A stretch of DNA of 64,000 bases from Candidatus Melainabacteria bacterium (GCA_027451745.1 DAIDIP010000015.1:1-64000); one strand, 5' to 3'; shown: positions 1 through 64,000, counted from the first letter of the stretch. The notes: generated from the sequence alone by a model not told the origin. Translations and numbers: made by a program.

Positions 1-44
1 ACAAAATTTTCCAATAAAAAGTTCTCTTTGTCCCATCATTTATT

Positions 45-71
45 CAAAAAAATTGCCCTGTTTTGCAGGGC
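45..71 (-). terminator. Rho-independent terminator of the CPBP protease gene
   Basis: A 6-bp G+C-rich stem (55-60 pairing with 66-71, five-base loop) is followed, when read on the minus strand, by a run of seven T (AATTTTTTTG). It lies just downstream of the minus-strand gene that stops at 95, so it is the natural end of that transcript. Confidence 0.75.
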
Positions 72-94
72 GAACTATCTAGGGCTAATAAATT

Positions 95-3000
95 TTAGCC
101 AGTAAGTTTAGGTGAAGATTTTGAATTGATAATGCGGGTATGCAGATAGAGCAAATATAAGAACGGATAGATAAGAAAAACAAAAGAGATAATTAGTTCT
201 CTGTAAAATGTAGGGTAACCAAATTTCCAAAATTCTGAAGTAATTCCGTATGCTTGTATGATCCAAGGCATCAAAAATAGAGCAAGGATGTTTCGCCTAG
301 CTATATGCATAATGAAGATCCAGCAGCATATGGCTGCTGTGGTGAAAGTTAGCTGACTGCACACAAAGTCTTGCCAGTATCTAATACCTAAGTCTCCTAG
401 AGCGTGTACGAGTACAACGCAAGAAATTACTTTCCAAAATGTAGTTAAATGTAATTGCCGACAGATAGCTATAATCAAGGCGCTAGCTGAAACAACAAAT
501 ACAACTTGCCATAATAGTGATGTTGCCACTCCTAATGGACCAAAAAGTTTATTAACTATATCGGCAATAGGGGAGATAGCAGCAATTCCTACTTCATGTT
601 CTATTGAGAGAATTAGTGGGTTTTCGATACTGTTTATGAGCCAAAAGGCTGTTTGAGCTGCAATAGTCAATAAAATTGCATCCAACCATAAATCGCGATA
701 AAGCTTAGACAGTGGTTTATCCTGAGGTATTGTAATTAGAGTCACTAGAAGATTTTTAACTCTGTGTTTAAGATCCCAGCTGTTTCCGGCTAATACAACG
801 GCAATACCAAAAACAGCCAGTCCCCATACAAGAGCTAAGTTTACCAAATGACCAATGGCATAAGTTACATAGAAGGTATTTAGTGGTGTTGTAGAGTCGT
901 ATGAATTGAAAAATTCAGGCAATTCGTTGGCTCTATCGATGATAAAGCCAATTACTAAAAGAGTGGCAATAAAAAGAGCTTTACGCCAACGAATCTTATT
1001 GCTTTTAAAGAGAAGTATTATCCAAATTATGGCCGCAATAACAACAGCTGTTTTAAATATACTATGTATGACGACAGATATTTCTTGCAATTTGGTTTGT
1101 TTGAGTCTTTCCCATGTCCATTTGTCAGGTACGTCCCAAGAATGGCTCAAATTGGCGGGAATGTCGCCAATAGTAGAAATACTCACCTCAAAGTCAGCTT
1201 CGCCAACTTTATATTTGGGTACTTTGAAAGTGAAATGATAGTCGGTGCGATTTTTTCGCTTTGTTTTAGATGCATCTTTTAGTTCAAAGGGACTATATTG
1301 TTCGCAATAGGTACTGAGGAAATTTTCGGCTATGATTTGAGCTTTATGTTGGCTTAAATTGGCCCCAGGTTCGTTTTCGTCTCTTGTTATATCTAGAGCA
1401 ATGATTTTGCCATTTTCATCTAAGTAGCAATCGTATTCAGACGGTGTGAGAGGTTTAATAAATTTGACTACCCAAAGAAAGGGGTGTTCAATTTCTTCTG
1501 TTATTTTTTTGGTTCTATCAAAACCGATTTGTTCGTAGACATATTGCAGATCTTCTTGCTCTCGTGAGGACTTGAAATTGTTACCTATTAAAGTACTAAC
1601 TTTATAGCTGTTAATATCAATGTGCGAATTTTCTAAATACTCTTTGGCATTTTGAATAGCTTTATCTTGAGTAGCTTGCAGGCGAGCAGATGTTTCTCCC
1701 AAGTCATATGTTGGATCACCAATGATTAGATAAATTAGAAAGCCAAAAACGATTAACGTTAGAAGTGACCAGCGAATATTCTTGGTGAGTGCCTGGTATG
1801 ATTCTTCCAAATTTGCTTTGATTATATCTATAGGACAGAAGTTGGGCGCTGGACTGACAACTGTTTTGTTCAATAGTGTTTCGTCAACCGGTTTTTGTTT
1901 GCGGGAGGCAAAGAAACTATAGAAGGTGGCAATAATAATTGGTGCAAAAGGAAAGCAGGCTGACAATGCCTGCGCTGGGGACGCATTTAAAAGTGGGACG
2001 ATGCTATAGAAAGCATCAAAAGAGTAATGGGCAACAATACAAGCCAATAAACCAAAGCGATTCAAGAGCCAGCCGTCAAACACGCCTTCGATAGTGAGTT
2101 CCAGCCCCCTGGCGTAACACGGCTGCTGAGGATATGTGCTGTGCATAAAACCCCAGGCGACTGCTTGCAAAAAATTGGCCAACCAAAATCTACGGACTAC
2201 TATTTTGGTTAAACCCAACATCAAAACGCGATAAAGAATTTCTTCATTGCCTGAAGCAAAAGCCCCGGTATCTACGGCGCTAAACCAAGGGAAGTAAGTA
2301 CTAAGAACTTGATAATTGTTTACTTCTAGTGGACACCAAAAGTGAAATTGTTTGCCAATACCATAATAACAAATTTGATAACCAAGTCCCACAGCAAACC
2401 AGAGAATACCCGCTATAAGGCCTATAAAAACTTCTTTGCTTCGCAAGCCTGGTATTGTGAGTATTTTTTCTAACGCAATTTTATTGGGAAACAGTTTACT
2501 GTATACAAGCTCTCCGGCACCAGCCATGGTGGCAACTATCATTAGCAGCAACGGAGCATATAAAACAGTTGAAAGGGTGGATTTGATTATAAAAGCTTTT
2601 AACGAAGATTCAGGAGAATATGAAATAAGTAAGGTAGGAAAATTATTGAAAGCTTCAATGAGATATATGAGGGTGAAAACAGCGCCTGTAGTGAGGGCAA
2701 AGCGCCATCTGATAGCTCCCTCCGATAGTCCTCTCAAAAAAATGAAGGCGGCGGTAGGATATAGAAGTACATAAAAAATTGACGCTATTGATTCTAGTAA
2801 ATTATTTTTAGAACGAATTGTAGAATAATCTCTGTCCCATTTTTGTGGACGGTGAAGATAATAGCTAAATCCGGTAAGTTTATTTCCCGACAGGTCCACA
2901 GCCGCCCTTAGTTTGGCGTTATGCCAATCGAGTTTTTGATATTCCCAAGTAAAGTCATGATCTATGCGGTTCAGTCTTTGCGTTTCATCGTCATCAATAA

Positions 3001-3508
3001 GTTTGCAATCTTCTTCCTGCCAGCCATTAATTTCTTTGACAAAAGCGAATGCTCTTTTCTGAGCCTCGTCATGGTCGATGGAAGGCAACTTTTTGTCGTT
3101 AGGCAGATCGTACTCAAAATATATTAGTTTGCCGGCAGGACTAACTGCTATGTCCAATGTTTCTTGATCAAATGCTTTGCGATATGTGCAGAACCAATAA
3201 AAAATTGGCACAGTATTGTGCATCAATTCATTAGCTTGAGCATTACCTAATTCGTACTCTAGAAATGTTTTTGAATCATCATAGCCATTAAAGGTAATAG
3301 ATTTAATTAGTGGTTTTTTGTCATAATCTAGGCGATCTGCCCATTCATCAGCGGTCTTTGAAATGTCTGATTTGCTAATTGTCAGGTCTATTGAAGCATT
3401 TGGAAAGACACTATCTTTCTTATCGAGAAAAAGCCAGATGCCAGTTATTCCTAGCACAAATAAAATGATTAAAACGTGACTGTCTTTGGCGAAAAACTTT
3501 TTGATCAT
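95..3508 (-). CDS. Large CPBP-family intramembrane metalloprotease with a duplicated architecture
   Basis: A 1137-residue membrane protein. The first half has an N-terminal membrane segment, an extracytoplasmic region of about 200 residues with PepSY-like repeats, several membrane segments, then a CPBP (Abi/Rce1-type) core. Its signature residues are visible: EEILYR at 422-427, FMHS with His456, and HYSFD with His494 and Asp498, which are the glutamate and histidine ligands expected of this glutamic/metalloprotease family. The second half (about 575-1137) repeats the plan of extracytoplasmic domain plus membrane bundle, but the EExxxR motif is absent, so only the first copy looks catalytic. 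CPBP proteins are usually 200-350 residues, so the length is exceptional. Substrate unknown. ATG start; the gene is monocistronic with its own terminator. Confidence 0.85.
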   Translation of the reverse strand: MIKKFFAKDSHVLIILFVLGITGIWLFLDKKDSVFPNASIDLTISKSDISKTADEWADRLDYDKKPLIKSITFNGYDDSKTFLEYELGNAQANELMHNTVPIFYWFCTYRKAFDQETLDIAVSPAGKLIYFEYDLPNDKKLPSIDHDEAQKRAFAFVKEINGWQEEDCKLIDDDETQRLNRIDHDFTWEYQKLDWHNAKLRAAVDLSGNKLTGFSYYLHRPQKWDRDYSTIRSKNNLLESIASIFYVLLYPTAAFIFLRGLSEGAIRWRFALTTGAVFTLIYLIEAFNNFPTLLISYSPESSLKAFIIKSTLSTVLYAPLLLMIVATMAGAGELVYSKLFPNKIALEKILTIPGLRSKEVFIGLIAGILWFAVGLGYQICYYGIGKQFHFWCPLEVNNYQVLSTYFPWFSAVDTGAFASGNEEILYRVLMLGLTKIVVRRFWLANFLQAVAWGFMHSTYPQQPCYARGLELTIEGVFDGWLLNRFGLLACIVAHYSFDAFYSIVPLLNASPAQALSACFPFAPIIIATFYSFFASRKQKPVDETLLNKTVVSPAPNFCPIDIIKANLEESYQALTKNIRWSLLTLIVFGFLIYLIIGDPTYDLGETSARLQATQDKAIQNAKEYLENSHIDINSYKVSTLIGNNFKSSREQEDLQYVYEQIGFDRTKKITEEIEHPFLWVVKFIKPLTPSEYDCYLDENGKIIALDITRDENEPGANLSQHKAQIIAENFLSTYCEQYSPFELKDASKTKRKNRTDYHFTFKVPKYKVGEADFEVSISTIGDIPANLSHSWDVPDKWTWERLKQTKLQEISVVIHSIFKTAVVIAAIIWIILLFKSNKIRWRKALFIATLLVIGFIIDRANELPEFFNSYDSTTPLNTFYVTYAIGHLVNLALVWGLAVFGIAVVLAGNSWDLKHRVKNLLVTLITIPQDKPLSKLYRDLWLDAILLTIAAQTAFWLINSIENPLILSIEHEVGIAAISPIADIVNKLFGPLGVATSLLWQVVFVVSASALIIAICRQLHLTTFWKVISCVVLVHALGDLGIRYWQDFVCSQLTFTTAAICCWIFIMHIARRNILALFLMPWIIQAYGITSEFWKFGYPTFYRELIISFVFLIYPFLYLLYLHTRIINSKSSPKLTG

Positions 3509-3590
3509 GGCAGCTTTCGAAGGCTTGTGCAGAGTATAGAACTATGAACAACACCCCGATACCTCTACTTTGGATTATACCCACAGATAC

Positions 3591-3610
3591 TGGTTTTTAG
3601 TGGTTTTTAG
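3591..3610. repeat. Perfect 10-bp tandem duplication at a gene end
   Basis: The ten bases TGGTTTTTAG occur twice head to tail. The second copy contains the stop codon of the minus-strand vWA gene (3607-3609). Probably a simple slippage duplication; no function is inferred. Confidence 0.6.
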
Positions 3611-4542
3611 TCTAGATTGTCAGCTAAAGACCGCGCTAAGCCTGAGTTTTGAACGTCTGAGAAAGGCACACACTTAACTATATTAAAAGCGGCACCATCT
3701 GCCACAAGGTTATTGGATAAATTAGCGACGAATTTCTCACCCTTTGAATCATGGCTTCCTATCAGAAAAAAGACAATTCTAATCTCTTCTTGATTTTGTA
3801 ATGAATGAGTGAGATCAACTAGTTGTCTGCGGACTTCTTTGGGTTGATCAGGGCAACCATCAGTGATTATGCCAATTAATAATGGCTTGATTCGTCCTTG
3901 AGAAAGTTGTTTGCGTTTGAAATAATCAGTAAAAACTGCATTGAGAGGGGCAGTGAGATTAGTGCTGCCACCTGGTGAATTTCTAGCAAAGATTTGTCCT
4001 AAATTGCTTGTGCTGGCATGTGGAAATAAATAATAGCCAGAGTCAAAAAGCAAAATAGTGAAGCCTTCTGGAATCACCTGACGAGTAAGTTCTGACATCT
4101 GTGCTGTCTGACTTTGGCACCATTGCCAGCGCGAGTTAGAGAAGAGTGATCCAAATAATAAAGATGAAAGTATGGATTTGCCACCTGAGCTGATAGGACA
4201 ATCTGCTGTTGCCATTGAACCTGATTTATCTATTAATAAAACAATGTCGTGGGCAGCTAAGCGTTGCAATTGAACTTGAGTCAAGCTGTTCTGTTGGGCT
4301 TGCACACCGCCTTTTAGGGATTGAGTACTCTGAGAAGCAGGGGGTAAATTAATACGGAAAGCAGAGCTATTATCGTTAATTATTGTCTGTCTACTGGGGG
4401 CAAGTGGCGGATAGGCAGAGGAATTTATATTGCTGTCAGAACGAGACAGGCGAAAAGTTTCCTGAGCATGGATTGCTACATTGCATACTATGGCGAATGC
4501 TAGAACTATAAATATACAAAGCAGATTGAGATTTTTGTTCAT
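3607..4542 (-). CDS. Secreted von Willebrand factor A domain protein
   Basis: A 311-residue protein with an N-terminal signal peptide (hydrophobic run around residues 7-24, cleavage near AHA/Q27) and a vWA domain from about residue 98 to the end. A complete metal-ion-dependent adhesion site is visible: DKSGSM at 105-110, Thr194 in GGSTNL, and Asp228 in TDGCPD. vWA domains with intact MIDAS usually bind a protein ligand through a divalent metal; here this would be in the periplasm or outside the cell. The linker at residues 28-95 is polar and low in complexity. The DoxX-like gene lies 12 nt upstream on the same strand, so they may be cotranscribed. Ligand and role are unknown. Confidence 0.82.
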   Translation of the reverse strand: MNKNLNLLCIFIVLAFAIVCNVAIHAQETFRLSRSDSNINSSAYPPLAPSRQTIINDNSSAFRINLPPASQSTQSLKGGVQAQQNSLTQVQLQRLAAHDIVLLIDKSGSMATADCPISSGGKSILSSLLFGSLFSNSRWQWCQSQTAQMSELTRQVIPEGFTILLFDSGYYLFPHASTSNLGQIFARNSPGGSTNLTAPLNAVFTDYFKRKQLSQGRIKPLLIGIITDGCPDQPKEVRRQLVDLTHSLQNQEEIRIVFFLIGSHDSKGEKFVANLSNNLVADGAAFNIVKCVPFSDVQNSGLARSLADNLD

Positions 4543-4554
4543 TTGTCAGGTTTA

Positions 4555-4938
4555 CTAACTTTCTTTGGCGTCTTCAGATAATACATTAACGCCCATTATT
4601 AACAAGAATTGAAGCGGTAAACGAGCCCACAAAAGCCAGCTCGGAATAAAGCCAAAATCGATTTTATTTACTGCCATATTTATATTGGCTGGTAAAACTC
4701 CATATAGAAGAGCAATTAATCCTTTGGCAGCAAAGCGTCGAGTAAATGGTACAAGGAGCCCCAGTCCACCAAGGATTTCGAGTAAGCCGCTTAAATAGAC
4801 CATTTCTTTGCGTTTGGGTAAGAATTTTGGTGTGACAGCCACGAAGGTAGCTGGTTTGATGAAGTGCATGGCGCCGGTGCAGACAAAAAATAATGCCAAC
4901 AATTGTCTAGCTGGACTGTTTACTAGAAATTTCATCAT
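4555..4938 (-). CDS. DoxX-like membrane protein
   Basis: A 127-residue protein with four predicted membrane segments and the DoxX/DoxX-like layout: an N-terminal helix, the FLPKRKEMVYLSG loop, then a Gly-rich helix with LGGLGLLVPF. DoxX proteins are small inner-membrane proteins, some linked to redox or detoxification functions, but the reaction of this branch is not known. The first two codons are both ATG and are preceded by a strong Shine-Dalgarno sequence (GGAGGAG), which fixes the start. The vWA gene follows directly on the same strand, suggesting one transcript. Family call is good; specific function is not inferred. Confidence 0.78.
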   Translation of the reverse strand: MMKFLVNSPARQLLALFFVCTGAMHFIKPATFVAVTPKFLPKRKEMVYLSGLLEILGGLGLLVPFTRRFAAKGLIALLYGVLPANINMAVNKIDFGFIPSWLLWARLPLQFLLIMGVNVLSEDAKES

Positions 4939-5053
4939 TGTGCTCCTCCATTGATATTATAAGGAGTATTCTCATAATCATATAGACTTTTGCTTTGATG
5001 AGTATGTTTTTGAAGCCATCTATCGCCGTAAGTCTTAAGTATTTGCTGTATAT

Positions 5054-5091
5054 AAAAGGATAGCCAGAACAAAAGTTCTGGCTATCCTTTT
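5054..5091 (-). terminator. Terminator of the nrdA-nrdB operon (probably bidirectional)
   Basis: A perfect 17-bp stem (5054-5070 with 5075-5091) with an AAAA loop sits 17 nt past the nrdB stop. It starts with A-rich and ends with T-rich bases, and on the plus strand it runs into TTGTTTTTT, so it can stop transcription in both directions and separates nrdB from the DoxX gene. Confidence 0.85.
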
Positions 5092-5108
5092 TGTTTTTTA
5101 GTTGTGGG

Positions 5109-6335
5109 TTAGTCCCAAGAAAGAGCGCCGCCTACTTGATAGTCGATTACGCGTGTTTCAAAGAAATTCTTTTCTTTCTTGAGATCAAGCATTTCGCTCA
5201 TCCATGGGAATGGATTTTGAGCACCTGGATATTGCTCTGATAGACCAATTTGTTTCAAGCGACGATTAGCGATGAATTTCAAATAGTCAGAGAACATTGG
5301 TACGTTAAGACCAAGTACACCACGAGGCATTGTGTCTTCAGCATAACGGAATTCAAGATCAACACCTTGCTTGATTAGTTCAATAATTTCTTGCTGGAAT
5401 TCTGGTGTCCATAGATGTGGATTCTCAGCTTTGATTTGATTGATCAAATCAATACCAAAATTAAGGTGCATAGATTCATCACGCAAAATATATTGAAATT
5501 CTTCTGATGCGCCAGTCATTTTGTTTTGTCTGCCGAAGGCTAACATTTGGACAAAGCCGACATAGAAGAAAATTCCTTCCATAATGACATAGAAGCCAAT
5601 TAGATTGCGAAGCAGCCTTCTATCGGTTTCGACAGTACCAGTATGGAAATTAGGATCAGACAATTCTTGAGTGAATTGTAATTCAAAAGCAGCTTTATCA
5701 TGAATGCTTGGTATTTCACGGTACATATTGAAGACTTCGCCTTCGTCTAAGCCCAGGCTTTCAATTACATATTGATATGCATGAGTATGAAGAGCTTCTT
5801 CAAAAGATTGTCTGAGCAAATACTGGCGACATTCAGGATTGGTGATGTGGCGGTAAATTGCTAGAACCAAATTGTTTGCAACTAAAGAGTCAGCTGTTGA
5901 GAAAAAGCCAAGATTACGTTTGATGATTGTACGTTCGTCATCAGTAAGTCCATTTGGATCTTTCCAAAGAGCAATATCACGGCTCATGCTAATTTCTTGT
6001 GGCATCCAGTGATTGGCACAAGCGTCCAAATATTTTTGCCAAGCCCATTCATATTTGAAAGGAACCAATTGATTTAAATCAGCACGACAATTAATGATGC
6101 GCTTTTCGTCTACTTTAATACGGGCAGCATTCATTTCTATTTTTTCTAGACCAGTAGCACCTGCTTGATTATCTGTTACTTGAGCATTTGGTACTATTTT
6201 CAGTCCAGGTTTGCTAGAAGCAGCAGCTGCTAAATTACCTAATACAGCTGCTGGTGCTGGTCCTGTGCCGGCAGCAACAGGGGTTTTAGGAGCTGGTTGG
6301 TCTGTAGTATTAGTTGTGTCATCAAACATGAGCAT
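5109..6335 (-). CDS. nrdB: Class I ribonucleotide reductase, beta (radical-generating) subunit
   Basis: NrdB houses the di-metal centre and tyrosyl radical that activates NrdA to reduce ribonucleotides to deoxyribonucleotides. All expected residues can be placed: metal ligands Asp149, Glu180, His183, Glu253, Glu287 and His290. Tyr187 lies four residues after His183, exactly where the radical tyrosine sits in E. coli NrdB (Y122), so this is a tyrosyl-radical enzyme rather than a Phe-type class Ic enzyme. The protein is 408 residues because of a 70-75 residue Ala/Pro/Thr-rich N-terminal extension before the conserved core; a later ATG at codon 68 would remove most of it. The gene follows nrdA by 41 nt on the same strand, so the two form an operon. 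AAGAAGAAGG upstream may serve as the ribosome binding site. Confidence 0.95.
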
Positions 6336-6376
6336 AATTTTTGTCCCTTCTTCTTCAAAGTACCCCTAGAGAATAA

Positions 6377-9280
6377 TTATTGGCAAGCCTCGCAATCTGG
6401 ATCAGTAATTGAACAGGCTTTAACAGTATCAATTATTGAATCAAGGGTTGCTTCATAGGCAGCATGGTCAAGAGCTGAGCCATTTCCATTGCCGTTACCG
6501 TTGTACTCCTGTCTAGATATGTTTTTTACAGCATTAAGAGCAGATGATTGAACAGTGGATTTTTCTGCTGCAGTAGCACTAGTTGTACGCAAATAATAGG
6601 TGGTTTTTAGACCAACTTGCCAAGCAAGTTTGTATAGTTCATCAATTTTGCGTCCGCTAGGCTCAGCCATGTACAGATTCAGACTTTGGGCTTGATCTAT
6701 CCATTTTTGTCTTCTTGCTGCTGCTTGAATTAACCAGTATGGTTCGATTTCAAAAGCAGTAGCGTAGAGCTTTTTAAGTTCAGCGGGAATTCGTTCAATT
6801 GGTTGTACAGAACCATCGAAGTATTTGAGGTCGTGTACCATTACTTCGTCCCAAATTCTTATTGCTTTCAAATCATTAACAAGATTGCCGTTGAGCACGG
6901 TAAATTCGCCAGATAGATTTGATTTTACGTAAAGATTTTGGAAAGTAGGCTCAATTGATTGGGTGACACCAACGATATTAGATATGGTGGCAGTTGGAGC
7001 AATAGCTAAGCAATTGCTGTTACGCATACCCCACTGAGCAATATGCTCACGTACTGGTGTCCAGTCAAGTCTTCCTTCAGCTTTAATTGGAATGTCACAA
7101 CCGCGTGATTCAGCTAACATTCTAAGGCTGTCTTGAGGTAATATGCCTTTATCCCATAATGAGCCTTTGTAGCTAGAGTAAACACCACGTTCACGTGCCA
7201 ATTCACTGCTGGCAAGAATGGCATGATAGCTAATCATTTCTTGGCTGAAGTCAGCAATTTCAATTGCTTCTTCAGAAGCATAAGGAACACGCATTCTAAC
7301 AAGCATATCTTGGAAGCCCATAACGCCTAGACCAACCGGACGATGTCTTAAGTTGGAGCGTTTGGCTTTGTCAACACTGTAATAGTTTATGTCTACTACG
7401 TTGTCGAGCATTCTTATGGCTGTACGGGTTGTGCGAGAGATTTTATCCCAATCAAGTTGATTATGTTCATTCAAATGATTGAGCAGATTGATAGAACCCA
7501 AATTGCAAACAGCTATTTCTTGCACTGAGGTGTTGAGAGTAATTTCGGTGCAAAGATTGGAGCTGTGCACAACGCCAATATGTTGTTGGGGGCTGCGAAT
7601 ATTGCAGGCATCTTTGAAGGTCATCCATGGATGACCTGTTTCAAACAGCATGGAAAGCATTTTGCGCCATAGATCCTTAGCTGCTACACGTTTGAAGAGT
7701 TTTATTTCTCCATTGTGTGTCATGCCCTCATAACGCTCATAAGCTTCTTTGAAAGCGTGACCGTATAAGTTGTGCAAATCTGGCACATCATCTGGACTAA
7801 ATAATGTCCAATTACCATCTTGCATTACTCTTTCCATGAAAAGATCAGGCACCCAATTGGCCGTATTCATATCATGAGTACGTCTGCGATCATCACCAGT
7901 GTTTTTTCTTAGTTCGAGAAATTCTTCTACATCTAAATGCCAAGTTTCTAAATAGCAGCAAACTGCACCTTTGCGTTTACCACCTTGATTAACGGCAACA
8001 GCAGTATCGTTTACTACTTTGAGGAAAGGCACAACGCCTTGGCTTTTGCCATTAGTACCTTTAATATGAGCACCTAAAGCTCGCACTGGTGTCCAGTCAT
8101 TACCTAAGCCGCCAGAAAACTTAGACAGTAAAGCATTGTCTTTCATGACGTCATAAATACTGGTTAAATCATCATCTACTGTATTTAAGAAGCAAGATGA
8201 TAATTGAGGACGATGAGTGCCAGAATTAAATAAAGTTGGTGTGGAAGAAACATAATCGAAGCTAGAAAGCAAATTATAGAATTCAATTGCTCTATCTTCT
8301 TTATTGTTTTCTTCAATAGCTAAGCCCATAGCCACACGCATCCAGAAAGATTGTGGCAATTCGATTCTTCTGCCTTGTACATGAACAAGATAACGATCGA
8401 CAAGTGTTTGCAAGCCCAAATATTGGAATTTGAGGTCGCGGTCAGCATGAAGAGCTACAGCTATTTTGTCTAGATCAAATTCTTTGAGTCTAGGATCTAA
8501 TAACCCAGCATCAATACCTTTTTGAAGATATTCTCTAAAGTAACCAGGGTAGCGTTCAGTCATTGTTGATTGAGCAACTGGTTCGCCCAATACTTCTTGA
8601 CGGACTTGGTCTAAAAGCAAGCGAGCAGCAACATAAGTGTAATTTGGCTCACTTTCAATTAAGGCGCGGGTGCCAAAAATAGCCGATTGGAATACTTCTG
8701 TTTCTTTGACGCCTTCATATAGGTTAGACAATGTGCCATTGATAATCTTTTGGGCGCAAACGCCTTCTAAGCCGACACAAGCTTCTTCAACAACTGAAAA
8801 AAGGCGGCAAGCTTCTAAAGGAATAGTGTGCCCGTGAACAGTAATGACATTAATATGGGGAATGCCAGGAATAGTGGATGGGCTTTCTGCTGCTCTTTGT
8901 TTAGCTCGTTCTTCTCTATATAGAATGTAACGGCGAGCGACTTCATGCTCTCCAGTGCGCATTAAGGCTAATTCAACTTGGTCCTGGATATGTTCAATAT
9001 GTAAAAGTCCGCCATTAGGTAAACGGCGTTTAAGGGTATCTACAATTTGAGGAGTTAATTTTTGGACGAGATCTTTGATACGGGAGCTTTCCGGGGCATC
9101 TTGTCCCTCTACTGCCAGGAAGGCTTTTGTCATAGCAATAGCTATTTTTTTAGGGTCAAAATCAACAACAGTGTTATTGCGGCGCAGAACCTTATAAGGC
9201 TCCTGATTTGGAGTCTGTGGGGGTGAAAGATCTATATAATCGAATCCCATTGCTTGCTGCGTTTGCGTAACCTGTGTCAT
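6377..9280 (-). CDS. nrdA: Class I ribonucleotide reductase, alpha (catalytic) subunit
   Basis: NrdA binds the ribonucleotide and carries out radical-based 2'-OH reduction. The 967-residue protein begins with an ATP-cone regulatory domain (about residues 28-125), which predicts dATP feedback inhibition. Catalytic residues are all present: Cys363 (SSCFL), Asn575, Cys577 and Glu579 (NLCTE), Cys592 (VCNLGS), and the paired radical-transfer tyrosines in TTYYLRT. The C-terminus ends in CEACQ, the swinging Cys pair that thioredoxin/glutaredoxin re-reduces, tethered by a flexible GN-repeat linker. The ATG is preceded by AGGAG at good spacing. nrdB follows. The long upstream gap holds NrdR-box-like palindromes, so repression by NrdR is likely. 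Confidence 0.96.
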   Translation of the reverse strand: MTQVTQTQQAMGFDYIDLSPPQTPNQEPYKVLRRNNTVVDFDPKKIAIAMTKAFLAVEGQDAPESSRIKDLVQKLTPQIVDTLKRRLPNGGLLHIEHIQDQVELALMRTGEHEVARRYILYREERAKQRAAESPSTIPGIPHINVITVHGHTIPLEACRLFSVVEEACVGLEGVCAQKIINGTLSNLYEGVKETEVFQSAIFGTRALIESEPNYTYVAARLLLDQVRQEVLGEPVAQSTMTERYPGYFREYLQKGIDAGLLDPRLKEFDLDKIAVALHADRDLKFQYLGLQTLVDRYLVHVQGRRIELPQSFWMRVAMGLAIEENNKEDRAIEFYNLLSSFDYVSSTPTLFNSGTHRPQLSSCFLNTVDDDLTSIYDVMKDNALLSKFSGGLGNDWTPVRALGAHIKGTNGKSQGVVPFLKVVNDTAVAVNQGGKRKGAVCCYLETWHLDVEEFLELRKNTGDDRRRTHDMNTANWVPDLFMERVMQDGNWTLFSPDDVPDLHNLYGHAFKEAYERYEGMTHNGEIKLFKRVAAKDLWRKMLSMLFETGHPWMTFKDACNIRSPQQHIGVVHSSNLCTEITLNTSVQEIAVCNLGSINLLNHLNEHNQLDWDKISRTTRTAIRMLDNVVDINYYSVDKAKRSNLRHRPVGLGVMGFQDMLVRMRVPYASEEAIEIADFSQEMISYHAILASSELARERGVYSSYKGSLWDKGILPQDSLRMLAESRGCDIPIKAEGRLDWTPVREHIAQWGMRNSNCLAIAPTATISNIVGVTQSIEPTFQNLYVKSNLSGEFTVLNGNLVNDLKAIRIWDEVMVHDLKYFDGSVQPIERIPAELKKLYATAFEIEPYWLIQAAARRQKWIDQAQSLNLYMAEPSGRKIDELYKLAWQVGLKTTYYLRTTSATAAEKSTVQSSALNAVKNISRQEYNGNGNGNGSALDHAAYEATLDSIIDTVKACSITDPDCEACQ

Positions 9281-9341
9281 CTTTTGCTCCTGTCTCCCTT
9301 TTTGTATTTTACTATATTACTAGCGTTTTATCTTTAGTAAA

Positions 9342-9357
9342 GCACTATTAGTAGTGT
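9342..9357. promoter_or_regulatory. Candidate NrdR box (nrdA-proximal)
   Basis: GCACTATTAGTAGTGT, a near-palindrome, matches 12 of 16 positions of the NrdR consensus (acaCwAtATaTwGtgt), including the key C and G ten bases apart. It lies 62 bp upstream of the nrdA start codon. A partial match (ACTATAT, 9311-9317) lies about three helical turns closer to the gene, the usual spacing of paired NrdR boxes, but only half of it is convincing. Confidence 0.55.
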
Positions 9358-9402
9358 TTTTAGATTAAAAATGCACTTTTGTCTAAAAGGGGCAGAAAAA
9401 TC

Positions 9403-9431
9403 GATAAATCTCTCAAATGAGATGATTTATC
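9403..9431. other. 12-bp stem-loop in the nrd-osmC gap
   Basis: GATAAATCTCTC pairs with GAGATGATTTATC across an AAAT loop, with a single bulged base. No T-run follows on either strand, so it is unlikely to be a terminator. It could be a 5'-UTR structure or a protein-binding inverted repeat. Confidence 0.4.
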
Positions 9432-9530
9432 AGCAATTTATTTAGATTCCAGACAAAAATGATTATCTTGCCAAATTACCATTACTCTATGGCTGGCACA
9501 AGACTGGCGATTGTATTGATTAATAGGACA

Positions 9531-9546
9531 GCACTGTATATAGTGC
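9531..9546. promoter_or_regulatory. Candidate NrdR box (distal)
   Basis: GCACTGTATATAGTGC matches 13 of 16 positions of the NrdR consensus and is palindromic except for one base pair. It is the best match in the gap but lies about 250 bp upstream of nrdA and about 255 bp upstream of the OsmC gene. It may therefore mark the real nrdA promoter (long leader) or a separate site. Confidence 0.5.
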
Positions 9547-9801
9547 TAATGATTGCATATCTAAAGAACAGATAAACGCTGTCTTTTTTCTATTCAATAT
9601 TCCAATAGATCGACTGATTAGATAATACTGCCATTTTATAACAAATAGCAAGGCTTTATATAAACAAAGCAGGTCTAGTTTAGCTATATAGAATATAATT
9701 GTGCGATTAATTTCTAGTCTGAAGCTGTTCAGACAAGCTATGCTAAATGGCTGCAGAATAAATTTTTAATCGGGAAAAATCCAGAATACAAGGAGAAAGC
9801 T

Positions 9802-10218
9802 ATGGCGAAGGTAGAAGTTCATACAGCTGCAGAAGGTCTTTACAGGCAGGAGATTAATACTGGTAAGTATAAAATTCAAGCGGATGCTCCAAAGTCGGTT
9901 GGCGGAGAAGAAACTGCTCCAGATCCACATGAACTTTTATTGGCCGCTTTAGGCTCTTGCTCAGCCATAACAATGCAAATGTATGCCAAGCGCAAAGGTT
10001 ATCCCCTTAAAGCAGTAAATGTTGAATTGAGCGAAAGCAAACAAGATGATCCGCAGAATGCTGGACAAACAATGGTGCTTATAAATAAGAATATTAAAGT
10101 CACCGGTGATTTAACACCTGAACAGGTAAATGATCTCAAAGTTATTGCTGATAAATGTCCGGTGCATAAACTTATTTCTGGTAATAAGCAAATAAATACG
10201 GCTATAAGTCACAACTAA
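9802..10218 (+). CDS. OsmC/Ohr-family peroxidase
   Basis: A 138-residue protein of the OsmC superfamily, small cytoplasmic enzymes that reduce organic hydroperoxides through a pair of cysteines. Both are present in the expected context: Cys53 in LGSCSAITMQMYA and Cys119 in KCPVHK. The length is typical. An AAGGAG ribosome binding site lies at good spacing before the ATG. birA begins 7 nt after the stop, so the two are cotranscribed. The GxHxLLL-type segment (DPHELLLAAL) is also characteristic. Whether it belongs to the OsmC or the YhfA branch cannot be settled by eye. Confidence 0.9.
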   Translation: MAKVEVHTAAEGLYRQEINTGKYKIQADAPKSVGGEETAPDPHELLLAALGSCSAITMQMYAKRKGYPLKAVNVELSESKQDDPQNAGQTMVLINKNIKVTGDLTPEQVNDLKVIADKCPVHKLISGNKQINTAISHN

Positions 10219-10225
10219 AATTCTT

Positions 10226-11080
10226 GTGTCTGAAATTGAAATATCTAATAAGCGGTTGGATTTAGCAAAAATCGAAACTTTGCTAAATACCAATTGGTTG
10301 GGTCGTTCGACCAATGAATTTTGGCCAGTTATAGATTCTACTAATACGCGAGCAATTGAATTGGCGCGCCGTGGTGCTGCTCATGGGGCGTTGGTAATAG
10401 CCAGCGAACAAACTGCTGGGCGAGGGCGGAGCGGAAATGCCTGGTTGTCGCCTGCCCATAGCGGTTTATATATGAGCTTTATTATTAGACCAAGAATTGC
10501 CATGGCTGGATTGCCTGTAATAACTTTAGCTACCGGTGTAGCGGTTGTACAAGCAATTCAAAGTTGCTTAGGAATAAAAGTTGGTTTGAAATGGGTTAAC
10601 GATCTAATAGTTGATGGTAAAAAAGTTGGTGGTATTTTAGCCGAATATACTAATAGTCGAGAAAAGCAAAAAAGTGACGAAAATAATAGTGGAGCACTCA
10701 TTATAGGCATTGGTCTCAATCTTTATAAACCACAAATTAATTTGCCGTTAGAACTTGATAATAAAATAGGTTTTCTTGCCAATTCACTAAATCAAAATTC
10801 AATCAACAAAAATCTTCTTGTTGCTTCTATTGCTAATGAATTAGAAAGAGTTGTTGAAGAGATGCAGTCAGATCAATTGCAATCACTTTTGAATTCATGG
10901 CGAGTATATTCAGTTATTTTGGGAGAAGAAATTGTCACTAATATTGGTGACAAACAAATCAAAGGTCAGGCGCTTGATATATCAGAACGTGGAGAACTAA
11001 TAGTTAAAACACCAACAGGAAAGATTAGTCTTGCCGCAGGGGAAGTTAGTATACGCAAGCCAGGAGGCATGTATATCTAG
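10226..11080 (+). CDS. birA: Biotin--[acetyl-CoA carboxylase] ligase
   Basis: Attaches biotin to the carrier domain of acetyl-CoA carboxylase through biotinyl-AMP. A 284-residue group I ligase: the catalytic domain starts at once and there is no N-terminal DNA-binding wing, so it should not act as the biotin repressor. Visible motifs are the substrate-binding DSTNTRA (37-43), the glycine-rich GRGRSG (65-70), KWVND (122-126) and KVGGIL with the catalytic lysine (133), followed by the small C-terminal SH3-like domain with LVKTPTG. Start is a GTG 7 nt after the OsmC stop; no strong ribosome binding site is seen, so translation may be coupled. Confidence 0.93.
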   Translation: MSEIEISNKRLDLAKIETLLNTNWLGRSTNEFWPVIDSTNTRAIELARRGAAHGALVIASEQTAGRGRSGNAWLSPAHSGLYMSFIIRPRIAMAGLPVITLATGVAVVQAIQSCLGIKVGLKWVNDLIVDGKKVGGILAEYTNSREKQKSDENNSGALIIGIGLNLYKPQINLPLELDNKIGFLANSLNQNSINKNLLVASIANELERVVEEMQSDQLQSLLNSWRVYSVILGEEIVTNIGDKQIKGQALDISERGELIVKTPTGKISLAAGEVSIRKPGGMYI

Positions 11081-11365
11081 TTGTAATGAGACTATGATCT
11101 TGTTGCCCTTCTCTTTATGTTATGTTAATAAGTAGCGTTACGGAAGACGATTTTTTAATGTGCTGTATAAGCAACACAAATGTTTGAAAATCCCTAATAG
11201 ACAGGGTTTCAGCATATCGAGCGACATGTTTATGTGAGCTTACAAATTCACATTGTTTTTGCAGTACCTGTTAAAATCAACTCAATTAGCATGAATTAAA
11301 TTAGTGGCTAAACCACCTGCTTAGTATTTTTGCTACGGGAAATAAACTGACTAATCGCTTAGAGT

Positions 11366-11980
11366 GTGCCTCTTATGATAAATTTTGCCATTCAGTGCAT
11401 TGTTTGGTTCGTTGTTCTGTCCGTTCTAATGTCATTCATAGAACATCAGATACATCAACATTTGATGCACAGGAAAAGTCCTTTAAGTGTGATTGTTCCG
11501 AATCTGAACAAAGTGTTTGAACACCATGCCGTTCTTCATCATGGGTATTATTACGATATTTTTGATGATGAGCCTGTTGCTCCTGGGAAGGATAAGGGTC
11601 TACGCTTGAATTATTTGGAAGGATTTTTAGAAGCCCTACCAATCGCTGCGATTATCGCAATATTTTCTTTGCTGGGTGCAGCCATGTTCTTTGTCGTAGT
11701 TATGTTGCATCATTTTTTCTGGAACAAAATACACGTCGAAATGCACAAGCCTGAAAAACGTTTTTTCAGCGATTGGCCTTTATATAAGCGTCTTGCTAGG
11801 CATCATTATCTCCACCACAGACATCGTGACAAGAATTTCAATGTTGTTTTGCCGATTGCAGATATTGTTCTGGGGACAAATGCTCGAGCCACTAGAACGG
11901 ATTTGAAAGGAATGTACAATGCTAATCTTTTTAGCCGTCGTCGTGAGCCCAATAAGATTTTAAGTCAAAAAGCCTCATAA
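11366..11980 (+). CDS. Fatty acid hydroxylase / sterol desaturase superfamily membrane protein
   Basis: A 204-residue membrane protein with about four membrane helices and the histidine clusters that bind the di-iron centre in this superfamily: E26-H27-x2-H30-x-H32-x2-H35, HHxxxHH at 53-59, H115/H116 with H123 and H127, and HHxxHH at 146-151. These enzymes hydroxylate or desaturate fatty acids, carotenoids or sterols using O2. The substrate here is unknown. I kept the GTG at 11366; an ATG at 11375 would shorten it by three residues. It stands alone, with 285 bp upstream and about 190 bp downstream without genes. Confidence 0.8.
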   Translation: MPLMINFAIQCIVWFVVLSVLMSFIEHQIHQHLMHRKSPLSVIVPNLNKVFEHHAVLHHGYYYDIFDDEPVAPGKDKGLRLNYLEGFLEALPIAAIIAIFSLLGAAMFFVVVMLHHFFWNKIHVEMHKPEKRFFSDWPLYKRLARHHYLHHRHRDKNFNVVLPIADIVLGTNARATRTDLKGMYNANLFSRRREPNKILSQKAS

Positions 11981-12173
11981 AGTTGTTATGCATTTATTTG
12001 ATACGTTAGTCGGACAGCGTAATAAACAACTTCATTTATAGGTACAGGTATATTTACCTCTTTTGCTAAATGACATAGTTCGCCATGTAATGATTCAATA
12101 TTGTGCCCCCAAAATATTGTTGATTATATGGAAACATAGTTAAGATGTATTATATAGGAAACGGTTTATTGAT

Positions 12174-12401
12174 GTGAGAACGAAAATGAACTTTCTGCCT
12201 AATTTATATACTCGCCCAGTACGAATGATTAACTGGCAGCTTAGCGTATTTAAGCTTTCTGTTTTTTGTCTCTCATTAGCTATTGGTTGCTATTTCGCTG
12301 ACTATATAAGACCGTATATTGTGCCACTTTTAATTGTTGGCATAATGATGGGATTTTGGATAACAGCAATTTGGCTTAAGGCTATGAAAGAATCATCCTA
12401 A
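12174..12401 (+). CDS. Small two-helix membrane protein, unknown function
   Basis: A 75-residue ORF with two hydrophobic helices (about residues 27-43 and 48-68) joined by a short charged loop (DYIRP). I do not recognise the family. The GTG at 12174 or, more likely, the ATG at 12186 starts it. It converges on apt, whose stop is 5 bp away. The hydrophobic pattern makes it more credible than a chance ORF, but conservation is not known. Confidence 0.5.
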   Translation: MRTKMNFLPNLYTRPVRMINWQLSVFKLSVFCLSLAIGCYFADYIRPYIVPLLIVGIMMGFWITAIWLKAMKESS

Positions 12402-12406
12402 AAAGC

Positions 12407-12949
12407 TTAATAGTCAACTAGAGAGAAGAAGTGTACTCCATCTGGGAGAACTCGTTTTCCGCCTAAGCCCTCAAGGTTTACTACAAAACCTGTTCCAACA
12501 ACATCGCCGCCAAGTTTTTGTAAAAGTTCGCAGGCTGCTTTGGCAGTGCCACCGGTAGCTAATAAGTCGTCAATGAGTACAACTTTTTCATTTTGGGCTA
12601 TTGCGTCAACATGAATTTCTAGACAGTCTTCACCATATTCAAGCTGGTAATTAAGGCGCTCAATATCGTGTGGTAATTTACCTGGTTTACGGACAGGAAT
12701 AAAACCTAAACCCAGTTTGTATGCTACTGCTGCGCCAATGATAAATCCTCTTGCTTCAATGCCAACAATTTTTGTTGGTTTAAGCTTTTTAGCCTCGTTG
12801 CTAAGTGCATCCACTACATAGGCAAACGCTTCAGCGTCCTTAAACAAAGTGGTCATATCTCTAAAAACAATTCCTGGTTTAGGGAAATCAGGAATATCTC
12901 TAATTTTTTCTTTAAGCCATTTTGTTTTGTTATCGTTGGTAGAAAGCAT
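12407..12949 (-). CDS. apt: Adenine phosphoribosyltransferase
   Basis: Salvages adenine to AMP using PRPP. A 180-residue protein of typical length with the conserved FRDMTTL segment near residue 30, EARGFI at 65-70, RKPGKLP at 87-93, and the PRPP-binding motif VVLIDDLLATGGT at 123-135. The ATG is preceded by a strong GGAGG and overlaps the 3' end of recJ by 20 bp, so recJ and apt are cotranscribed and probably translationally coupled. The recJ-apt pairing is known in other bacteria, often as part of the same locus as relA, which is not present here. Confidence 0.96.
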   Translation of the reverse strand: MLSTNDNKTKWLKEKIRDIPDFPKPGIVFRDMTTLFKDAEAFAYVVDALSNEAKKLKPTKIVGIEARGFIIGAAVAYKLGLGFIPVRKPGKLPHDIERLNYQLEYGEDCLEIHVDAIAQNEKVVLIDDLLATGGTAKAACELLQKLGGDVVGTGFVVNLEGLGGKRVLPDGVHFFSLVDY

Positions 12950-15515
12950 ATTCCTCCAGGGTATTTGTTATTGTATTACTGATGTCAAAATTAAGATCTG
13001 TTCTATCAATTTGTTGAGCTGTTCCATTGGATATCATTGATTCTAGCTCTTTTAGAGAAGCGCTTGCACACCACTGTCGAAATTGATTGATTTGTTTTAA
13101 AATCTCTTCAAGTTGAAGATATTCAGTTAATTGAGTTATTTCAAGCTCTATTGGATTATCTAATAAATCTAGATATATTGTGCCATCATCAGTGTACCAA
13201 TCGATTAGGTCGACTTTTTTGAGCAAGGATAGGGACAAGGCCGTTGCTATATCTGTTGTGCTTAAGGCTGTGGCAATACGATTAGCTTCCACCATGCCAG
13301 ACTTTTTATTGATAACATAACGAATCAGTCCCATTAATTGTTTAATAAAACCAGCAGCATTAATGTTGGGAGTCTCGTCTGAGCCCAGTATGTAAATTTT
13401 AGTGGCACTAGATGCGGTGGCTATTTGTTTCCATATGGTTAGAGAGGGCGGAAATTGCTGGATTAACAAATGTGGTCTTCGAGGGAGAGAGAGTCTATCG
13501 TATGTTGAGATTGAGCCTTTTTCCAGTTTTTCAGAAAATATGGCTAATTCAGGGCCGAGTTTTGCTATTGCCGTGCTAGTAATTTTTTTAGGATTATCGA
13601 AGTGGCGCAAATCTACTAAGCTTAAGCCTTTTTTGTTTGCATTGATTTTGGGTTGAGAACTAGGCTCGGCTGGGGATGCTGCAACTGGAGGCGGACTTGT
13701 ATCAATAATCTCAGAACTGGGTGAGCTGATAGAAATAGCGTTAAAGGAAGAGTCATTTGTTTTGAGGTTATTTAAGCTGGACGTTGGAATGGAATTGTTA
13801 GAAAGCCGCCAATCAGTTAGAACTAGCTGTAAGCGCTCACGGCCATTGAATACGTTTATTTCGGGGGTAAAAACTATATCTATAATATCGCCATTGTTTG
13901 GGACAATGTTTTTGGTGTTCCAGAAAACGCAAGAATAATTTTTAGTGTTATTTTGATTCCTTAACTCAAGGCGATGATGTTTGCCATTGCGACCAAGGGG
14001 AGATACTTTATCGCATATTAATTGCGAAGCACGAAAAAGTGGTTTTTTGTTTTCCATACCAAATGGAGCTAGTTTATTTATACTTTGAGCGCTAGCAAAT
14101 AAGTCGAAGTCCATATCCTGGAGAATAAGGTCTAGATGCAATACGGGAGCAGAGTTGATATTGGACATTAAGCGATTGCATGTACTCATTATTGAGGCAC
14201 AGAAAGCTTCTCCCTTATCTGCGGATAAGGAAAAGCCTGCTGCCATTTTATGACCGCCCCATTTATTTAACAGATGGGTATTGGCTCTTAGAACTTCGCA
14301 TAAATCAACGCCTTCCACACCGCGAGCCGAGCCTTTAATAGCATTTTCTTTTGCATCTAATTCAGCAATAAATACCGGACGATGATATTTTTCTACCAGC
14401 CGCGAGGCGACGATGCCGACTACACCGTGATGCCAGCCTTCTTTATATATAGCAATTGCTTTTTGTTGACTGAGCTCTTTTATGTTATTTATAGATTGTT
14501 CTGCTTCGGAGAGCACTTGTTCGCAGATTTCTTGTCGTTTTGTATTTTCATTTTGCAATTGATTGGATAGTTGGTGGGCAATTCTTTTGTCATCAGTAGT
14601 TAACAATTCAACTGCCACCTGGGCATCGGCTAGTCTACCAACTGCATTTATACGAGGAGCTAATCCAAAACCAACTATATCTGTACCTTCGGATTGCTGT
14701 ACTTGAGAGAGCAATGCCTGAATTCCTGGACGAGACGATTTAATTAATTTAGGTAAACCTATTTGTACGAGATAGCGGTTTTCACTTACTAGAGGAACAA
14801 GATCAGCAATCATTCCCAGGGTTACGTAGTCTAAAAATGCTTCAGATTCTTCAGGTATGCCATGATTTATAAATAAGCCTTCTGCTACTTTGTAAGCAAC
14901 GCCAACGCCTGGCAAATGAAATAATGGATGTTCACTATTGAGCAATTTTGGATGGACTATTGCTTTAGCTGGAGGTAAAAGTTCTGGCAAAGCATGATGA
15001 TCAAGGACAATGGTATCAACACCTAATGACTTAGCAAAATTTATTTCAGCAAAATTAGATACACCACAATCACAACTAATTAATAGTTTTGTTTTTTGTT
15101 TACTGGCTAAGATGCTTACAGCTTTTAGATTAAGGCCATACCCTTCTGTGGCGCGATTGGGTATGTAATAACCTACTTTAGCTGAAAGTCTTTGCAGGGC
15201 TGTTAGCATCAAAGAAGTTGCAGTAACACCATCAACATCATAGTCACCGTATATGGTGATTTGTTCATTAGAAGCAATTGCTTGATTTATTCTTGCGATA
15301 GCTTTGTCCATGTCTGGCAGATCATGGGGGCTTGTTTGGGAATAATGTTCTGGGAAAAGAAAAGATCTTGCTTTGTCGGGTGAGTCGATGCCACGTTTTA
15401 GCAAGATCTTTGCTAATAAAGGAGAGTGATCGGTAATAACTAATAGGTCTGCACTTGGTTCGAAATCGGCAGGGGCTCGCCAGATTTTTCCTTTTGCACT
15501 CAGATTTTCTTGCAT
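12930..15515 (-). CDS. recJ: Single-stranded-DNA-specific 5'-3' exonuclease RecJ
   Basis: RecJ degrades single-stranded DNA 5' to 3' in recombination and repair. The DHH phosphoesterase core is complete: DYDVDG (91-96), DCG (149-151), LDHH (171-174), GxVASRL-type segment, and the DHHA1 motif WGGHKMAAG near residue 425. An OB-fold nucleic-acid binding region follows. At 861 residues it is longer than E. coli RecJ (577). A Ser/Pro-rich linker (about 600-640) leads to a C-terminal domain of about 220 residues, reminiscent of long RecJ proteins in Gram-positives. Translation overlaps apt at the 3' end. Confidence 0.95.
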   Translation of the reverse strand: MQENLSAKGKIWRAPADFEPSADLLVITDHSPLLAKILLKRGIDSPDKARSFLFPEHYSQTSPHDLPDMDKAIARINQAIASNEQITIYGDYDVDGVTATSLMLTALQRLSAKVGYYIPNRATEGYGLNLKAVSILASKQKTKLLISCDCGVSNFAEINFAKSLGVDTIVLDHHALPELLPPAKAIVHPKLLNSEHPLFHLPGVGVAYKVAEGLFINHGIPEESEAFLDYVTLGMIADLVPLVSENRYLVQIGLPKLIKSSRPGIQALLSQVQQSEGTDIVGFGLAPRINAVGRLADAQVAVELLTTDDKRIAHQLSNQLQNENTKRQEICEQVLSEAEQSINNIKELSQQKAIAIYKEGWHHGVVGIVASRLVEKYHRPVFIAELDAKENAIKGSARGVEGVDLCEVLRANTHLLNKWGGHKMAAGFSLSADKGEAFCASIMSTCNRLMSNINSAPVLHLDLILQDMDFDLFASAQSINKLAPFGMENKKPLFRASQLICDKVSPLGRNGKHHRLELRNQNNTKNYSCVFWNTKNIVPNNGDIIDIVFTPEINVFNGRERLQLVLTDWRLSNNSIPTSSLNNLKTNDSSFNAISISSPSSEIIDTSPPPVAASPAEPSSQPKINANKKGLSLVDLRHFDNPKKITSTAIAKLGPELAIFSEKLEKGSISTYDRLSLPRRPHLLIQQFPPSLTIWKQIATASSATKIYILGSDETPNINAAGFIKQLMGLIRYVINKKSGMVEANRIATALSTTDIATALSLSLLKKVDLIDWYTDDGTIYLDLLDNPIELEITQLTEYLQLEEILKQINQFRQWCASASLKELESMISNGTAQQIDRTDLNFDISNTITNTLEEYAFYQR

Positions 15516-15754
15516 TGTCTATTCCGTCAATTCCTTTTTGGCTTTATGGCATATAGAGTGCAAATAAACATATGCGCTAATGTATATAAATAGTACCAGA
15601 TGTGATACTGGTGCCTCATTATTCCTAGCATACTGCAAAAATGGACCGAGAAGCTTTTAGTATAAGTTTGATCAAATTAAGCTAGGCTAAGGCAATTAGG
15701 GATATAAGTAATACGTTTAATGTTTGCAATTAGTTCAAAAATTGCGATTAATTT

Positions 15755-16009
15755 TCAATGATTTAATTTTGGATCCCGGTATTTATATATGTCTTTAGGC
15801 TTGAAATTAGAATTATCAAGCTCGTATTCGATAATAGTAGTTATGATAGGCGATTTAGGCCAAGGCAAGGCCCAACCTATGAACCAGAGGATCGGAAACA
15901 AGGCAATTTGTAAGCTTATCGCAACAAGACATGCTTGGGCCAGCAATTTGCTGTTTTCTAGCCAGGTTTTAAGTTGTTCTTTCCAGAAATTAGCGATAGT
16001 AAATTGCAT
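15755..16009 (-). CDS. Possible small membrane protein
   Basis: An 84-residue ORF with one clear hydrophobic segment (about residues 24-50, ending in Trp/Pro-rich FIGWALPWP) and charged flanks. It is divergent from the secreted-protein operon starting at 16088. No Shine-Dalgarno sequence is evident. A same-length ORF overlaps it on the opposite strand but looks less protein-like. Family unknown; it may not be a gene. Confidence 0.42.
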   Translation of the reverse strand: MQFTIANFWKEQLKTWLENSKLLAQACLVAISLQIALFPILWFIGWALPWPKSPIITTIIEYELDNSNFKPKDIYKYRDPKLNH

Positions 16010-16087
16010 GGCAAATGTTATGAGAAGTGATGAGATATGTCTATAATATCGAATCGGAGATAGACGAAGAGTAATTAGACAATAAGT

Positions 16088-16855
16088 ATGAATCGACTTT
16101 GGTTGTCATATAAAGTGCCAAATAATACATATAAAAAGGGATTGGTCCTGATTGTTTTCTTGTTTAGTGTTCTTTTTGCTGCAAGCTTGCAGACAATGGC
16201 ACAGACAGTCAATAACGATAAGGCTGAACAGGCATATGGTCCAGAAAATCTATTGAAAACCTGGTCGACTCCCTTTGCAACCTCGAATGTTAGTGAAGAT
16301 GAAGATAATTCATCTTCTTCGAGTGCAATAGCTTTAACTCCTATTGGTATTTCATCTGGTGGTCGCAATGGCACCAGAAATCTTTTGGAAGAACGTTTTC
16401 ATGGACCAAAACTATTTTTGCCTGCTCGTATGGTACTTGGACAATCTTCTGAATTTACTATAAAAGGAAGTCCAGGTTCTTATGTAGCAGTGGCTATGGC
16501 TGATAGTAATAAGGGTGCAAAAACAATTTATGGTCATAAATTAAGACTAGGAGCGGATCGTAAACTTGTAGCGGTTGGCAAAATTCCTGAGCAAGGTATT
16601 CTTTCAGTTTTTATAGAAGCGCCGATTCAAGGCGATCTAATAGGATTACCATTATATTTTGAAGCGGTGGTGTGGACAAAACCTGATTTTAGTGATTTGC
16701 AGCTCGCTTCAACAGTATCGGTTGCAGAGGACAGCAACAGTGAAAACGGTGTCATTGTATGCGGACAAGAAGAGAAAAAAGAACGAGCTGTTGTATTTGA
16801 TGTTTCTAAGCCGATGTCCATGCATTCAGTAGGTCTAAGTAGTGGTAGACCATAA
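16088..16855 (+). CDS. Secreted protein of unknown function, first gene of protease/peptide-importer operon
   Basis: A 255-residue protein with a long basic N-terminus and a hydrophobic signal sequence (about residues 18-38, cleavage near MAQ/T). A Ser/Asp/Glu-rich linker (about 63-78) is followed by a compact region of about 110 residues rich in beta-strand-like alternation (FTIKGSPGSYVAVAM, LSVFIEAP), which looks like an immunoglobulin-like beta sandwich. I do not recognise the family. Its last 14 bp overlap the GTG start of the secreted protease, so the two are translationally coupled, suggesting that it acts with the protease outside the cytoplasm. Confidence 0.72.
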   Translation: MNRLWLSYKVPNNTYKKGLVLIVFLFSVLFAASLQTMAQTVNNDKAEQAYGPENLLKTWSTPFATSNVSEDEDNSSSSSAIALTPIGISSGGRNGTRNLLEERFHGPKLFLPARMVLGQSSEFTIKGSPGSYVAVAMADSNKGAKTIYGHKLRLGADRKLVAVGKIPEQGILSVFIEAPIQGDLIGLPLYFEAVVWTKPDFSDLQLASTVSVAEDSNSENGVIVCGQEEKKERAVVFDVSKPMSMHSVGLSSGRP

Positions 16856-17933
16856 ACGAGCGCTATTAAGTAGAAAAATTTTTGTACTGTTATTTATACT
16901 TTTGTTGCTTTGTGATGCTAGTGCTAGAGACAATTGGCAAGCCATTGATCGAAAAGCGGCTAATAAAGTATTTCAATTGAATATTGGCTTAAAGATGAGG
17001 CTTGACAAATATTTTTATGTTCAAGTTGCCGATATTTCTTCTAAGGGACATTACTATGTTTTTACGACTAGCACACAAGATAGAGGCTATCAGGTTGTAG
17101 GACGGGGTTCAGCGTTTCCGTTTTATATTGATAAAAAACAGCAAGTATATTTTGTCACCAACAATCATGTGTTGGACAATGCTAAACAAATGAAAGATGA
17201 ATGCGAAATGTTTTATTCTGCCGTTGCATTTTATGCTGCACGAGTGGCTCCTTTAGATAAGAGCTATTTTGAGAAAATACTTATGATTATCAACTTGGCT
17301 GCTAAGAAAAATGCTACGCAGTCTGAAAAAGAGCTTTATCAAAATACAGTTAATTCTATTTGGGACTGTTATGACAATTTTTTGTCTAAAGAAGCCGATC
17401 CTGGACAAGCCTTATTCAATAAATATAGAAAGTTTGTGCCAATTGTAGCTAATACAAATTATTTTTTGCACGCCCCAGGTCTTGCAGGGCAGCCAGCTAT
17501 AGAAGCTAAGTTATACAAGAAAGCTAGGGATAAAGAGTCTGATTTGGCCGTATTGGTAGCAATATTGCCATCGATGATAAAAAATGGAAATGATAAATGT
17601 TTGCAATTAGATAATAAGGGGCCTGTTGTGAGCGAAGAAATTCATGTTCTTGGTTATCCTGCTATTCGTAACCAAAAGACAATGCAAGAAAAATATAATT
17701 CTCCAACAATTATAAGCGGCAAAATTACTAAAGTAGTTGCGCACAAATTTGAATTTGATGCTCAAATTACAAAAGGCAATAGTGGGGGACCGGTAGTTGA
17801 TCAGGAAGGCAAAGTGCTTGGTGTAGTAACAAACAGAGTGTTAAATAAAGAAGGTACTCTTTTGCCAAATTATGGCGGAGCTATTTGTATTGGAGATCTA
17901 AAGACTTTTGTACCCGAGTTGTTTGGTAGATAA
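16842..17933 (+). CDS. Secreted trypsin-like serine protease
   Basis: A 363-residue S1-family (trypsin fold) peptidase with an N-terminal signal peptide (hydrophobic 13-26). The catalytic triad is visible: His109 in TNNHVLD, Asp234 in ESDLAVL, and Ser314 in GNSGGPV. A long insertion of about 110 residues lies between the His and Asp segments, larger than in trypsin or DegP. There is no PDZ domain. The GTG start overlaps the preceding gene; no ATG is available before the signal peptide. The next gene encodes a peptide-binding protein only 7 nt downstream, suggesting that the peptides produced may be taken up, which is an inference from gene order. Confidence 0.85.
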   Translation: MVDHKRALLSRKIFVLLFILLLLCDASARDNWQAIDRKAANKVFQLNIGLKMRLDKYFYVQVADISSKGHYYVFTTSTQDRGYQVVGRGSAFPFYIDKKQQVYFVTNNHVLDNAKQMKDECEMFYSAVAFYAARVAPLDKSYFEKILMIINLAAKKNATQSEKELYQNTVNSIWDCYDNFLSKEADPGQALFNKYRKFVPIVANTNYFLHAPGLAGQPAIEAKLYKKARDKESDLAVLVAILPSMIKNGNDKCLQLDNKGPVVSEEIHVLGYPAIRNQKTMQEKYNSPTIISGKITKVVAHKFEFDAQITKGNSGGPVVDQEGKVLGVVTNRVLNKEGTLLPNYGGAICIGDLKTFVPELFGR

Positions 17934-17940
17934 TATTGAA

Positions 17941-19920
17941 ATGGCGACGCACAGAATAATGCTTTTAGAAACCAAGAAAAACTATAGTCATACGAAAGAG
18001 CAAAATAAAATTTTGTCATTGTTTATTATGTTTTTGGTGCTAAATTGTTCAGCTTGTATATCTATTGATTATAAATATGATGATATCTCACCATCGTTTT
18101 TGGAAAAAGTAAAAGGGACTCTTTCGGACAGTATATATAGACCTCCTTATCCAGGAGAATACAAGCTGATTACAGTAGGCAAAGGAAAAAATACTGAAGA
18201 ACTTTGGCGGGCTCGAGGACAAACAGGCAAATTCGGCGGTGTACTAACTGTGTCGAGTTTTGGCAGTGGACCAAAAACATTTAATTGTTGGGCGGCCAGT
18301 GATGCAGATAGTGGTGGCATTGCCTCATTGATGTATGAGTCGCTGTTAGACATAGATCCATGGACGGCAAAATCATATCCAAGGTTAGCGCGCACCTTTT
18401 CAGTTAGCCCTGATCATTTAAATTATACTTTTACTTTGCGCAAAGGACTAAAATGGTCTGATGGACATCCTCTTACAGCAGATGATGTTGTTTATACATT
18501 TGGTACTTTAATCGCCAAAGGATTTGGTAATTCGAGTTCGCGCGATGTATTGACTGTTTACGGACATTATCCATCAGTAGAAAAAATTGACGACTTAACG
18601 GTGCGCTTTCATACTGATGTACCATTTGCTCCTTTTTTGAGCAGTCTAAGAATGGCAATAGCGCCTAAACATATACTGGAGCCTATTACAACCAAGTTAA
18701 TTGCTCAAAATAAAATAGGTGAGTTCAATAATTTTTGGGATATAAATTGTGACCCTCAATCGATTGTGGTGAGCGGTCCTTTTAAACTACATCGTTATAT
18801 GCCAGGACAAAGAGTAGAATTAGTTCCTAATCCAAATTATTCGATGATAGATAAGTTAGGTAGACGCTTGCCTTATCTAGGTAAACTAGTTGATTTAATT
18901 GTTCCAGATCAAAATACACAATTGCTCAAATTTTATGCGGGCGATGTTGATCTGCTTGATGTAAGAACGGTGCGCGGGTCAGACGCGGCCCTAGTCAAAC
19001 AAAGAGAAGCTAGTGACAATTTTAAAATGTATAATCTTGGCCCTACCGATGGCACAATCTTTTTGATGTTCAATCTATGTCAGCGCAAAAATCCTAAGAC
19101 GAATAAATTCTATGTTGATCCTATCAAACAAAAATGGTTCAACAATTTTTACTTCAGGCAAGCTATAACCCATGCAGTAGATCGCAAACGTATGGTAGAT
19201 AATATCCTGCGCGGGGTCGGTTATGAATTGTTTACCTCCGAACCGCAAGCATCCATTTTTTTTAATAAATCGCTTAAGCCCTTTCCTCAGGATCTTGAAT
19301 ATGCCGCAAAACTTCTTGCTAAAGGTGGCTTTCAATTAAGAGATGGTGTTTTATATGATGATAAAGGTAATAGGGTGGAATTTGCTTTATATACTAATGC
19401 TGGTAATTCAACAAGAGATGCTATTTGTGTAATGATTCAAAATGATCTAAAAAAACTTGGCATCAAAGTCAATTATCAACCGGTAGATTTCAATATTTTG
19501 ATAGACAAATCTAGCAATAGTCTCGATTGGGAAGGCATGGTAATGGGACTTACAGGTGGAAGATTGGAACCATATGATGGAGCCAATGTATGGAAATCTA
19601 ATGGACGCTTGCATATGTTCGACCAGCGATTACCTGATAGTGCAGGCAAAGTCCAAGTGACTGATGCTAGAGACTGGGAAAAAGAAATCGACAAGTGTTT
19701 TGATCTTGGTGCCACTACATTTGATATTGCAAAACGGCATGAATATTTTGATCGTTATCAACAAATCGCTTATGAACAGCAGCCATTTATTTATTTGTTT
19801 AGCAATATAGATATTACCGCGGTGCGTAATCGTATTGGTAATTATATGCCTACAGTGCTGGGCATAGGTTTGGCGCCTCGTGGCAGTATGCATAATATTG
19901 AGGAGATATTTGTCGAATAA
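17941..19920 (+). CDS. Family 5 extracellular solute-binding protein (oligopeptide/dipeptide ABC importer)
   Basis: A 659-residue substrate-binding protein of the SBP_bac_5 family (OppA/DppA type), which captures peptides outside the inner membrane for a DppBC-like channel. It has an N-terminal hydrophobic signal, possibly a lipoprotein signal ending in NCSAC. The family signature is clear: DIDPWTAKSYPRLARTF, the LRKGLKWSDGHPLTADDVVYTF segment near residues 160-180 and the FRQAITHAVDR hinge later on. At 659 residues it is longer than OppA (543). I chose the ATG at 17941; an in-frame TTG 33 nt earlier would overlap the protease gene. The stop overlaps the next ATG (TAATG). Confidence 0.92.
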   Translation: MATHRIMLLETKKNYSHTKEQNKILSLFIMFLVLNCSACISIDYKYDDISPSFLEKVKGTLSDSIYRPPYPGEYKLITVGKGKNTEELWRARGQTGKFGGVLTVSSFGSGPKTFNCWAASDADSGGIASLMYESLLDIDPWTAKSYPRLARTFSVSPDHLNYTFTLRKGLKWSDGHPLTADDVVYTFGTLIAKGFGNSSSRDVLTVYGHYPSVEKIDDLTVRFHTDVPFAPFLSSLRMAIAPKHILEPITTKLIAQNKIGEFNNFWDINCDPQSIVVSGPFKLHRYMPGQRVELVPNPNYSMIDKLGRRLPYLGKLVDLIVPDQNTQLLKFYAGDVDLLDVRTVRGSDAALVKQREASDNFKMYNLGPTDGTIFLMFNLCQRKNPKTNKFYVDPIKQKWFNNFYFRQAITHAVDRKRMVDNILRGVGYELFTSEPQASIFFNKSLKPFPQDLEYAAKLLAKGGFQLRDGVLYDDKGNRVEFALYTNAGNSTRDAICVMIQNDLKKLGIKVNYQPVDFNILIDKSSNSLDWEGMVMGLTGGRLEPYDGANVWKSNGRLHMFDQRLPDSAGKVQVTDARDWEKEIDKCFDLGATTFDIAKRHEYFDRYQQIAYEQQPFIYLFSNIDITAVRNRIGNYMPTVLGIGLAPRGSMHNIEEIFVE

Positions 19921-20888
19921 TGTCAATTCCAGTGTATATCTTACGTCGCATATTACAAGCCTTACCGCTTCTATTTGTCATTTCAATTATGAGCTTTACG
20001 ATGTTACGTTTGGCTCCGATTGATCCATTGGCCTATTTAAAGGCCAATCCAGCTATTTCACAAGAAACAATTAAAGCTGAAGAAGAAAGACTAGGTTTGA
20101 ATAAACCGCCGGTTGTTCAATATTTTTTGTGGTTGAGTAATTTGCTCAAGGGTGATCTGGGTATTTCTACAACGGGTGGCTTGGTATCAACATTGTTATT
20201 ACAACGGGCTGGTAACACTTTGTTATTGAGTGTATGCACGGTTTTATTTACTTGGCTCATTGCTATACCAGCCGGTGTTTGTGCTGCGGTCTATCGCAAT
20301 ACTTTTATAGATCGACTGTTGAGTATACTCACTGCTATAGGTATGTCGATGCCTGCGTTTTTGATGGCATTGTTATTGCTGATGTTTGCTACTAAAACTC
20401 ATATTTTGCCTATTGGTGGTTTAACTAGTCAAGACTTTTTTGAACGCAATTTCTTTGGAAAATTTATAGATATAACAAGGCATTTGATAATTCCAGTAAC
20501 TGTTTTAACATTAATTGGTTTAGCCGGCGTACAAAGACAAATGCGGGCCAGTTTGCTAGATGTATTGCAAGCTGATTATGTACGTACAGCAAGGGCAAAA
20601 GGTTTAGCTGAAAGCAGTGTTATTTATGTTCATGCTCTTAAAACTGCTATTAATCCACTTATTACTTTGTTTGGTTTTGAATTTGCTGATTTGCTAAGCG
20701 GAGCAGCATTAACAGAAACGGTTTTGGCTTATCCAGGCTTGGGACGGCTTACTCTTGAGGCGGTACAGAGTAAAGACATGAATTTAGTTATGGCGTCATT
20801 GATGTTAGGAGCGACTATGCTGATAGTTGGCAATTTGCTTGCTGATATACTCTTAAAATTTGCTGATCCTCGTATTACCCTGGAATAA
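19920..20888 (+). CDS. Peptide ABC transporter permease, DppB/OppB type
   Basis: A 322-residue inner-membrane permease. It begins with the typical first helix (YILRRILQALPLLFVISIMSF shortened here as the RRIL...P pattern) and contains the EAA-type coupling loop: ADYVRTARAKGLAESSV then GAALTETVLAYPGLGRL. Six membrane segments are expected. With the downstream DppC-like partner it would form the translocation channel for peptides delivered by the upstream binding protein. Its start codon shares one base with the stop of the binding protein gene. The exact substrate (di- or oligopeptide, or nickel in some relatives) cannot be told from sequence. Confidence 0.93.
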   Translation: MSIPVYILRRILQALPLLFVISIMSFTMLRLAPIDPLAYLKANPAISQETIKAEEERLGLNKPPVVQYFLWLSNLLKGDLGISTTGGLVSTLLLQRAGNTLLLSVCTVLFTWLIAIPAGVCAAVYRNTFIDRLLSILTAIGMSMPAFLMALLLLMFATKTHILPIGGLTSQDFFERNFFGKFIDITRHLIIPVTVLTLIGLAGVQRQMRASLLDVLQADYVRTARAKGLAESSVIYVHALKTAINPLITLFGFEFADLLSGAALTETVLAYPGLGRLTLEAVQSKDMNLVMASLMLGATMLIVGNLLADILLKFADPRITLE

Positions 20889-20921
20889 TGGTATGAATCG
20901 CAGAAGAAATAGGAAATTATT

Positions 20922-22037
20922 GTGACTGTTGCAACTATAGAAAAATCCGCAGTAATAAATCATAATGCTTTAGATGTGATTGGCAAAAAGCTTTGGCAGT
21001 CTAAACCAGCTTGTATTAGTGCAATGGTGTTGGTTTTTTTCTATTTGTTGGCGACTTTTGCTGATTTTGTTGCTCCTTATAGTATGGGTTTTGCTGATCC
21101 TGATTTAGCAAATGCGCCACCTAGCAAAATACACATAGTAGTTGCTAATAATTCCATTTCACAACCATTTGTTTATCAAGTGTCACGTTCTTTCGATCTT
21201 GATACTTATAAGCAAAGATATGAAGAACAAAAAGCATCCCGCCTAGGCATTAAATTGTTGGTTAGAGGAGAGAGCTATAAATTGTTGGGATTTATACCTT
21301 GTGATTTACATTTATTTGCGGTTGAATCACCCGGGCGAATATTTTTACTTGGTTCAGATATAAACGGTCGAGATAATTTCTCTCGCCTCTTATTTGGATC
21401 ACAAAAAAGCCTTACTATTGGTTTTCTTGGGTTGTTAATTGTGTTCCCGGTCGGCATTATATATGGTGCCACAGCTGGGTTTTGTGGTGGAATTATTGAT
21501 AACATAATGATGAGAATCGCAGAAGCAATTATGTCGATACCGGGCTTCTATTTGTTGATTGCCTTAGCGGCAATATTGCCCGCGGGTATGAGCAGCACAG
21601 AAAGATTTGCTCTTATCACTGTTATTTTATCCTTCATTGGTTGGGCTGGTCTGGCTCGAGTAATAAGAGGAATGGTTCTGGCAATAAGAGAACAAGAATT
21701 TGTCGAAGCAGCCAGAGCAATTGGCCAACCTGAATGGAAAAATATGATCAAGCATGTCATACCACAAACCATGAGCTTTGTTATTGTAGCGGCTACACTA
21801 CAAGTGCCTAGTTTTATTTTGTCAGAGAGCGGACTAAGCTTCATTGGTTTAGGTATTCAACAACCGGATGCCAGCTGGGGCAATATGTTAAAAGCTGCCC
21901 TAGACAATGCTAACGATTTATATAATCAACCATGGCTATTAGCACCGGGTCTTCTTATATTCTTGACTATTCTATGTTTCAATACTCTGGGCGATGTTTG
22001 TAGGGATATATTAGATCCAAAATCGGCTAGTATATAA
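20922..22037 (+). CDS. Peptide ABC transporter permease, DppC/OppC type
   Basis: A 371-residue inner-membrane permease, the partner of the preceding DppB-like protein. The OppC-type N-terminal helix is followed by an extracytoplasmic insertion of about 75 residues (about 55-130) before the LLGSDINGRDNFSRLLFG signature, then the transport domain with EFVEAARAIGQPEW (EAA loop) and LSESGLSFIGLGIQQP. The start is a GTG; a ten-codon ATG mini-ORF (20893-20925) ends in TTGTGA overlapping this GTG, which may couple or delay translation. No ATPase genes (DppD/DppF) follow, so they must be encoded elsewhere. Confidence 0.92.
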   Translation: MTVATIEKSAVINHNALDVIGKKLWQSKPACISAMVLVFFYLLATFADFVAPYSMGFADPDLANAPPSKIHIVVANNSISQPFVYQVSRSFDLDTYKQRYEEQKASRLGIKLLVRGESYKLLGFIPCDLHLFAVESPGRIFLLGSDINGRDNFSRLLFGSQKSLTIGFLGLLIVFPVGIIYGATAGFCGGIIDNIMMRIAEAIMSIPGFYLLIALAAILPAGMSSTERFALITVILSFIGWAGLARVIRGMVLAIREQEFVEAARAIGQPEWKNMIKHVIPQTMSFVIVAATLQVPSFILSESGLSFIGLGIQQPDASWGNMLKAALDNANDLYNQPWLLAPGLLIFLTILCFNTLGDVCRDILDPKSASI

Positions 22038-22047
22038 AAAGAGTCTA

Positions 22048-22272
22048 GTGAGTACTAATTGGAATGGAGCTTTTGTGATAATTATTCAATGGACCGTTTT
22101 CGCAATTGTCATAGCTGTGGCTATTTTTATTACAATCATGGGGCTTAGATTTAGGCGTGGCAAAGAAGCGTATTTGTGTGGTGATTGTCGATTTAACAAT
22201 GACGAAGACTGTCATAAAACAGAGCGTCCAGAAGCAACGATCTGTACAAGTTACCGACGAATTAATAGTTAA
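22048..22272 (+). CDS. Small membrane protein with a four-cysteine cytoplasmic tail
   Basis: A 74-residue protein with one membrane helix (about residues 8-32), a basic stop-transfer (RFRRGK), and a tail with Cys44-x2-Cys47-x7-Cys55-x10-Cys66. The spacing would suit a zinc knuckle or an iron-sulphur site. By the positive-inside rule the tail faces the cytoplasm. GTG start 10 nt after the permease stop, so it is the last gene of the operon. I do not recognise the family. Confidence 0.62.
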   Translation: MSTNWNGAFVIIIQWTVFAIVIAVAIFITIMGLRFRRGKEAYLCGDCRFNNDEDCHKTERPEATICTSYRRINS

Positions 22273-22335
22273 CTTTATGGTCTATTTGTACCAACTGGTT
22301 CCAATAAATATGTTAGAAATTATGTAAATTTTGAT

Positions 22336-22359
22336 GCGGACCCGACTGGGGTCACCCGC
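22336..22359. repeat. Stem-loop A of the structured locus
   Basis: GACCC (22339-22343) pairs with GGGTC (22349-22353) around a five-base loop; GCG (22336-22338) pairs with CGC (22357-22359) beyond a three-base bulge. It is the first of three adjacent hairpins. There is no T-run on either side, so it is not an obvious terminator. Confidence 0.55.
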
Positions 22360-22388
22360 TAATTAGATGCTTTGATCTTTGAAAATCA

Positions 22389-22432
22389 GGGCTTGAACGT
22401 TAATACCGTATACGGTACTAACGTTCAAGCCC
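22389..22432. repeat. 44-bp near-perfect palindrome (stem-loop B)
   Basis: Two 22-base arms meet with no spacer (centre between 22410 and 22411, GTA|TAC). Only one pair mismatches (A22403 opposite C22418). Such a long palindrome is unusual in coding-dense chromosomes. It could be a strong RNA hairpin, a dimeric protein-binding site or a remnant of a mobile element end. No T-run follows it. Confidence 0.85.
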
Positions 22433-22463
22433 CCCTGCCGGTTCACTCACCGGGCCCAGGGGG
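22431..22463. repeat. Stem-loop C of the structured locus
   Basis: CCCCCTG (22431-22437) pairs with CAGGGGG (22457-22463); inside it CCGG (22438-22441) pairs with CCGG (22450-22453), leaving an eight-base loop TTCACTCA and a small bulge. Its first two bases are shared with palindrome B. The inner arm recalls a tRNA T-arm, but no tRNA can be folded around it. Confidence 0.6.
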
Positions 22464-22823
22464 ACTTGCTCCTGTAACTTAATACTGAGATTATTTGATC
22501 ACCTTATGACCGTTGGAATGCGCGTGCTTAGCAAATAAAAACTATATCGGGGTGTAAAAACTCCCGCTTAAATTGAGCCTTGCTTTCCCTATCGATCGTT
22601 ATTTTCATTATAACAAAATTGTGTATTTGGACAAGTCGATTTTAATCTTTAGAGGACAAATTTTTTGATTCTAATCTGGATGATTTTATACCTGAAAATT
22701 TATGTTTAGATTTCAACTTCGCAACCGCACTTAAGAGTGAGCTGAGCTGTTAAATGCCTATTTTATAAGCTTTAGAAGCTTAGTTCAAAATCATATTGAA
22801 ATCTAGCATCTTAATGTTTTAGG

Positions 22824-22949
22824 ATGAATGAAATGAGACCATTATCATTCTATAGCACCGTAGCTGGTGGCATATATTTATGGGGCTGGATATATCTATT
22901 TCTTGTTTCAAAATTTAGACAGATTATTAGGAGACTTTTGCAATGCTGA
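22824..22949 (+). CDS. Possible 41-residue membrane peptide
   Basis: A short ORF starting ATG with AGGA just upstream. The predicted peptide has one hydrophobic, aromatic-rich segment (about residues 13-30: VAGGIYLWGWIYLFLV) and a basic C-terminus (KFRQIIRRLLQC). Its end overlaps the tail of the converging GGDEF gene by 23 bp. It resembles small membrane peptides, but there is no other support. Confidence 0.25.
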   Translation: MNEMRPLSFYSTVAGGIYLWGWIYLFLVSKFRQIIRRLLQC

Positions 22950-25900
22950 TTGTTTTATTGAGCAAGGCTAGGAAAGATCTTACTAATTGAGGATCATAAT
23001 CTTTGCCTGAATGTTCTTCAATTAATTTTATGGCTTCAGCTTCGCTTAGGATAGGGCGGTAAGGACGCTCGCTGGTCATAGCGACAAAGTCATCTACTAA
23101 AGAAATAATCCTGGATTCTAATGGAATCTCTTCACCTTTCAATCCATGTGGGTAGCCGGTGCCATCCCAATTTTCTTGATAGGACTCGATAATGGGTGCT
23201 AAATGAGAAACAAGTTTGGCGGTTTCTAATAAACGAGCTCCTGCAGAAGGATAGCTCTTAATTAATTCCATTTCTTGTGGAGTTAGCGGCCCTTTTTTGG
23301 CCAGAATTTCTTTTGGTAGAGTCAATTTGCCCAAATTGCTATATACAGCAGCTAAAGCAATCATCTCAGTTTTATCTTCAGACAAGTTTAAGCTGCGGGC
23401 CAATTGACGGGCATAATTATAAACTCTTTGTGTTCTAAGAGGCTCATGCATATCTAATTCTTCCAAAGCCTTAGTGATAAGCGAAAGCAGTCCTAATAGT
23501 CCTCTTTGAGCGATTAGAGATAAATCAAGTTTATTGCTTTGACCAACTGAAGGTTTGCCGGGCATAGCGATATTTATTGACTGCGTGGCTCGTACCGATT
23601 GAGGAAGAGGTGGACGAGAAGAAACATTTGGAGGAATGGGTGTTGTGGGAATTAGTGGCAATTCTTCGCCACTCAAACTTGGTATCAAGTCTTCTGATAC
23701 AGAACAAACTTGATTTCGACCTCTGCCTTTAGCTAAGAATAAAGCTCTGTCAGCCAGCTCGAATAATTTATTGCGATCCATAGCATCTTGCGGGAAAGTA
23801 GCTAGACCTAAGGAGGCTGTAATGGTGCCCACGCCTTCTACAGGAGTTTCACCAATAGCTGTACAAATTCTCTCTGCGACTGCTCGGGCTTGACGCAATT
23901 CGGTTTCAGGCAAAAGAACGACAAATTCTTCTCCACCAAAACGACCTACTGTATCGACATCGCGAACACTCTTTTTCATAATGTTAGCTATATGTTTAAT
24001 TGCTGTGTCACCACTTGTGTGGCCGTAAGTGTCATTTATTTTTTTCAAATAGTCTAAGTCGGCAATTATTAAAGAGAAGGGGTGACCAAAACGTTGATAA
24101 CGGTCAATTTCTTTGGTTAATTGATCTTGGAAATAACGGCGATTGAATAGGCCAGTCATAGGATCAGTTATGGCTTGACGCTCAACCTGTCCAAATAGTT
24201 CGGCGTGGGCTATAACAGCAGCAACTCGGTTTGCCAGGTCGTCCACCATATTCATGTCTGCCTTAGGCAAGGAATGGCTGTGCTTATGTAATAGACAAAG
24301 GGCAGCTTTAAATTCTCCGCCATAAAATAACGGAGCTAGTGTGGCAAAAGTGACACCTCTTAAGTGAGGGTCATTTTTTTCTTGAGCTAGTTTAGATAAA
24401 GTTTCTTCTTCAAGAAAAATGGTATTGCCTTGAATTAATTGCGGAAGATATGAATTGAATAATTGTTCCTCAAGATAATTTGCAGGCAATTTATCTGTAT
24501 TGTTATCTTGCTCATTTAGTTGGAGAAGCGGAGCAGCTTTATATTTTACGAAATGTTTTGCTTGGTGGTCGTAAAGTGAAACCAAACAACGACTTAAGTC
24601 GAAGTGTTCTTTTAATGAAGTAACCAAAGTGTTCATAATTTGATCTACTTCTTTTAAAGATTGACGGATTTCGCTTGAAACTTGATTTATTAAAGCAGCA
24701 CGAGCTTGTTCAGCTTTGATTTGTAAAACAGCAGATTCAGCGCGAATAACATTAGAAAGATGTCCGGCGATAGTTAACCCTAATTCTTTGTCTTGAGCCC
24801 TAAATGGTGTTTGTTTGCTTTGTCTTTGCCATAAGCCGATGACCCCTAATCTTTCTCCTTCTGAAATTAAAGGCAAAATTAGAGCGGTGTCGTGATTAAA
24901 ATACGCATCACTTTTACGACTTTCTTCCATATTAATAACTTTGCCGTGTCCAGACTTAAAGACTGAAACAAAAGGATTTTCGTTATCAGAAAGAGGGACA
25001 TTTAAAGTTTCACCATTACTGATTTGAGGGATGAGAGTATTTTCTTCATGGTTATGGAGATAGAGCTGGGCATGAACAAAGCCCATATGATCGGCAACAA
25101 GCAAAACCGATTTTACTAATGATTGATTGCTGCTTTTTTCGCGTGAATCGCGGAAAAAACTAGCGATATCGTTAATAAGTTTCATTTCTTTGGCGTCAAC
25201 TTCAATTTTGGTTTGGTCATATGATTGTTGAACGACAACAGAAAGCATTTCGGCTACGCTCTGGATCATAATTGCTTCTTCATTTCCCCAATCTTTGGGA
25301 GCGCTTGCTTGTTGCAGCTCTAAAAAGCCAAAGAAAACTCCGCGCGAGCGCAGCTGTACCATGAGCCTAGCTTTGACGCCACCTAGTTCAATCAATGATG
25401 AAAGAGTGGGCGATATTTTGTGTAGATTAACATCTGCAGTAGTATCATGAATGCTAATGACGCCTGTGCCAGATTCATCCGGGAATCGAGAAAGAAATTC
25501 AAGCACAACGGCAGTAGATTCGTCTTGGCGTAACTGATTGCTTATAAAGCAAAGATGTCCGTTAGAGGCGTATTCATGGGTGACGGCTAATTGATCACCC
25601 ACCACTTGCCAAATTAATCCACGGTCAGCACTAGTTGCCTGTGTCAGTTTTTCAATGGCGAATTGCAAAATGGCGTTTAAATTGTGTGAATGTCTTAGTC
25701 GACTAATAATTTCGGTAATGATTGACTGAGCGCTAATTCTTTGCTGGGGTGGCCCATGAATAATCGGTTTTTGGGTAGTAATTTCATCGTCTTGTCTGGG
25801 AGGAGCGCAAACACTATGTGATCCAGTGGTGATTAAAGTACGAGGTGGTTCAACTGGTCGTGAATTAGGGCTAAAATCCTCACTGGGTGGGCTAATTGCA

Positions 25901-26589
25901 TTGTGGCGAGCCGAAGCAACTTGTCTTATATTGGTTGGAATAGGGATATTTTGAGGGGCAATCTGTCCGGTTGAATGCAGATCGGTAAGTGTTTTTGCTT
26001 GCATAATTTCTGGCGGAATAACGAAGCTTTGCACTGTAGGAGATTTGACAATTGGCCATTTAGATTTTAGGCGCTGAGTTAAAGCGACCGAACTATCTCC
26101 ATGAGTAATGCCAAGGCGTGCATCTTCCAATCGGTTACATTCGATTGGATCGTCCAATTGAAATTTTGGTAGTAATTGAGCAAAAGATTGTTTAACCAAT
26201 TCAGTGTCCATCGAACCGGCACATTGATATCGATGTCCATCGCTAGGATCGGATATCGCTTGTCCATGAACCACCAAGCTTACTTTGCTGCTCTCAATAA
26301 GAATGCACCATTCGTCCGGTGTTTGCTGATTGCCATCTGAAAATACAGAAACACATTTGCATTGACTCATTAGTTGTTTAAGACGAGGACCTTCGGGCAG
26401 AAGCAAAGAAGCATTGTGTTTAGCCCAGTAGACGATAATGGCTGGCAATTTTTCGTCCAAACAGAGCTGTTCTACTGCTCTAATAAAAGTCAGAAAAGTA
26501 GTGGGCGGCAAAATACTTAGCGGCAGGGTGCCAAAGCCACCTTGCCGGACAAGCATCATTTGTAATTGTGTCAGGCCTACTTCGGCCAT
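22927..26589 (-). CDS. Multi-GAF diguanylate cyclase with a degenerate HD-GYP domain
   Basis: A 1220-residue cytoplasmic signalling protein. After an unassigned N-terminal region (1-280) there are three GAF-like sensor domains (about 290-450, 480-630 and 640-800), then a GGDEF domain with an intact GGEEF active site (about 884-888) and an RDVD inhibitory site five residues before it, so it should make cyclic di-GMP and be product-inhibited. The C-terminal 190 residues align with HD-GYP phosphodiesterases and keep the DGTGYP motif, but the metal ligands are replaced: the first His by Arg, HD by SN, HH by SY, and the later Asp by Val. It is therefore probably not a phosphodiesterase but a dead or binding-only domain. 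Transcribed alone. Confidence 0.93.
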   Translation of the reverse strand: MAEVGLTQLQMMLVRQGGFGTLPLSILPPTTFLTFIRAVEQLCLDEKLPAIIVYWAKHNASLLLPEGPRLKQLMSQCKCVSVFSDGNQQTPDEWCILIESSKVSLVVHGQAISDPSDGHRYQCAGSMDTELVKQSFAQLLPKFQLDDPIECNRLEDARLGITHGDSSVALTQRLKSKWPIVKSPTVQSFVIPPEIMQAKTLTDLHSTGQIAPQNIPIPTNIRQVASARHNAISPPSEDFSPNSRPVEPPRTLITTGSHSVCAPPRQDDEITTQKPIIHGPPQQRISAQSIITEIISRLRHSHNLNAILQFAIEKLTQATSADRGLIWQVVGDQLAVTHEYASNGHLCFISNQLRQDESTAVVLEFLSRFPDESGTGVISIHDTTADVNLHKISPTLSSLIELGGVKARLMVQLRSRGVFFGFLELQQASAPKDWGNEEAIMIQSVAEMLSVVVQQSYDQTKIEVDAKEMKLINDIASFFRDSREKSSNQSLVKSVLLVADHMGFVHAQLYLHNHEENTLIPQISNGETLNVPLSDNENPFVSVFKSGHGKVINMEESRKSDAYFNHDTALILPLISEGERLGVIGLWQRQSKQTPFRAQDKELGLTIAGHLSNVIRAESAVLQIKAEQARAALINQVSSEIRQSLKEVDQIMNTLVTSLKEHFDLSRCLVSLYDHQAKHFVKYKAAPLLQLNEQDNNTDKLPANYLEEQLFNSYLPQLIQGNTIFLEEETLSKLAQEKNDPHLRGVTFATLAPLFYGGEFKAALCLLHKHSHSLPKADMNMVDDLANRVAAVIAHAELFGQVERQAITDPMTGLFNRRYFQDQLTKEIDRYQRFGHPFSLIIADLDYLKKINDTYGHTSGDTAIKHIANIMKKSVRDVDTVGRFGGEEFVVLLPETELRQARAVAERICTAIGETPVEGVGTITASLGLATFPQDAMDRNKLFELADRALFLAKGRGRNQVCSVSEDLIPSLSGEELPLIPTTPIPPNVSSRPPLPQSVRATQSINIAMPGKPSVGQSNKLDLSLIAQRGLLGLLSLITKALEELDMHEPLRTQRVYNYARQLARSLNLSEDKTEMIALAAVYSNLGKLTLPKEILAKKGPLTPQEMELIKSYPSAGARLLETAKLVSHLAPIIESYQENWDGTGYPHGLKGEEIPLESRIISLVDDFVAMTSERPYRPILSEAEAIKLIEEHSGKDYDPQLVRSFLALLNKTISIAKVS

Positions 26590-26749
26590 CTACCCTACTC
26601 CATAAGAAAGATATGTTTTTACGCTCGCCACCTTACCAATTAATACCCGCTTAAAATCTGGCTTAATCCTTAACTGCAAACTGCTGAAAACATCTATATG
26701 CTTCTCGAAATTTTTCTCCTGATAAATTAATTGTGCCCAGGTGGTAACA

Positions 26750-26955
26750 GTCCTGAAACCAGGTTTTTAAGCACTTCTGATGATGCTTGAGCTCAGAACA
26801 GCTATTCAATTAAAAGCGGGGTTCTGAATTTCTCAACAGCATTACCAAGCAATTCGCTATATGCAATGCAAAATTGCGTCATTAGAAAGAGGCAAAAGCA
26901 CGCATGACAAGAGTGAAATTAGATTAAATCTTTTAATTTGATTCACTTTTTTATA
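26750..26955 (+). ncRNA. Candidate small RNA ending at an intrinsic terminator
   Basis: About 200 bp with a series of local hairpins: CCTG/CAGG at 26752-26763, AAGCA/TGCTT at 26769-26788, TCAGAAC/GTTCTGA at 26793-26827, and GCAAT/ATTGC at 26863-26877. They end in a Rho-independent terminator. No ORF of useful length accounts for the terminator, so an untranslated plus-strand transcript is the simplest explanation. The 5' end and promoter are not resolved; individual hairpins are short and could arise by chance. Confidence 0.3.
26912..26952 (+). terminator. Orphan Rho-independent terminator
   Basis: A 16-bp stem (26912-26928 with 26932-26947, one bulge and two G-T wobbles) with a three-base loop runs directly into six T on the plus strand. 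There is no such T-run on the minus strand. The only annotated upstream gene is on the opposite strand. Confidence 0.65.
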
Positions 26956-27076
26956 TTTAGTAGTTGTACTTGACAATCATTTTGAGACAGAATTAATCAA
27001 CTTCTCTTTTTAAATTTAATATTCCCCCAAAGGTAGGCAGTCTCTGCCTTGCCTTCATATCTAGAAAGTAAATATC

Positions 27077-27238
27077 ATGAACGAGCATATTCAAGAATTT
27101 CAAAAACGCCTACTTTGTATTTTCGAAAGCAAAGCCGAAGAATTTACAAAGTACTCACAGGAAGATGGCAACTCCGCCCCGGTAGCTGCCCAGCTTGCTG
27201 GTTTGTATTCTGATTTAGCCGAAGTTATGAAGAGCTAA
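27077..27238 (+). CDS. 53-residue small protein, unknown function
   Basis: A short ORF encoding a hydrophilic, helix-forming peptide (starts MNEHIQEFQKRLL, ends SDLAEVMKS) with one Cys. It has an ATG start, and a strong intrinsic terminator begins 25-27 nt after the stop, which marks it as a complete transcription unit. The composition (alternating hydrophobic and charged residues) suggests an amphipathic helix pair. No family recognised; a hairpin 20 nt upstream may affect translation. Confidence 0.5.
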   Translation: MNEHIQEFQKRLLCIFESKAEEFTKYSQEDGNSAPVAAQLAGLYSDLAEVMKS

Positions 27239-27262
27239 ATTAGGCTTATAAATAGATAAAAC

Positions 27263-27295
27263 AAAGAGAGAAGACCTTGAGGTCTTCTCTCTTTT
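27263..27295 (+). terminator. Rho-independent terminator after the 53-residue ORF
   Basis: A perfect 12-bp stem (27265-27276 with 27281-27292), TTGA loop, preceded by AAA and followed by TTTT. It ends the transcript of the small ORF before the next promoter. Confidence 0.88.
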
Positions 27296-27333
27296 AATTA
27301 AGATATCGTGAAATGCCCATGGACAGTATTGAT

Positions 27334-27348
27334 AGGATAAATTATCCT
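27334..27348. promoter_or_regulatory. 7-1-7 palindrome upstream of a small membrane protein gene
   Basis: AGGATAA-A-TTATCCT is a perfect inverted repeat 58 bp before the start codon at 27406. It could be an operator or part of the -10 region; this is a guess from position and symmetry only. Confidence 0.3.
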
Positions 27349-27405
27349 GTTAATGCTTGGCGTTAATCATTAGCGAAAGCACCAACCATACGTGGTTTCA
27401 GGAAT

Positions 27406-27663
27406 ATGAGTGCATTATTTGGCATAGTCATAGGTCTTACAACTCTTTTAGTAATAGCTTTTCCAGAGCGTTTTATGCCTGATATTGGGCGCAAGAAAAA
27501 ACGTATTGCCATAACTCATTGGGGTTTTTACAGCGGTAATGAAAACTGTAAACCGGAAGAAACAATGTTAGTAGAGCCAGCTTTACCCGGTAGAGAAAGA
27601 GTAGTGGCTGGCAGCGGTATGTATGCTAAGGGTCAGGGCGTCAAAGTAAACGCTACTAAATAG
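27406..27663 (+). CDS. Small membrane-anchored protein, unknown function
   Basis: An 85-residue protein with one N-terminal membrane helix (residues 3-18), then a basic patch (GRKKKR) and a polar C-terminal tail. The positive residues place the tail in the cytoplasm. No family recognised. It is preceded by a separate promoter region after the terminator at 27295 and followed 76 nt later by the redoxin gene, so the two may share a transcript. The clear start and hydrophobic/basic pattern support a real gene. Confidence 0.55.
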   Translation: MSALFGIVIGLTTLLVIAFPERFMPDIGRKKKRIAITHWGFYSGNENCKPEETMLVEPALPGRERVVAGSGMYAKGQGVKVNATK

Positions 27664-27739
27664 AAAGACTGCGTTATTATGTGATGATTGTCTGCAAGAG
27701 ATTCTTTGCAGCCACGCAGTACTTTTTAGGAGGTAATTT

Positions 27740-28315
27740 ATGGCGTTAACAGTTTCTACAATGTTACCCTTAGGTACACAAGCACCAGGTTTTTCTTTGC
27801 CAGATGTTGTGTCTGGCAAGTCAATTAGTCTTGATAGTTTTAAAAATAAAAAGGGACTGCTGGTTATGTTTATTTGTCAGCATTGTCCATATGTCAAACA
27901 TGTCGAAAAAGAATTAGCGAAAATTGGACATGATTATCAAAATAAAGAACTTGGGATTGTGGCGATAAGTTCTAATGATGCTGAAAATTACCCTGATGAT
28001 AAACCTGAAAATTTAAAAAAAATGGCGCAAACACTAAAGTTCACTTTCCCATTTTGTTATGATGAAAGTCAAAACGTAGCTAGGGCATACGAGGCTGCTT
28101 GCACGCCAGATTTTTTCTTGTTTGATGCTCAACACAAATTAGTTTATCGTGGCCAATTAGATGATAGTCGGACAGGCAATAGTGAGCCTGTAAATGGCAA
28201 AGATCTTAGAGCGGCAATCGATGCAGTTTTAGCTGGTATTACTGTTGAGTCTAATCAAAAATCAAGCGTTGGTTGCAATATAAAATGGAAAACAGGTAAT
28301 TCACCAAATTACTAG
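27740..28315 (+). CDS. Thioredoxin-fold redoxin (PRX_like1 / AhpC-TSA family)
   Basis: A 191-residue cytoplasmic thiol-disulphide protein. The active-site motif Cys46-Gln-His-Cys49-Pro follows the MFICQHCPYVKH pattern of the PRX_like1 group, and the C-terminus carries the SSVGCNIKWK signature of the same group. Related proteins are common in Cyanobacteria and other bacteria and are thought to reduce peroxides or protein disulphides; the partner is unknown. A near-perfect ribosome binding site (TAGGAGGT) stands at ideal spacing before the ATG, suggesting strong expression. The His-rich peptide gene follows 75 nt downstream. Confidence 0.88.
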   Translation: MALTVSTMLPLGTQAPGFSLPDVVSGKSISLDSFKNKKGLLVMFICQHCPYVKHVEKELAKIGHDYQNKELGIVAISSNDAENYPDDKPENLKKMAQTLKFTFPFCYDESQNVARAYEAACTPDFFLFDAQHKLVYRGQLDDSRTGNSEPVNGKDLRAAIDAVLAGITVESNQKSSVGCNIKWKTGNSPNY

Positions 28316-28390
28316 TTTTGAGTATTCACGAAACCCGCACATTTAGCCGATATTATTCAATCAGCAAGTAAAACTAGCGGGGTAAATAAA

Positions 28391-28573
28391 ATGAATACAA
28401 AAATAATCATTGCTTTGTTTATGCTTTTGACTTTTGTTACAGCGACTGGTGCACAAGCTTTCCCATTTTTTGGAAACTCATATGGATATGGCAATTCATA
28501 TGGAAATAGAGGGTGGGGAAATTGTCATCGCCATCATCATTGCCATCGCCATCACAGAGGTTGGGGTTGGTAA
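28391..28573 (+). CDS. Small secreted His-rich peptide
   Basis: A 60-residue precursor: a classic signal peptide (residues 1-23, cleavage after AQA), then a mature part of about 37 residues. This begins with a Gly/Tyr/Asn repeat (NSYGYGNSYGN) and ends with a cluster of seven His and two Cys between Trp-Gly elements. Such a tail would bind Cu, Ni or Zn. Function unknown: metal buffering or an extracytoplasmic structural role are possible. It lies downstream of a redoxin and upstream of a holin-like membrane protein, all on the plus strand. Confidence 0.7.
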   Translation: MNTKIIIALFMLLTFVTATGAQAFPFFGNSYGYGNSYGNRGWGNCHRHHHCHRHHRGWGW

Positions 28574-28644
28574 TTGAGAAAGTTAATCAAAGTCATGCGA
28601 TAATTGACGAGGGCTAAAACTTTGCACGGAATTTGAACTGGTAT

Positions 28645-29022
28645 ATGCTTAAGCTGATCATAAGAATTTTATTGCAGACCCTCGTCATTTTATATGTTTT
28701 TCCTCTATTAGGAGGAATAAGTTTTCATGGTAATTTTTATGTAGCTTGTGCATTGGCAATTTTCTTCTGTGTATTATTAGCTTTTATTCAAATGATAGCT
28801 ACATTCGTTTGTGCTATTTGGACAATATCAACTTTTGGCCTGGCATTATTGATACTGATACCTTTGCGTATTTTATTTTTTTGGTTTTTACCAACAGCTT
28901 CATTGATTCTAATATCGTTCTTGCTGCCAAGTATTCTTACTATTAGTAATTGGTTTTCAGCTGCGGCAGTTGCTCTTATGTTTTTGATGATCGGACTAAT
29001 TACTCGTGATCACAAGAATTAA
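28645..29022 (+). CDS. Four-helix membrane protein, phage-holin-family-4-like
   Basis: A 125-residue very hydrophobic protein with four membrane helices. The pattern of the first helix (LLQTLVILYVFPLLGGISF) and the later FGLALLILIPLRIL segment resembles PF04020 (mycobacterial-type four-TMS phage holin), a widespread chromosomal family whose cellular role is unclear; the name does not imply a prophage. I chose the ATG at 28645; a TTG 12 nt earlier would add four residues. It converges with the minus-strand SDR gene only 2 bp away. Confidence 0.6.
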   Translation: MLKLIIRILLQTLVILYVFPLLGGISFHGNFYVACALAIFFCVLLAFIQMIATFVCAIWTISTFGLALLILIPLRILFFWFLPTASLILISFLLPSILTISNWFSAAAVALMFLMIGLITRDHKN

Positions 29023-29024
29023 AG

Positions 29025-29876
29025 TCAGCTTTTTGATAATTCTAGGCAATGCTTATATCCCTCTTTATAGCTTGGGAATCGGAGTTCGATATTTAATTCG
29101 TTAAGTATTTTATTTGCTTGGATGCGTCTATTGCTTGTTAGGCTACTGTGCACTGTATCTGGTGCGGCTTGGGGCGGTAAGGAAATATTCATTTTCTGGC
29201 AAAGCCATTCTACAACCTCTTTTTGAGGTGCTGGGCACAAGTCCCCCACTAAGCGAATAGATCCTGAAGGCAGAGGTTTAGTGAACAAGGTAAGGATAAT
29301 TCGTGCCAAATCTTCCAGATGAATTCGAGAAATGTAATTATCTGCTTTAATCGGTAGACGATAGCTGTCATTTTTTAAACGCAGATGTAGTCCAGAACTT
29401 GCACCATATAGCCCTGGAGTTCTAAGAATAATTGCTCCAATATTGAGCCAAGTATCTTCAGCTTCTAAGCGTAATTTACTGGACTCGCTTTTCCTGTCTA
29501 CAGGTGAGTTCTCATCGATAACCCCTGAGATACTGCCATAAACAGAAGTAGAGGATATATAAATAACAGTTTTACTGTTTTGGCAAAGTTTGGAAAAAAA
29601 CTTATCGCTAAATGGATCAGGAGGAAAAGAAACAAGAACGTTAGCGTTTGTCAATAATTCAGATAATTGATCTTTTGATTGGTCAAATAAATCAGAGCAA
29701 ATACAAATTGGTTCTATCAAAGCATTGGCTAGTATATATAGTTTCTGCTTGTTACGAGTCGTACCAAATAGTTTGTAAGATGAATTTATTTTTGCTACGT
29801 GTAATGCTGCTTGTCCTACACCTAATAATACTAGTTTTTGACTTTGCTCAGATGGCATTAATAATGATGGGTTCAT
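29025..29876 (-). CDS. NAD(P)-dependent epimerase/dehydratase-like SDR protein
   Basis: A 283-residue Rossmann-fold protein of the extended/atypical SDR group. The nucleotide-binding glycine motif is GVGQAA (residues 19-24). The SSTSVYGS segment near residue 110 and a following Arg-Thr-Pro-Gly-Leu-Tyr-Gly stretch are typical of YeeZ-like epimerase relatives. The catalytic Tyr-x3-Lys pair is not clear, as in many atypical members. Its ATG overlaps the stop of the upstream MshEN-like gene by 4 bp (ATGA), so the two are translationally coupled. Substrate unknown. Confidence 0.8.
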   Translation of the reverse strand: MNPSLLMPSEQSQKLVLLGVGQAALHVAKINSSYKLFGTTRNKQKLYILANALIEPICICSDLFDQSKDQLSELLTNANVLVSFPPDPFSDKFFSKLCQNSKTVIYISSTSVYGSISGVIDENSPVDRKSESSKLRLEAEDTWLNIGAIILRTPGLYGASSGLHLRLKNDSYRLPIKADNYISRIHLEDLARIILTLFTKPLPSGSIRLVGDLCPAPQKEVVEWLCQKMNISLPPQAAPDTVHSSLTSNRRIQANKILNELNIELRFPSYKEGYKHCLELSKS

Positions 29877-31468
29877 GAGTTGATTTGAAAATTCAATTCT
29901 TCAAGAGCGTCTGTGAAGCTTACGCGACTGCGTTCACAATAATTCAGAGTAATAATTGCTTGTTCTAATTTTATTCTCTCTTGAAATAACATCGCCTCGC
30001 ATTCAAGAGCAGACTGGTAAGTTTTATCGCTTATTTTACCTGCAGCAACTAAAATTTGATCCATATTTCCGCCGTGTTTTTTTTGTACACTGTAAGCTAT
30101 TTCTTTATCTTTTACCAAAAGCATTCCAGCCTTAATGAGTAAATCTATTGCTCTTTGTTCCTTCTCTGTTTCTGTCCTGGAAACTTTTCGTTTTTGTGAA
30201 TTTAATTCTTTGCTTATTGCCTGACAAGCTTCGTCTTTGCTCAAAGCGCCGGCGCGTACTATTTCTTGCATTTTTAAAATGCCTTCTAAAATAGATGAAT
30301 CTATAACTTCTGCCTTTACAAGGAGATCACCTAATAAAGGATAACTTTTTTTGGGAAGAGTTGCTTTATTACCGCCAGTAGGCGAGTTTTTCATGAGGTG
30401 GGAAATATCTAAATTACCTCCTTTGTAATGAATGCGATTAACTGTTTCTATAGCCTGACTTCTGCTAATTACATTGCCGACTACCATTTCTTGCAATTTA
30501 AGAGCAGCTTTAAGTGTGCTTTCTGGAATTAGTCCAGAATCAACAAGAAATTGGCCAAGCATGAAATTTGTTTGTTTGCGCAATAGTTCTACGTCAGGCG
30601 CAGGCATTCTTGAAGTTGAGGCATTGGGATCAGGCAAAGGTGTACCAGGTTGAAGAGGAACCGAATTTGCCACAGATTGCGGCATGGGAACCATTGGTGG
30701 GTATGGCAATGGATATGGATAGCCGGGATAATAATAGACACTAGGTGCGCCCGATGTTAAGGATGGAAAGCGTTCGCTATCATTGAGATTGGCAGGATAA
30801 TAGTTTTGCGATGGATTAATTGGCTGAGGACTGCTTTGATTTGCGACAGGATTTGGAACTGGAAAGGCTGCTTTGATGTCAGGTTCGGTTTTGTTAATAT
30901 TCTGGGTACTTGAAGAATCAGCAAATGCACTTTCGAATTCACGGTAAGAATGACTAAGCCATTCTTTGGAGTCTTTTGAAAAACCATCTGTTTCTTTTAC
31001 TGATTCAATGTTAGGGTGGTTCGTTTCTACATTGGCGTTATATGGAGGGGTGTAGGGTATTTCTATTTTTGGCGCAGGTTCTGAATAGTCGATTGTTTGG
31101 GATGAAGAGGATGAATTTTTAAGTCCTCCGGGTATGTCTTTGTGTATGGTCTCGACTACAGAAAGAGATACAACTTCTTTTAGTAAAGACATATCGTTAA
31201 AAGGGGCACTCCACATGGCATGAGACTTAAGCCCAGTGCCTTCATAGAAACTCCAAATAGGTTCTTCAGCGCCTAGCTCTATACGGACAGCCAGAGCAAA
31301 CGAAACGTTATCTGGTTCTATAGACCAAGGTAATTCTATTGTGCAGCCGCGTATTTTTTGCACCTGGGACAATAGACGTTTAAGATCATCTATACTAGGT
31401 GGAGATGATAATGGTTCTAGTTTGACGTATTTTTTTGGGCGAAACATGGGTGCCGATCCGCATGACAT
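29873..31468 (-). CDS. Paralogue A: N-terminal domain, Pro/Tyr-rich linker and MshEN-like helical repeats
   Basis: A 531-residue cytoplasmic protein (no signal peptide). Residues about 25-110 form a conserved N-terminal domain (CTIELPW ... WSFYEG ... MWSAPF). A long disordered linker follows, with a Pro/Tyr block at 245-265. Residues 295-531 hold helical repeats of the form LG-x-FLV-x-SGLI-x-E-x-L-x-AALKLQE, seen at 304-345, 378-420 and, more weakly, 441-490, and resembling MshEN/T2SSE_N domains that in other proteins bind c-di-GMP. The last 45 residues (LEQAIITLNY, SRVSF) match paralogue B at 33821-35233. Start ATG 31468 or 31447. Function unknown; 4-bp overlap with the SDR gene. Confidence 0.78.
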   Translation of the reverse strand: MSCGSAPMFRPKKYVKLEPLSSPPSIDDLKRLLSQVQKIRGCTIELPWSIEPDNVSFALAVRIELGAEEPIWSFYEGTGLKSHAMWSAPFNDMSLLKEVVSLSVVETIHKDIPGGLKNSSSSSQTIDYSEPAPKIEIPYTPPYNANVETNHPNIESVKETDGFSKDSKEWLSHSYREFESAFADSSSTQNINKTEPDIKAAFPVPNPVANQSSPQPINPSQNYYPANLNDSERFPSLTSGAPSVYYYPGYPYPLPYPPMVPMPQSVANSVPLQPGTPLPDPNASTSRMPAPDVELLRKQTNFMLGQFLVDSGLIPESTLKAALKLQEMVVGNVISRSQAIETVNRIHYKGGNLDISHLMKNSPTGGNKATLPKKSYPLLGDLLVKAEVIDSSILEGILKMQEIVRAGALSKDEACQAISKELNSQKRKVSRTETEKEQRAIDLLIKAGMLLVKDKEIAYSVQKKHGGNMDQILVAAGKISDKTYQSALECEAMLFQERIKLEQAIITLNYCERSRVSFTDALEELNFQINS

Positions 31469-31563
31469 CTAGTTGATCTAGTATAAGTCCATAAAGTTAC
31501 TATAACCAAGTATTATGGGAAGCTTTGTTTAAAATTTAAAGATATATTCTCAATAGAGGTTAA

Positions 31564-32397
31564 ATGCTAACTGATAAGAATATTACTGTTTTAGGGGTGG
31601 GGACACTTGGCTCGGCGCTTATACGTGGAATGGTGAAGTCAAACAGTATCAAAGCTTCGCAAATCCATGGTACTGTGCGGACAATTGAGGCTATTAAAGC
31701 GACAGAAGAAAACTTAGCCCAAGAACAATGCTTCGATATTAAGATTTCAACTGACAATGCTAAGGCGGTTAAATTAGCAAACATTGTTATTCTGGCAGTA
31801 AAGCCACAGAATATGGCATCTTTGCTTGAAAGTATTTGTCCGCTTTTAAATAAAAATCAATTGGTTATTTCTGTAGCAGCGTCTGTACCTCTTAGCTATA
31901 TAGAAGAAAGACTTGGTCCTGAAACCCCGGTTATAAGAGCCATGCCCAATACTTGCGTCTTGGCAGGGGCGGGAATGACTGGTTTAGTGGGTGGAAAATT
32001 TGCCCAAGAAGAGCATAAAAAATTAGCCAAAACAATATTCAAAAGTGTTGGTGAAGTAGAATTTTTAGACGAAAAACTCTTCAATGCTTTAACTGCTCTT
32101 TCCGCTAGCGGTCCTGCTTACTTGTATGTGATTATTGAATCTTTAGCAGAAGCTGGTGTGAAACTTGGCATGCGTCGAGAAACTGCTACATTTCTGGCCG
32201 CTCAGACTATGCTTGGCACGGCAAAAATGATTCTGGAAACAGGCGCTCACCCGGCATTGCTTAAAGACGATGTAACAACCCCAGCAGGCTGTACTATAGA
32301 CGGACTAATGGAACTAGAAGAAGGAAAGTTGCGAGTTACACTAATCAAAGCGGTTGTAAAAGCGGCTGAGCGCGCCAAAGAACTTCTAAATAATTAA
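31564..32397 (+). CDS. proC: Pyrroline-5-carboxylate reductase
   Basis: Catalyses the last step of proline synthesis, reduction of pyrroline-5-carboxylate with NAD(P)H. A 277-residue protein of standard length. The N-terminal Rossmann motif is GVGTLGSA (11-18), followed by AVKPQN, then VIRAMPNTC near residue 120 and the C-terminal dimerisation signature SGPAYLYVIIESLAEAGVK and DDVTTPAGCTIDGL. It is divergent from paralogue A and 15 nt upstream of hmgA on the same strand, so proC and hmgA may be cotranscribed. Confidence 0.96.
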   Translation: MLTDKNITVLGVGTLGSALIRGMVKSNSIKASQIHGTVRTIEAIKATEENLAQEQCFDIKISTDNAKAVKLANIVILAVKPQNMASLLESICPLLNKNQLVISVAASVPLSYIEERLGPETPVIRAMPNTCVLAGAGMTGLVGGKFAQEEHKKLAKTIFKSVGEVEFLDEKLFNALTALSASGPAYLYVIIESLAEAGVKLGMRRETATFLAAQTMLGTAKMILETGAHPALLKDDVTTPAGCTIDGLMELEEGKLRVTLIKAVVKAAERAKELLNN

Positions 32398-32412
32398 TAA
32401 GCGCAGGAGAAG

Positions 32413-33720
32413 ATGAGAATAGGAGACAATAAATCTATATCGAGTTATATGAGTGGTTTTGGTAATTATTTTAGTTCGGAAGCCGAAAAAAATACTTTGC
32501 CTAAAGACCAAAATACTCCGCAGAAAGTTTCAGGTGGACTGTTTACTGAGCAATTAAATGGCGCAGCTTTTACTAGTCCTAGAGTAGATAATAGACATAC
32601 TTGGTTGTATAAAATAAGACCGTCAGCTGGAAATTATTCGTTCAAAGGTGTGCAACATGTAGGCTTAAAAGGCCGGCCTTTTATTGTCAATGCTTCGCCA
32701 AACGCTTTTCGTTGGTTGCCTTTTGATATACCAAAAGCAAAAACAGATTTTGTTGATGGGCTTATCACAGTGGCTGGTAATGGAGATTTGAATAGTTTGC
32801 GAGGTTCGGCTGTTCACATTTATAGAGCTAATGCTTCAATGGAAAATAGAGTTTTTTGTGACAATGATGCTGAGCTTCTATTTGTTCCTGAGCTTGGAGC
32901 TTTTAAGATTTTTACCGAGTTGGGCGAAATAGAACTGAAACCAAAAGAAATATGTCTTATACCAGCAGGGATTAAATTTAGAATCGAGTTGATAGATACA
33001 GAAATTCGTGGCTATCTTTTGGAAAACTACGGACCTTATTTGCGTTTACCAGAACTAGGTCCAATCGGTGCAAATGGTTTGGCGGCAATTCGCCATTTTT
33101 TGTGTCCTATGGCAAAGTATGAAAATAAACAAATTGAAACAGAGCTAGTAGTGAAATTTCAAGATAAACTTTGGCATACAGTACTTCCACATTCTCCTTT
33201 GGATGTGGTGTCTTGGCACGGTAACTATGTTCCCTATAAATATGACTTGTCTCTTTTTCAAGTTGTAAATTCGGTTAGTTTTGATCATCAAGATCCCTCT
33301 ATTTTTACTGTTCTTACTTCACCATCTGAATTTATTGGCTTACCCAATGTTGACTTTGTCATTTTTCCACCTCGTTGGTCTGTCGCAGAAAAAACTTTTA
33401 GACCACCTTATTTTCATCGCAATTGTATGAACGAAATCATGGGCCTCGTTTATGGACAATATGAATCTCGGACAGAAGGATTTCTTCCTGGAGGGATATC
33501 CCTCCATAATCGATTTATTGCCCATGGACCTGATTTAGAGACATACGAAAAAGCAATTAGTCAGAATTTAGTACCGACAAAGATGGACGATACTTTAGCT
33601 ATAATGTTTGAAAGCTCGCTGGTTTATCAACCCACCAAAGAAATGCTTGAGGTTAGTAATTTGGATAAAACATATTTGTCTATATGGCAAGGATTTAAAG
33701 CAGAATTTAAGGATGAATAG
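32413..33720 (+). CDS. hmgA: Homogentisate 1,2-dioxygenase
   Basis: Opens the aromatic ring of homogentisate to maleylacetoacetate in tyrosine and phenylalanine breakdown, using Fe(II) and O2. The 435-residue protein has the standard length and the N-terminal signature YMSGFGNYFSSE ... GLFTEQLNG. The iron ligands sit at His335, Glu341 (HRNCMNE) and His371 (HGPD), the same numbers as in the human enzyme. GCAGGAGAAG precedes the ATG. No fumarylacetoacetase, maleylacetoacetate isomerase or HPPD gene is in the window, so the rest of the pathway is elsewhere. proC lies 15 nt upstream. Confidence 0.96.
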   Translation: MRIGDNKSISSYMSGFGNYFSSEAEKNTLPKDQNTPQKVSGGLFTEQLNGAAFTSPRVDNRHTWLYKIRPSAGNYSFKGVQHVGLKGRPFIVNASPNAFRWLPFDIPKAKTDFVDGLITVAGNGDLNSLRGSAVHIYRANASMENRVFCDNDAELLFVPELGAFKIFTELGEIELKPKEICLIPAGIKFRIELIDTEIRGYLLENYGPYLRLPELGPIGANGLAAIRHFLCPMAKYENKQIETELVVKFQDKLWHTVLPHSPLDVVSWHGNYVPYKYDLSLFQVVNSVSFDHQDPSIFTVLTSPSEFIGLPNVDFVIFPPRWSVAEKTFRPPYFHRNCMNEIMGLVYGQYESRTEGFLPGGISLHNRFIAHGPDLETYEKAISQNLVPTKMDDTLAIMFESSLVYQPTKEMLEVSNLDKTYLSIWQGFKAEFKDE

Positions 33721-33820
33721 TTGTCGTTATAGTTTGCTAAATGCTGTCCTGGGTAAGTGATAAAAAGGCGGGGTCTGGTTATATGTTAAAAATGGGAAAT
33801 TAGTACCTTGACGGCTTTGT

Positions 33821-35233
33821 ATGCTTAGAAAATCCCAAGACGAACCGAAACAACCTAGTACCAATAGAAACAAATTGCCGCAGGAGCAGGGCATTCGAAC
33901 CTTGGCGGGCATTAAAGACTTGCTGGCTATAGCTAAAGAATCTCGCGGTATGCAGGTTGAATTAGAGTGGGCCACCGACACCCCAGGACAAATCTTTGTT
34001 CTAGATGTGCAATGGGATGCAAATATGGAGGATCCCTTCTGGGCTTTATATGAGCAAAATCCAGAAAAATCAAGGGTGGTTTGGAGTCAAACCTTTAAAG
34101 CTAACGATATAGAAATGTTTTATGACATACTCGTTATGTCTTGTGGGGCTGTAAACCCGAGCAAAAAATTATCAGATATTTTAAAGGCGCAACCGCAAAA
34201 AATAGACTGGTCAAAGACAGTCGAAACTAAGCCAGAATCAAGTCCTGCAGAAACTGCAAATAAACTAGCGCCGGCTCAAGCAGATAATTCAACTAAAGCT
34301 CCAGAAGCGGGGACACCACCTAATCCTGTTGTTGCTCCGACTGTGGGGGCAGAGAATCCTAATCCTAACCCCGGATTTGCTACACCGTATGGTTTTCCAC
34401 TGGGTGTTGGAGTGCCTATGAATCCAGCAATGTATCCAATGCCGGCTCAAGCTATGCTGGTACCAATGCAATATCCCCCAATGCCTAATGCTGGTTGGCC
34501 TTATCCACCAGGTACTGTTGGCAACAATACATATGGACAACCAAGCATAGATCCAAGTGTTCAGCCATCAGTGGGCGGAGTGTTGTCTTCGCTGCCAATT
34601 GATGCGAATTTGCTTGCTAAGCAAAACGATATAGCACTTGTGGATTTATTAGTTAAAGCAGAATTACTAACCGAAGCGGTTTTAGATGCCGCTTTAAAAA
34701 TTCAAGATTTGATCCAGGCAAATAAAATAGATATTGAAAAAGGAAGCGAAGTTTTAAAACATCATCACAGTAAAGGTAGAGCAATAGAAAACTATCTCAA
34801 TGTCTCTAATTCTTTATCCAGCTCTGTACAGAATTTAACGCCATCAGATAAGTCTGTAAAAACTTCCAATAAGGAGAGTCCTAAAGACGATATACCTAAA
34901 GACGATATAAAGGTGAAGCAGAATTCTAAACAGACTATGGAAGCCTTTGAGCTTTTGAAAAAAGCAGGTTTGCTCAGTGAGGACGATATTAAAACCGCTC
35001 AAGGTGTTGTTCGTAAGCACGGAGGGGACATTGCTTCTGTATTACAAGCAGCACAAAAAATAGATCAAAATACTCTTGAAGCAGCAAAAATTTGTCAAAG
35101 CTTAGAGAAAGAGGGGGCAATGAAATTAGAACAATGTGTTATTGTTCTAAATTATTGTATTCGCAGTCGGGTCACATTTGACGAGGCAATCAGCGAATTG
35201 AATTGGCCAAATCCTCGCCAAATAAAAAAATAG
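33821..35233 (+). CDS. Paralogue B: N-terminal domain, Pro/Tyr-rich linker and MshEN-like helical repeats
   Basis: A 470-residue relative of the minus-strand protein at 29873-31468. The N-terminal domain (about 25-110; MQVELEW ... FWALYEQ ... VVWSQTF) matches the same region of paralogue A. It is followed by a Pro-rich linker with MYPMPAQ and PMQYPPMP (200-230). Two repeats can be placed: LVDLLVKAELLTEAVLDAALK (273 onward, split here at LLTE) and AFELLKKAGLLSEDDI (375-390), then the shared C-terminal block with LEQCVIVLNY (436-445) and SRVTFDEA. It has one repeat fewer than A. Its stop lies in a terminator shared with the converging TPR gene. No signal peptide or membrane segment. Function unknown. 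Confidence 0.78.
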   Translation: MLRKSQDEPKQPSTNRNKLPQEQGIRTLAGIKDLLAIAKESRGMQVELEWATDTPGQIFVLDVQWDANMEDPFWALYEQNPEKSRVVWSQTFKANDIEMFYDILVMSCGAVNPSKKLSDILKAQPQKIDWSKTVETKPESSPAETANKLAPAQADNSTKAPEAGTPPNPVVAPTVGAENPNPNPGFATPYGFPLGVGVPMNPAMYPMPAQAMLVPMQYPPMPNAGWPYPPGTVGNNTYGQPSIDPSVQPSVGGVLSSLPIDANLLAKQNDIALVDLLVKAELLTEAVLDAALKIQDLIQANKIDIEKGSEVLKHHHSKGRAIENYLNVSNSLSSSVQNLTPSDKSVKTSNKESPKDDIPKDDIKVKQNSKQTMEAFELLKKAGLLSEDDIKTAQGVVRKHGGDIASVLQAAQKIDQNTLEAAKICQSLEKEGAMKLEQCVIVLNYCIRSRVTFDEAISELNWPNPRQIKK

Positions 35234-35252
35234 AGATTTAGCCTCTATTTTT
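35226..35252. terminator. Bidirectional terminator containing both stop codons
   Basis: AAAAATAGAG (35226-35235) pairs with CTCTATTTTT (35243-35252) around a seven-base loop. It has A/T tracts on each side, so it works in both directions. The stop codon of paralogue B (35231-35233) lies in the left arm, and the stop of the converging TPR gene (35251-35253) overlaps the end of the right arm. Confidence 0.75.
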
Positions 35253-35757
35253 AGTCGTCATTTTGTTCTTTGGTTTGCAATTTGGCTTTGTATTGATCTA
35301 AAAGTTTTTGTTGAGCTTGATACTGCTGAGCATTTTGTAATTGGGTCTGATATTTGCCACCTAAATTACAGGCTTTACTATATGCTGCTACCGCTTCTTC
35401 ATAGTTTTTGGAACACATAAGAGCATAACCCAGTCCAGCCTGATATTCAGCTACATTAGGTTTTAGTTTTGCTGCTGCTTTATATTGTACTGCTGCTAAG
35501 TCAGGTTTGTCATTGTGAGCAAGCAGGCTGGCAAACTCGAAATGGATAGCAGCATCTCCTGGTGTAAGTTTAAGTAATTCTGTGTACTGGGCTGTTGCTT
35601 CAGGAATTTTTCTTTGAGAGACATATATCTTAGCTAGACATGTGCGACAGAGTACTTTTTTGGCTAAAGCTTCAGCATCCACAGCTAGAGATTCTTTCTG
35701 CCAGATAAAACAGGCTATTGTGCTTATTAGCAAATATACGAAAAATTTTGATTGCAA
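35251..35757 (-). CDS. Secreted TPR protein
   Basis: A 168-residue protein with an N-terminal signal peptide (hydrophobic 5-19, cleavage after about residue 25, LAV/D) followed by about three tetratricopeptide repeats (ATAQYTELLKLTPGDAAIHFE, DLAAVQYKAAAKLKPNVAEY and NYEEAVAAYSKA patterns) and a Gln/Lys-rich C-terminal helix. TPRs bind other proteins, here in the periplasm; the partner is unknown. It follows another secreted TPR gene by 26 nt on the same strand, suggesting an operon. Confidence 0.8.
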   Translation of the reverse strand: MQSKFFVYLLISTIACFIWQKESLAVDAEALAKKVLCRTCLAKIYVSQRKIPEATAQYTELLKLTPGDAAIHFEFASLLAHNDKPDLAAVQYKAAAKLKPNVAEYQAGLGYALMCSKNYEEAVAAYSKACNLGGKYQTQLQNAQQYQAQQKLLDQYKAKLQTKEQNDD

Positions 35758-35783
35758 TTTGATAAACCTCTTATTTGCAGATA

Positions 35784-36800
35784 TTAGCGATTAGCTGAAT
35801 TTTCGAGCAAGGCGTATATTTGATTTAAATTGTCTTCGTTGGCTGGTTGTCTGCCATAAGATCCTTCATAAGTATCAAAGGCACCATCTCGAGGTATGGC
35901 ATTGCGAATAAATATAATCCATTCACTTCCCTTTTCGGGCATCTTATCTTTGCCAAACTTCCAACCCGGCGGAGCAACATTATTAGTACGGTCATAAAAT
36001 TCATAGCGAATCGGTAGCTCTTTATTTAGCGGTGGTCCTTTAAGTATTTTTGTAATATGGTAATTAGCTATAGGTGGATGAAAAAACTGTATATCAGGGT
36101 TGCGCTGGTAATCAATATACTCCGCTATGACAATACATTCTGAGTGTGAGGCATTCAGAAATGACAATTTGAATTGAGTAGAATCTTTAGCCAAAAAGGT
36201 TTTGTGTTCAGGAACAGGACCGGTGCTAGCAAGATTTCCCGAAGGTCCTACTACTGATGTATCGGGAGTACTGGACGCTGCGCCGCTAGGTCCGCTTGGA
36301 GTGGTTGTTTCTTCTTCTGGAGGGGCTTCAGGAATGGGCGGTGGAACCACCAGAGATATTTTTTGGGTGGGCAAATCCGCGTCTTTTAAAGCCTGTTTGA
36401 GCACTGGTACAGCGTCATCATAATGTCCTAAATGATACAAAGCTTCTCCATATTGCGCCAATAGCGGTGGTTTTTTGCTTGGATCTATCTCAAAAATCTT
36501 TTCTAGAGCAAAGACTACTTGATCCCATTCACTAGTGTGGACGCATACGTCATAAAGACCATAGTAAAATTCTAATGTCTCAGGACTCATCCCTATGGCT
36601 ATACGATATTCTTCTTTTGCTTTATTATAATCGTGAGCGGCGAAAGCCTTAGCCGCGGCATTAGCGTGCCTGGTAATTAAAATTGAGCCTGTTGAGCCAG
36701 TATTGTCTCCCACAGCATAGGCTGGAAGGGAGAAGCATATGATGCTATTGAAGAAGAAAGTTGATATTAAATAGAGTTTGGCTGGACTGGTAGCATGCAT
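35784..36800 (-). CDS. Secreted TPR-containing protein
   Basis: A 338-residue protein with a signal peptide (hydrophobic stretch about 11-28, cleavage after AYA) and two to three TPR units at about 50-140 (YNKAKEEYRIAIG, WDQVVFALEKIFEIDPSKK, HYDDAVPVLKQAL). A Pro/Thr/Ser-rich linker (about 155-200) leads to a C-terminal domain of about 130 residues with FLNASHSECIVIAEYID and RYEFYDRTN. That domain is predicted to be beta-rich and is not recognised. It is probably periplasmic and cotranscribed with the smaller TPR protein downstream. Role unknown. Confidence 0.78.
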   Translation of the reverse strand: MHATSPAKLYLISTFFFNSIICFSLPAYAVGDNTGSTGSILITRHANAAAKAFAAHDYNKAKEEYRIAIGMSPETLEFYYGLYDVCVHTSEWDQVVFALEKIFEIDPSKKPPLLAQYGEALYHLGHYDDAVPVLKQALKDADLPTQKISLVVPPPIPEAPPEEETTTPSGPSGAASSTPDTSVVGPSGNLASTGPVPEHKTFLAKDSTQFKLSFLNASHSECIVIAEYIDYQRNPDIQFFHPPIANYHITKILKGPPLNKELPIRYEFYDRTNNVAPPGWKFGKDKMPEKGSEWIIFIRNAIPRDGAFDTYEGSYGRQPANEDNLNQIYALLENSANR

Positions 36801-36918
36801 ATTTTATGTAAAGCCCTTTATTTATTGCTTAAAAGAATTGAGACCACTAATAATTATTCTATACAGATTCATTCTATACTGCTCATACCACTTAGTGGTA
36901 TTGCTTTACTCAGATAAA

Positions 36919-36959
36919 AAATTTTGCTGACTAATATTTTTCATTAGTCGGCAAAATTT
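36919..36959 (-). terminator. Rho-independent terminator after the small Cys peptide gene
   Basis: A 17-bp stem (36919-36935 with 36943-36959, one G-T pair) closes a seven-base loop. It is flanked by A-rich sequence on the left, which reads as a T-run on the minus strand (GCAAAATTTTT...). It lies 50 nt past the stop at 37010. Confidence 0.7.
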
Positions 36960-37009
36960 AAAGTTTAAGGCTTTGAGTTAGTGCGGCCTGGAGTGTTTAA
37001 ATAAGGCTA

Positions 37010-37213
37010 TCAGGCAATATTATGGATTGGTTTCCAGTTAACTGTACAGACGCCGCCTGAGCAAGCTGGCAATTTATTGAGTGTACTATGTTTGTTGCCT
37101 CTGTCCTTTGAATGTCCGCTAGAGTTGGGGGCAAAATCGCCATTGGATTTTTGTACCTTTGCTGTGACTGATAAATTTAGTTCTTTATTTTTGGTTGATT
37201 GATTAGTATTCAT
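37010..37213 (-). CDS. Small peptide with a C-terminal CSGGVC motif, possible RiPP-like precursor
   Basis: A 67-residue hydrophilic ORF, Asn/Ser/Lys-rich, ending in ACSGGVCTVNWKP and a short tail. An AGAGGA ribosome binding site precedes the ATG and a good terminator follows, so it looks like a self-contained expressed gene. There is no signal peptide. The two cysteines around a Gly-Gly near the C-terminus suggest a disulphide, metal site or a modified peptide. However, no modifying enzyme or exporter gene is adjacent, so the RiPP idea is only speculation. Confidence 0.5.
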   Translation of the reverse strand: MNTNQSTKNKELNLSVTAKVQKSNGDFAPNSSGHSKDRGNKHSTLNKLPACSGGVCTVNWKPIHNIA

Positions 37214-37329
37214 AGCCGGGGATTCCTCTGCTAGGACCAGTTGTTTACTGGTGCATTGAAAAGTTGTTAAGAGGATTGTAATTAGCTTTCTAGGTAGTGA
37301 AAAGTGGGAAATCTACGCAAAAATTCGAT

Positions 37330-37863
37330 TTAATCAAACTTCTTTATCTCGAAAGATGCGACTAGAGGTTGTTTGGTCTTTACGTTAGTGCCAATCATGT
37401 AAATGACATCAAATTTGGAGGCACGGCTTATGTCTTTCTCGGTCTTAACAGAAGTACCTTGTACTTCGATAGGGACAAGCCCTTGAGGGGTTGCTGTGCT
37501 GGGGAAAGTGGTTGATTCAATATGAATTAAGGCTCGGCTATTAGTTTTTGTCATCGTTTGGACGGCTTGTTTAACTTGCTCTTTTGACTTTGCACAGCTA
37601 CCTTTGCTTCTAAGCTGAGTAAGTAAAGCAGGATCGAGGTCTTTATCAAGCATGCCTTGATATTGCTCATAGGTGGAAGGATTCATTTCAAACAAGTGCA
37701 AAGTGACTTGATCGGCAAAATTGCCTAGAGCTATTAATTCTGGATCTTTAGGCTGGATTCTAATATTGGCGCATCCGGAAAGTACCGTTAATGCGAGGGC
37801 AAAACAGCTCAAAACAACCTTGGTCTTGTTTTTATTGCAGCCCCAGGCAAATTTCGGAAGCAT
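37330..37863 (-). CDS. Lipoprotein of unknown function
   Basis: A 177-residue protein with a lipoprotein signal: a basic N-region, a hydrophobic core (about 16-28) and the lipobox LSGC with the lipidated Cys31. The mature part (about 145 residues) is soluble and mixed alpha/beta, with a C-terminal region (FDVIYMIGTNVKTKQPLVASFEIKKFD, shown in part) that looks like an extracytoplasmic beta-sheet domain. Family not recognised. It precedes the small Cys peptide gene on the same strand, but a 116-bp gap separates them. Confidence 0.7.
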   Translation of the reverse strand: MLPKFAWGCNKNKTKVVLSCFALALTVLSGCANIRIQPKDPELIALGNFADQVTLHLFEMNPSTYEQYQGMLDKDLDPALLTQLRSKGSCAKSKEQVKQAVQTMTKTNSRALIHIESTTFPSTATPQGLVPIEVQGTSVKTEKDISRASKFDVIYMIGTNVKTKQPLVASFEIKKFD

Positions 37864-37972
37864 ATTTTCTCCTGTTTATTTTTTTCGCACTTGAAACTTT
37901 AATAATGGCACGTAAATACTATACATTAGAGTAAGAAGGTTGCAAGTGAAAAGGTTGCAAATATCTCAGTAT

Positions 37973-39649
37973 TTATTTTGAGAATACTAAAAATGAATAA
38001 TTAGTGCTTTGATCCACTAATTTATAGCCTAGTGATTCAACTTCAGGCAGATATTTGTTGCTTGTAATTAAATAATATGGCTGATTGTCTTTGGAGGCAT
38101 TCTTCAATTCATCAATATTGGCTGGTTGCAGAACTTGCTGTCTATAGTAAAAAGGCAAAGAAGGTTTTCTCAGCCTGTAGACGATAAAAGGTTTGTGTGA
38201 AAGCCTGGCAAAGCGAGCATACAGAGCAGCTGTTTGTTCCCAGGACTGGCTTAAAACGCTTAAAAGTTGAGGAATAAAGAAGATAGTTATGATTGTTATG
38301 CCGGCAAATAAAGAGGCTAAACTAAGACTTTGACGTTTGCAAGCTAATAGCACAATGCTTAATAAGCTAATACAACCTAAAACAGCGGTATATTGATTTA
38401 GCACTGAGATCAATTCGATTGGTGAATTGCGTAAGTGTTTGAGAAATAATGGGCAAAGAAAGGCCGCTATTGCATAGATTGTTGTGAATAGAAATAAGTA
38501 AATAAAGGTGTTCTTTATGGATTTATTTTGCAACAATGCACTGCACTGATAAGCAACAATGATTGCCAAAGCAGGAAATGCTGGCAAAGTGTATGGCAAT
38601 AATTTTGAAACGCTAGCACTAAAAAATCCAATTATGATGATTGATGAGAGTATTGCAAACAATAGAACTTCGTCTTGGTTTTTCAAAGACTTGCAGGTAA
38701 TTAGACATTTGGAAAAGAACGCAGCAAAGTTGATCTCGCTTGGATTGGTAAATGATGCAGTGGTTCGAAAATTTTTGAAGATTGTGAATAGAGCTTGTGG
38801 CAAAAGAATAGACCAAGGGAAAAGACCGCCAAATACGGCGGCAATATGGTACCACCAAGGACCTTTGTGCGCGTCGACAACACTGGTAAAACGAGCAAAA
38901 TTTTCTCGCATAATAAATTCTTGAAAGTAAGCTCCATGTGTGACTGCTATTTCAATAACGAACCAAGGTAAGGCTATAAGGCCAACGAGAAATACCCCTA
39001 CTGGTATACGAAAAAATTGAAAAGCATTCTTTAACTGCCCACGCAAATAAAAGAAAGTAGACAAAATGACTATGGGCAAAAGAAGTCCCACTGGTCCTTT
39101 TGTCATAATTGCAAAAGCCGTTAAAACATAAGCAATTAAAATCCAAAAAAATTGCTTTTGTTTCCAACCATGAAAAAAAGCAAATAGACTACCAGCTGTA
39201 AAAAGTGAGAGTGGCATGTCAGTTATAGCCATGCGGCCTACGCCAATAAAAAGCGGCGAAGTTAAAAGAATAACTGCACAAAAAGCTGCAGTACGACGCC
39301 CCAAATATTTATTAGTAAAAAGATAAGTGACTATAATTAAAAGAAAGCCACTAGTGGCACTAAAAAAGCGAGCAGCAAATTCGTTTATTCCAAAAAATTT
39401 ATAGCCTAGAGCCATCGCCCAAATTACTAAAGGTGGTTTGGTGAAGCGAATAGCATAATTGAGTGTGGTTGTAATATATTCGCCAGTATCAAGCATTTCG
39501 CGTGCCGGTTCAGCATATAGTCCTTCATCAGGATTAAACAATGGATAGTCACCCAAATGGATAAAAAAGATCAAGGCGGCTAGAACGCCAAAGAGCGCTA
39601 TTAACGAAGCCTCTAGTTGCCAGTTTTTGGATGCTGAAAAATTTTTCAA
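37973..39649 (-). CDS. ArnT-like glycosyltransferase family 39 membrane protein
   Basis: A 558-residue integral membrane protein with 11-13 predicted helices, of the PMT_2/GT39 family, which transfers sugars from a polyprenyl-phosphate donor onto lipids or proteins on the periplasmic side. The first extracytoplasmic loop carries the catalytic Asp41-Glu42 motif (PLFNPDEGLYAEPAREM) and the FTKPPL motif follows, both as in ArnT. A C-terminal soluble domain of about 80 residues lies after the last helix. Divergent from dapL. Acceptor unknown; lipid A modification is possible but not shown. Confidence 0.88.
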   Translation of the reverse strand: MKNFSASKNWQLEASLIALFGVLAALIFFIHLGDYPLFNPDEGLYAEPAREMLDTGEYITTTLNYAIRFTKPPLVIWAMALGYKFFGINEFAARFFSATSGFLLIIVTYLFTNKYLGRRTAAFCAVILLTSPLFIGVGRMAITDMPLSLFTAGSLFAFFHGWKQKQFFWILIAYVLTAFAIMTKGPVGLLLPIVILSTFFYLRGQLKNAFQFFRIPVGVFLVGLIALPWFVIEIAVTHGAYFQEFIMRENFARFTSVVDAHKGPWWYHIAAVFGGLFPWSILLPQALFTIFKNFRTTASFTNPSEINFAAFFSKCLITCKSLKNQDEVLLFAILSSIIIIGFFSASVSKLLPYTLPAFPALAIIVAYQCSALLQNKSIKNTFIYLFLFTTIYAIAAFLCPLFLKHLRNSPIELISVLNQYTAVLGCISLLSIVLLACKRQSLSLASLFAGITIITIFFIPQLLSVLSQSWEQTAALYARFARLSHKPFIVYRLRKPSLPFYYRQQVLQPANIDELKNASKDNQPYYLITSNKYLPEVESLGYKLVDQSTNYSFLVFSK

Positions 39650-39818
39650 AGGATTATCTGTGGATTTCTTAGAGAATCAAACAATCATTAACTAAAGCAT
39701 CAAAACGTCTCAAACAGTGTTGGTTGTTAATAAAAACATGGTAATGTGGAGGATATTATTTGCTAAAAACAAGCGTACCTTGCCAATTACCAGGGCAATG
39801 CTAAGGAAATATATATTC

Positions 39819-41006
39819 ATGGAAATAGCCAAAAGAGTTCAATCGATACCGCCTTATATTTTTTTGGAGCTCAATAAAAAAGTACAGGCAGTAGCTGCAA
39901 AGGGAATTGATGTAATAAATTTAGGGCGCGGAGACCCGGATCAAAATACTCCTGATCATATAGTGCAAGCGATGCAAGAAGCGGTTGCCGATCCTGTTAA
40001 TCATCATTATCCTCCTTATGGCGGCACTCCAGAATACAAACAAGCGGCTGTCGAATGGATGAAAAAACGCTACAAAGTAGACCTAAACCCACATTCTGAA
40101 GTTACTTCACTAATTGGTGGCAAAGAAGGTTTACACAACACCATAATGTCTTTTGTAGACGTAGGTGATTACAATATTATTCCAGATCCAGCTTTTCCGG
40201 TTTATCAAACGTCGACAATACTGGCAGGCGGTACCCCATACTTTATGCCTTTGAATCCAGGAAATAACTTTTTACCTAATTTAGAAGCTATTCCGCAAGC
40301 TGTTCTTGATAAATCAAAAATGCTTATGTTGAATTATCCTCATAATCCGACAGCAGCAGTGGCGGATTTGGCATTCTTTGAAAAAGTTGTACATTTTTGT
40401 AAGAAGAACAATTTGCTTTTTTGTCATGATTTAGCTTATCCAGAGATGACATTTGATGGATTTAAAGCCCCATCAGCATTAGAAATTCCTGGTGCTAAAG
40501 ACATCACTCTTGAATTGCATACACTTTCTAAAACTTTCAATATGACTGGTTGGCGTATTGGTTTTGCTGTGGGGAATATGCAAGCTGTGCAAGCAGTTGC
40601 TCAGCTTAAATCGAATATAGATACCGATGTATTTAGAGCCATACAAGTTGCAGCTATTGCAGCAATGAAAGGATCTTTGGATCATATAAACTATTGCAAT
40701 AATCTATATGCGCAGCGGCGAGATTTGGTTGTAGATTCATTAAACAAATTAGGTTGGCAAATTAAACCTACAAAGGGTACATTTTATTTATGGCTGAAGA
40801 TTCCTTCTGGTTACAATTCCTGGGACTTTACTTATATGTTGCTTGAGAAAACCGGCGTATTAGTTACACCAGGGACTGCCTATGGACCAAGTGGAGAAGG
40901 ATTTGTTCGCTTATCTTTATGTCTACCAGAAAAGCGTTTAAAAGAAGCTATGGATAGAATGAAAGAGCATTCAATCACTTTTGATCTTGCCAAAGCTAAA
41001 GTCTAA
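39819..41006 (+). CDS. dapL: LL-diaminopimelate aminotransferase (DapL type)
   Basis: A pyridoxal-phosphate enzyme that converts tetrahydrodipicolinate directly to LL-diaminopimelate, for lysine and peptidoglycan. Characteristic DapL segments are present: NLGRGDPDQNTP (34-45), LIGGKEGLHN (98-107), IPDPAFPVY, YPHNPTAA (173-180), HDLAYPEMTFDG (203-214), the PLP lysine Lys238 in HTLSKTFNMTGWRIGFAVGN, and KSNIDTDVFRAIQ. I chose the ATG at 39819, with AAGGAA 10 nt upstream, rather than an earlier TTG at 39717. The methylase gene follows 14 nt downstream. Some related aminotransferases act on alanine or aspartate, so the substrate is inferred from motifs. Confidence 0.85.
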   Translation: MEIAKRVQSIPPYIFLELNKKVQAVAAKGIDVINLGRGDPDQNTPDHIVQAMQEAVADPVNHHYPPYGGTPEYKQAAVEWMKKRYKVDLNPHSEVTSLIGGKEGLHNTIMSFVDVGDYNIIPDPAFPVYQTSTILAGGTPYFMPLNPGNNFLPNLEAIPQAVLDKSKMLMLNYPHNPTAAVADLAFFEKVVHFCKKNNLLFCHDLAYPEMTFDGFKAPSALEIPGAKDITLELHTLSKTFNMTGWRIGFAVGNMQAVQAVAQLKSNIDTDVFRAIQVAAIAAMKGSLDHINYCNNLYAQRRDLVVDSLNKLGWQIKPTKGTFYLWLKIPSGYNSWDFTYMLLEKTGVLVTPGTAYGPSGEGFVRLSLCLPEKRLKEAMDRMKEHSITFDLAKAKV

Positions 41007-41020
41007 AAGTAGCGCATTAA

Positions 41021-43780
41021 ATGAGCAAAACAGCCTGCAAATTACCTAATCAAAAAAAGGAGATTGCAGGTGATAATGCGGCACAATTGCGGTTGCTCAG
41101 AAATAAATTTCTAAAGCATTATATAAAAGATGGCAAAGAGCTGACAGACAAAAATCTGACAGCTCTTTTGCTTTTCTTTGCTGTTCGATTTTTAAATAAA
41201 GATGACACACATGTTAATACAGGATTGTTTGATTCAATACTAACAGCGCTGCCAGAAAATCTTAGACAAGTTATGCCTTGTCCTGATAAAGAATCGTGGC
41301 AGGAAGCAAAACTATTTTTCAAAAATTTTGAGGACGATCTCTTTGCCGACATTGCTAATTTAGGATTTGCCTATCAAGTATTTAGTCTTGGCACAAGAAA
41401 ACATAAGGCCCTACCAGCTTTGCAAAAAGCGGACAAAAAAATTACTAAAGAAGAATTGATTGCTTTTACTCAACTTTATACCCCTACTTGGATTGTTGAT
41501 TTTTTAGTGGCAAATACAATTATTCCTTTGATTCAAAAAAGAAATATATCAGAACGGTACAAGCAATGGCTATTACCTGAGAATGGTGTACAAGAAAAAC
41601 AATTTGAGTTGTCTCAATTATCTGTATTAGATCCAGCTTGTGGGTCAGGACAGTTTCTTTTTTCTGCTTTTGATTTATTACTCGAATTGCATCAGCAAAA
41701 GGGGTTTGATTTGAAAGATAGTATGGATATTATTATTGGCAATAATATATTTGCAGCTGATATAGATGAAAAAGCACTCTGGGTAGCTGGTCTTGGATTG
41801 GCGTCCAAATGTCTGTTGGTAAGCGGTAAATTATCAAAACAACCTCTTAATTTTATATGGCTAAGTCCTGAAGATTTGGACAAAACAGTTACGGAAAGTA
41901 ATTTTTTAGGCAGTATAGATAAGCGTTTGAAATCAGAGCATTTTTTAAAGCAAAAATGCAAAGTCGTAGTTACCAATCCTCCTTATCTTGGGCGAAAGTG
42001 TCTCAGTCGTGATCTAAAGTTTGCTCTTAAAGAACAATATCCAAGGAGCGCAAATGATCTAGCCGCGGCATTCTTAGAGTGTTGTGTGCAAATGTTGGAA
42101 CCAGGCGGCAAATTTGGTGTAATTACGCAATCTTCGTTTTTAGCTATTCCTAGCTATAAAGACCTGCGCAATTATGTACTGGATAATTACCACCTGAATG
42201 CAAGCATTCATTGTGGACCAGGTGTATTTCCTCTTTCTAGTGGAGAAAAAATAGATAGTTTGTTATTGGTTTTTACCGCTCCTCAATCTCAAACATTGCA
42301 AAAAGCTGGGCTAAAGACTTATTTTATTGACCTAAGTAATACAAAAGCAAAAAGTAAAAAATTGATCGACAGTATTAGTGGTACTGCATCTGGTGAGCAA
42401 GTCAATTGTTCTATTGCTGAATCAATGCTTCTTGTTGCTCAAGAAAGTATAAAGAACACTGGGGCACTGTTATCTGGATTGCCCCCGGTTTTTATTGAGC
42501 ACTTGACTAAATTTCCGCAATTAGGTGCTATTGCCGAGGTGAGGCAAGGGCTTGCTACGACAGATAATAATCGTTTTGTTCGTTACCGCTTTGATGTAGA
42601 TGAAGAATCTATAGGCAAAGTTTGGAAGCCTTATATTAAAGGTGCTGGATGCGAGCGTTTTGCAAGCGAAGATTTGTTTGTAGTGAAATGGGGCAATGAC
42701 GGCATAGAGATCAAAGATGCAGTACTTAAAGCTTATCCATATTTGAAAGGGAAAACAGCATGGGTAGTTAAAAATGAAAATTTCTATTTTCGACCGGGAT
42801 TATGCTTCTCTTTTATAAACAAAAATGGTTTGGCTGTTCGACGGTTACTTGCTGGAGCTATTTTTGATGTGGCTAGTTCGGCCATCTTTGTTAAGCCTGA
42901 GGAGGAAGACTTTTTGCTTGCATATTTAAATTCTACTTTTGCTGGTATTCTAGCAAAAGCGATAAACCAAACTATAAATATGCAGGTGGGTGATATAAAA
43001 AAAATACCTATTTGTAATTTTGATCAGGTTGCTAAAGAAAAATTATCAACTTTAGGGAAAAGAGCATACGATAAGAAACTGGAATTATTGCAATCAGTGG
43101 AAAGACAGGCGCTATTAGAAACCGAAAAAAGGCTCAGTGCCAAAAATCTGGAAGGCTTATTTGATAATTTCAAGCACCATATTGATGCTCTTTGTATCCA
43201 GTTCAATGGTTTGCAAAGAGAGATTGATAGCACGGTTAGAAATGGGCTGAAACAGCTGAACATATTAGATAAAAACACAGAGACATTTTTAATAGAACAA
43301 GAAAAAGCTATCAATTTTAATGACAGATTATTCACGCCGATTAACGAAAAAACTTTTGCTTTTAAAATATTAGGACAACTAGTTTCACAAGTGATTGATA
43401 GTGATGGACGCGAGCGGATTGTCACAGTTCAATTAATTGATGATACCGTCTTGGCTAATTTATTGAAAATTTCTGGATGCGGACAAAAATGGCTTGAGAC
43501 TCACATTGGCAAATCTTTCACTCAACTATTTTGTCAGCCTAAGCTTTTAGACATGGATAAAATGGTCGGAAATGCAAGTCGTTATTTTAGTCTCTGGTCA
43601 AAAGAGAATAATACTTGTACTTTCTTTTCTGCTTGCGCAATTCGAAACTTATTACGAGAAAAAATGGCTGAGGCTGAATTTCGACGCGTTGGTTCGACAA
43701 GAATATCTGAACTTATTAATCAATTGGAACAGATTACAGATTGGACTAGCAAAGATATAATAAAAATTTTAGCGAGCTAA
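41021..43780 (+). CDS. PglX-like N6-adenine DNA methyltransferase
   Basis: A 919-residue protein of the Eco57I/PglX class. The order of motifs is TPTWIVDFL (154-162), SAM-binding DPACGSGQF (204-212), catalytic NPPY (319-322), then a region (about 500-670) whose QGLATTDNNRFVRY and NMQVGDIKKIPI phrases match the target-recognition part of BREX PglX proteins. The C-terminal 200 residues are helical. No endonuclease motif is seen at the N-terminus. BREX needs PglZ, BrxC and others, none of which are nearby, so this looks solitary: perhaps an orphan methylase or a remnant. It lies 14 nt after dapL, probably in the same transcript. Confidence 0.88.
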   Translation: MSKTACKLPNQKKEIAGDNAAQLRLLRNKFLKHYIKDGKELTDKNLTALLLFFAVRFLNKDDTHVNTGLFDSILTALPENLRQVMPCPDKESWQEAKLFFKNFEDDLFADIANLGFAYQVFSLGTRKHKALPALQKADKKITKEELIAFTQLYTPTWIVDFLVANTIIPLIQKRNISERYKQWLLPENGVQEKQFELSQLSVLDPACGSGQFLFSAFDLLLELHQQKGFDLKDSMDIIIGNNIFAADIDEKALWVAGLGLASKCLLVSGKLSKQPLNFIWLSPEDLDKTVTESNFLGSIDKRLKSEHFLKQKCKVVVTNPPYLGRKCLSRDLKFALKEQYPRSANDLAAAFLECCVQMLEPGGKFGVITQSSFLAIPSYKDLRNYVLDNYHLNASIHCGPGVFPLSSGEKIDSLLLVFTAPQSQTLQKAGLKTYFIDLSNTKAKSKKLIDSISGTASGEQVNCSIAESMLLVAQESIKNTGALLSGLPPVFIEHLTKFPQLGAIAEVRQGLATTDNNRFVRYRFDVDEESIGKVWKPYIKGAGCERFASEDLFVVKWGNDGIEIKDAVLKAYPYLKGKTAWVVKNENFYFRPGLCFSFINKNGLAVRRLLAGAIFDVASSAIFVKPEEEDFLLAYLNSTFAGILAKAINQTINMQVGDIKKIPICNFDQVAKEKLSTLGKRAYDKKLELLQSVERQALLETEKRLSAKNLEGLFDNFKHHIDALCIQFNGLQREIDSTVRNGLKQLNILDKNTETFLIEQEKAINFNDRLFTPINEKTFAFKILGQLVSQVIDSDGRERIVTVQLIDDTVLANLLKISGCGQKWLETHIGKSFTQLFCQPKLLDMDKMVGNASRYFSLWSKENNTCTFFSACAIRNLLREKMAEAEFRRVGSTRISELINQLEQITDWTSKDIIKILAS

Positions 43781-43794
43781 TTAGCTATTTCTTG

Positions 43795-44505
43795 TTAGTA
43801 CGATTCATTGATTTTTTCGTAGTCGTTTTTGATCCAACTATAGCCAGGTTCTATATTAGTACCAGCTATATAATCTGATTCTAGAGAGACCATTTTACGT
43901 TCAGATTGGGCAGGGAACGTGAGTCCTGGATTACCATCTAAACTCATAATAGCGCTAAGCAAACCTCTATCGAATTCGGCACTACCGCTTGATTGCACCA
44001 TCTTTGCAGTTAGAACGCGATTATTAGTAACAGTAATACGTACCACAGCGTGTCCAGAGATATCGGCTACTTGGCTCCAGCGACTATAGACCGCACCTGA
44101 TAATTGCTTATACCAACGTTCCCAAGCAATCATCAATTCTTTTGAGCCGCGGTCAGCACCAAGATCGAATTTTTCTGCTGATAAGTTTTTGAATTCATTT
44201 GGTTGAATGAGTCCGAGGCTGCCAGAGTCAGATCGCAAGTTGCCATTAAATTGGTTTGTGTCCACCAATCCGTTTAAAGGTGAGCCATTATTGCTGCTGG
44301 CTCGTTCAATACGAAGTGAATTAGTTTGTCCTGTACCGTTTGTATTACTTGGGCGAGATAAACGGGTTAAAGCATCGTTTTCTTGAACTGAGCCTTGTAA
44401 CACTTCGTCTTTAGCTTGTCCAATTTGTGAACAGCATAGCAACAGGCACATCGCAAAAACTAATTGTGATTTTGATAAAAGCGGAATTTGTTTTGTTCTG
44501 TTCAT
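43795..44505 (-). CDS. Secreted protein with a TonB C-terminal domain
   Basis: A 236-residue protein. The N-terminus is a signal peptide (hydrophobic 15-28, cleavage near QAK/D), followed by a polar linker and a TonB_C-like domain (about 130-212), with WERWYKQLSGAVYSRW, VVRITVTNNRVL and SSGSAEFDRGLLSAI as in energy-transducing TonB proteins. Unlike TonB, it shows no clear N-terminal anchor or Pro-rich spanning segment, so it may not transduce energy but just use the fold. Converges with the methylase gene (14 bp apart) and follows the TPR/glycine-zipper gene on the same strand. Confidence 0.75.
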   Translation of the reverse strand: MNRTKQIPLLSKSQLVFAMCLLLCCSQIGQAKDEVLQGSVQENDALTRLSRPSNTNGTGQTNSLRIERASSNNGSPLNGLVDTNQFNGNLRSDSGSLGLIQPNEFKNLSAEKFDLGADRGSKELMIAWERWYKQLSGAVYSRWSQVADISGHAVVRITVTNNRVLTAKMVQSSGSAEFDRGLLSAIMSLDGNPGLTFPAQSERKMVSLESDYIAGTNIEPGYSWIKNDYEKINESY

Positions 44506-44535
44506 GATTAATGCCCTAATCTAGTGTCTGAAGAA

Positions 44536-45978
44536 TTACCAACGACCACCCATCAATCCAAGCATGCCACCTACCATTGCTCCTGTCATTAGCCCTCTAC
44601 TGCGGTAGCCCCGTCCAGCAAACATAGAGCCAATTGCTGCTCCAGTGAGTCCTCCAATGGCAGCTCGTTCTATTCTATAAGTCATGGTGTAGGGTATGGT
44701 ATTGCTGTATGTGTAACCAGGCATGTAGCCAGATAAACTAGGCATGTAATAACTGTTTGAAGAACGAGCTTCTGAAGTTGGTTGCCATCCTAATTGACTG
44801 TTGCCAGCATCGCTAAAGGGAGTGATTTCTCCAACCGGTGCATTATTGTTGGCAGTTTGAGGAGAGGTGAAGTCTTCTTCCCAATCGCTATCGCCCTTCT
44901 TTTTGGAGTGAGATTTTTTGGGATTACCAGCTAAATCCGGATTGTTATTAGCAAAAGTGTCGCCAGGAGCATTGGCTTGTTGATTATTTTGATTAGCTAT
45001 CTGAGCTAAAGCATCTTTGTAATCTTGGTTATTTGGCGCTAGTTTTATAGCTTGATTTAGGACTGAGGCAGCGTCATTATATTGACCTTTGGCTTTATAT
45101 GATTGAGCAAGGGCATAATAAACATCGGCTTGGTCTGGAGCTTGTGCCAGTACTGCTTCTAAATTGCTGATGGCAGAATCATAATTTCCAGATTGATAGT
45201 CGTTGGCTGCCTGGCTTACTTTTGATTTTAATGAAGTGATCTGAGCAGGAGAAAGTTTTGAGCTAGAAGAGTTGTTTGACTTACTACTCTCATTATTGGA
45301 AGCAATTTTTGCTTGCATGCTCGCGACAGCATTTTTAGTTTCGGTATCATCCGGGTTACTTTTTAGAGCAATTTGATAGTAGTGAAGGGCGCTTGTCCAG
45401 TCAGATTTTTGTTCGGCAATGGCACCAAGGTTGAAGTTAGCGTCACTATTTTGACTGTCAAGTTTAAGGACTTGTTTGAATATGCTTTCTGCTTTGTCAG
45501 GCTGTCCTTGCCCATAATATTGCATAGCTTCTTGCAACATGACTTTTATTCTATCGTCCTGGGCTTCCAGTGGTGAAAGAGTATCAGAAGCATTTATGTC
45601 TGGGGCAAGAGGCGGTATGGGTGTATTAGTGGCGGTATCGGAATGATCCAATTCAGGTGCCACTGGAGGAGCGAGTAAATCGGTTTTAGACCCATTTATG
45701 GCTGCAGCCAGAGCGTAAACTCTAGTATGCAAAGAACCGCTATGTGTTTTGCCGAATAAGATTTTTTCCAGAGAACTTATACGTTTGTCACTGGGCAGAT
45801 ATTTATAGGAAGAACCATAAATTATTGTTTCAAGACTAGCTAATTTGGTTAAGTCTGCATAGTCTAAATTGTCAACTGTTTTTGCTGAGGACGGTAGTAT
45901 AAATGTAGTATTGACTATAAGCGATAAAATTATCGCTATGGCTTGTAAACGAGCAGTGAATGTATTGGCTGTTTTCAT
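44536..45978 (-). CDS. Secreted TPR protein with a C-terminal glycine-zipper segment
   Basis: A 480-residue protein beginning with a signal peptide (hydrophobic 13-32 in this numbering, cleavage after SSA/K). An early conserved stretch (DKRISSLEKILFG) precedes about five TPR units between residues 120 and 310 (QGQPDKAESIFKQVLKL, SALHYYQIALKSNPDD, YDSAISNLEAVLAQ and others). The C-terminus has a Gly-rich hydrophobic region (GGLTGAAIGSMFAG ... GAMVGGMLGLMGG) that resembles glycine-zipper outer-membrane motifs. I chose the ATG at 45978 over a GTG 21 nt earlier. Probably associated with the cell envelope; partner unknown. Confidence 0.76.
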   Translation of the reverse strand: MKTANTFTARLQAIAIILSLIVNTTFILPSSAKTVDNLDYADLTKLASLETIIYGSSYKYLPSDKRISSLEKILFGKTHSGSLHTRVYALAAAINGSKTDLLAPPVAPELDHSDTATNTPIPPLAPDINASDTLSPLEAQDDRIKVMLQEAMQYYGQGQPDKAESIFKQVLKLDSQNSDANFNLGAIAEQKSDWTSALHYYQIALKSNPDDTETKNAVASMQAKIASNNESSKSNNSSSSKLSPAQITSLKSKVSQAANDYQSGNYDSAISNLEAVLAQAPDQADVYYALAQSYKAKGQYNDAASVLNQAIKLAPNNQDYKDALAQIANQNNQQANAPGDTFANNNPDLAGNPKKSHSKKKGDSDWEEDFTSPQTANNNAPVGEITPFSDAGNSQLGWQPTSEARSSNSYYMPSLSGYMPGYTYSNTIPYTMTYRIERAAIGGLTGAAIGSMFAGRGYRSRGLMTGAMVGGMLGLMGGRW

Positions 45979-46090
45979 TCTAGCTTCGGGGCACACCACG
46001 TTCTACTATTAATAAATTTTGATCGAAAATTGTGCAATTTGTGTGATTGTTATGAAGTAAGAGATTAAATGGGGCGATTATAACTATTTC

Positions 46091-47521
46091 TCAATATTTT
46101 AAGGGTAAACCTACAGCTTTTTCCAGATCCGCCCAGCTGTTTTGATAACTTACTACTGCATCAAAATAATTAGACAGTATTTGCTGGTATTGTTGCTGGG
46201 CAAAAATTGCTGCTGCCAGGTCAGTTTTGCCAACTTCGTAGCTTCGCCTTGCCAACTTTGCTACTTGAGCAGCTGTTGGCAACAGATCTTTTTGGAAAAT
46301 AAAAATATTTGTTTGTGCTGTAGAAACTGAATTGTAGGCGATGGTTGTAGCGGCTGTAATTTGTGATTTAAGCAAGTCCTCTTGTTTTTCAGCCTGGCTG
46401 ACAGCGCTGTTTGCTTGGCGAATCTCACCTTGATGCTGGTAAAATAGCGGACTTTCAGCGCTGACGTTCATAAAAATCCCTTGCCCGAGCCAATTTGGTT
46501 GGCGAATGAGTTGAGGTGGCTGATTTTGAGTAAATGTGGAAAAAGTAAAGCCAAGTCCGAAAAATAGATCAGGTATTCTTTGGGCGCGAGCCAAGGTTAA
46601 TGAGCGTCTATTTACTACTATTTGTTGCTGAGCTACTTTTAGTGATGGATTTGAACCTGTGGCTGTATTTATTAAATCAGCAAGCGATGGCAAAGGGTGG
46701 TTTGGGCTTGGTACTATGTCTGATTTTTCCGCCGAAAGGTTGAAAATACCATTATTGTCTACATCAAATATTTCTATCTGTTCTGGTTTATCGCCCATTA
46801 AAAGTGCTAAGGCAGCTGAGTCCTGTTCTAGTCTTCCTTGAGCCTGATTTCGCTGAGTGTCAAATTGAAGGACATTAAGTTCGGCTTGTAAAAGTTCAGA
46901 TTTGGGTGCTTTGCCTGCATTAAAGCGCTTTTTGGCTATTTGAGCTAGTTGGATGCTTACATTTCGTTGATTTTCAATTAAGGAGGCATAGGCCTCAGCG
47001 GCAGTTAACTCTGCGTATGCTCTACGTATTTGATTATGAATGTCGAAGCGCAAAGCATCGAATTGTGTTTGAGATAATTCATAGTTTGCTTTTGCTAGAG
47101 CTATATTCTTACTATGTTTACCAGCTGTTTGAAATTCCTGGGTAAGAAACAGTTGTTGAGTTTGACCAGTAAAGAGATAAGTAAAAGCCGGACCGAAACC
47201 AAGTTGCACTTCAAGAAGTGGATTGGGAATAGCACTTGCGATTTTGATTCCAGCTTGAGCAATGGCTAAGTTCTTCTGGGCAACGGAAAGACTTTTGTTA
47301 TTTAGATCAGCTTTTTCAAAGCAATTAGAGAGTTTGTATACCCTAGAGGCTGGGATATTGCTTATTAGTCCAGACTCTGGTTGTGAGGTTGTAGATAGGA
47401 TATCAGAAGAGCTTTCGACAGCCATTGCTGATGGTATCAGGATATGTAATTCAAAAATAGTGGCAACTAGAGTGTAACCAAAAGCAATGAGCAAATGTAA
47501 TAATCTTATGTAACTTTTCAT
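46091..47521 (-). CDS. TolC-family outer membrane efflux channel (third of three tandem copies)
   Basis: A 476-residue TolC/OEP protein with an N-terminal signal peptide and the two long coiled-coil repeats that form the periplasmic tunnel (SQTQFDALRFDIHNQIRRAYAELTAAEAYA-type helices) and the C-terminal RSYEVGKTDLAAAIFAQQQYQQ phrase shared by all three neighbours. It would form the exit duct of the heavy-metal-type RND pump encoded upstream. Its start overlaps the stop of the preceding TolC gene by 4 bp (ATGA). It is the last gene of the six-gene operon. Confidence 0.88.
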   Translation of the reverse strand: MKSYIRLLHLLIAFGYTLVATIFELHILIPSAMAVESSSDILSTTSQPESGLISNIPASRVYKLSNCFEKADLNNKSLSVAQKNLAIAQAGIKIASAIPNPLLEVQLGFGPAFTYLFTGQTQQLFLTQEFQTAGKHSKNIALAKANYELSQTQFDALRFDIHNQIRRAYAELTAAEAYASLIENQRNVSIQLAQIAKKRFNAGKAPKSELLQAELNVLQFDTQRNQAQGRLEQDSAALALLMGDKPEQIEIFDVDNNGIFNLSAEKSDIVPSPNHPLPSLADLINTATGSNPSLKVAQQQIVVNRRSLTLARAQRIPDLFFGLGFTFSTFTQNQPPQLIRQPNWLGQGIFMNVSAESPLFYQHQGEIRQANSAVSQAEKQEDLLKSQITAATTIAYNSVSTAQTNIFIFQKDLLPTAAQVAKLARRSYEVGKTDLAAAIFAQQQYQQILSNYFDAVVSYQNSWADLEKAVGLPLKY

Positions 47522-48918
47522 TGCATTTTTAAAGGCAGACCTATTCCTTTTTCTAAATCGGCCCAGGCGTTTTGGTAGGCAATGGCTGAATCAAAGTAAG
47601 AAGATACTAGTTGTCCATACTGTTGTTGAGCTAAAATCGCAGTAGCTAGATCGGTTTTACCGAGCTCATAACTGCGGCGACTCAATTTGGCAGCCTTGAG
47701 TGCAGTGGGGATAAGTTCATTGCGGAATTTAGTCATGTTTTCTATTTGGAGTAGAAGATATTCGTAAGCAACGACAACATCTGTAGCAATTTGGCCACGT
47801 AGCTGATCATTTGCTTTGAGCTGTTGGTCCCATGTAGCCTTAGCTAAATTTATTTGTCCTTGATATTGATTAAAAATAGGGGTTTCGACTGCAGCAGTAA
47901 GCAAATAGCCTGGCTGATAAGGGACCGTTCGTGCGCCAGGCTGGGGAGTAAAATAATTTTGCTGAAATGGAGTATAAGTACTAAACAAATAGTCAAAACC
48001 CAGAAACGGATTGGGAATCCGTTGAGCTTTTGCAAGAGTAACTGCTTTTCTATTTGCATAGGCTTGTTGAATGGCTGCTTTAAGATCATTTCTTTCGCGC
48101 CAGGCTGCGGGTAATAACTGTTCGAGAGACGGAATCTGTCTATCCAGACCAGGAGTAATTTCTGTACAAGCTGAGAGTAATTCATATAGTCCACTTCCTT
48201 CGACTTCTATGATTTGTTGATAGCAAGGAGATTCGCCTAACAAGAAAGATAAGCGAGCCGAGTCTTGCACCAGTCGGCTAGCGGCTTGATTTACTTGTAT
48301 ATCTAGTTGTGTGAGACCCAGCTTTGCCTGTAATACTTCAGAACCTGGACTTTTACCGGCTGCAAAACGGTTTTTTGCTATGCGGAGAAGTTCTTGATAA
48401 ACTTTTTGTTGGTTCTTAATTAGCTCCGAATAAGCGTGAGCTATCGCTAGTTCAGTGTATGCTTTTCGTACGCGATTGTGAACATCAAAACGGACAGCTT
48501 GGATATTTAAAGCTGTTTGGAAATAATTTGCTTGAGCAACGTCAGTTTTTTTTGTTCTTTTACCGGCTACTTGAATTTCTTCGTTCCATCCAAATTGTTG
48601 ATTGTTGCCGGCAATAATATATTTCCAGGCGGGACCAAAACCATAGGTCATGTTGTATGTTGGGTTAGGTATGGCTTTGGCAATAGCAATAGCTGCTTGA
48701 GAAATAGAAAGATCGCACAAACTAACAGCAATTTCTTTATTGGCTCGATCGGCAATATCAAAGCAAGTGTGTAACGATAGTTGATAAGAAGAATTTGGGG
48801 TATTATTATCAGCTCTATTGAGGTTGTTTTCAGACAAACTCATTTGTTCAGTCCCAAAACAAGCTGAGCATAATATAAAGACGTTCAGTAAAATTAAAAA
48901 ATTGAGGATTCTTTTCAT
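47518..48918 (-). CDS. TolC-family outer membrane efflux channel (second of three tandem copies)
   Basis: A 466-residue outer-membrane channel protein with a signal peptide at the start (possible lipobox near CSAC, residues 17-20) and two TolC repeats. The helical phrase VHNRVRKAYTELAIAHAYSEL and the C-terminal RRSYELGKTDLATAILAQQQY match the adjacent copies, so these genes arose by tandem duplication. ATG overlaps the stop of the first copy by 4 bp and its own stop overlaps the third, so all three are translated in a chain. Why three channels are needed for one pump is not known. Confidence 0.88.
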   Translation of the reverse strand: MKRILNFLILLNVFILCSACFGTEQMSLSENNLNRADNNTPNSSYQLSLHTCFDIADRANKEIAVSLCDLSISQAAIAIAKAIPNPTYNMTYGFGPAWKYIIAGNNQQFGWNEEIQVAGKRTKKTDVAQANYFQTALNIQAVRFDVHNRVRKAYTELAIAHAYSELIKNQQKVYQELLRIAKNRFAAGKSPGSEVLQAKLGLTQLDIQVNQAASRLVQDSARLSFLLGESPCYQQIIEVEGSGLYELLSACTEITPGLDRQIPSLEQLLPAAWRERNDLKAAIQQAYANRKAVTLAKAQRIPNPFLGFDYLFSTYTPFQQNYFTPQPGARTVPYQPGYLLTAAVETPIFNQYQGQINLAKATWDQQLKANDQLRGQIATDVVVAYEYLLLQIENMTKFRNELIPTALKAAKLSRRSYELGKTDLATAILAQQQYGQLVSSYFDSAIAYQNAWADLEKGIGLPLKMQ

Positions 48919-50405
48919 AATTTTAAAGGTACTCCCATAGATTTCTCTAAATCAGCCCAAGCATTTTGATAGCTAACGACTGAATCAAAATAAGATGAAA
49001 GTATTTGTTGATATTGTTGTTTTGCTAAAATTGCGCTAGCTAAATCACCCTTACCGACTTCATATCTACGACGAGCTAATCTAGCAACTTGAGTGGCTGC
49101 TGGTAATAATTCTTTTTGAAACTTGTAAATATTTGCCCGGCTGACCAAGAGTGACTCATAGGCACTTACGATATCGGCAGCAATTTGCCATTTAATCTGT
49201 TCCATTTGTCTGAAATCTTGTAGCCATGTTTCTCTGGCTTGGTTGGTTTCTCCCTGATATTGATAGAATATGGGTGCTTCGGCAGAAAAATTTAAGTAAC
49301 AACCAGGCGAATTTGGTACTGGTCCTAAAGCTAATTGATAAGGCTGAATGCGTTTAAAAGTTGTAAATTGATAACCGCAATCAACAGAAAGATTTGGTAT
49401 TCTTTGTGATTTTGCAAGAGTAAGTGCTCTACGGTCAGCGAAAGTTTGTTGGACTGCTAATTTGAGGTCTGGTCTTTGAGTTAATGCAAAAGGCAGAAGT
49501 TTTTCAAGTGGTGGTAATGTGGTATCAGGTTGTGGAACCAGGTCTGTGTGCTGAGCGGATAGTTTGAATATGCCATTGTCATCAACGTCAATTATCTCTG
49601 GATATGCAGGTGTCTCACCTATTAGCAAAGAGAGTGAGGCAGAAGCTTGTTCTAGACGGGCTTGCGCTTGCCTTCGTTGTGTATCAAATTGCATAACTCC
49701 CAACTGAGCCTGTAGCAGTTCCGACTGAGGAGCCTTACCAGCGTCGTAGCGTTTTTGGGCAATATCAGAAAGTTCAAGGGCAATTTTTCTTTGTGATTCA
49801 GTAAGTTCAGAATAGGCTTCGGCAGCTGCGAGTTCAGCGTAGGCTCGACGTACACGGTTGTGAACATCAAATAAGAGGGCCGCAACTTGCAATTCTGTTA
49901 ATTTGTAATTTGCTCGTGCCAAATTTAATTGCTTACTACGTTTGCCGGCAGTGAGTATAGTCTCTTGCCAACCAAACTGTTGCGGATTACCGGCCAAAAT
50001 TATTCGAAAAGCAGGACCGAAACCGTAGAGGAAACTGAATTGTGGATTAGGGATAGCGCCAGCTATTTGAACATCAGCTTTAGCAACTGGTAAATTGTAT
50101 TTAGCAGCAATCAATTCTTTGTTATTCTGTGATGCTTTGATAAAAGATTCTTCTAAACTAACTGTTCTTTGCAGAACATTGAGGTTTGTCTGCTTTTGTT
50201 CTTTTTGTTGAAAATTTAAAAGTGGTGTGGATGAGTAATTTTCAGTAAATGCTTGTGCAAGCGGTACAAATAAAATTTGATAGTATCCAACTAGTGTCAA
50301 TAAGACGAAAAACAGTTTAAGTTTAGAGCTAGCAGTTGTTTTGCTGTCTCTTTTATCTACAAGTGGTTCAGTCAAGCTTTTAGGGAGCTGATATTTTTGC
50401 ATCAT
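48915..50405 (-). CDS. TolC-family outer membrane efflux channel (first of three tandem copies)
   Basis: A 496-residue TolC-family protein. A basic N-terminal region of about 30 residues precedes the hydrophobic signal segment (about 32-47, cleavage near AQA/F), unusually long for a signal peptide. The rest follows the family: FDVHNRVRRAYAELAAAEAYSEL and a C-terminal RRYEVGKGDLASAILAKQQYQQ. The ATG at 50405 (next codon also ATG) lies inside the 3' end of the preceding gene, overlapping it by 26 bp. A longer in-frame start at 50495 exists but would overlap more. Confidence 0.87.
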   Translation of the reverse strand: MMQKYQLPKSLTEPLVDKRDSKTTASSKLKLFFVLLTLVGYYQILFVPLAQAFTENYSSTPLLNFQQKEQKQTNLNVLQRTVSLEESFIKASQNNKELIAAKYNLPVAKADVQIAGAIPNPQFSFLYGFGPAFRIILAGNPQQFGWQETILTAGKRSKQLNLARANYKLTELQVAALLFDVHNRVRRAYAELAAAEAYSELTESQRKIALELSDIAQKRYDAGKAPQSELLQAQLGVMQFDTQRRQAQARLEQASASLSLLIGETPAYPEIIDVDDNGIFKLSAQHTDLVPQPDTTLPPLEKLLPFALTQRPDLKLAVQQTFADRRALTLAKSQRIPNLSVDCGYQFTTFKRIQPYQLALGPVPNSPGCYLNFSAEAPIFYQYQGETNQARETWLQDFRQMEQIKWQIAADIVSAYESLLVSRANIYKFQKELLPAATQVARLARRRYEVGKGDLASAILAKQQYQQILSSYFDSVVSYQNAWADLEKSMGVPLKL

Positions 50406-51000
50406 TGTTCGGACCAATATCGGTGCCTTCGAGTTCGCTTTCTGGAATTTTTTGGGGACTAGGGCTGATGATTGTTTGTTCGGTTGTAGGTGCATATGTG
50501 TTGGTATTTCTGGACAAAGCTGGATCTAGATCATTATCTTTGCCAACGAACATTGGTATGCCAAGATTGTCTAAGACATGCCATAATGTTTTTCCCACTT
50601 TGTTTGGTAGCGGTTTTGTGCTTTTGGATTTAATTTTTTGAGTGGCTAGTGGGGCTGAGCACTCAAAGAATGATTCAACGGAGCCAGCAGCTGATGGAGC
50701 TTCCGCACCGTTTTTTGACTTGGTCGTGGTTGGCTGGCTTTGTGTGCTTGTGCTGTGAATTGGAAGCGCGGAAGAAGGTGGATTACCTAAAGCATTGCCT
50801 TGAAGAGGAAGAGGTGGAGTAACGAAGTTGGCTGGATTAGTATCTCCTATAGAAGGTGTGAAAAAAGTTTGGTTTGTGCTGCGTGGTAATCCTGCAGGAG
50901 AGACGATTTGTGTAGTGCCAGCAAGGGCGGGGCTCACTACAGTTTGTATAAAGAGAATGAAAAAGAAGAGTAAATTTATTGACTTTGTATTTATTTTCAT
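50380..51000 (-). CDS. Secreted low-complexity protein within the RND efflux operon
   Basis: A 206-residue protein with a signal peptide (hydrophobic 9-24, cleavage near ALA/G). The mature part is Pro/Ser/Thr/Asn-rich and largely disordered, with two more ordered stretches (about SVESFFECSAPLATQ at 110-125, and NKVGKTLWHVLDNLGIPMFVG at 136-155, given in part). Family not recognised. The start codon follows the adaptor stop almost directly (TAAGTGATG) and its end overlaps the first TolC gene, so it is certainly part of the operon. It may be a periplasmic accessory or metal-handling protein, but there are few Cys/His to support metal binding. Confidence 0.66.
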   Translation of the reverse strand: MKINTKSINLLFFFILFIQTVVSPALAGTTQIVSPAGLPRSTNQTFFTPSIGDTNPANFVTPPLPLQGNALGNPPSSALPIHSTSTQSQPTTTKSKNGAEAPSAAGSVESFFECSAPLATQKIKSKSTKPLPNKVGKTLWHVLDNLGIPMFVGKDNDLDPALSRNTNTYAPTTEQTIISPSPQKIPESELEGTDIGPNNDAKISAP

Positions 51001-51003
51001 CAC

Positions 51004-52281
51004 TTAGTCACCTTTATCTTCAACTACTTTCATAGCCGTGCCTAACAAAGCGGTGCTACCTTGAGTTACGACACGTTGTCCTAACTGTAAGCCACTTTTT
51101 ACTTCAATATCTTGAGTGTCTCCAACTCCTGTTTCGACTTCTTGTTGCAAGTAAACTCTGTTGCCTTGGTCTATATAAACCAAGTTTTTATCACCTTTCT
51201 GGACTATTGCTGAGCGAGGGATTAACATGACTTGCACTTGTCCAACGTTGATTTTTATTCTGGCAAACATTCCAGGCTTTAGCAGCAGATCACAATTACT
51301 AACATTGGCTCTTACAGGCAAAGTACGCGTTGAAGCATTTATAGAATCACCAACCCAAATGATTTGAGCTTCAAATTTGTGATTGGGGAGGCTATCAATA
51401 CAAACGTGGGCTTCTTGATCCTTTTTGACATCATTGATGTCTTTTTCGAAAACATCAGCAAGGAGCCATACTTGAGATAGATCAGTTAAAGTAAAAAGTG
51501 GTTTAGTGCCGTCATTTAATTCGCCGGGATTAATATTTCGTTCAATAACAAGACCACTTTCTGGAGCTCGAATCACAATCAGCGGATCAGTCTTTTTAGT
51601 GGCTAATACTTTGGCGGCAGAATCAGCTGTTGCTCCCAACAATTTCAAACGTTCTTGTGCTGTAGTAACTATGGTATCTAGTTTTGTTTTAAGCGCTGCG
51701 AGATTGGCGGTATCCTTTTCTAGTTGATTTTCGGCTGATTGTAAGTCTGCTTTAGCTGAAACTTGTTCGGCAAATAGTTTTGATTCTCGCTCAAATGTGA
51801 TACGAGAAAGCTTGAGTTGCACTTCTTGTTGTTTAATGTCGGCTTTTGCCTGTAAGGCATTCTGTAATAAATCAGACTGAATTTGTCCTACTGCATCTGA
51901 TTTGATAATGGACATAATGTCGCCAGGTTGGACAAAATCTCCTAGTTTTGCCTTTACTTCTGTGGCGCGTCCAGGAGATGGAGTAGAAACTAATCGAGAA
52001 AGTTCAGCATTTGGTGCGACACGGCCAGTGGCCTCGACAATTTTTTTGATGAAACCGTTTCGCACTTCAATAGTTTGTAATCCTATCTCTTTTTCTTGGT
52101 CTTCACTAAGAACGACTGTAGTGGACGAGTCTTTGCTGTCGCTTGAAGAAGTTGTATTTATTTCCGGGTTATTTTTTGTCGAAATTTTTTCTTCTTTGGA
52201 GCTGGGCGAGCAGCCAAGCAAACTGCAAATAATTACAACAGTGGCAAGCGGTTGAAAGATAGAATTTGATTTTAGATTCAC
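51004..52281 (-). CDS. RND efflux periplasmic adaptor (CzcB/CusB-like lipoprotein)
   Basis: A 425-residue membrane-fusion protein that links an RND pump to TolC. It starts with a lipoprotein signal (LLGC, lipidated Cys24). It then has a biotinyl-lipoyl-like domain (GRVAPNAELSRLVSTPSPG), a coiled-coil hairpin (about 130-215, QSDLLQNALQAKADIKQQEV), and beta-barrel and membrane-proximal domains (LTDLSQVWLLADVFEKDINDV), with the final GLQLGQRVVTQGS. The start overlaps the end of the pump gene (ATGA), so the two are coupled. Substrate is a heavy metal by family, not proven. Confidence 0.92.
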   Translation of the reverse strand: MNLKSNSIFQPLATVVIICSLLGCSPSSKEEKISTKNNPEINTTSSSDSKDSSTTVVLSEDQEKEIGLQTIEVRNGFIKKIVEATGRVAPNAELSRLVSTPSPGRATEVKAKLGDFVQPGDIMSIIKSDAVGQIQSDLLQNALQAKADIKQQEVQLKLSRITFERESKLFAEQVSAKADLQSAENQLEKDTANLAALKTKLDTIVTTAQERLKLLGATADSAAKVLATKKTDPLIVIRAPESGLVIERNINPGELNDGTKPLFTLTDLSQVWLLADVFEKDINDVKKDQEAHVCIDSLPNHKFEAQIIWVGDSINASTRTLPVRANVSNCDLLLKPGMFARIKINVGQVQVMLIPRSAIVQKGDKNLVYIDQGNRVYLQQEVETGVGDTQDIEVKSGLQLGQRVVTQGSTALLGTAMKVVEDKGD

Positions 52282-55200
52282 GAGCTGATCCTTTTTGAAT
52301 TGTTTTCAATTAACGTGTAGATAGCAGGAAGGACAACAAGAGTAAGCGCTGTGGCAGAGAGTAGCCCACCAATAATGACGATAGCAAAGGGCTTTTGACT
52401 TTGGGCACCTATACCATTTGATAAAGCTGCAGGCAGAAGTCCCAACATTGCTACGGTTGCTGTCATTAAAACTGGACGCATTCGATCAAGAGCTCCTTGA
52501 TGAGCTGCCTCAAAGACTGAAAGATTTTCAGTTTTTCTTAGTTGATTTATATGACTGATCAAAATGACACCATTTTGAACAGCTACTCCTGATAGCGCAA
52601 TAAAACCTACGGCTGCAGAAACACTAAAATATGTTTTGCTCAGCAATAGCGCTGAAACGCCACCCAACCCTGCTAAAGGTACCCCACACATTATTAAAAG
52701 CGCATTTTTATGAGAACCAAACGCTGCTAGTAGTATTAAATAGATAAGAAGCAAGGTGCAGGGCACGATTAGCATTAAACGTTGATTGGCTTCTTCAAGA
52801 AATTGAGATTGTCCTGCCCATACCATTTTGTAGCCTTCTGGGATTTTTACTTGTTGAGCAATTTTTCTTTTTGCTTCACGTACAGCTGAACCTAGATCTC
52901 TGCCACGCAAATTAATGCGCACGTACATTACGCGGGAATTTCTTTCACGGGTAATAAAGGCTGGACCATAGCCATATTTAATTGAGGACATTTGCGATAA
53001 AGGTACTGGACCAATTGGTCCAGGCGGATCAATGAGTATATTATCGAGAGCGTGTTCTGTATTTCGGTATTCTTTAGCGAAGCGAACCAAAACAGGGAAG
53101 CGTTTTTCACCGTCTATTAATCTTGTTGCCACTTTTCCGCCAATAGCGGTGTCGACTAGATTCTTCATGTCTGAAACGTTTACCCCATAGCGACTCGCTT
53201 GATCGCGATCGATATTAATCAAGTATTCAGGCTGTCCCATTTGTTGATTGTTTATGACATCTACTAATCCAGGAACACGGCTAACAACATCGGCAATTTG
53301 ATCGCCAAGTGTTTGAAGAACAGCTACATCTGGACCATATATTTTGATAGCCAGAGTTCCCTTGGCTCCAGCGATAGCTTCATCTACGTTGTCTTGGATG
53401 TATTGTGAAAAATAAAAGAGTACATTTGATACCACAGATAACTTTTTATTGATGGCTTTAATTAATTCGGCTTTGTTTTGATGAAATTCTGGACGCCATT
53501 GATTCGCGGGTTTAATATCAAGAAATAATTCTATATTGCTAAATAAGTTGGGGTCCGTTCCGTCGTCTGGACAGCCTGTCTGACTCGTAACATTATTAAT
53601 TTCCGGAAAAGAACCAATTATCATTCTTAAACGTTTAGCTATTTTTACTGCTTGCTCCAAAGAAATAGAGGTGGGGAGAACAGTGGCGCGAATCCAGATG
53701 TTCCCTTCATCTAGGGCAGGCAAAAATTCAGATCCGACATTTGCTGCAAGAAAAGCAGTTAACACTAAAGATAGAAGCGCTCCGGCTATTACTAGTTTTG
53801 TATTTCTGAGTGACCAGGACAAGATCGGTTTATAGATTGAATAAGCAAATTGGATAATTGGACTGACACGATGAGAAAGTTTGCGGCGAACCAAAAAGAT
53901 ACCTATTAGAGTTGGAATAATAAATAATGCTGAAATGATTGCCCCGAGTAAATTGAAATTCATAGTAAAAACTAGAGGGCGAAATAACTTTCCAGCTACT
54001 CCTTCAAAACTAAATATTGGTAAAAATGCCGCCATAATAATAGTAACGGAGAATAAAATTGGTGATCCAACTTGCTGAGCACATTTGAGGACTAACTCTT
54101 TGCGTTCTGCAATAGTGGCATTGGCAGGAAGGACACAGAGTCGGCTAAAAGCATTTTCCACCATAACTACTGCACCATCAACAATGATGCCAAAATCGAT
54201 GGCGCCTAAACTCAGCAGATTGGCAGCAATATGGAAAGTACTGAGCAGCATAAAAGCAAGGCAAAGAGATAGCGGGATGGTTACCGAGGCTATTAGACCG
54301 CTTGTTAAATCAAACAGGAAAAAAATCAAAAGAATGACTACCAGCAAAATCCCGTCTAAAACATTATGAAACACTGTTTCTAGTGTATGGTTTACAAGTT
54401 CTTGGCGATCATACAATTTGACTAACTTGATATCATCGGGCAAAGAATCTCTAATATCTGGCAGCTTTTTGTACAAGCGTTCTATGACTTTGGAAGCATT
54501 GGCACCACGTCGCATTAGAACAATACCTTCTAAAGCGTCATCATCATCGTTCTTGCCGAATTGTCCTAAGCGGATTCCTGGACCAATGTTAACCGTAGCG
54601 ATGTCTTTAATTCTTACAGGAGTACCGTCAGCAGTGCTTGAAACCACAACTCTTTCTATATCATCCACATTAGTAAGTAAACCAATGCCACGTATAACGT
54701 AAGCCCTGCCGTTATTCTCTATATAGTTACCACCTGTAGTGGCATTAGAGTTCTGTATGGCTTGGAAAACTTGCGTTAAGGGAATTCCAAATGAGACCAA
54801 TTTGTTAGCATCTATATTTACCTGAAAAGTTTTGCTTGGACCACCAAAACCAATTACATCAATAACACCGGGAATTTGCTTAAACGTTCTTTCTAACTGC
54901 CAATTCTGGATAGACTTCCGAGTCATTGGTGAAAAGTATTTAGATTCAAGAGTGTAGCGATAAATTTCGCCAATACCGCCAGAATCTGGATCTAATGAAG
55001 GACTGGCATAGTCGGGTAGGTCCGCTTGAGCTATTCTTTCTAAAACTTGTTGTCTATTCTGTAGCTGATTAGAGTCGTCCTCGAAAACTATGGTAATTAC
55101 AGAAAGACCAAGAATAGAAATCGAGCGCATCCCTGTTTCTTTAGGGATAGCATTTAATTCTTTTTCTAGAGGTATAGTAATTAATCGTTCGACGTCCTCT

Positions 55201-55385
55201 GATCCTTTGCCAGGGGCCAAAGTAATTATTCTTACTGTCGGAGCAGTAAATTCGGGATAGGCTTCAGTATCTAGATTGGCATGGGCCCAAATACCACCAG
55301 CAATTATTATTATGATTGCAAGAATGCTCAACCACCTACGACGATAGAATAGTTCGATAGCATCATTTAGTAATCTGGTAAACAT
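52278..55385 (-). CDS. RND efflux pump of the heavy-metal (HME, CzcA/CusA) family
   Basis: A 1035-residue inner-membrane pump that exports substrates from the periplasm or cytoplasm through a TolC channel, driven by protons. Twelve membrane helices and two large periplasmic loops. HME signatures are clear: PEFTAPTVRIITLAPG near the start, and in the fourth helix the acidic triad Asp397, Asp403 and Glu410 (AIDFGIIVDGAVVMVEN), as in CzcA, suggesting Zn/Co/Cd rather than CusA-type Cu/Ag. The ATG at 55385 begins the standard MFTRLL; a start 36 nt earlier is less likely. First gene of the minus-strand operon; divergent from a second pump set. Confidence 0.92.
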   Translation of the reverse strand: MFTRLLNDAIELFYRRRWLSILAIIIIIAGGIWAHANLDTEAYPEFTAPTVRIITLAPGKGSEDVERLITIPLEKELNAIPKETGMRSISILGLSVITIVFEDDSNQLQNRQQVLERIAQADLPDYASPSLDPDSGGIGEIYRYTLESKYFSPMTRKSIQNWQLERTFKQIPGVIDVIGFGGPSKTFQVNIDANKLVSFGIPLTQVFQAIQNSNATTGGNYIENNGRAYVIRGIGLLTNVDDIERVVVSSTADGTPVRIKDIATVNIGPGIRLGQFGKNDDDDALEGIVLMRRGANASKVIERLYKKLPDIRDSLPDDIKLVKLYDRQELVNHTLETVFHNVLDGILLVVILLIFFLFDLTSGLIASVTIPLSLCLAFMLLSTFHIAANLLSLGAIDFGIIVDGAVVMVENAFSRLCVLPANATIAERKELVLKCAQQVGSPILFSVTIIMAAFLPIFSFEGVAGKLFRPLVFTMNFNLLGAIISALFIIPTLIGIFLVRRKLSHRVSPIIQFAYSIYKPILSWSLRNTKLVIAGALLSLVLTAFLAANVGSEFLPALDEGNIWIRATVLPTSISLEQAVKIAKRLRMIIGSFPEINNVTSQTGCPDDGTDPNLFSNIELFLDIKPANQWRPEFHQNKAELIKAINKKLSVVSNVLFYFSQYIQDNVDEAIAGAKGTLAIKIYGPDVAVLQTLGDQIADVVSRVPGLVDVINNQQMGQPEYLINIDRDQASRYGVNVSDMKNLVDTAIGGKVATRLIDGEKRFPVLVRFAKEYRNTEHALDNILIDPPGPIGPVPLSQMSSIKYGYGPAFITRERNSRVMYVRINLRGRDLGSAVREAKRKIAQQVKIPEGYKMVWAGQSQFLEEANQRLMLIVPCTLLLIYLILLAAFGSHKNALLIMCGVPLAGLGGVSALLLSKTYFSVSAAVGFIALSGVAVQNGVILISHINQLRKTENLSVFEAAHQGALDRMRPVLMTATVAMLGLLPAALSNGIGAQSQKPFAIVIIGGLLSATALTLVVLPAIYTLIENNSKRISS

Positions 55386-55813
55386 TGAGATGGGTATCCA
55401 GTGGAAGTAAAGGAGAAGCAAGCTACCAGTTGTGGCTGCTATATCAAATCGTTTAAATGTGTATATAGTAGCTACAGTAGCTCATTCTCATAAGCTTGAC
55501 AGGGAAGATGTTCTCTTGCATTGAGTCATTTTCATATGACTAATAAAGTGTCAGATCTGTTTTGTGTCTATTAAACTAGCTTTGTGGAGATTTTGTGAAT
55601 TTGACGGAAGAATTTTCTCAATTAGCAGAATTTTTGTAAGACTTGGTATAGTTGGGCCGGTAAAGAATTTTTGCGTAGAATTGCTTCTTAAGTTATCAGC
55701 TTGAGGTTGATCTTTTCTTGTGTATGTGGCACCTTGATAATAGAAGGGCTTATCTTTGTGGAAGAGGATTGAAAAATTTAGATGATGACGATAAGGCGGA
55801 CTACTTAAGACCA
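55386..55813. other. Divergent promoter region between two efflux operons
   Basis: A 428-bp AT-rich gap between divergently oriented RND operons. It contains small inverted repeats, such as AGTCAT-x6-ATGACT near 55523-55541 and GTAGCTAC near 55468. Either could be an operator for a metal-responsive regulator, but no regulator gene is nearby. Short ORFs on both strands look non-coding. Confidence 0.45.
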
Positions 55814-57127
55814 ATGAACATATTTCGTCAATATATATTTTTAGTATTTATAGTACTCTTGCCAAGTTTTTCTTTGTCAGGCTGTGACAAGACTCAAAAA
55901 ACTGTTGACAATACCCTGCGCATTAAGCAGCTTAGAGCAGCTGATCCAGGTGACAATATTGTTCAAATTAGCCCAGAGGCAGCAACCGCCATAAGTTTAA
56001 CTTGTGACAAAGCCGACATACGCACTGTTGATTTTACTGTTAAGACTACCGGTGAAGTTTTGGCTAATGCTAATTTAACTACACATGTTAATTCGCCTGT
56101 TACAGGACGAATAACTGAAGTTATGGCGGCGGTTGGTGAGCATGTGGTGGTTGGTCAGAAATTGTTGATGATTAGAAGTCAGGATATTGAACAAGCAGAG
56201 TCGGACTTATTACAAAGCCAAGCTCAAGTGAGGGCAGACTTAAAGCGTGATTTACTAGAAATTGACTCTGATATAGAACAAGGGCAAGCACAAATAAGAT
56301 TTTCACAAAGTACTTATTTGCGAGTCAAAGGCTTGCTTGAAGAAAAGATTGCTTCTCGTGCTGATTTTGAAGCTGCCCGCACTCAGTATGAAAAAGATCG
56401 CATAACTCTTGATGCTTTAAATACTAAAAGGCAAGCAACTGTTAGTTTGTCTGCTGAAAGAATGAGACTGCTTACTGAGCCGATTAAACAAAAACTGAGA
56501 TTATTTGGGGTTGCCGAAGACGATGTAAGCAGAATCATGAAGAGTGGGGAAATAGAACCAATAGTTCCTGTAGTTTCTCCTGAATCAGGGTTAGTTGTTG
56601 AGCGATTGGTTAATGTTGGCGAGTTGGTTGATCCGAGTAAATCACTTTTTACCATTGCTGATTTTCACAATGTTTGGTTAAAGGCAGATGTTTATGAGAA
56701 AGACGTATCTAAGGTAACCGAAGGACAACCAATTCAATTGACACTAGAAAGTTTTCCCGGAGAGACATTTTTAGGAAAATTGAATTATGTTGCTGATTCA
56801 ATTAACTCAGACACTAGAACTTTATCGGTTAGGGCAGAGGTGGCTAATCCTGGTCTCAAACTGAAACCGAAAATGTTTGCAAAAATGACTATTCTGGTGG
56901 GTGCCCAGCAAGTTTTGACAGTGCCAAAAGAAGCAGTACAAGATACTGATACATGTAAAGTAGTCTATATTCCCGAGGGTGATAATTGTTTTCGGGAACA
57001 AAAGGTTGAGTTGGGCGGAGAAACTGGAAAATATTTTGAAGTGTTGAAGGGGCTTCATCCTGGTGAAACTGTTGTAACTAAGGGTAGTTTTGATCTGCGT
57101 TCAGAAGCGCTTAAAGAGTCTGAATAA
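55814..57127 (+). CDS. RND efflux periplasmic adaptor (second set)
   Basis: A 437-residue membrane-fusion protein with a lipoprotein signal (lipobox LSGC, Cys23). Domain order as in the first adaptor: N-terminal strand (TTHVNSPVTGRITEVMAAVGEHV, a lipoyl-like half motif), a long coiled-coil hairpin (about 140-230), then LFTIADFHNVWLKADVYEKDV, TRTLSVRAEV and GLHPGETVVTKGSF. I chose the ATG at 55814; the upstream in-frame GTG adds a non-signal-like stretch. Its TAA shares a base with the ATG of the pump gene, so the two are coupled. Confidence 0.91.
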   Translation: MNIFRQYIFLVFIVLLPSFSLSGCDKTQKTVDNTLRIKQLRAADPGDNIVQISPEAATAISLTCDKADIRTVDFTVKTTGEVLANANLTTHVNSPVTGRITEVMAAVGEHVVVGQKLLMIRSQDIEQAESDLLQSQAQVRADLKRDLLEIDSDIEQGQAQIRFSQSTYLRVKGLLEEKIASRADFEAARTQYEKDRITLDALNTKRQATVSLSAERMRLLTEPIKQKLRLFGVAEDDVSRIMKSGEIEPIVPVVSPESGLVVERLVNVGELVDPSKSLFTIADFHNVWLKADVYEKDVSKVTEGQPIQLTLESFPGETFLGKLNYVADSINSDTRTLSVRAEVANPGLKLKPKMFAKMTILVGAQQVLTVPKEAVQDTDTCKVVYIPEGDNCFREQKVELGGETGKYFEVLKGLHPGETVVTKGSFDLRSEALKESE

Positions 57128-60100
57128 TGATTTTGAAATTGTTGCAAAATCGTGGCATTGTGGTTGGCTTTGTGCTTGTGCTGCTGTGTGCTGGTTTCTA
57201 TGCGCATGAGAAACTGCCTCTGGAGGCCTATCCAGATGTAGCAAATATGCAAGTGCGTGTGATAACTCAGATACCAGGTAAAGCCGCTGAGGAAGTGGAA
57301 CGTTTAGTAACAATACCATTAGAAAAAGAACTAAATGGTATTCCTCATGCCGACCCACCGAGATCTGTTTCAATTTTTGGTCTTTCAGTGATCACGGTTA
57401 CTTTTGATGATGGCGTACCCTCTTATGTTGCTAGACAGCAGGTGTTAGAGAAAATCAATCAGGCTGGTATACCAAGTAACGTTCAACCTCAACTCGATCC
57501 AGATTCCAGTCCGGTAGGTGAAATATATCGCTATACCGTAGAGGGTAAGGAATGGTCTCCAGCTGCGCGAAAAGAGTGGCAGGATTGGTATTTGGTGCGC
57601 AAATTCAAGTCTGTGCAAGGTGTTGTGGATGTGACCGGTTTTGGTGGTCCAACAAAAGCATATTTAGTTGAAATTGATCCAGATAGATTGCGAGCTTTGA
57701 ACCTTTCTCAAGCTCAAGTAATGAATGCCATTGCAAATTCAAATGGTTCCACAGGCGGTAGTTATATAGTTCAGAATGGACAAGACTATATGGTGAGAGG
57801 TCTTGGACTTTTGCATTCAATGGACGATATTGGCAATGTAGTTATTTCGTCGACTCCTCAGGGCATACCAATCTTAGTTAAAGACGTGGCCAAAGTACGT
57901 GTTGGTGAGCGAGTACGTTTGGGGCAGGTGGGTAAAAATGAAGACGATGATTCTGTAGAGGGCATCGTTTTAATGCGTAGAGGAGAGAATCCGTCTACAG
58001 CTGTTGATAATTTACAAGAAGCCTGGAAGGACATACAAAAGGGACTGCCTCCTGGTATGCAATTAGTGCCACTATACGACAGGCTCGCGCTTGTTCGGAA
58101 AACTTCAGAAACAATATCACATAATGTTGCTGAGGGGATATTCCTCGTTGTAGTAATCTTGGTGTTGTATCTGTTTCAGATCCGCAGTGCTCTAATTGCT
58201 GCTGCTGCTATACCTTTAGCTTTAGCAACAGCTATGGTGCTTCTGAATATATTTCATATGCCGGCAAATTTACTTTCTCTTGGCGCTATTGATTTCGGTA
58301 TTATTGTTGATGCTTCTATTATCATGGTTGAAAATATTATTCGGCATTTAGCCTATCTTGAGCAAAAAGGCGTTAAGAGAAAAGACGACGTACTGACGAC
58401 AATTTATAATGCAGCTACAGAAGTAGCTAGACCGATTCTTTTTGCCACGACAATTATTGTTCTTACTTTTTTACCTGTTTTTACCTTTGAAAAAGTGGAA
58501 GGTAAACTGTTTCGCCCTTTAGCGTATATCATGAATTTTCACTTGTTGGGTGGTGTGGTGGCAGCAATGTTTGTGGTTCCAATACTATGTTATATAGTAT
58601 TTAGTCGCAAACTGCCTTCTGATAGAGAAAGTCCTATTATGCATAGGGCCGTTGCTCTTTATAAACCGTTGCTTAGCTGGTCAATAAATAATAGGGTAAA
58701 GGTAGCTATCATAGGGCTAGCAGCAATTTTGTTTTCTATTTTTGGCTTTTGCATTATGGGTGCAGAATTTTTGCCTGAACTTGAAGAAGGCAATATCTGG
58801 TTGAGAGTAACAATATTGCCAACTAGTGTCTCTCTGGATCAGTCCGTAAGTTTGGCAAAAGATATTCGAAAAACTCTGCGCAGCTATTCTGAGGTAACGA
58901 ATGTAGTTAGCCAGGTAGGTACTCCAGATGATGGGACCGATCCAAATAACTATAGCAATATCGAATTTTTTGTTGACCTAAAACCACAAAACGAATGGGA
59001 ATCTAAGTACAAAACCAAGCAAGATTTAGTCAATGATATGAATGATCGTTTGCTAACGGAGAAGCCAGGTTTGCTCTATAACTTTTCACAATACATCAAA
59101 GATAATATGGATGAAGCTATTGCTGGGGTGAAAGGAGAGTTGGGGATAAAGATTTATGGACCAGATCTGAATATAGACTCCGAATTAGGCAGACAAGTAC
59201 AAAGATTGGTGGAAAAGGTGCCTGGTATGGTTGATGTGGCATGCGACAAAATTCTTGGACAACCGCAATTACTTATTGATATTGATAGAGAAAAAGCAGC
59301 TCGATACGGTGTAAATACATCTGATATTTTGGATATTGTAGAAACTTCAATTGGTGGAAAAGTAATTACAGAATTGATTGATGGGGAAAGGCGTTTTGCA
59401 GTTCTAATACGTTATCAAAAGAACTATCGTGATGAAGTCAGTGAATTGGGAAATATATTAGTATCAACACCCTCAGGTATGCGCATACCGCTTTCGCAGT
59501 TGGCTGATATTAAAGAAGGTCACGGTGCAACAGCAATTTTGCGAGATAAGAATGAACGGCGAGTGGCTATAAAAGCTAATATTCGTGGACGAGATTTAGT
59601 GTCGGCTGTGCATGAAGCTCAGAGCCTGGTAGAGAAGCATGTGAAATTACCCGAAGGTTATCGTATTACGTGGGCAGGTCAGTTTGAACGAGCTCAGCAT
59701 GCATTGGGACGATTGCTTATTATTATTCCGATTACTTTACTTTTGATCTTCGGTTTATTATATATGGCATTTGGTTCAGCCCGAGTAGCATTACTGGTAA
59801 TGCTTACCGTGCCGCTGGCTACTCCTGGGGCAGTACTTGCTTTACTGCTCACACGCACACACTTTAGTATTTCTGCCGGGGTGGGCTTTATCGCTTTATC
59901 AGGTGTGGCTGTGCAAAATGGTGTGATTCTGGTATCGCTAGTCAATCAGCTATTGGCGGAGGGCTTAAGTTTGAAGGACGCCATTGCCCGTAGTGCGTTA
60001 ACTAGAATGAAACCTGCTCTTATGACTACCACTGTTGCTGTTGTAGGCTTGATACCGGCAGCACTTTCTACTGCTATTGGTGCGCAAAGTCAAAGACCAT

Positions 60101-60264
60101 TTGCTATTGTTATTGTTGGTGGTTTGATACCTGGGATATTGCTCTCTTTAATGGTTCTACCAGCCATGTACGAATTTTTTCTTAAAGGTTTTCCAAGACG
60201 TGACTATAAATTCGAAGGTTTCAAAACTGGCACTTTTAATGTATTGAAAAGTCCTGACGAATAA
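57127..60264 (+). CDS. RND efflux pump of the heavy-metal (HME) family (second set)
   Basis: A 1045-residue inner-membrane pump, paralogous to the first. It keeps the HME signatures: EAYPDVANMQVRVITQIPG near the start and the fourth-helix triad Asp389, Asp395 and Glu402 (AIDFGIIVDASIIMVEN). The later EFLPELEEGNIWLRVTILP and LSGVAVQNGVILVS blocks are also typical. Translated with its adaptor through a one-base overlap. No TolC gene follows on this strand; the nearest partner is the converging TolC at 61213-62628. Metal specificity is not inferable from the triad alone. Confidence 0.92.
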   Translation: MILKLLQNRGIVVGFVLVLLCAGFYAHEKLPLEAYPDVANMQVRVITQIPGKAAEEVERLVTIPLEKELNGIPHADPPRSVSIFGLSVITVTFDDGVPSYVARQQVLEKINQAGIPSNVQPQLDPDSSPVGEIYRYTVEGKEWSPAARKEWQDWYLVRKFKSVQGVVDVTGFGGPTKAYLVEIDPDRLRALNLSQAQVMNAIANSNGSTGGSYIVQNGQDYMVRGLGLLHSMDDIGNVVISSTPQGIPILVKDVAKVRVGERVRLGQVGKNEDDDSVEGIVLMRRGENPSTAVDNLQEAWKDIQKGLPPGMQLVPLYDRLALVRKTSETISHNVAEGIFLVVVILVLYLFQIRSALIAAAAIPLALATAMVLLNIFHMPANLLSLGAIDFGIIVDASIIMVENIIRHLAYLEQKGVKRKDDVLTTIYNAATEVARPILFATTIIVLTFLPVFTFEKVEGKLFRPLAYIMNFHLLGGVVAAMFVVPILCYIVFSRKLPSDRESPIMHRAVALYKPLLSWSINNRVKVAIIGLAAILFSIFGFCIMGAEFLPELEEGNIWLRVTILPTSVSLDQSVSLAKDIRKTLRSYSEVTNVVSQVGTPDDGTDPNNYSNIEFFVDLKPQNEWESKYKTKQDLVNDMNDRLLTEKPGLLYNFSQYIKDNMDEAIAGVKGELGIKIYGPDLNIDSELGRQVQRLVEKVPGMVDVACDKILGQPQLLIDIDREKAARYGVNTSDILDIVETSIGGKVITELIDGERRFAVLIRYQKNYRDEVSELGNILVSTPSGMRIPLSQLADIKEGHGATAILRDKNERRVAIKANIRGRDLVSAVHEAQSLVEKHVKLPEGYRITWAGQFERAQHALGRLLIIIPITLLLIFGLLYMAFGSARVALLVMLTVPLATPGAVLALLLTRTHFSISAGVGFIALSGVAVQNGVILVSLVNQLLAEGLSLKDAIARSALTRMKPALMTTTVAVVGLIPAALSTAIGAQSQRPFAIVIVGGLIPGILLSLMVLPAMYEFFLKGFPRRDYKFEGFKTGTFNVLKSPDE

Positions 60265-60357
60265 GAAGGAAGTGCTTTTCTTTTGCGCATTAGCTGTGGC
60301 ATTAACTGTTTCATTGTTATTTTAGTTGGCGTACTGAGTATGCCATCAGTTCAGAAT

Positions 60358-61194
60358 TTAGGGGACGGATGATGAGATTGATGGAGTTGCTGGGGTTAGA
60401 AATGGAGCTTCGGTTCTTAAGCCATTGGTGTGGAGGTGGTTGTAGAGCAGCCCAAGGACAAGGAAGGGAGTCATTTGGCCGATCTCGATAGTGTTTATTA
60501 ATGTACCTATGGCAATCAATTTACTTTTGCTAAGGTCTCCATCTCCATGTTTCTTTTGCAAAGTCCGACCCAAAGCAGTTAGACTAAATTGACGGTTTGT
60601 CTGTATAAGGCTTACATTATTGGCCTCGGCTTCGTAAGTCTCCCCTGCTCGTACTCCATCTGACAGGCTTCCAGCCAACCTGAAACGAAAAGAGTGTGGT
60701 GAGTCTATATCTTTGATAATGGAAATTGGTATTTTCTGATATTGCCCGGAAGTATTGCGGATTAAAACTAGATCATTGTCAACTGAGACAATTTGTCCGA
60801 TAAATTCATTGGTATCTGTGCTGATAGTCTCCTGAAAAACTAGAGTAGATAAATAAGATAACCAATCACCCTTACAAAAGTAGACTATTCCAGCAATCTC
60901 GAATTTATTTCTATCCAATGTCTGTTGTATATTGATTACCGGTCCCGATAGAACTGTATAGTGATCGAATTGAAATTCATCGACAGTCGACACTTCAGCC
61001 CAATTTCCTTTGATCTTGAATCGTCCTTGCGGTATGTTGATCGATCCTAATTTTTCAAGAGGCATTTTAGCTGTAAGTGAGCCGCTGTTACCAATGATGT
61101 TCGGGCTGAAAGTGATTGGAAAAGCTTGAGATTCTGTAGGCAGAAAGACAAACTGGGCAAGTATGATGCTCAAAACAAATGTTAAAATTCTCAT
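60358..61194 (-). CDS. Secreted protein of unknown function downstream of a TolC gene
   Basis: A 278-residue protein with a signal peptide (hydrophobic 4-17, cleavage after SQA/F). Residues 25-190 are predicted beta-rich, with two segments (VVSVDNDLVLIRN-like IVSVDNDLVLIRNTSGQ at about 136-152 and AGETYEAEANNVSLIQ) that resemble small barrel or SH3-like modules. A hydrophobic segment (about 228-250) may cross a membrane. Family not recognised. It follows the TolC gene by 18 nt and probably shares its transcript, in parallel with the unknown protein in the other efflux operon, though the two are not evidently related. Confidence 0.66.
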   Translation of the reverse strand: MRILTFVLSIILAQFVFLPTESQAFPITFSPNIIGNSGSLTAKMPLEKLGSINIPQGRFKIKGNWAEVSTVDEFQFDHYTVLSGPVINIQQTLDRNKFEIAGIVYFCKGDWLSYLSTLVFQETISTDTNEFIGQIVSVDNDLVLIRNTSGQYQKIPISIIKDIDSPHSFRFRLAGSLSDGVRAGETYEAEANNVSLIQTNRQFSLTALGRTLQKKHGDGDLSKSKLIAIGTLINTIEIGQMTPFLVLGLLYNHLHTNGLRTEAPFLTPATPSISSSVP

Positions 61195-61212
61195 GGTGAA
61201 TGCTCCTTGTTA

Positions 61213-62628
61213 TTAATCATCTAGAGGGATGCCAATTGACTGTTCCAGGTCGGTATAAGCTTGTTGATATGAGGTGATGGCATCTAGATATTGACTGCGT
61301 ACTTGCACATTAGCTTGCTGCGCCTGCAAAGTAGACGTAATATCGGATTGTCCCACTTCATAACTGCGTCTGGCAAGACGAGCTACTTCTGCTGAATCAT
61401 CAAGGACATGTTCGCGATAGGTGCGAATTCTGTCTCGTGCTGCTACCAGGTTTTTGTAGGCAGAAGAGACATCAGCTACAACTTGATTACGTTGTCCGTC
61501 GTACTGCAAATAGAATTGTCGTGCCGTAGCTTTTAGTCTGGCAATATCCCCCTGCTTAAAATCGTACGCCGGTATCTGAATAGGAGCAACAACGTAAAAA
61601 CCAACTAACTTTGGACCGGGGGATGGATTGCCAGTTCGTGACTGCCCGACGCTAAACGGTTGGTCTGGAAATACATTACCGTAAGTGACTCGCAGCTGTG
61701 TTTTGGTTAGTGCGAGTTGTTGTTTGATTACTTTCAGTTCCCATCTGTTTTGCAGAGCCGTTGAGACGAAATAACCCAGCGTAGGCAAAGGCTCGGTAAA
61801 ATCAGGCAGAAAATCACTTTTCGCAGCCTTCAATTCAAAAGGAGGAAGTTTTGGAACCTCTATATCTCCTTCTGCTGGGCGACCTAGCATGATATTGAGT
61901 TGTTGTTTGGCACGCTCTACTCTAGTTTGCCCCTGCTGTTGATCTATTTTACTTTGAGACAGTAATAATCTGGCCTTAAGCACATCTAGCTCTGGTACAG
62001 CCCCGGCCTCAAATCTTCTCACGGTAACCTGCATGAGTTTGTCCGTCAGATTTACAATATCGTTGAGAGTTTTATATGTCGCTTCAGCAACAATAACCTC
62101 TGTGTAAGCGCGCCTAAGGTCATTACGAAAACCCCATAAGCTATTCAATACTTCTGATTTAGTCTCTTGATACTGTGCTTTTGCTGCTAACAGTCTGAAA
62201 ACAATTTTCCAAGGTGGGCTGAAAGTCAGATCAGTTCCTACGCGGCGAGTGAGTTCAGCAATAACCCCATTCTCATAATGGAAGGTGGGATTAGTTGTAG
62301 CCGTTGCTGCCCAATAGCCAGCTTTGGAAATATCTAATAAAGCACGCACCGCAGCGGTACGCGGACTGTTCATGAGTCCTTCGTTATATGCTGCTTTTAA
62401 ATCTAAGATAGGCGTGGATTCACTGTCTGCTTTGCTAATCTCTCCTGTAATACGAACACCCTGTGGTTTGAGTAGATACTGTGCTTCGGTTCCTGTTTGT
62501 AATTCTTTTTTAATTTCCTTGGCTCGTTGTGTGTCCGAATACAATATTGCCGGCATTTCTGCAGCCAGACACAGGGATGCTTGGCAGGCTGCACCCGCTA
62601 CTAGAAAGAGGCGAAAGAATCTAAGCAT
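61213..62628 (-). CDS. TolC-family outer membrane efflux channel (fourth, separate copy)
   Basis: A 471-residue TolC/OEP protein with a signal peptide (hydrophobic 5-22, cleavage after CLA/A). The channel helices are visible (SLWGFRNDLRRAYTEVIVAEATYK and VVADVSSAYKNLVAARDRI) and the C-terminal RRSYEVGQSDITSTLQAQQANV resembles the tandem copies but is more diverged. It converges on the second RND pump and is the likely exit channel for that pump. It is followed on the same strand by the unknown secreted protein. Confidence 0.86.
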   Translation of the reverse strand: MLRFFRLFLVAGAACQASLCLAAEMPAILYSDTQRAKEIKKELQTGTEAQYLLKPQGVRITGEISKADSESTPILDLKAAYNEGLMNSPRTAAVRALLDISKAGYWAATATTNPTFHYENGVIAELTRRVGTDLTFSPPWKIVFRLLAAKAQYQETKSEVLNSLWGFRNDLRRAYTEVIVAEATYKTLNDIVNLTDKLMQVTVRRFEAGAVPELDVLKARLLLSQSKIDQQQGQTRVERAKQQLNIMLGRPAEGDIEVPKLPPFELKAAKSDFLPDFTEPLPTLGYFVSTALQNRWELKVIKQQLALTKTQLRVTYGNVFPDQPFSVGQSRTGNPSPGPKLVGFYVVAPIQIPAYDFKQGDIARLKATARQFYLQYDGQRNQVVADVSSAYKNLVAARDRIRTYREHVLDDSAEVARLARRSYEVGQSDITSTLQAQQANVQVRSQYLDAITSYQQAYTDLEQSIGIPLDD

Positions 62629-62821
62629 CGATGGTAACGTCCTTTAGTAATGCATTTTAAAGAACTGATCTCGACGGTCTGTTGACGACCCACTACGATC
62701 AGGACATGGTTATTATACTTCTAAGGCAATTGGCAGCTCGTGTATCAAATGATTATCAGAGAAGTGGTGAATTCCATAAATGGGTAGAATTTGAGAATGA
62801 ATCTATAGATGTAAAAAAATG

Positions 62822-64000
62822 TCATAGACAATTTTTGCCTGCCCAAACATATCTTTTTAAAAGTGGGGCGGGTCTAAATCTTTCGCCATAAGCGTGAAAT
62901 AATGTTTCAATTTTCTTGAGACAGTTTTCTAGTCCGAATTCAAAAGCAAATTCTATTGGTCCTTTACGCATACCCAGAGCTGCTTTTAAAGCTGGATCGA
63001 GATCGCTGGGCGCAACAATATTTTCTTGTAAGGCAAGAAAGGCTTCATTGATCATTGGTAAGAATAATTGAATTGGTTCAAATTTTGCTAGCGTTGTACC
63101 GGTTTGAGAAGGTTGTGAAATTTTTAGTAAATTATCTAAGTCTGGGTTTATGCCGATTGGTTTGCGCTCGTCTTGCTTGTAAGCATAGAAACCAGCAAGC
63201 GTTTTTATACCTAACATTTTTCTATCGACCATTGTTTCAAGTAAATCTGGAAATTGGAAGCGTTCGCCATACTCGTTATAGTTAAAACGGGCGACAGATA
63301 AACCAATATCGAGGCCATTCATATCGCGCAATTGTAGAGGACCAATGGGCATGAGCAATTCACATGCTGCTTCGTCAATTGTTTTTACATCTGCAAGATC
63401 TGTTTGTAAGATATAGATTGCTTCATTCAAATAACGGCTTAGTAAACGATTGACTAAAAAAGATGCGCATTCTTGAACTTTAACTGGTAATTTGTGCAAC
63501 TTGCGAACAATGTCCATTGATATTTCAGTGACACTCTCTGCAGTATTTAGTCCTGGAATTACTTCTACCAAAGACATAATATGAGCTGGATTGAAAAAAT
63601 GTAGACCAATTATTTGTTTTGGTCTATTAGTAAAAGAAGCAAGTTGACTGATGGACAAACTGGACGTATTGGTGGCAATTATTGTTTGCGGTTGACATGT
63701 TTTGTCTAAGTTCTGTAGTACTGACCGTTTGATTTCTATATCTTCATTTACTGCTTCTATAACTAAGTCTACGTTTTTTAAATCATCGTATTTAGAAACA
63801 GGCTCTATTAATTTGCGTTGTTTGGCTATTTCTAGACTTTTTTCTTGACTGTCTAATCGTTTATCTAGTGATGTGAACATTTTTTCTATGCGGGCTAACC
63901 CACTTTCCAAGGCAACAGAACAATTGTCCATTATTATTACGGGTATGCCTAATTGGGTCATGGCGACAGCAATAGACGCACCCATATTGCCAGCGCCAAC
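62822..64000 (-). CDS. 3-hydroxyacyl-CoA dehydrogenase (5' end outside the window)
   Basis: Oxidises 3-hydroxyacyl-CoA with NAD+ in fatty-acid (or butyrate-type) metabolism. The visible 392 residues begin within the NAD-binding motif: the last bases of the window encode VGAGNMGASIA (GxGxMGxxIA), so the true start lies beyond 64000. EAVNEDIEIK, ATNTSSLSIS and GLHFFNPAHIMSLVEVI, the last with the catalytic His, follow. A second C-terminal dehydrogenase-like domain (GPLQLRDMNGLDIGL onward, and near the end GMRKGPIEFAFEFG) suggests the two-domain FadB C-terminal type rather than the 280-residue Hbd type. Confidence 0.88.
   Translation of the reverse strand, partial: VGAGNMGASIAVAMTQLGIPVIIMDNCSVALESGLARIEKMFTSLDKRLDSQEKSLEIAKQRKLIEPVSKYDDLKNVDLVIEAVNEDIEIKRSVLQNLDKTCQPQTIIATNTSSLSISQLASFTNRPKQIIGLHFFNPAHIMSLVEVIPGLNTAESVTEISMDIVRKLHKLPVKVQECASFLVNRLLSRYLNEAIYILQTDLADVKTIDEAACELLMPIGPLQLRDMNGLDIGLSVARFNYNEYGERFQFPDLLETMVDRKMLGIKTLAGFYAYKQDERKPIGINPDLDNLLKISQPSQTGTTLAKFEPIQLFLPMINEAFLALQENIVAPSDLDPALKAALGMRKGPIEFAFEFGLENCLKKIETLFHAYGERFRPAPLLKRYVWAGKNCL

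Follow-up and report, generated by a model that had tools for sequence, protein, structure and literature searches.

The closest described counterpart of the proteins studied here is the MshEN/GSPII domain (NF053729, PF05157), found in MshE of V. cholerae and PilF of T. thermophilus. Its c-di-GMP site consists of two 24-residue motifs, RLGxx(LVI)(LVI)xxG(LVI)(LVI)xxxxLxxxLxxQ, joined by a 5-residue spacer; the Arg stacks on guanine, and polar contacts are provided by Gly amides and the Gln (PMC5013675). The GSPII-A domain of T. thermophilus PilF is a non-binding homologue that retains the fold and has lost the Gln positions and a Gly (PMC12002112).

We analysed a stretch of 64,000 nucleotides (the window) from a Candidatus Melainabacteria bacterium (GCA_027451745.1, DAIDIP010000015.1:1-64000), a genome that belongs to Ca. 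Obscuribacterales, an order of non-photosynthetic cyanobacteria. A first-pass annotation had proposed that two paralogues, here called A (P0001) and B (P0002), lie in opposite orientation around proC and hmgA. Their coordinates and strands, their homology (BLASTP, 26% identity, E 3e-25) and the scores of the two metabolic genes, both above cut-off, bear this out (Table 1). B starts 100 bp downstream of hmgA. On the other side, A and the start of an SDR/epimerase-like gene share 4 bp (the stop of A is at 29873), and the two genes are likely part of the same operon; the SDR assignment was made by eye, and the gene had no Pfam match at E<=0.001. Both proteins consist of an N-terminal domain (N-domain), a Pro/Tyr-rich linker, helical repeats and a shared C-terminus. 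The annotated domain order thus holds for the succession of parts, but not for the repeat count, as A has two half-repeats and one full unit and B has one half-repeat and one full unit. Likewise, the C-terminal motif given as LEQ-x5-LNYC is common to A and B, but its spacing is x4 (LEQ-x4-LNYC).

Table 1. Features of the locus; positions are counted from the first nucleotide of the window.
Feature	Residues	Position	Strand	Basis
SDR/epimerase-like gene		29025-29876	-	ATG at 29876; by eye
Paralogue A (P0001), 531 aa		29873-31468	-	ORF; N-domain, linker, two half-MshEN motifs with extensions, C-terminal degenerate MshEN unit
Extension of C-terminal unit of A, LEQ-x4-LNYC	492-527	29888-29995	-	Extension profile
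C-terminal degenerate MshEN pair of A	439-491	29996-30154	-	24-5-24 spacing, hhalign, PilF profile
Half-MshEN motif 2 of A, LLGDLLVKAEVIDSSILEGILKMQ	378-401	30266-30337	-	G 12/12, Q 12/12 in orthologues
Helical extension after half-motif 1 of A	327-355	30404-30490	-	AF2 helices; A-x-E and H conserved in alignment
Half-MshEN motif 1 of A, MLGQFLVDSGLIPESTLKAALKLQ	303-326	30491-30562	-	NF053729 positions 2-25
Low-complexity Pro/Tyr/Ser-rich linker of A	112-292	30593-31135	-	Sequence
N-domain of A, predicted beta-alpha-beta4-alpha	8-111	31136-31447	-	AF2 pLDDT 86.3, pTM 0.78
proC, pyrroline-5-carboxylate reductase		31564-32397	+	TIGR00112, 266.6 bits (cut-off 196.75)
hmgA, homogentisate 1,2-dioxygenase		32413-33720	+	TIGR01015, 580.6 bits (cut-off 510.75)
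Paralogue B (P0002), 470 aa		33821-35233	+	ORF
N-domain of B		33863-34147	+	N-domain profile, E 1.8e-35
Half-MshEN motif of B, ALVDLLVKAELLTEAVLDAALKIQ	272-295	34634-34705	+	Decayed in window copy
C-terminal degenerate MshEN unit and extension of B	374-462	34940-35206	+	24-5-24 spacing; profile E 1.4e-42

The relation of the repeats to MshEN is established by several routes, in line with the first-pass annotation. NF053729, the NCBIfam model of the MshE-related c-di-GMP motif, matched P0001 above its cut-off of 38 (44.3 bits, E 1.1e-11) and P0002 below it (18.5 bits), and it matched the repeat regions of all 35 family members at E<=0.001. In profile-profile alignment (hhalign), canonical MshEN matched the first half-motif at P 2e-6 and the C-terminal unit at P 4.3e-6, and a profile search of the PDB with the C-terminal unit retrieved T. 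thermophilus PilF (E 1.7e-4). Modelled with AF2 (pLDDT 88), the repeats have a four-helix fold like that of MshE. Foldseek aligned this model with MshE bound to c-di-GMP (5HTL; probability 0.92, rmsd 2.1 A, 52 columns, 25% identity), with a weak E-value of 2.3 that reflects partial coverage of the query, and also matched it to GSPII-B of PilF.

A Pfam search of P0001 and P0002 yielded no match, PF05157 included; the only PF05157 protein in the window genome is neither A nor B. The search also detected no ATPase domain in either protein, whereas the ATPases of type IV pili and type II secretion (MshE, GspE, PilB) carry a C-terminal Walker ATPase. A and B share with the known domain the helical fold and the 24-5-24 spacing of a C-terminal unit. 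They differ from it by the absent ATPase domain, a full unit without RLG and Gln, additional single half-motifs, and an order-specific helical extension. Similarly, GSPII-A resides within a pilus ATPase, whereas A and B are stand-alone proteins with a new N-domain.

The ligand residues have been lost to different degrees along the two proteins. In the C-terminal units of A and B, the best-conserved part of the family, the two half-motifs are exactly 29 residues apart, neither half retains RLG, and Gln has mostly been lost; a helical extension of about 36 residues follows. Each single half-motif of A and B also has its own extension behind it. Half-motif 1 of A retains L-G and L-x3-L-x2-Q, but its Arg has become Met. 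Among 12 A orthologues, G and Q of this half-motif occur in 12/12, and the first position is Arg in one and Lys in one. Arg is nearly absent from both half-motifs of A orthologues. The starts of these half-motifs lie 75 residues apart in the window copy and 69-73 (about 71) in relatives, compared with 29 in MshEN. In B, Gln24 of the half-motif is present in 36/36 copies and Arg in 0/36, while the window copy has also lost G3 and G10.

The first-pass annotation had pointed to c-di-GMP binding, and for the window pair this suggestion is not supported. The published relaxed motif, [RKPN]hGxxhhxx[GAS]hh..., occurs in neither P0001 nor P0002. With position 1 left free, and hence the Arg ignored, P0001 contains one half-motif (0.002 expected from shuffles) and P0002 none. 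Neither protein has two RLG...L...L..Q motifs 5 residues apart: RLG and most Gln are missing from the 24-5-24 pair, and the intact-looking half-motifs are single. As the ligand residues are lost, we consider binding by the window pair unlikely. Some A relatives, however, may be putative c-di-GMP binders, judging from their motifs. Most A orthologues have two relaxed half-motifs, with position 1 free, at the near-constant spacing given above, and two relatives (G002, G005) match the published motif fully at both.

These relatives, together with the invariant Gly3 and Gln24 in both half-motifs of all 12 A orthologues and the Gln24 of B, are what might be expected if the A and B orthologues were genuine c-di-GMP receptors, in which a split MshEN pocket is assembled from the two distant half-motifs of A or from the B half-motifs of two chains. 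We regard this possibility as rather doubtful. The Arg of the cation-pi contact is missing from nearly all half-motifs, B has only one half-motif and window P0002 matches none, and in T. thermophilus GSPII-A comparable residue losses accompany the absence of c-di-GMP binding (PMC12002112).

The N-domain has no described counterpart in the collections searched. No match was found in Pfam among 56 members, in PHROGs, or in a profile search of the PDB, and Foldseek gave none at E<=0.001 (best TM about 0.4). Profile searches detected it in 50 of 53 genomes of the order, with up to 17 copies, and in 0 of 385 other sampled Cyanobacteriota. Hence, within Cyanobacteriota the N-domain is specific to the order, which supports the proposal of an undescribed family of this lineage. 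The linker behind it varies in length among A orthologues and remains Pro-rich.

We counted as family members those proteins that combine an N-domain with an extended C-terminal unit, and two profiles detected this combination in both P0001 and P0002. The C-terminal unit with extension occurs in 52/53 genomes of the order, with up to 44 matches per genome. The extension profile had 10 matches in the window genome and a single marginal one (18 positions) among the 385 other Cyanobacteriota. These presence and absence counts can be affected by the incompleteness of metagenome-assembled genomes, which can hide genes. Query choice mattered as well, as P0002 alone, searched against genome contigs, retrieved no loci, whereas an alignment as query retrieved 50. 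Most of the named records with relatives carry the label Ca. Obscuribacterales, Ca. Melainabacteria, Cyanobacteria or Ca. Obscuribacter; labels of Proteobacteria or Actinobacteria on a few of them are probably submitters' errors. The repeats thus match MshEN profiles and the paralogues occur elsewhere, the two points on which the first-pass annotation had made its proposal depend.

MshEN-motif matches number 11-92 per genome in Obscuribacterales, against 1-3 in the other families sampled of the class. We dropped the idea that this expansion is itself unique to the order, since several other families of Cyanobacteriota have at least about 16 NF053729 candidates per genome. It is the extension and the N-domain that are order-specific, not the MshEN expansion as such. 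PilZ receptors are absent from the window genome and number 0-2 per genome in the members of the order sampled.

Two further groups of proteins share parts with A and B. Tandem arrays in the window genome (e.g., the 436-aa protein at G000:C1:271534-272844) contain the same unit of about 98 residues, an MshEN pair plus extension, with clear NF053729 matches. Unlike A and B, they have several full units, in many of whose pairs the first half-motif keeps its Arg and the second its Gln, and they lack the N-domain and the Pro-rich linker. Conversely, DUF4388-GGDEF-like proteins of Obscuribacterales (e.g., G000:C6:32761-34656) begin with the N-domain and linker as in A and B, but carry a C-terminal DUF4388 (PF14332) and a degenerate GGDEF domain where A and B carry MshEN units.

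The gene order around A and B is conserved. Most examined relatives of the family have the arrangement SDR-A on the minus strand, proC-hmgA-B and a cyclase on the plus strand, and TPR genes on the minus strand; A orthologues adjoin the SDR-like gene and diverge from proC, and B orthologues directly follow hmgA and precede a cyclase. In 29 of 31 syntenic loci from named records, the cyclase lies within 2 kb of B on the same strand; in 21 it is the very next gene, often overlapping or at most 30 bp away. The one copy scanned with Pfam has three receiver (REC) domains, an HPt and a GGDEF domain, in the order REC-HPt-REC-REC-GGDEF, and RWGGEEF is present in every full-length copy listed. The link to c-di-GMP enzymes made in the first-pass annotation therefore gained support, both from this cyclase and from the N-domain on DUF4388-GGDEF-like proteins. 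The annotation had also reported a cyclase with a dead HD-GYP domain in the window, and the sequence of this neighbouring cyclase agrees: HD reads SN, and HHE reads SYQ.

The B-linked cyclase is missing from the locus in the window genus and in one further genome, and no orthologue is present elsewhere in the window genome. We considered whether the B half-motif decays where the cyclase is lost. All three copies without the cyclase lack Gly10, which is suggestive, but two cyclase-bearing relatives lack it too, and we make no such claim.

We favour, with about an even chance of being right, the reading that A and B form an order-specific family of soluble adaptors that serve c-di-GMP signalling and whose MshEN modules have partly decayed. 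The N-domain on its flexible linker would dock the protein to a partner or site, while the C-terminal MshEN-derived helical units would form protein contacts. B would act beside the phosphorelay-controlled diguanylate cyclase, and we infer contact between the two. Sensing of c-di-GMP by the two spaced half-motifs of A may persist in some relatives; the copies in the window have probably lost the ability to bind the ligand. The adaptor role is consistent with the MshEN homology, the cyclase beside B, the N-domain on DUF4388-GGDEF-like proteins, the deep A/B branch described below, and the scarcity of PilZ receptors. Against it stands that A and B persist in the window genus without a cyclase orthologue, and therefore they cannot depend on the cyclase only. 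Moreover, operon adjacency is no proof of contact, and since proC and hmgA are also constant neighbours, some of this arrangement may have been passed down without serving a function.

In the order's second family, the genes ahead of B are of the glycosyltransferase and sugar-nucleotide type, and a gene for an SbcC-like ATPase precedes paralogous B copies; these neighbours could point away from c-di-GMP. If A and B were MshEN-derived scaffolds working elsewhere, for instance in assembly of the envelope or of polysaccharides, with the c-di-GMP connection gone and the cyclase a passenger, then the glycan-synthesis genes upstream of B, the missing cyclase of the window genus, and the loss of ligand residues from the best-conserved unit would all fit. 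We consider this unlikely, given the cyclase next to B in nearly all syntenic loci and the fusion of the N-domain to GGDEF-like proteins.

In a tree of the N-domain and C-terminal unit, a branch with support 98/96 separates A from B, and both families of the order occur on each side; hence, the duplication predates the split of these families. A and B are thus ancient lineages. They share only 44-46% identity with their sister-species counterparts, whereas several neighbouring genes reach about 69-77%. Such fast evolution might suggest an accidental pair, produced by tandem or local duplication, of two diverging and barely constrained copies. This is highly improbable, as the A/B split is older than that of the two families, and the invariant residues across 12-15 orthologues of A and B and the conserved gene order argue for selection. 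The pair is not a product of chance: A and B orthologues extend across an order, keep their gene order and fall into two supported lineages.

A bolder elaboration, in our judgement distinctly unlikely, is that half-sites separated by about 71 residues within A, or divided between A and B chains, join on c-di-GMP, forming a ligand-induced clamp that would report on the neighbouring phosphorelay cyclase via an order-specific output domain.

The MshEN module was already known; new here are an N-domain without Pfam or PDB counterpart and an order-specific extension. The family represents MshEN multiplied, split, and given a new extension and a new domain. Effectors of c-di-GMP are still being discovered, and Obscuribacterales are widespread and largely uncultured bacteria with few or no PilZ receptors yet many MshEN-motif matches. 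A defined gene pair with a cyclase offers a test case for how an MshEN module functions after the loss of its ligand residues.

Between the window genome and its sister-species locus L062, the two paralogues flanking proC and hmgA (A and B) diverge much faster than several neighbouring genes, with identities of 44–46% against 69–77%. Units of about 98 residues, each an MshEN unit plus its helical extension, also occur in tandem arrays of at most four units per protein. In many array pairs, the first half-motif retains Arg and the second Gln. The order-specific N-terminal domain of A and B recurs in many genomes in a second architecture, at the front of DUF4388-GGDEF-like proteins (L118, also L221, L228 and L234).

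In the GAF-GGDEF-HD-GYP protein of the window, the GGEEF motif is intact and the HD-GYP metal residues are gone (HD to SN, HHE to SYQ). A TPR gene pair is kept beside the B-cyclase locus (B and its diguanylate cyclase) throughout Obscuribacterales, with frequent duplicates; the longer protein likely carries a signal peptide.

Features in the window and elsewhere in its genome (G000)
Feature	Position	Strand	Remarks
GAF-GGDEF-HD-GYP protein	22927-26589	-	1220 aa
A	29873-31468	-	
B	33821-35233	+	
TPR protein, shorter	35251-35757	-	kept beside B-cyclase locus across the order
TPR protein, longer	35784-36800	-	kept beside B-cyclase locus across the order
N-domain-DUF4388-GGDEF-like protein	C6:32761-34656 (L118)		
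Tandem MshEN-plus-extension arrays	C1:271534-272844; C30:17608-19704; C30:4811-5902; C12:34200-35420		

The Obscuribacterales locus is also present in publicly deposited MAGs (L128, L130, L171) whose record titles, Proteobacteria and Actinobacteria, are probably wrong.

At six loci (L137, L145, L147, L152, L153, L162), a paralogous B copy follows 47–48 bp after a gene of about 1060 aa, which is SbcC/SMC-like (AAA_23, SbcC_Walker_B) in the one copy scanned. Loci from the order's second family (L131, L135, L136, also L080) have B placed after genes for a glycosyltransferase and for a nucleotidyltransferase-phosphomannomutase fusion, which hints at polysaccharide control.
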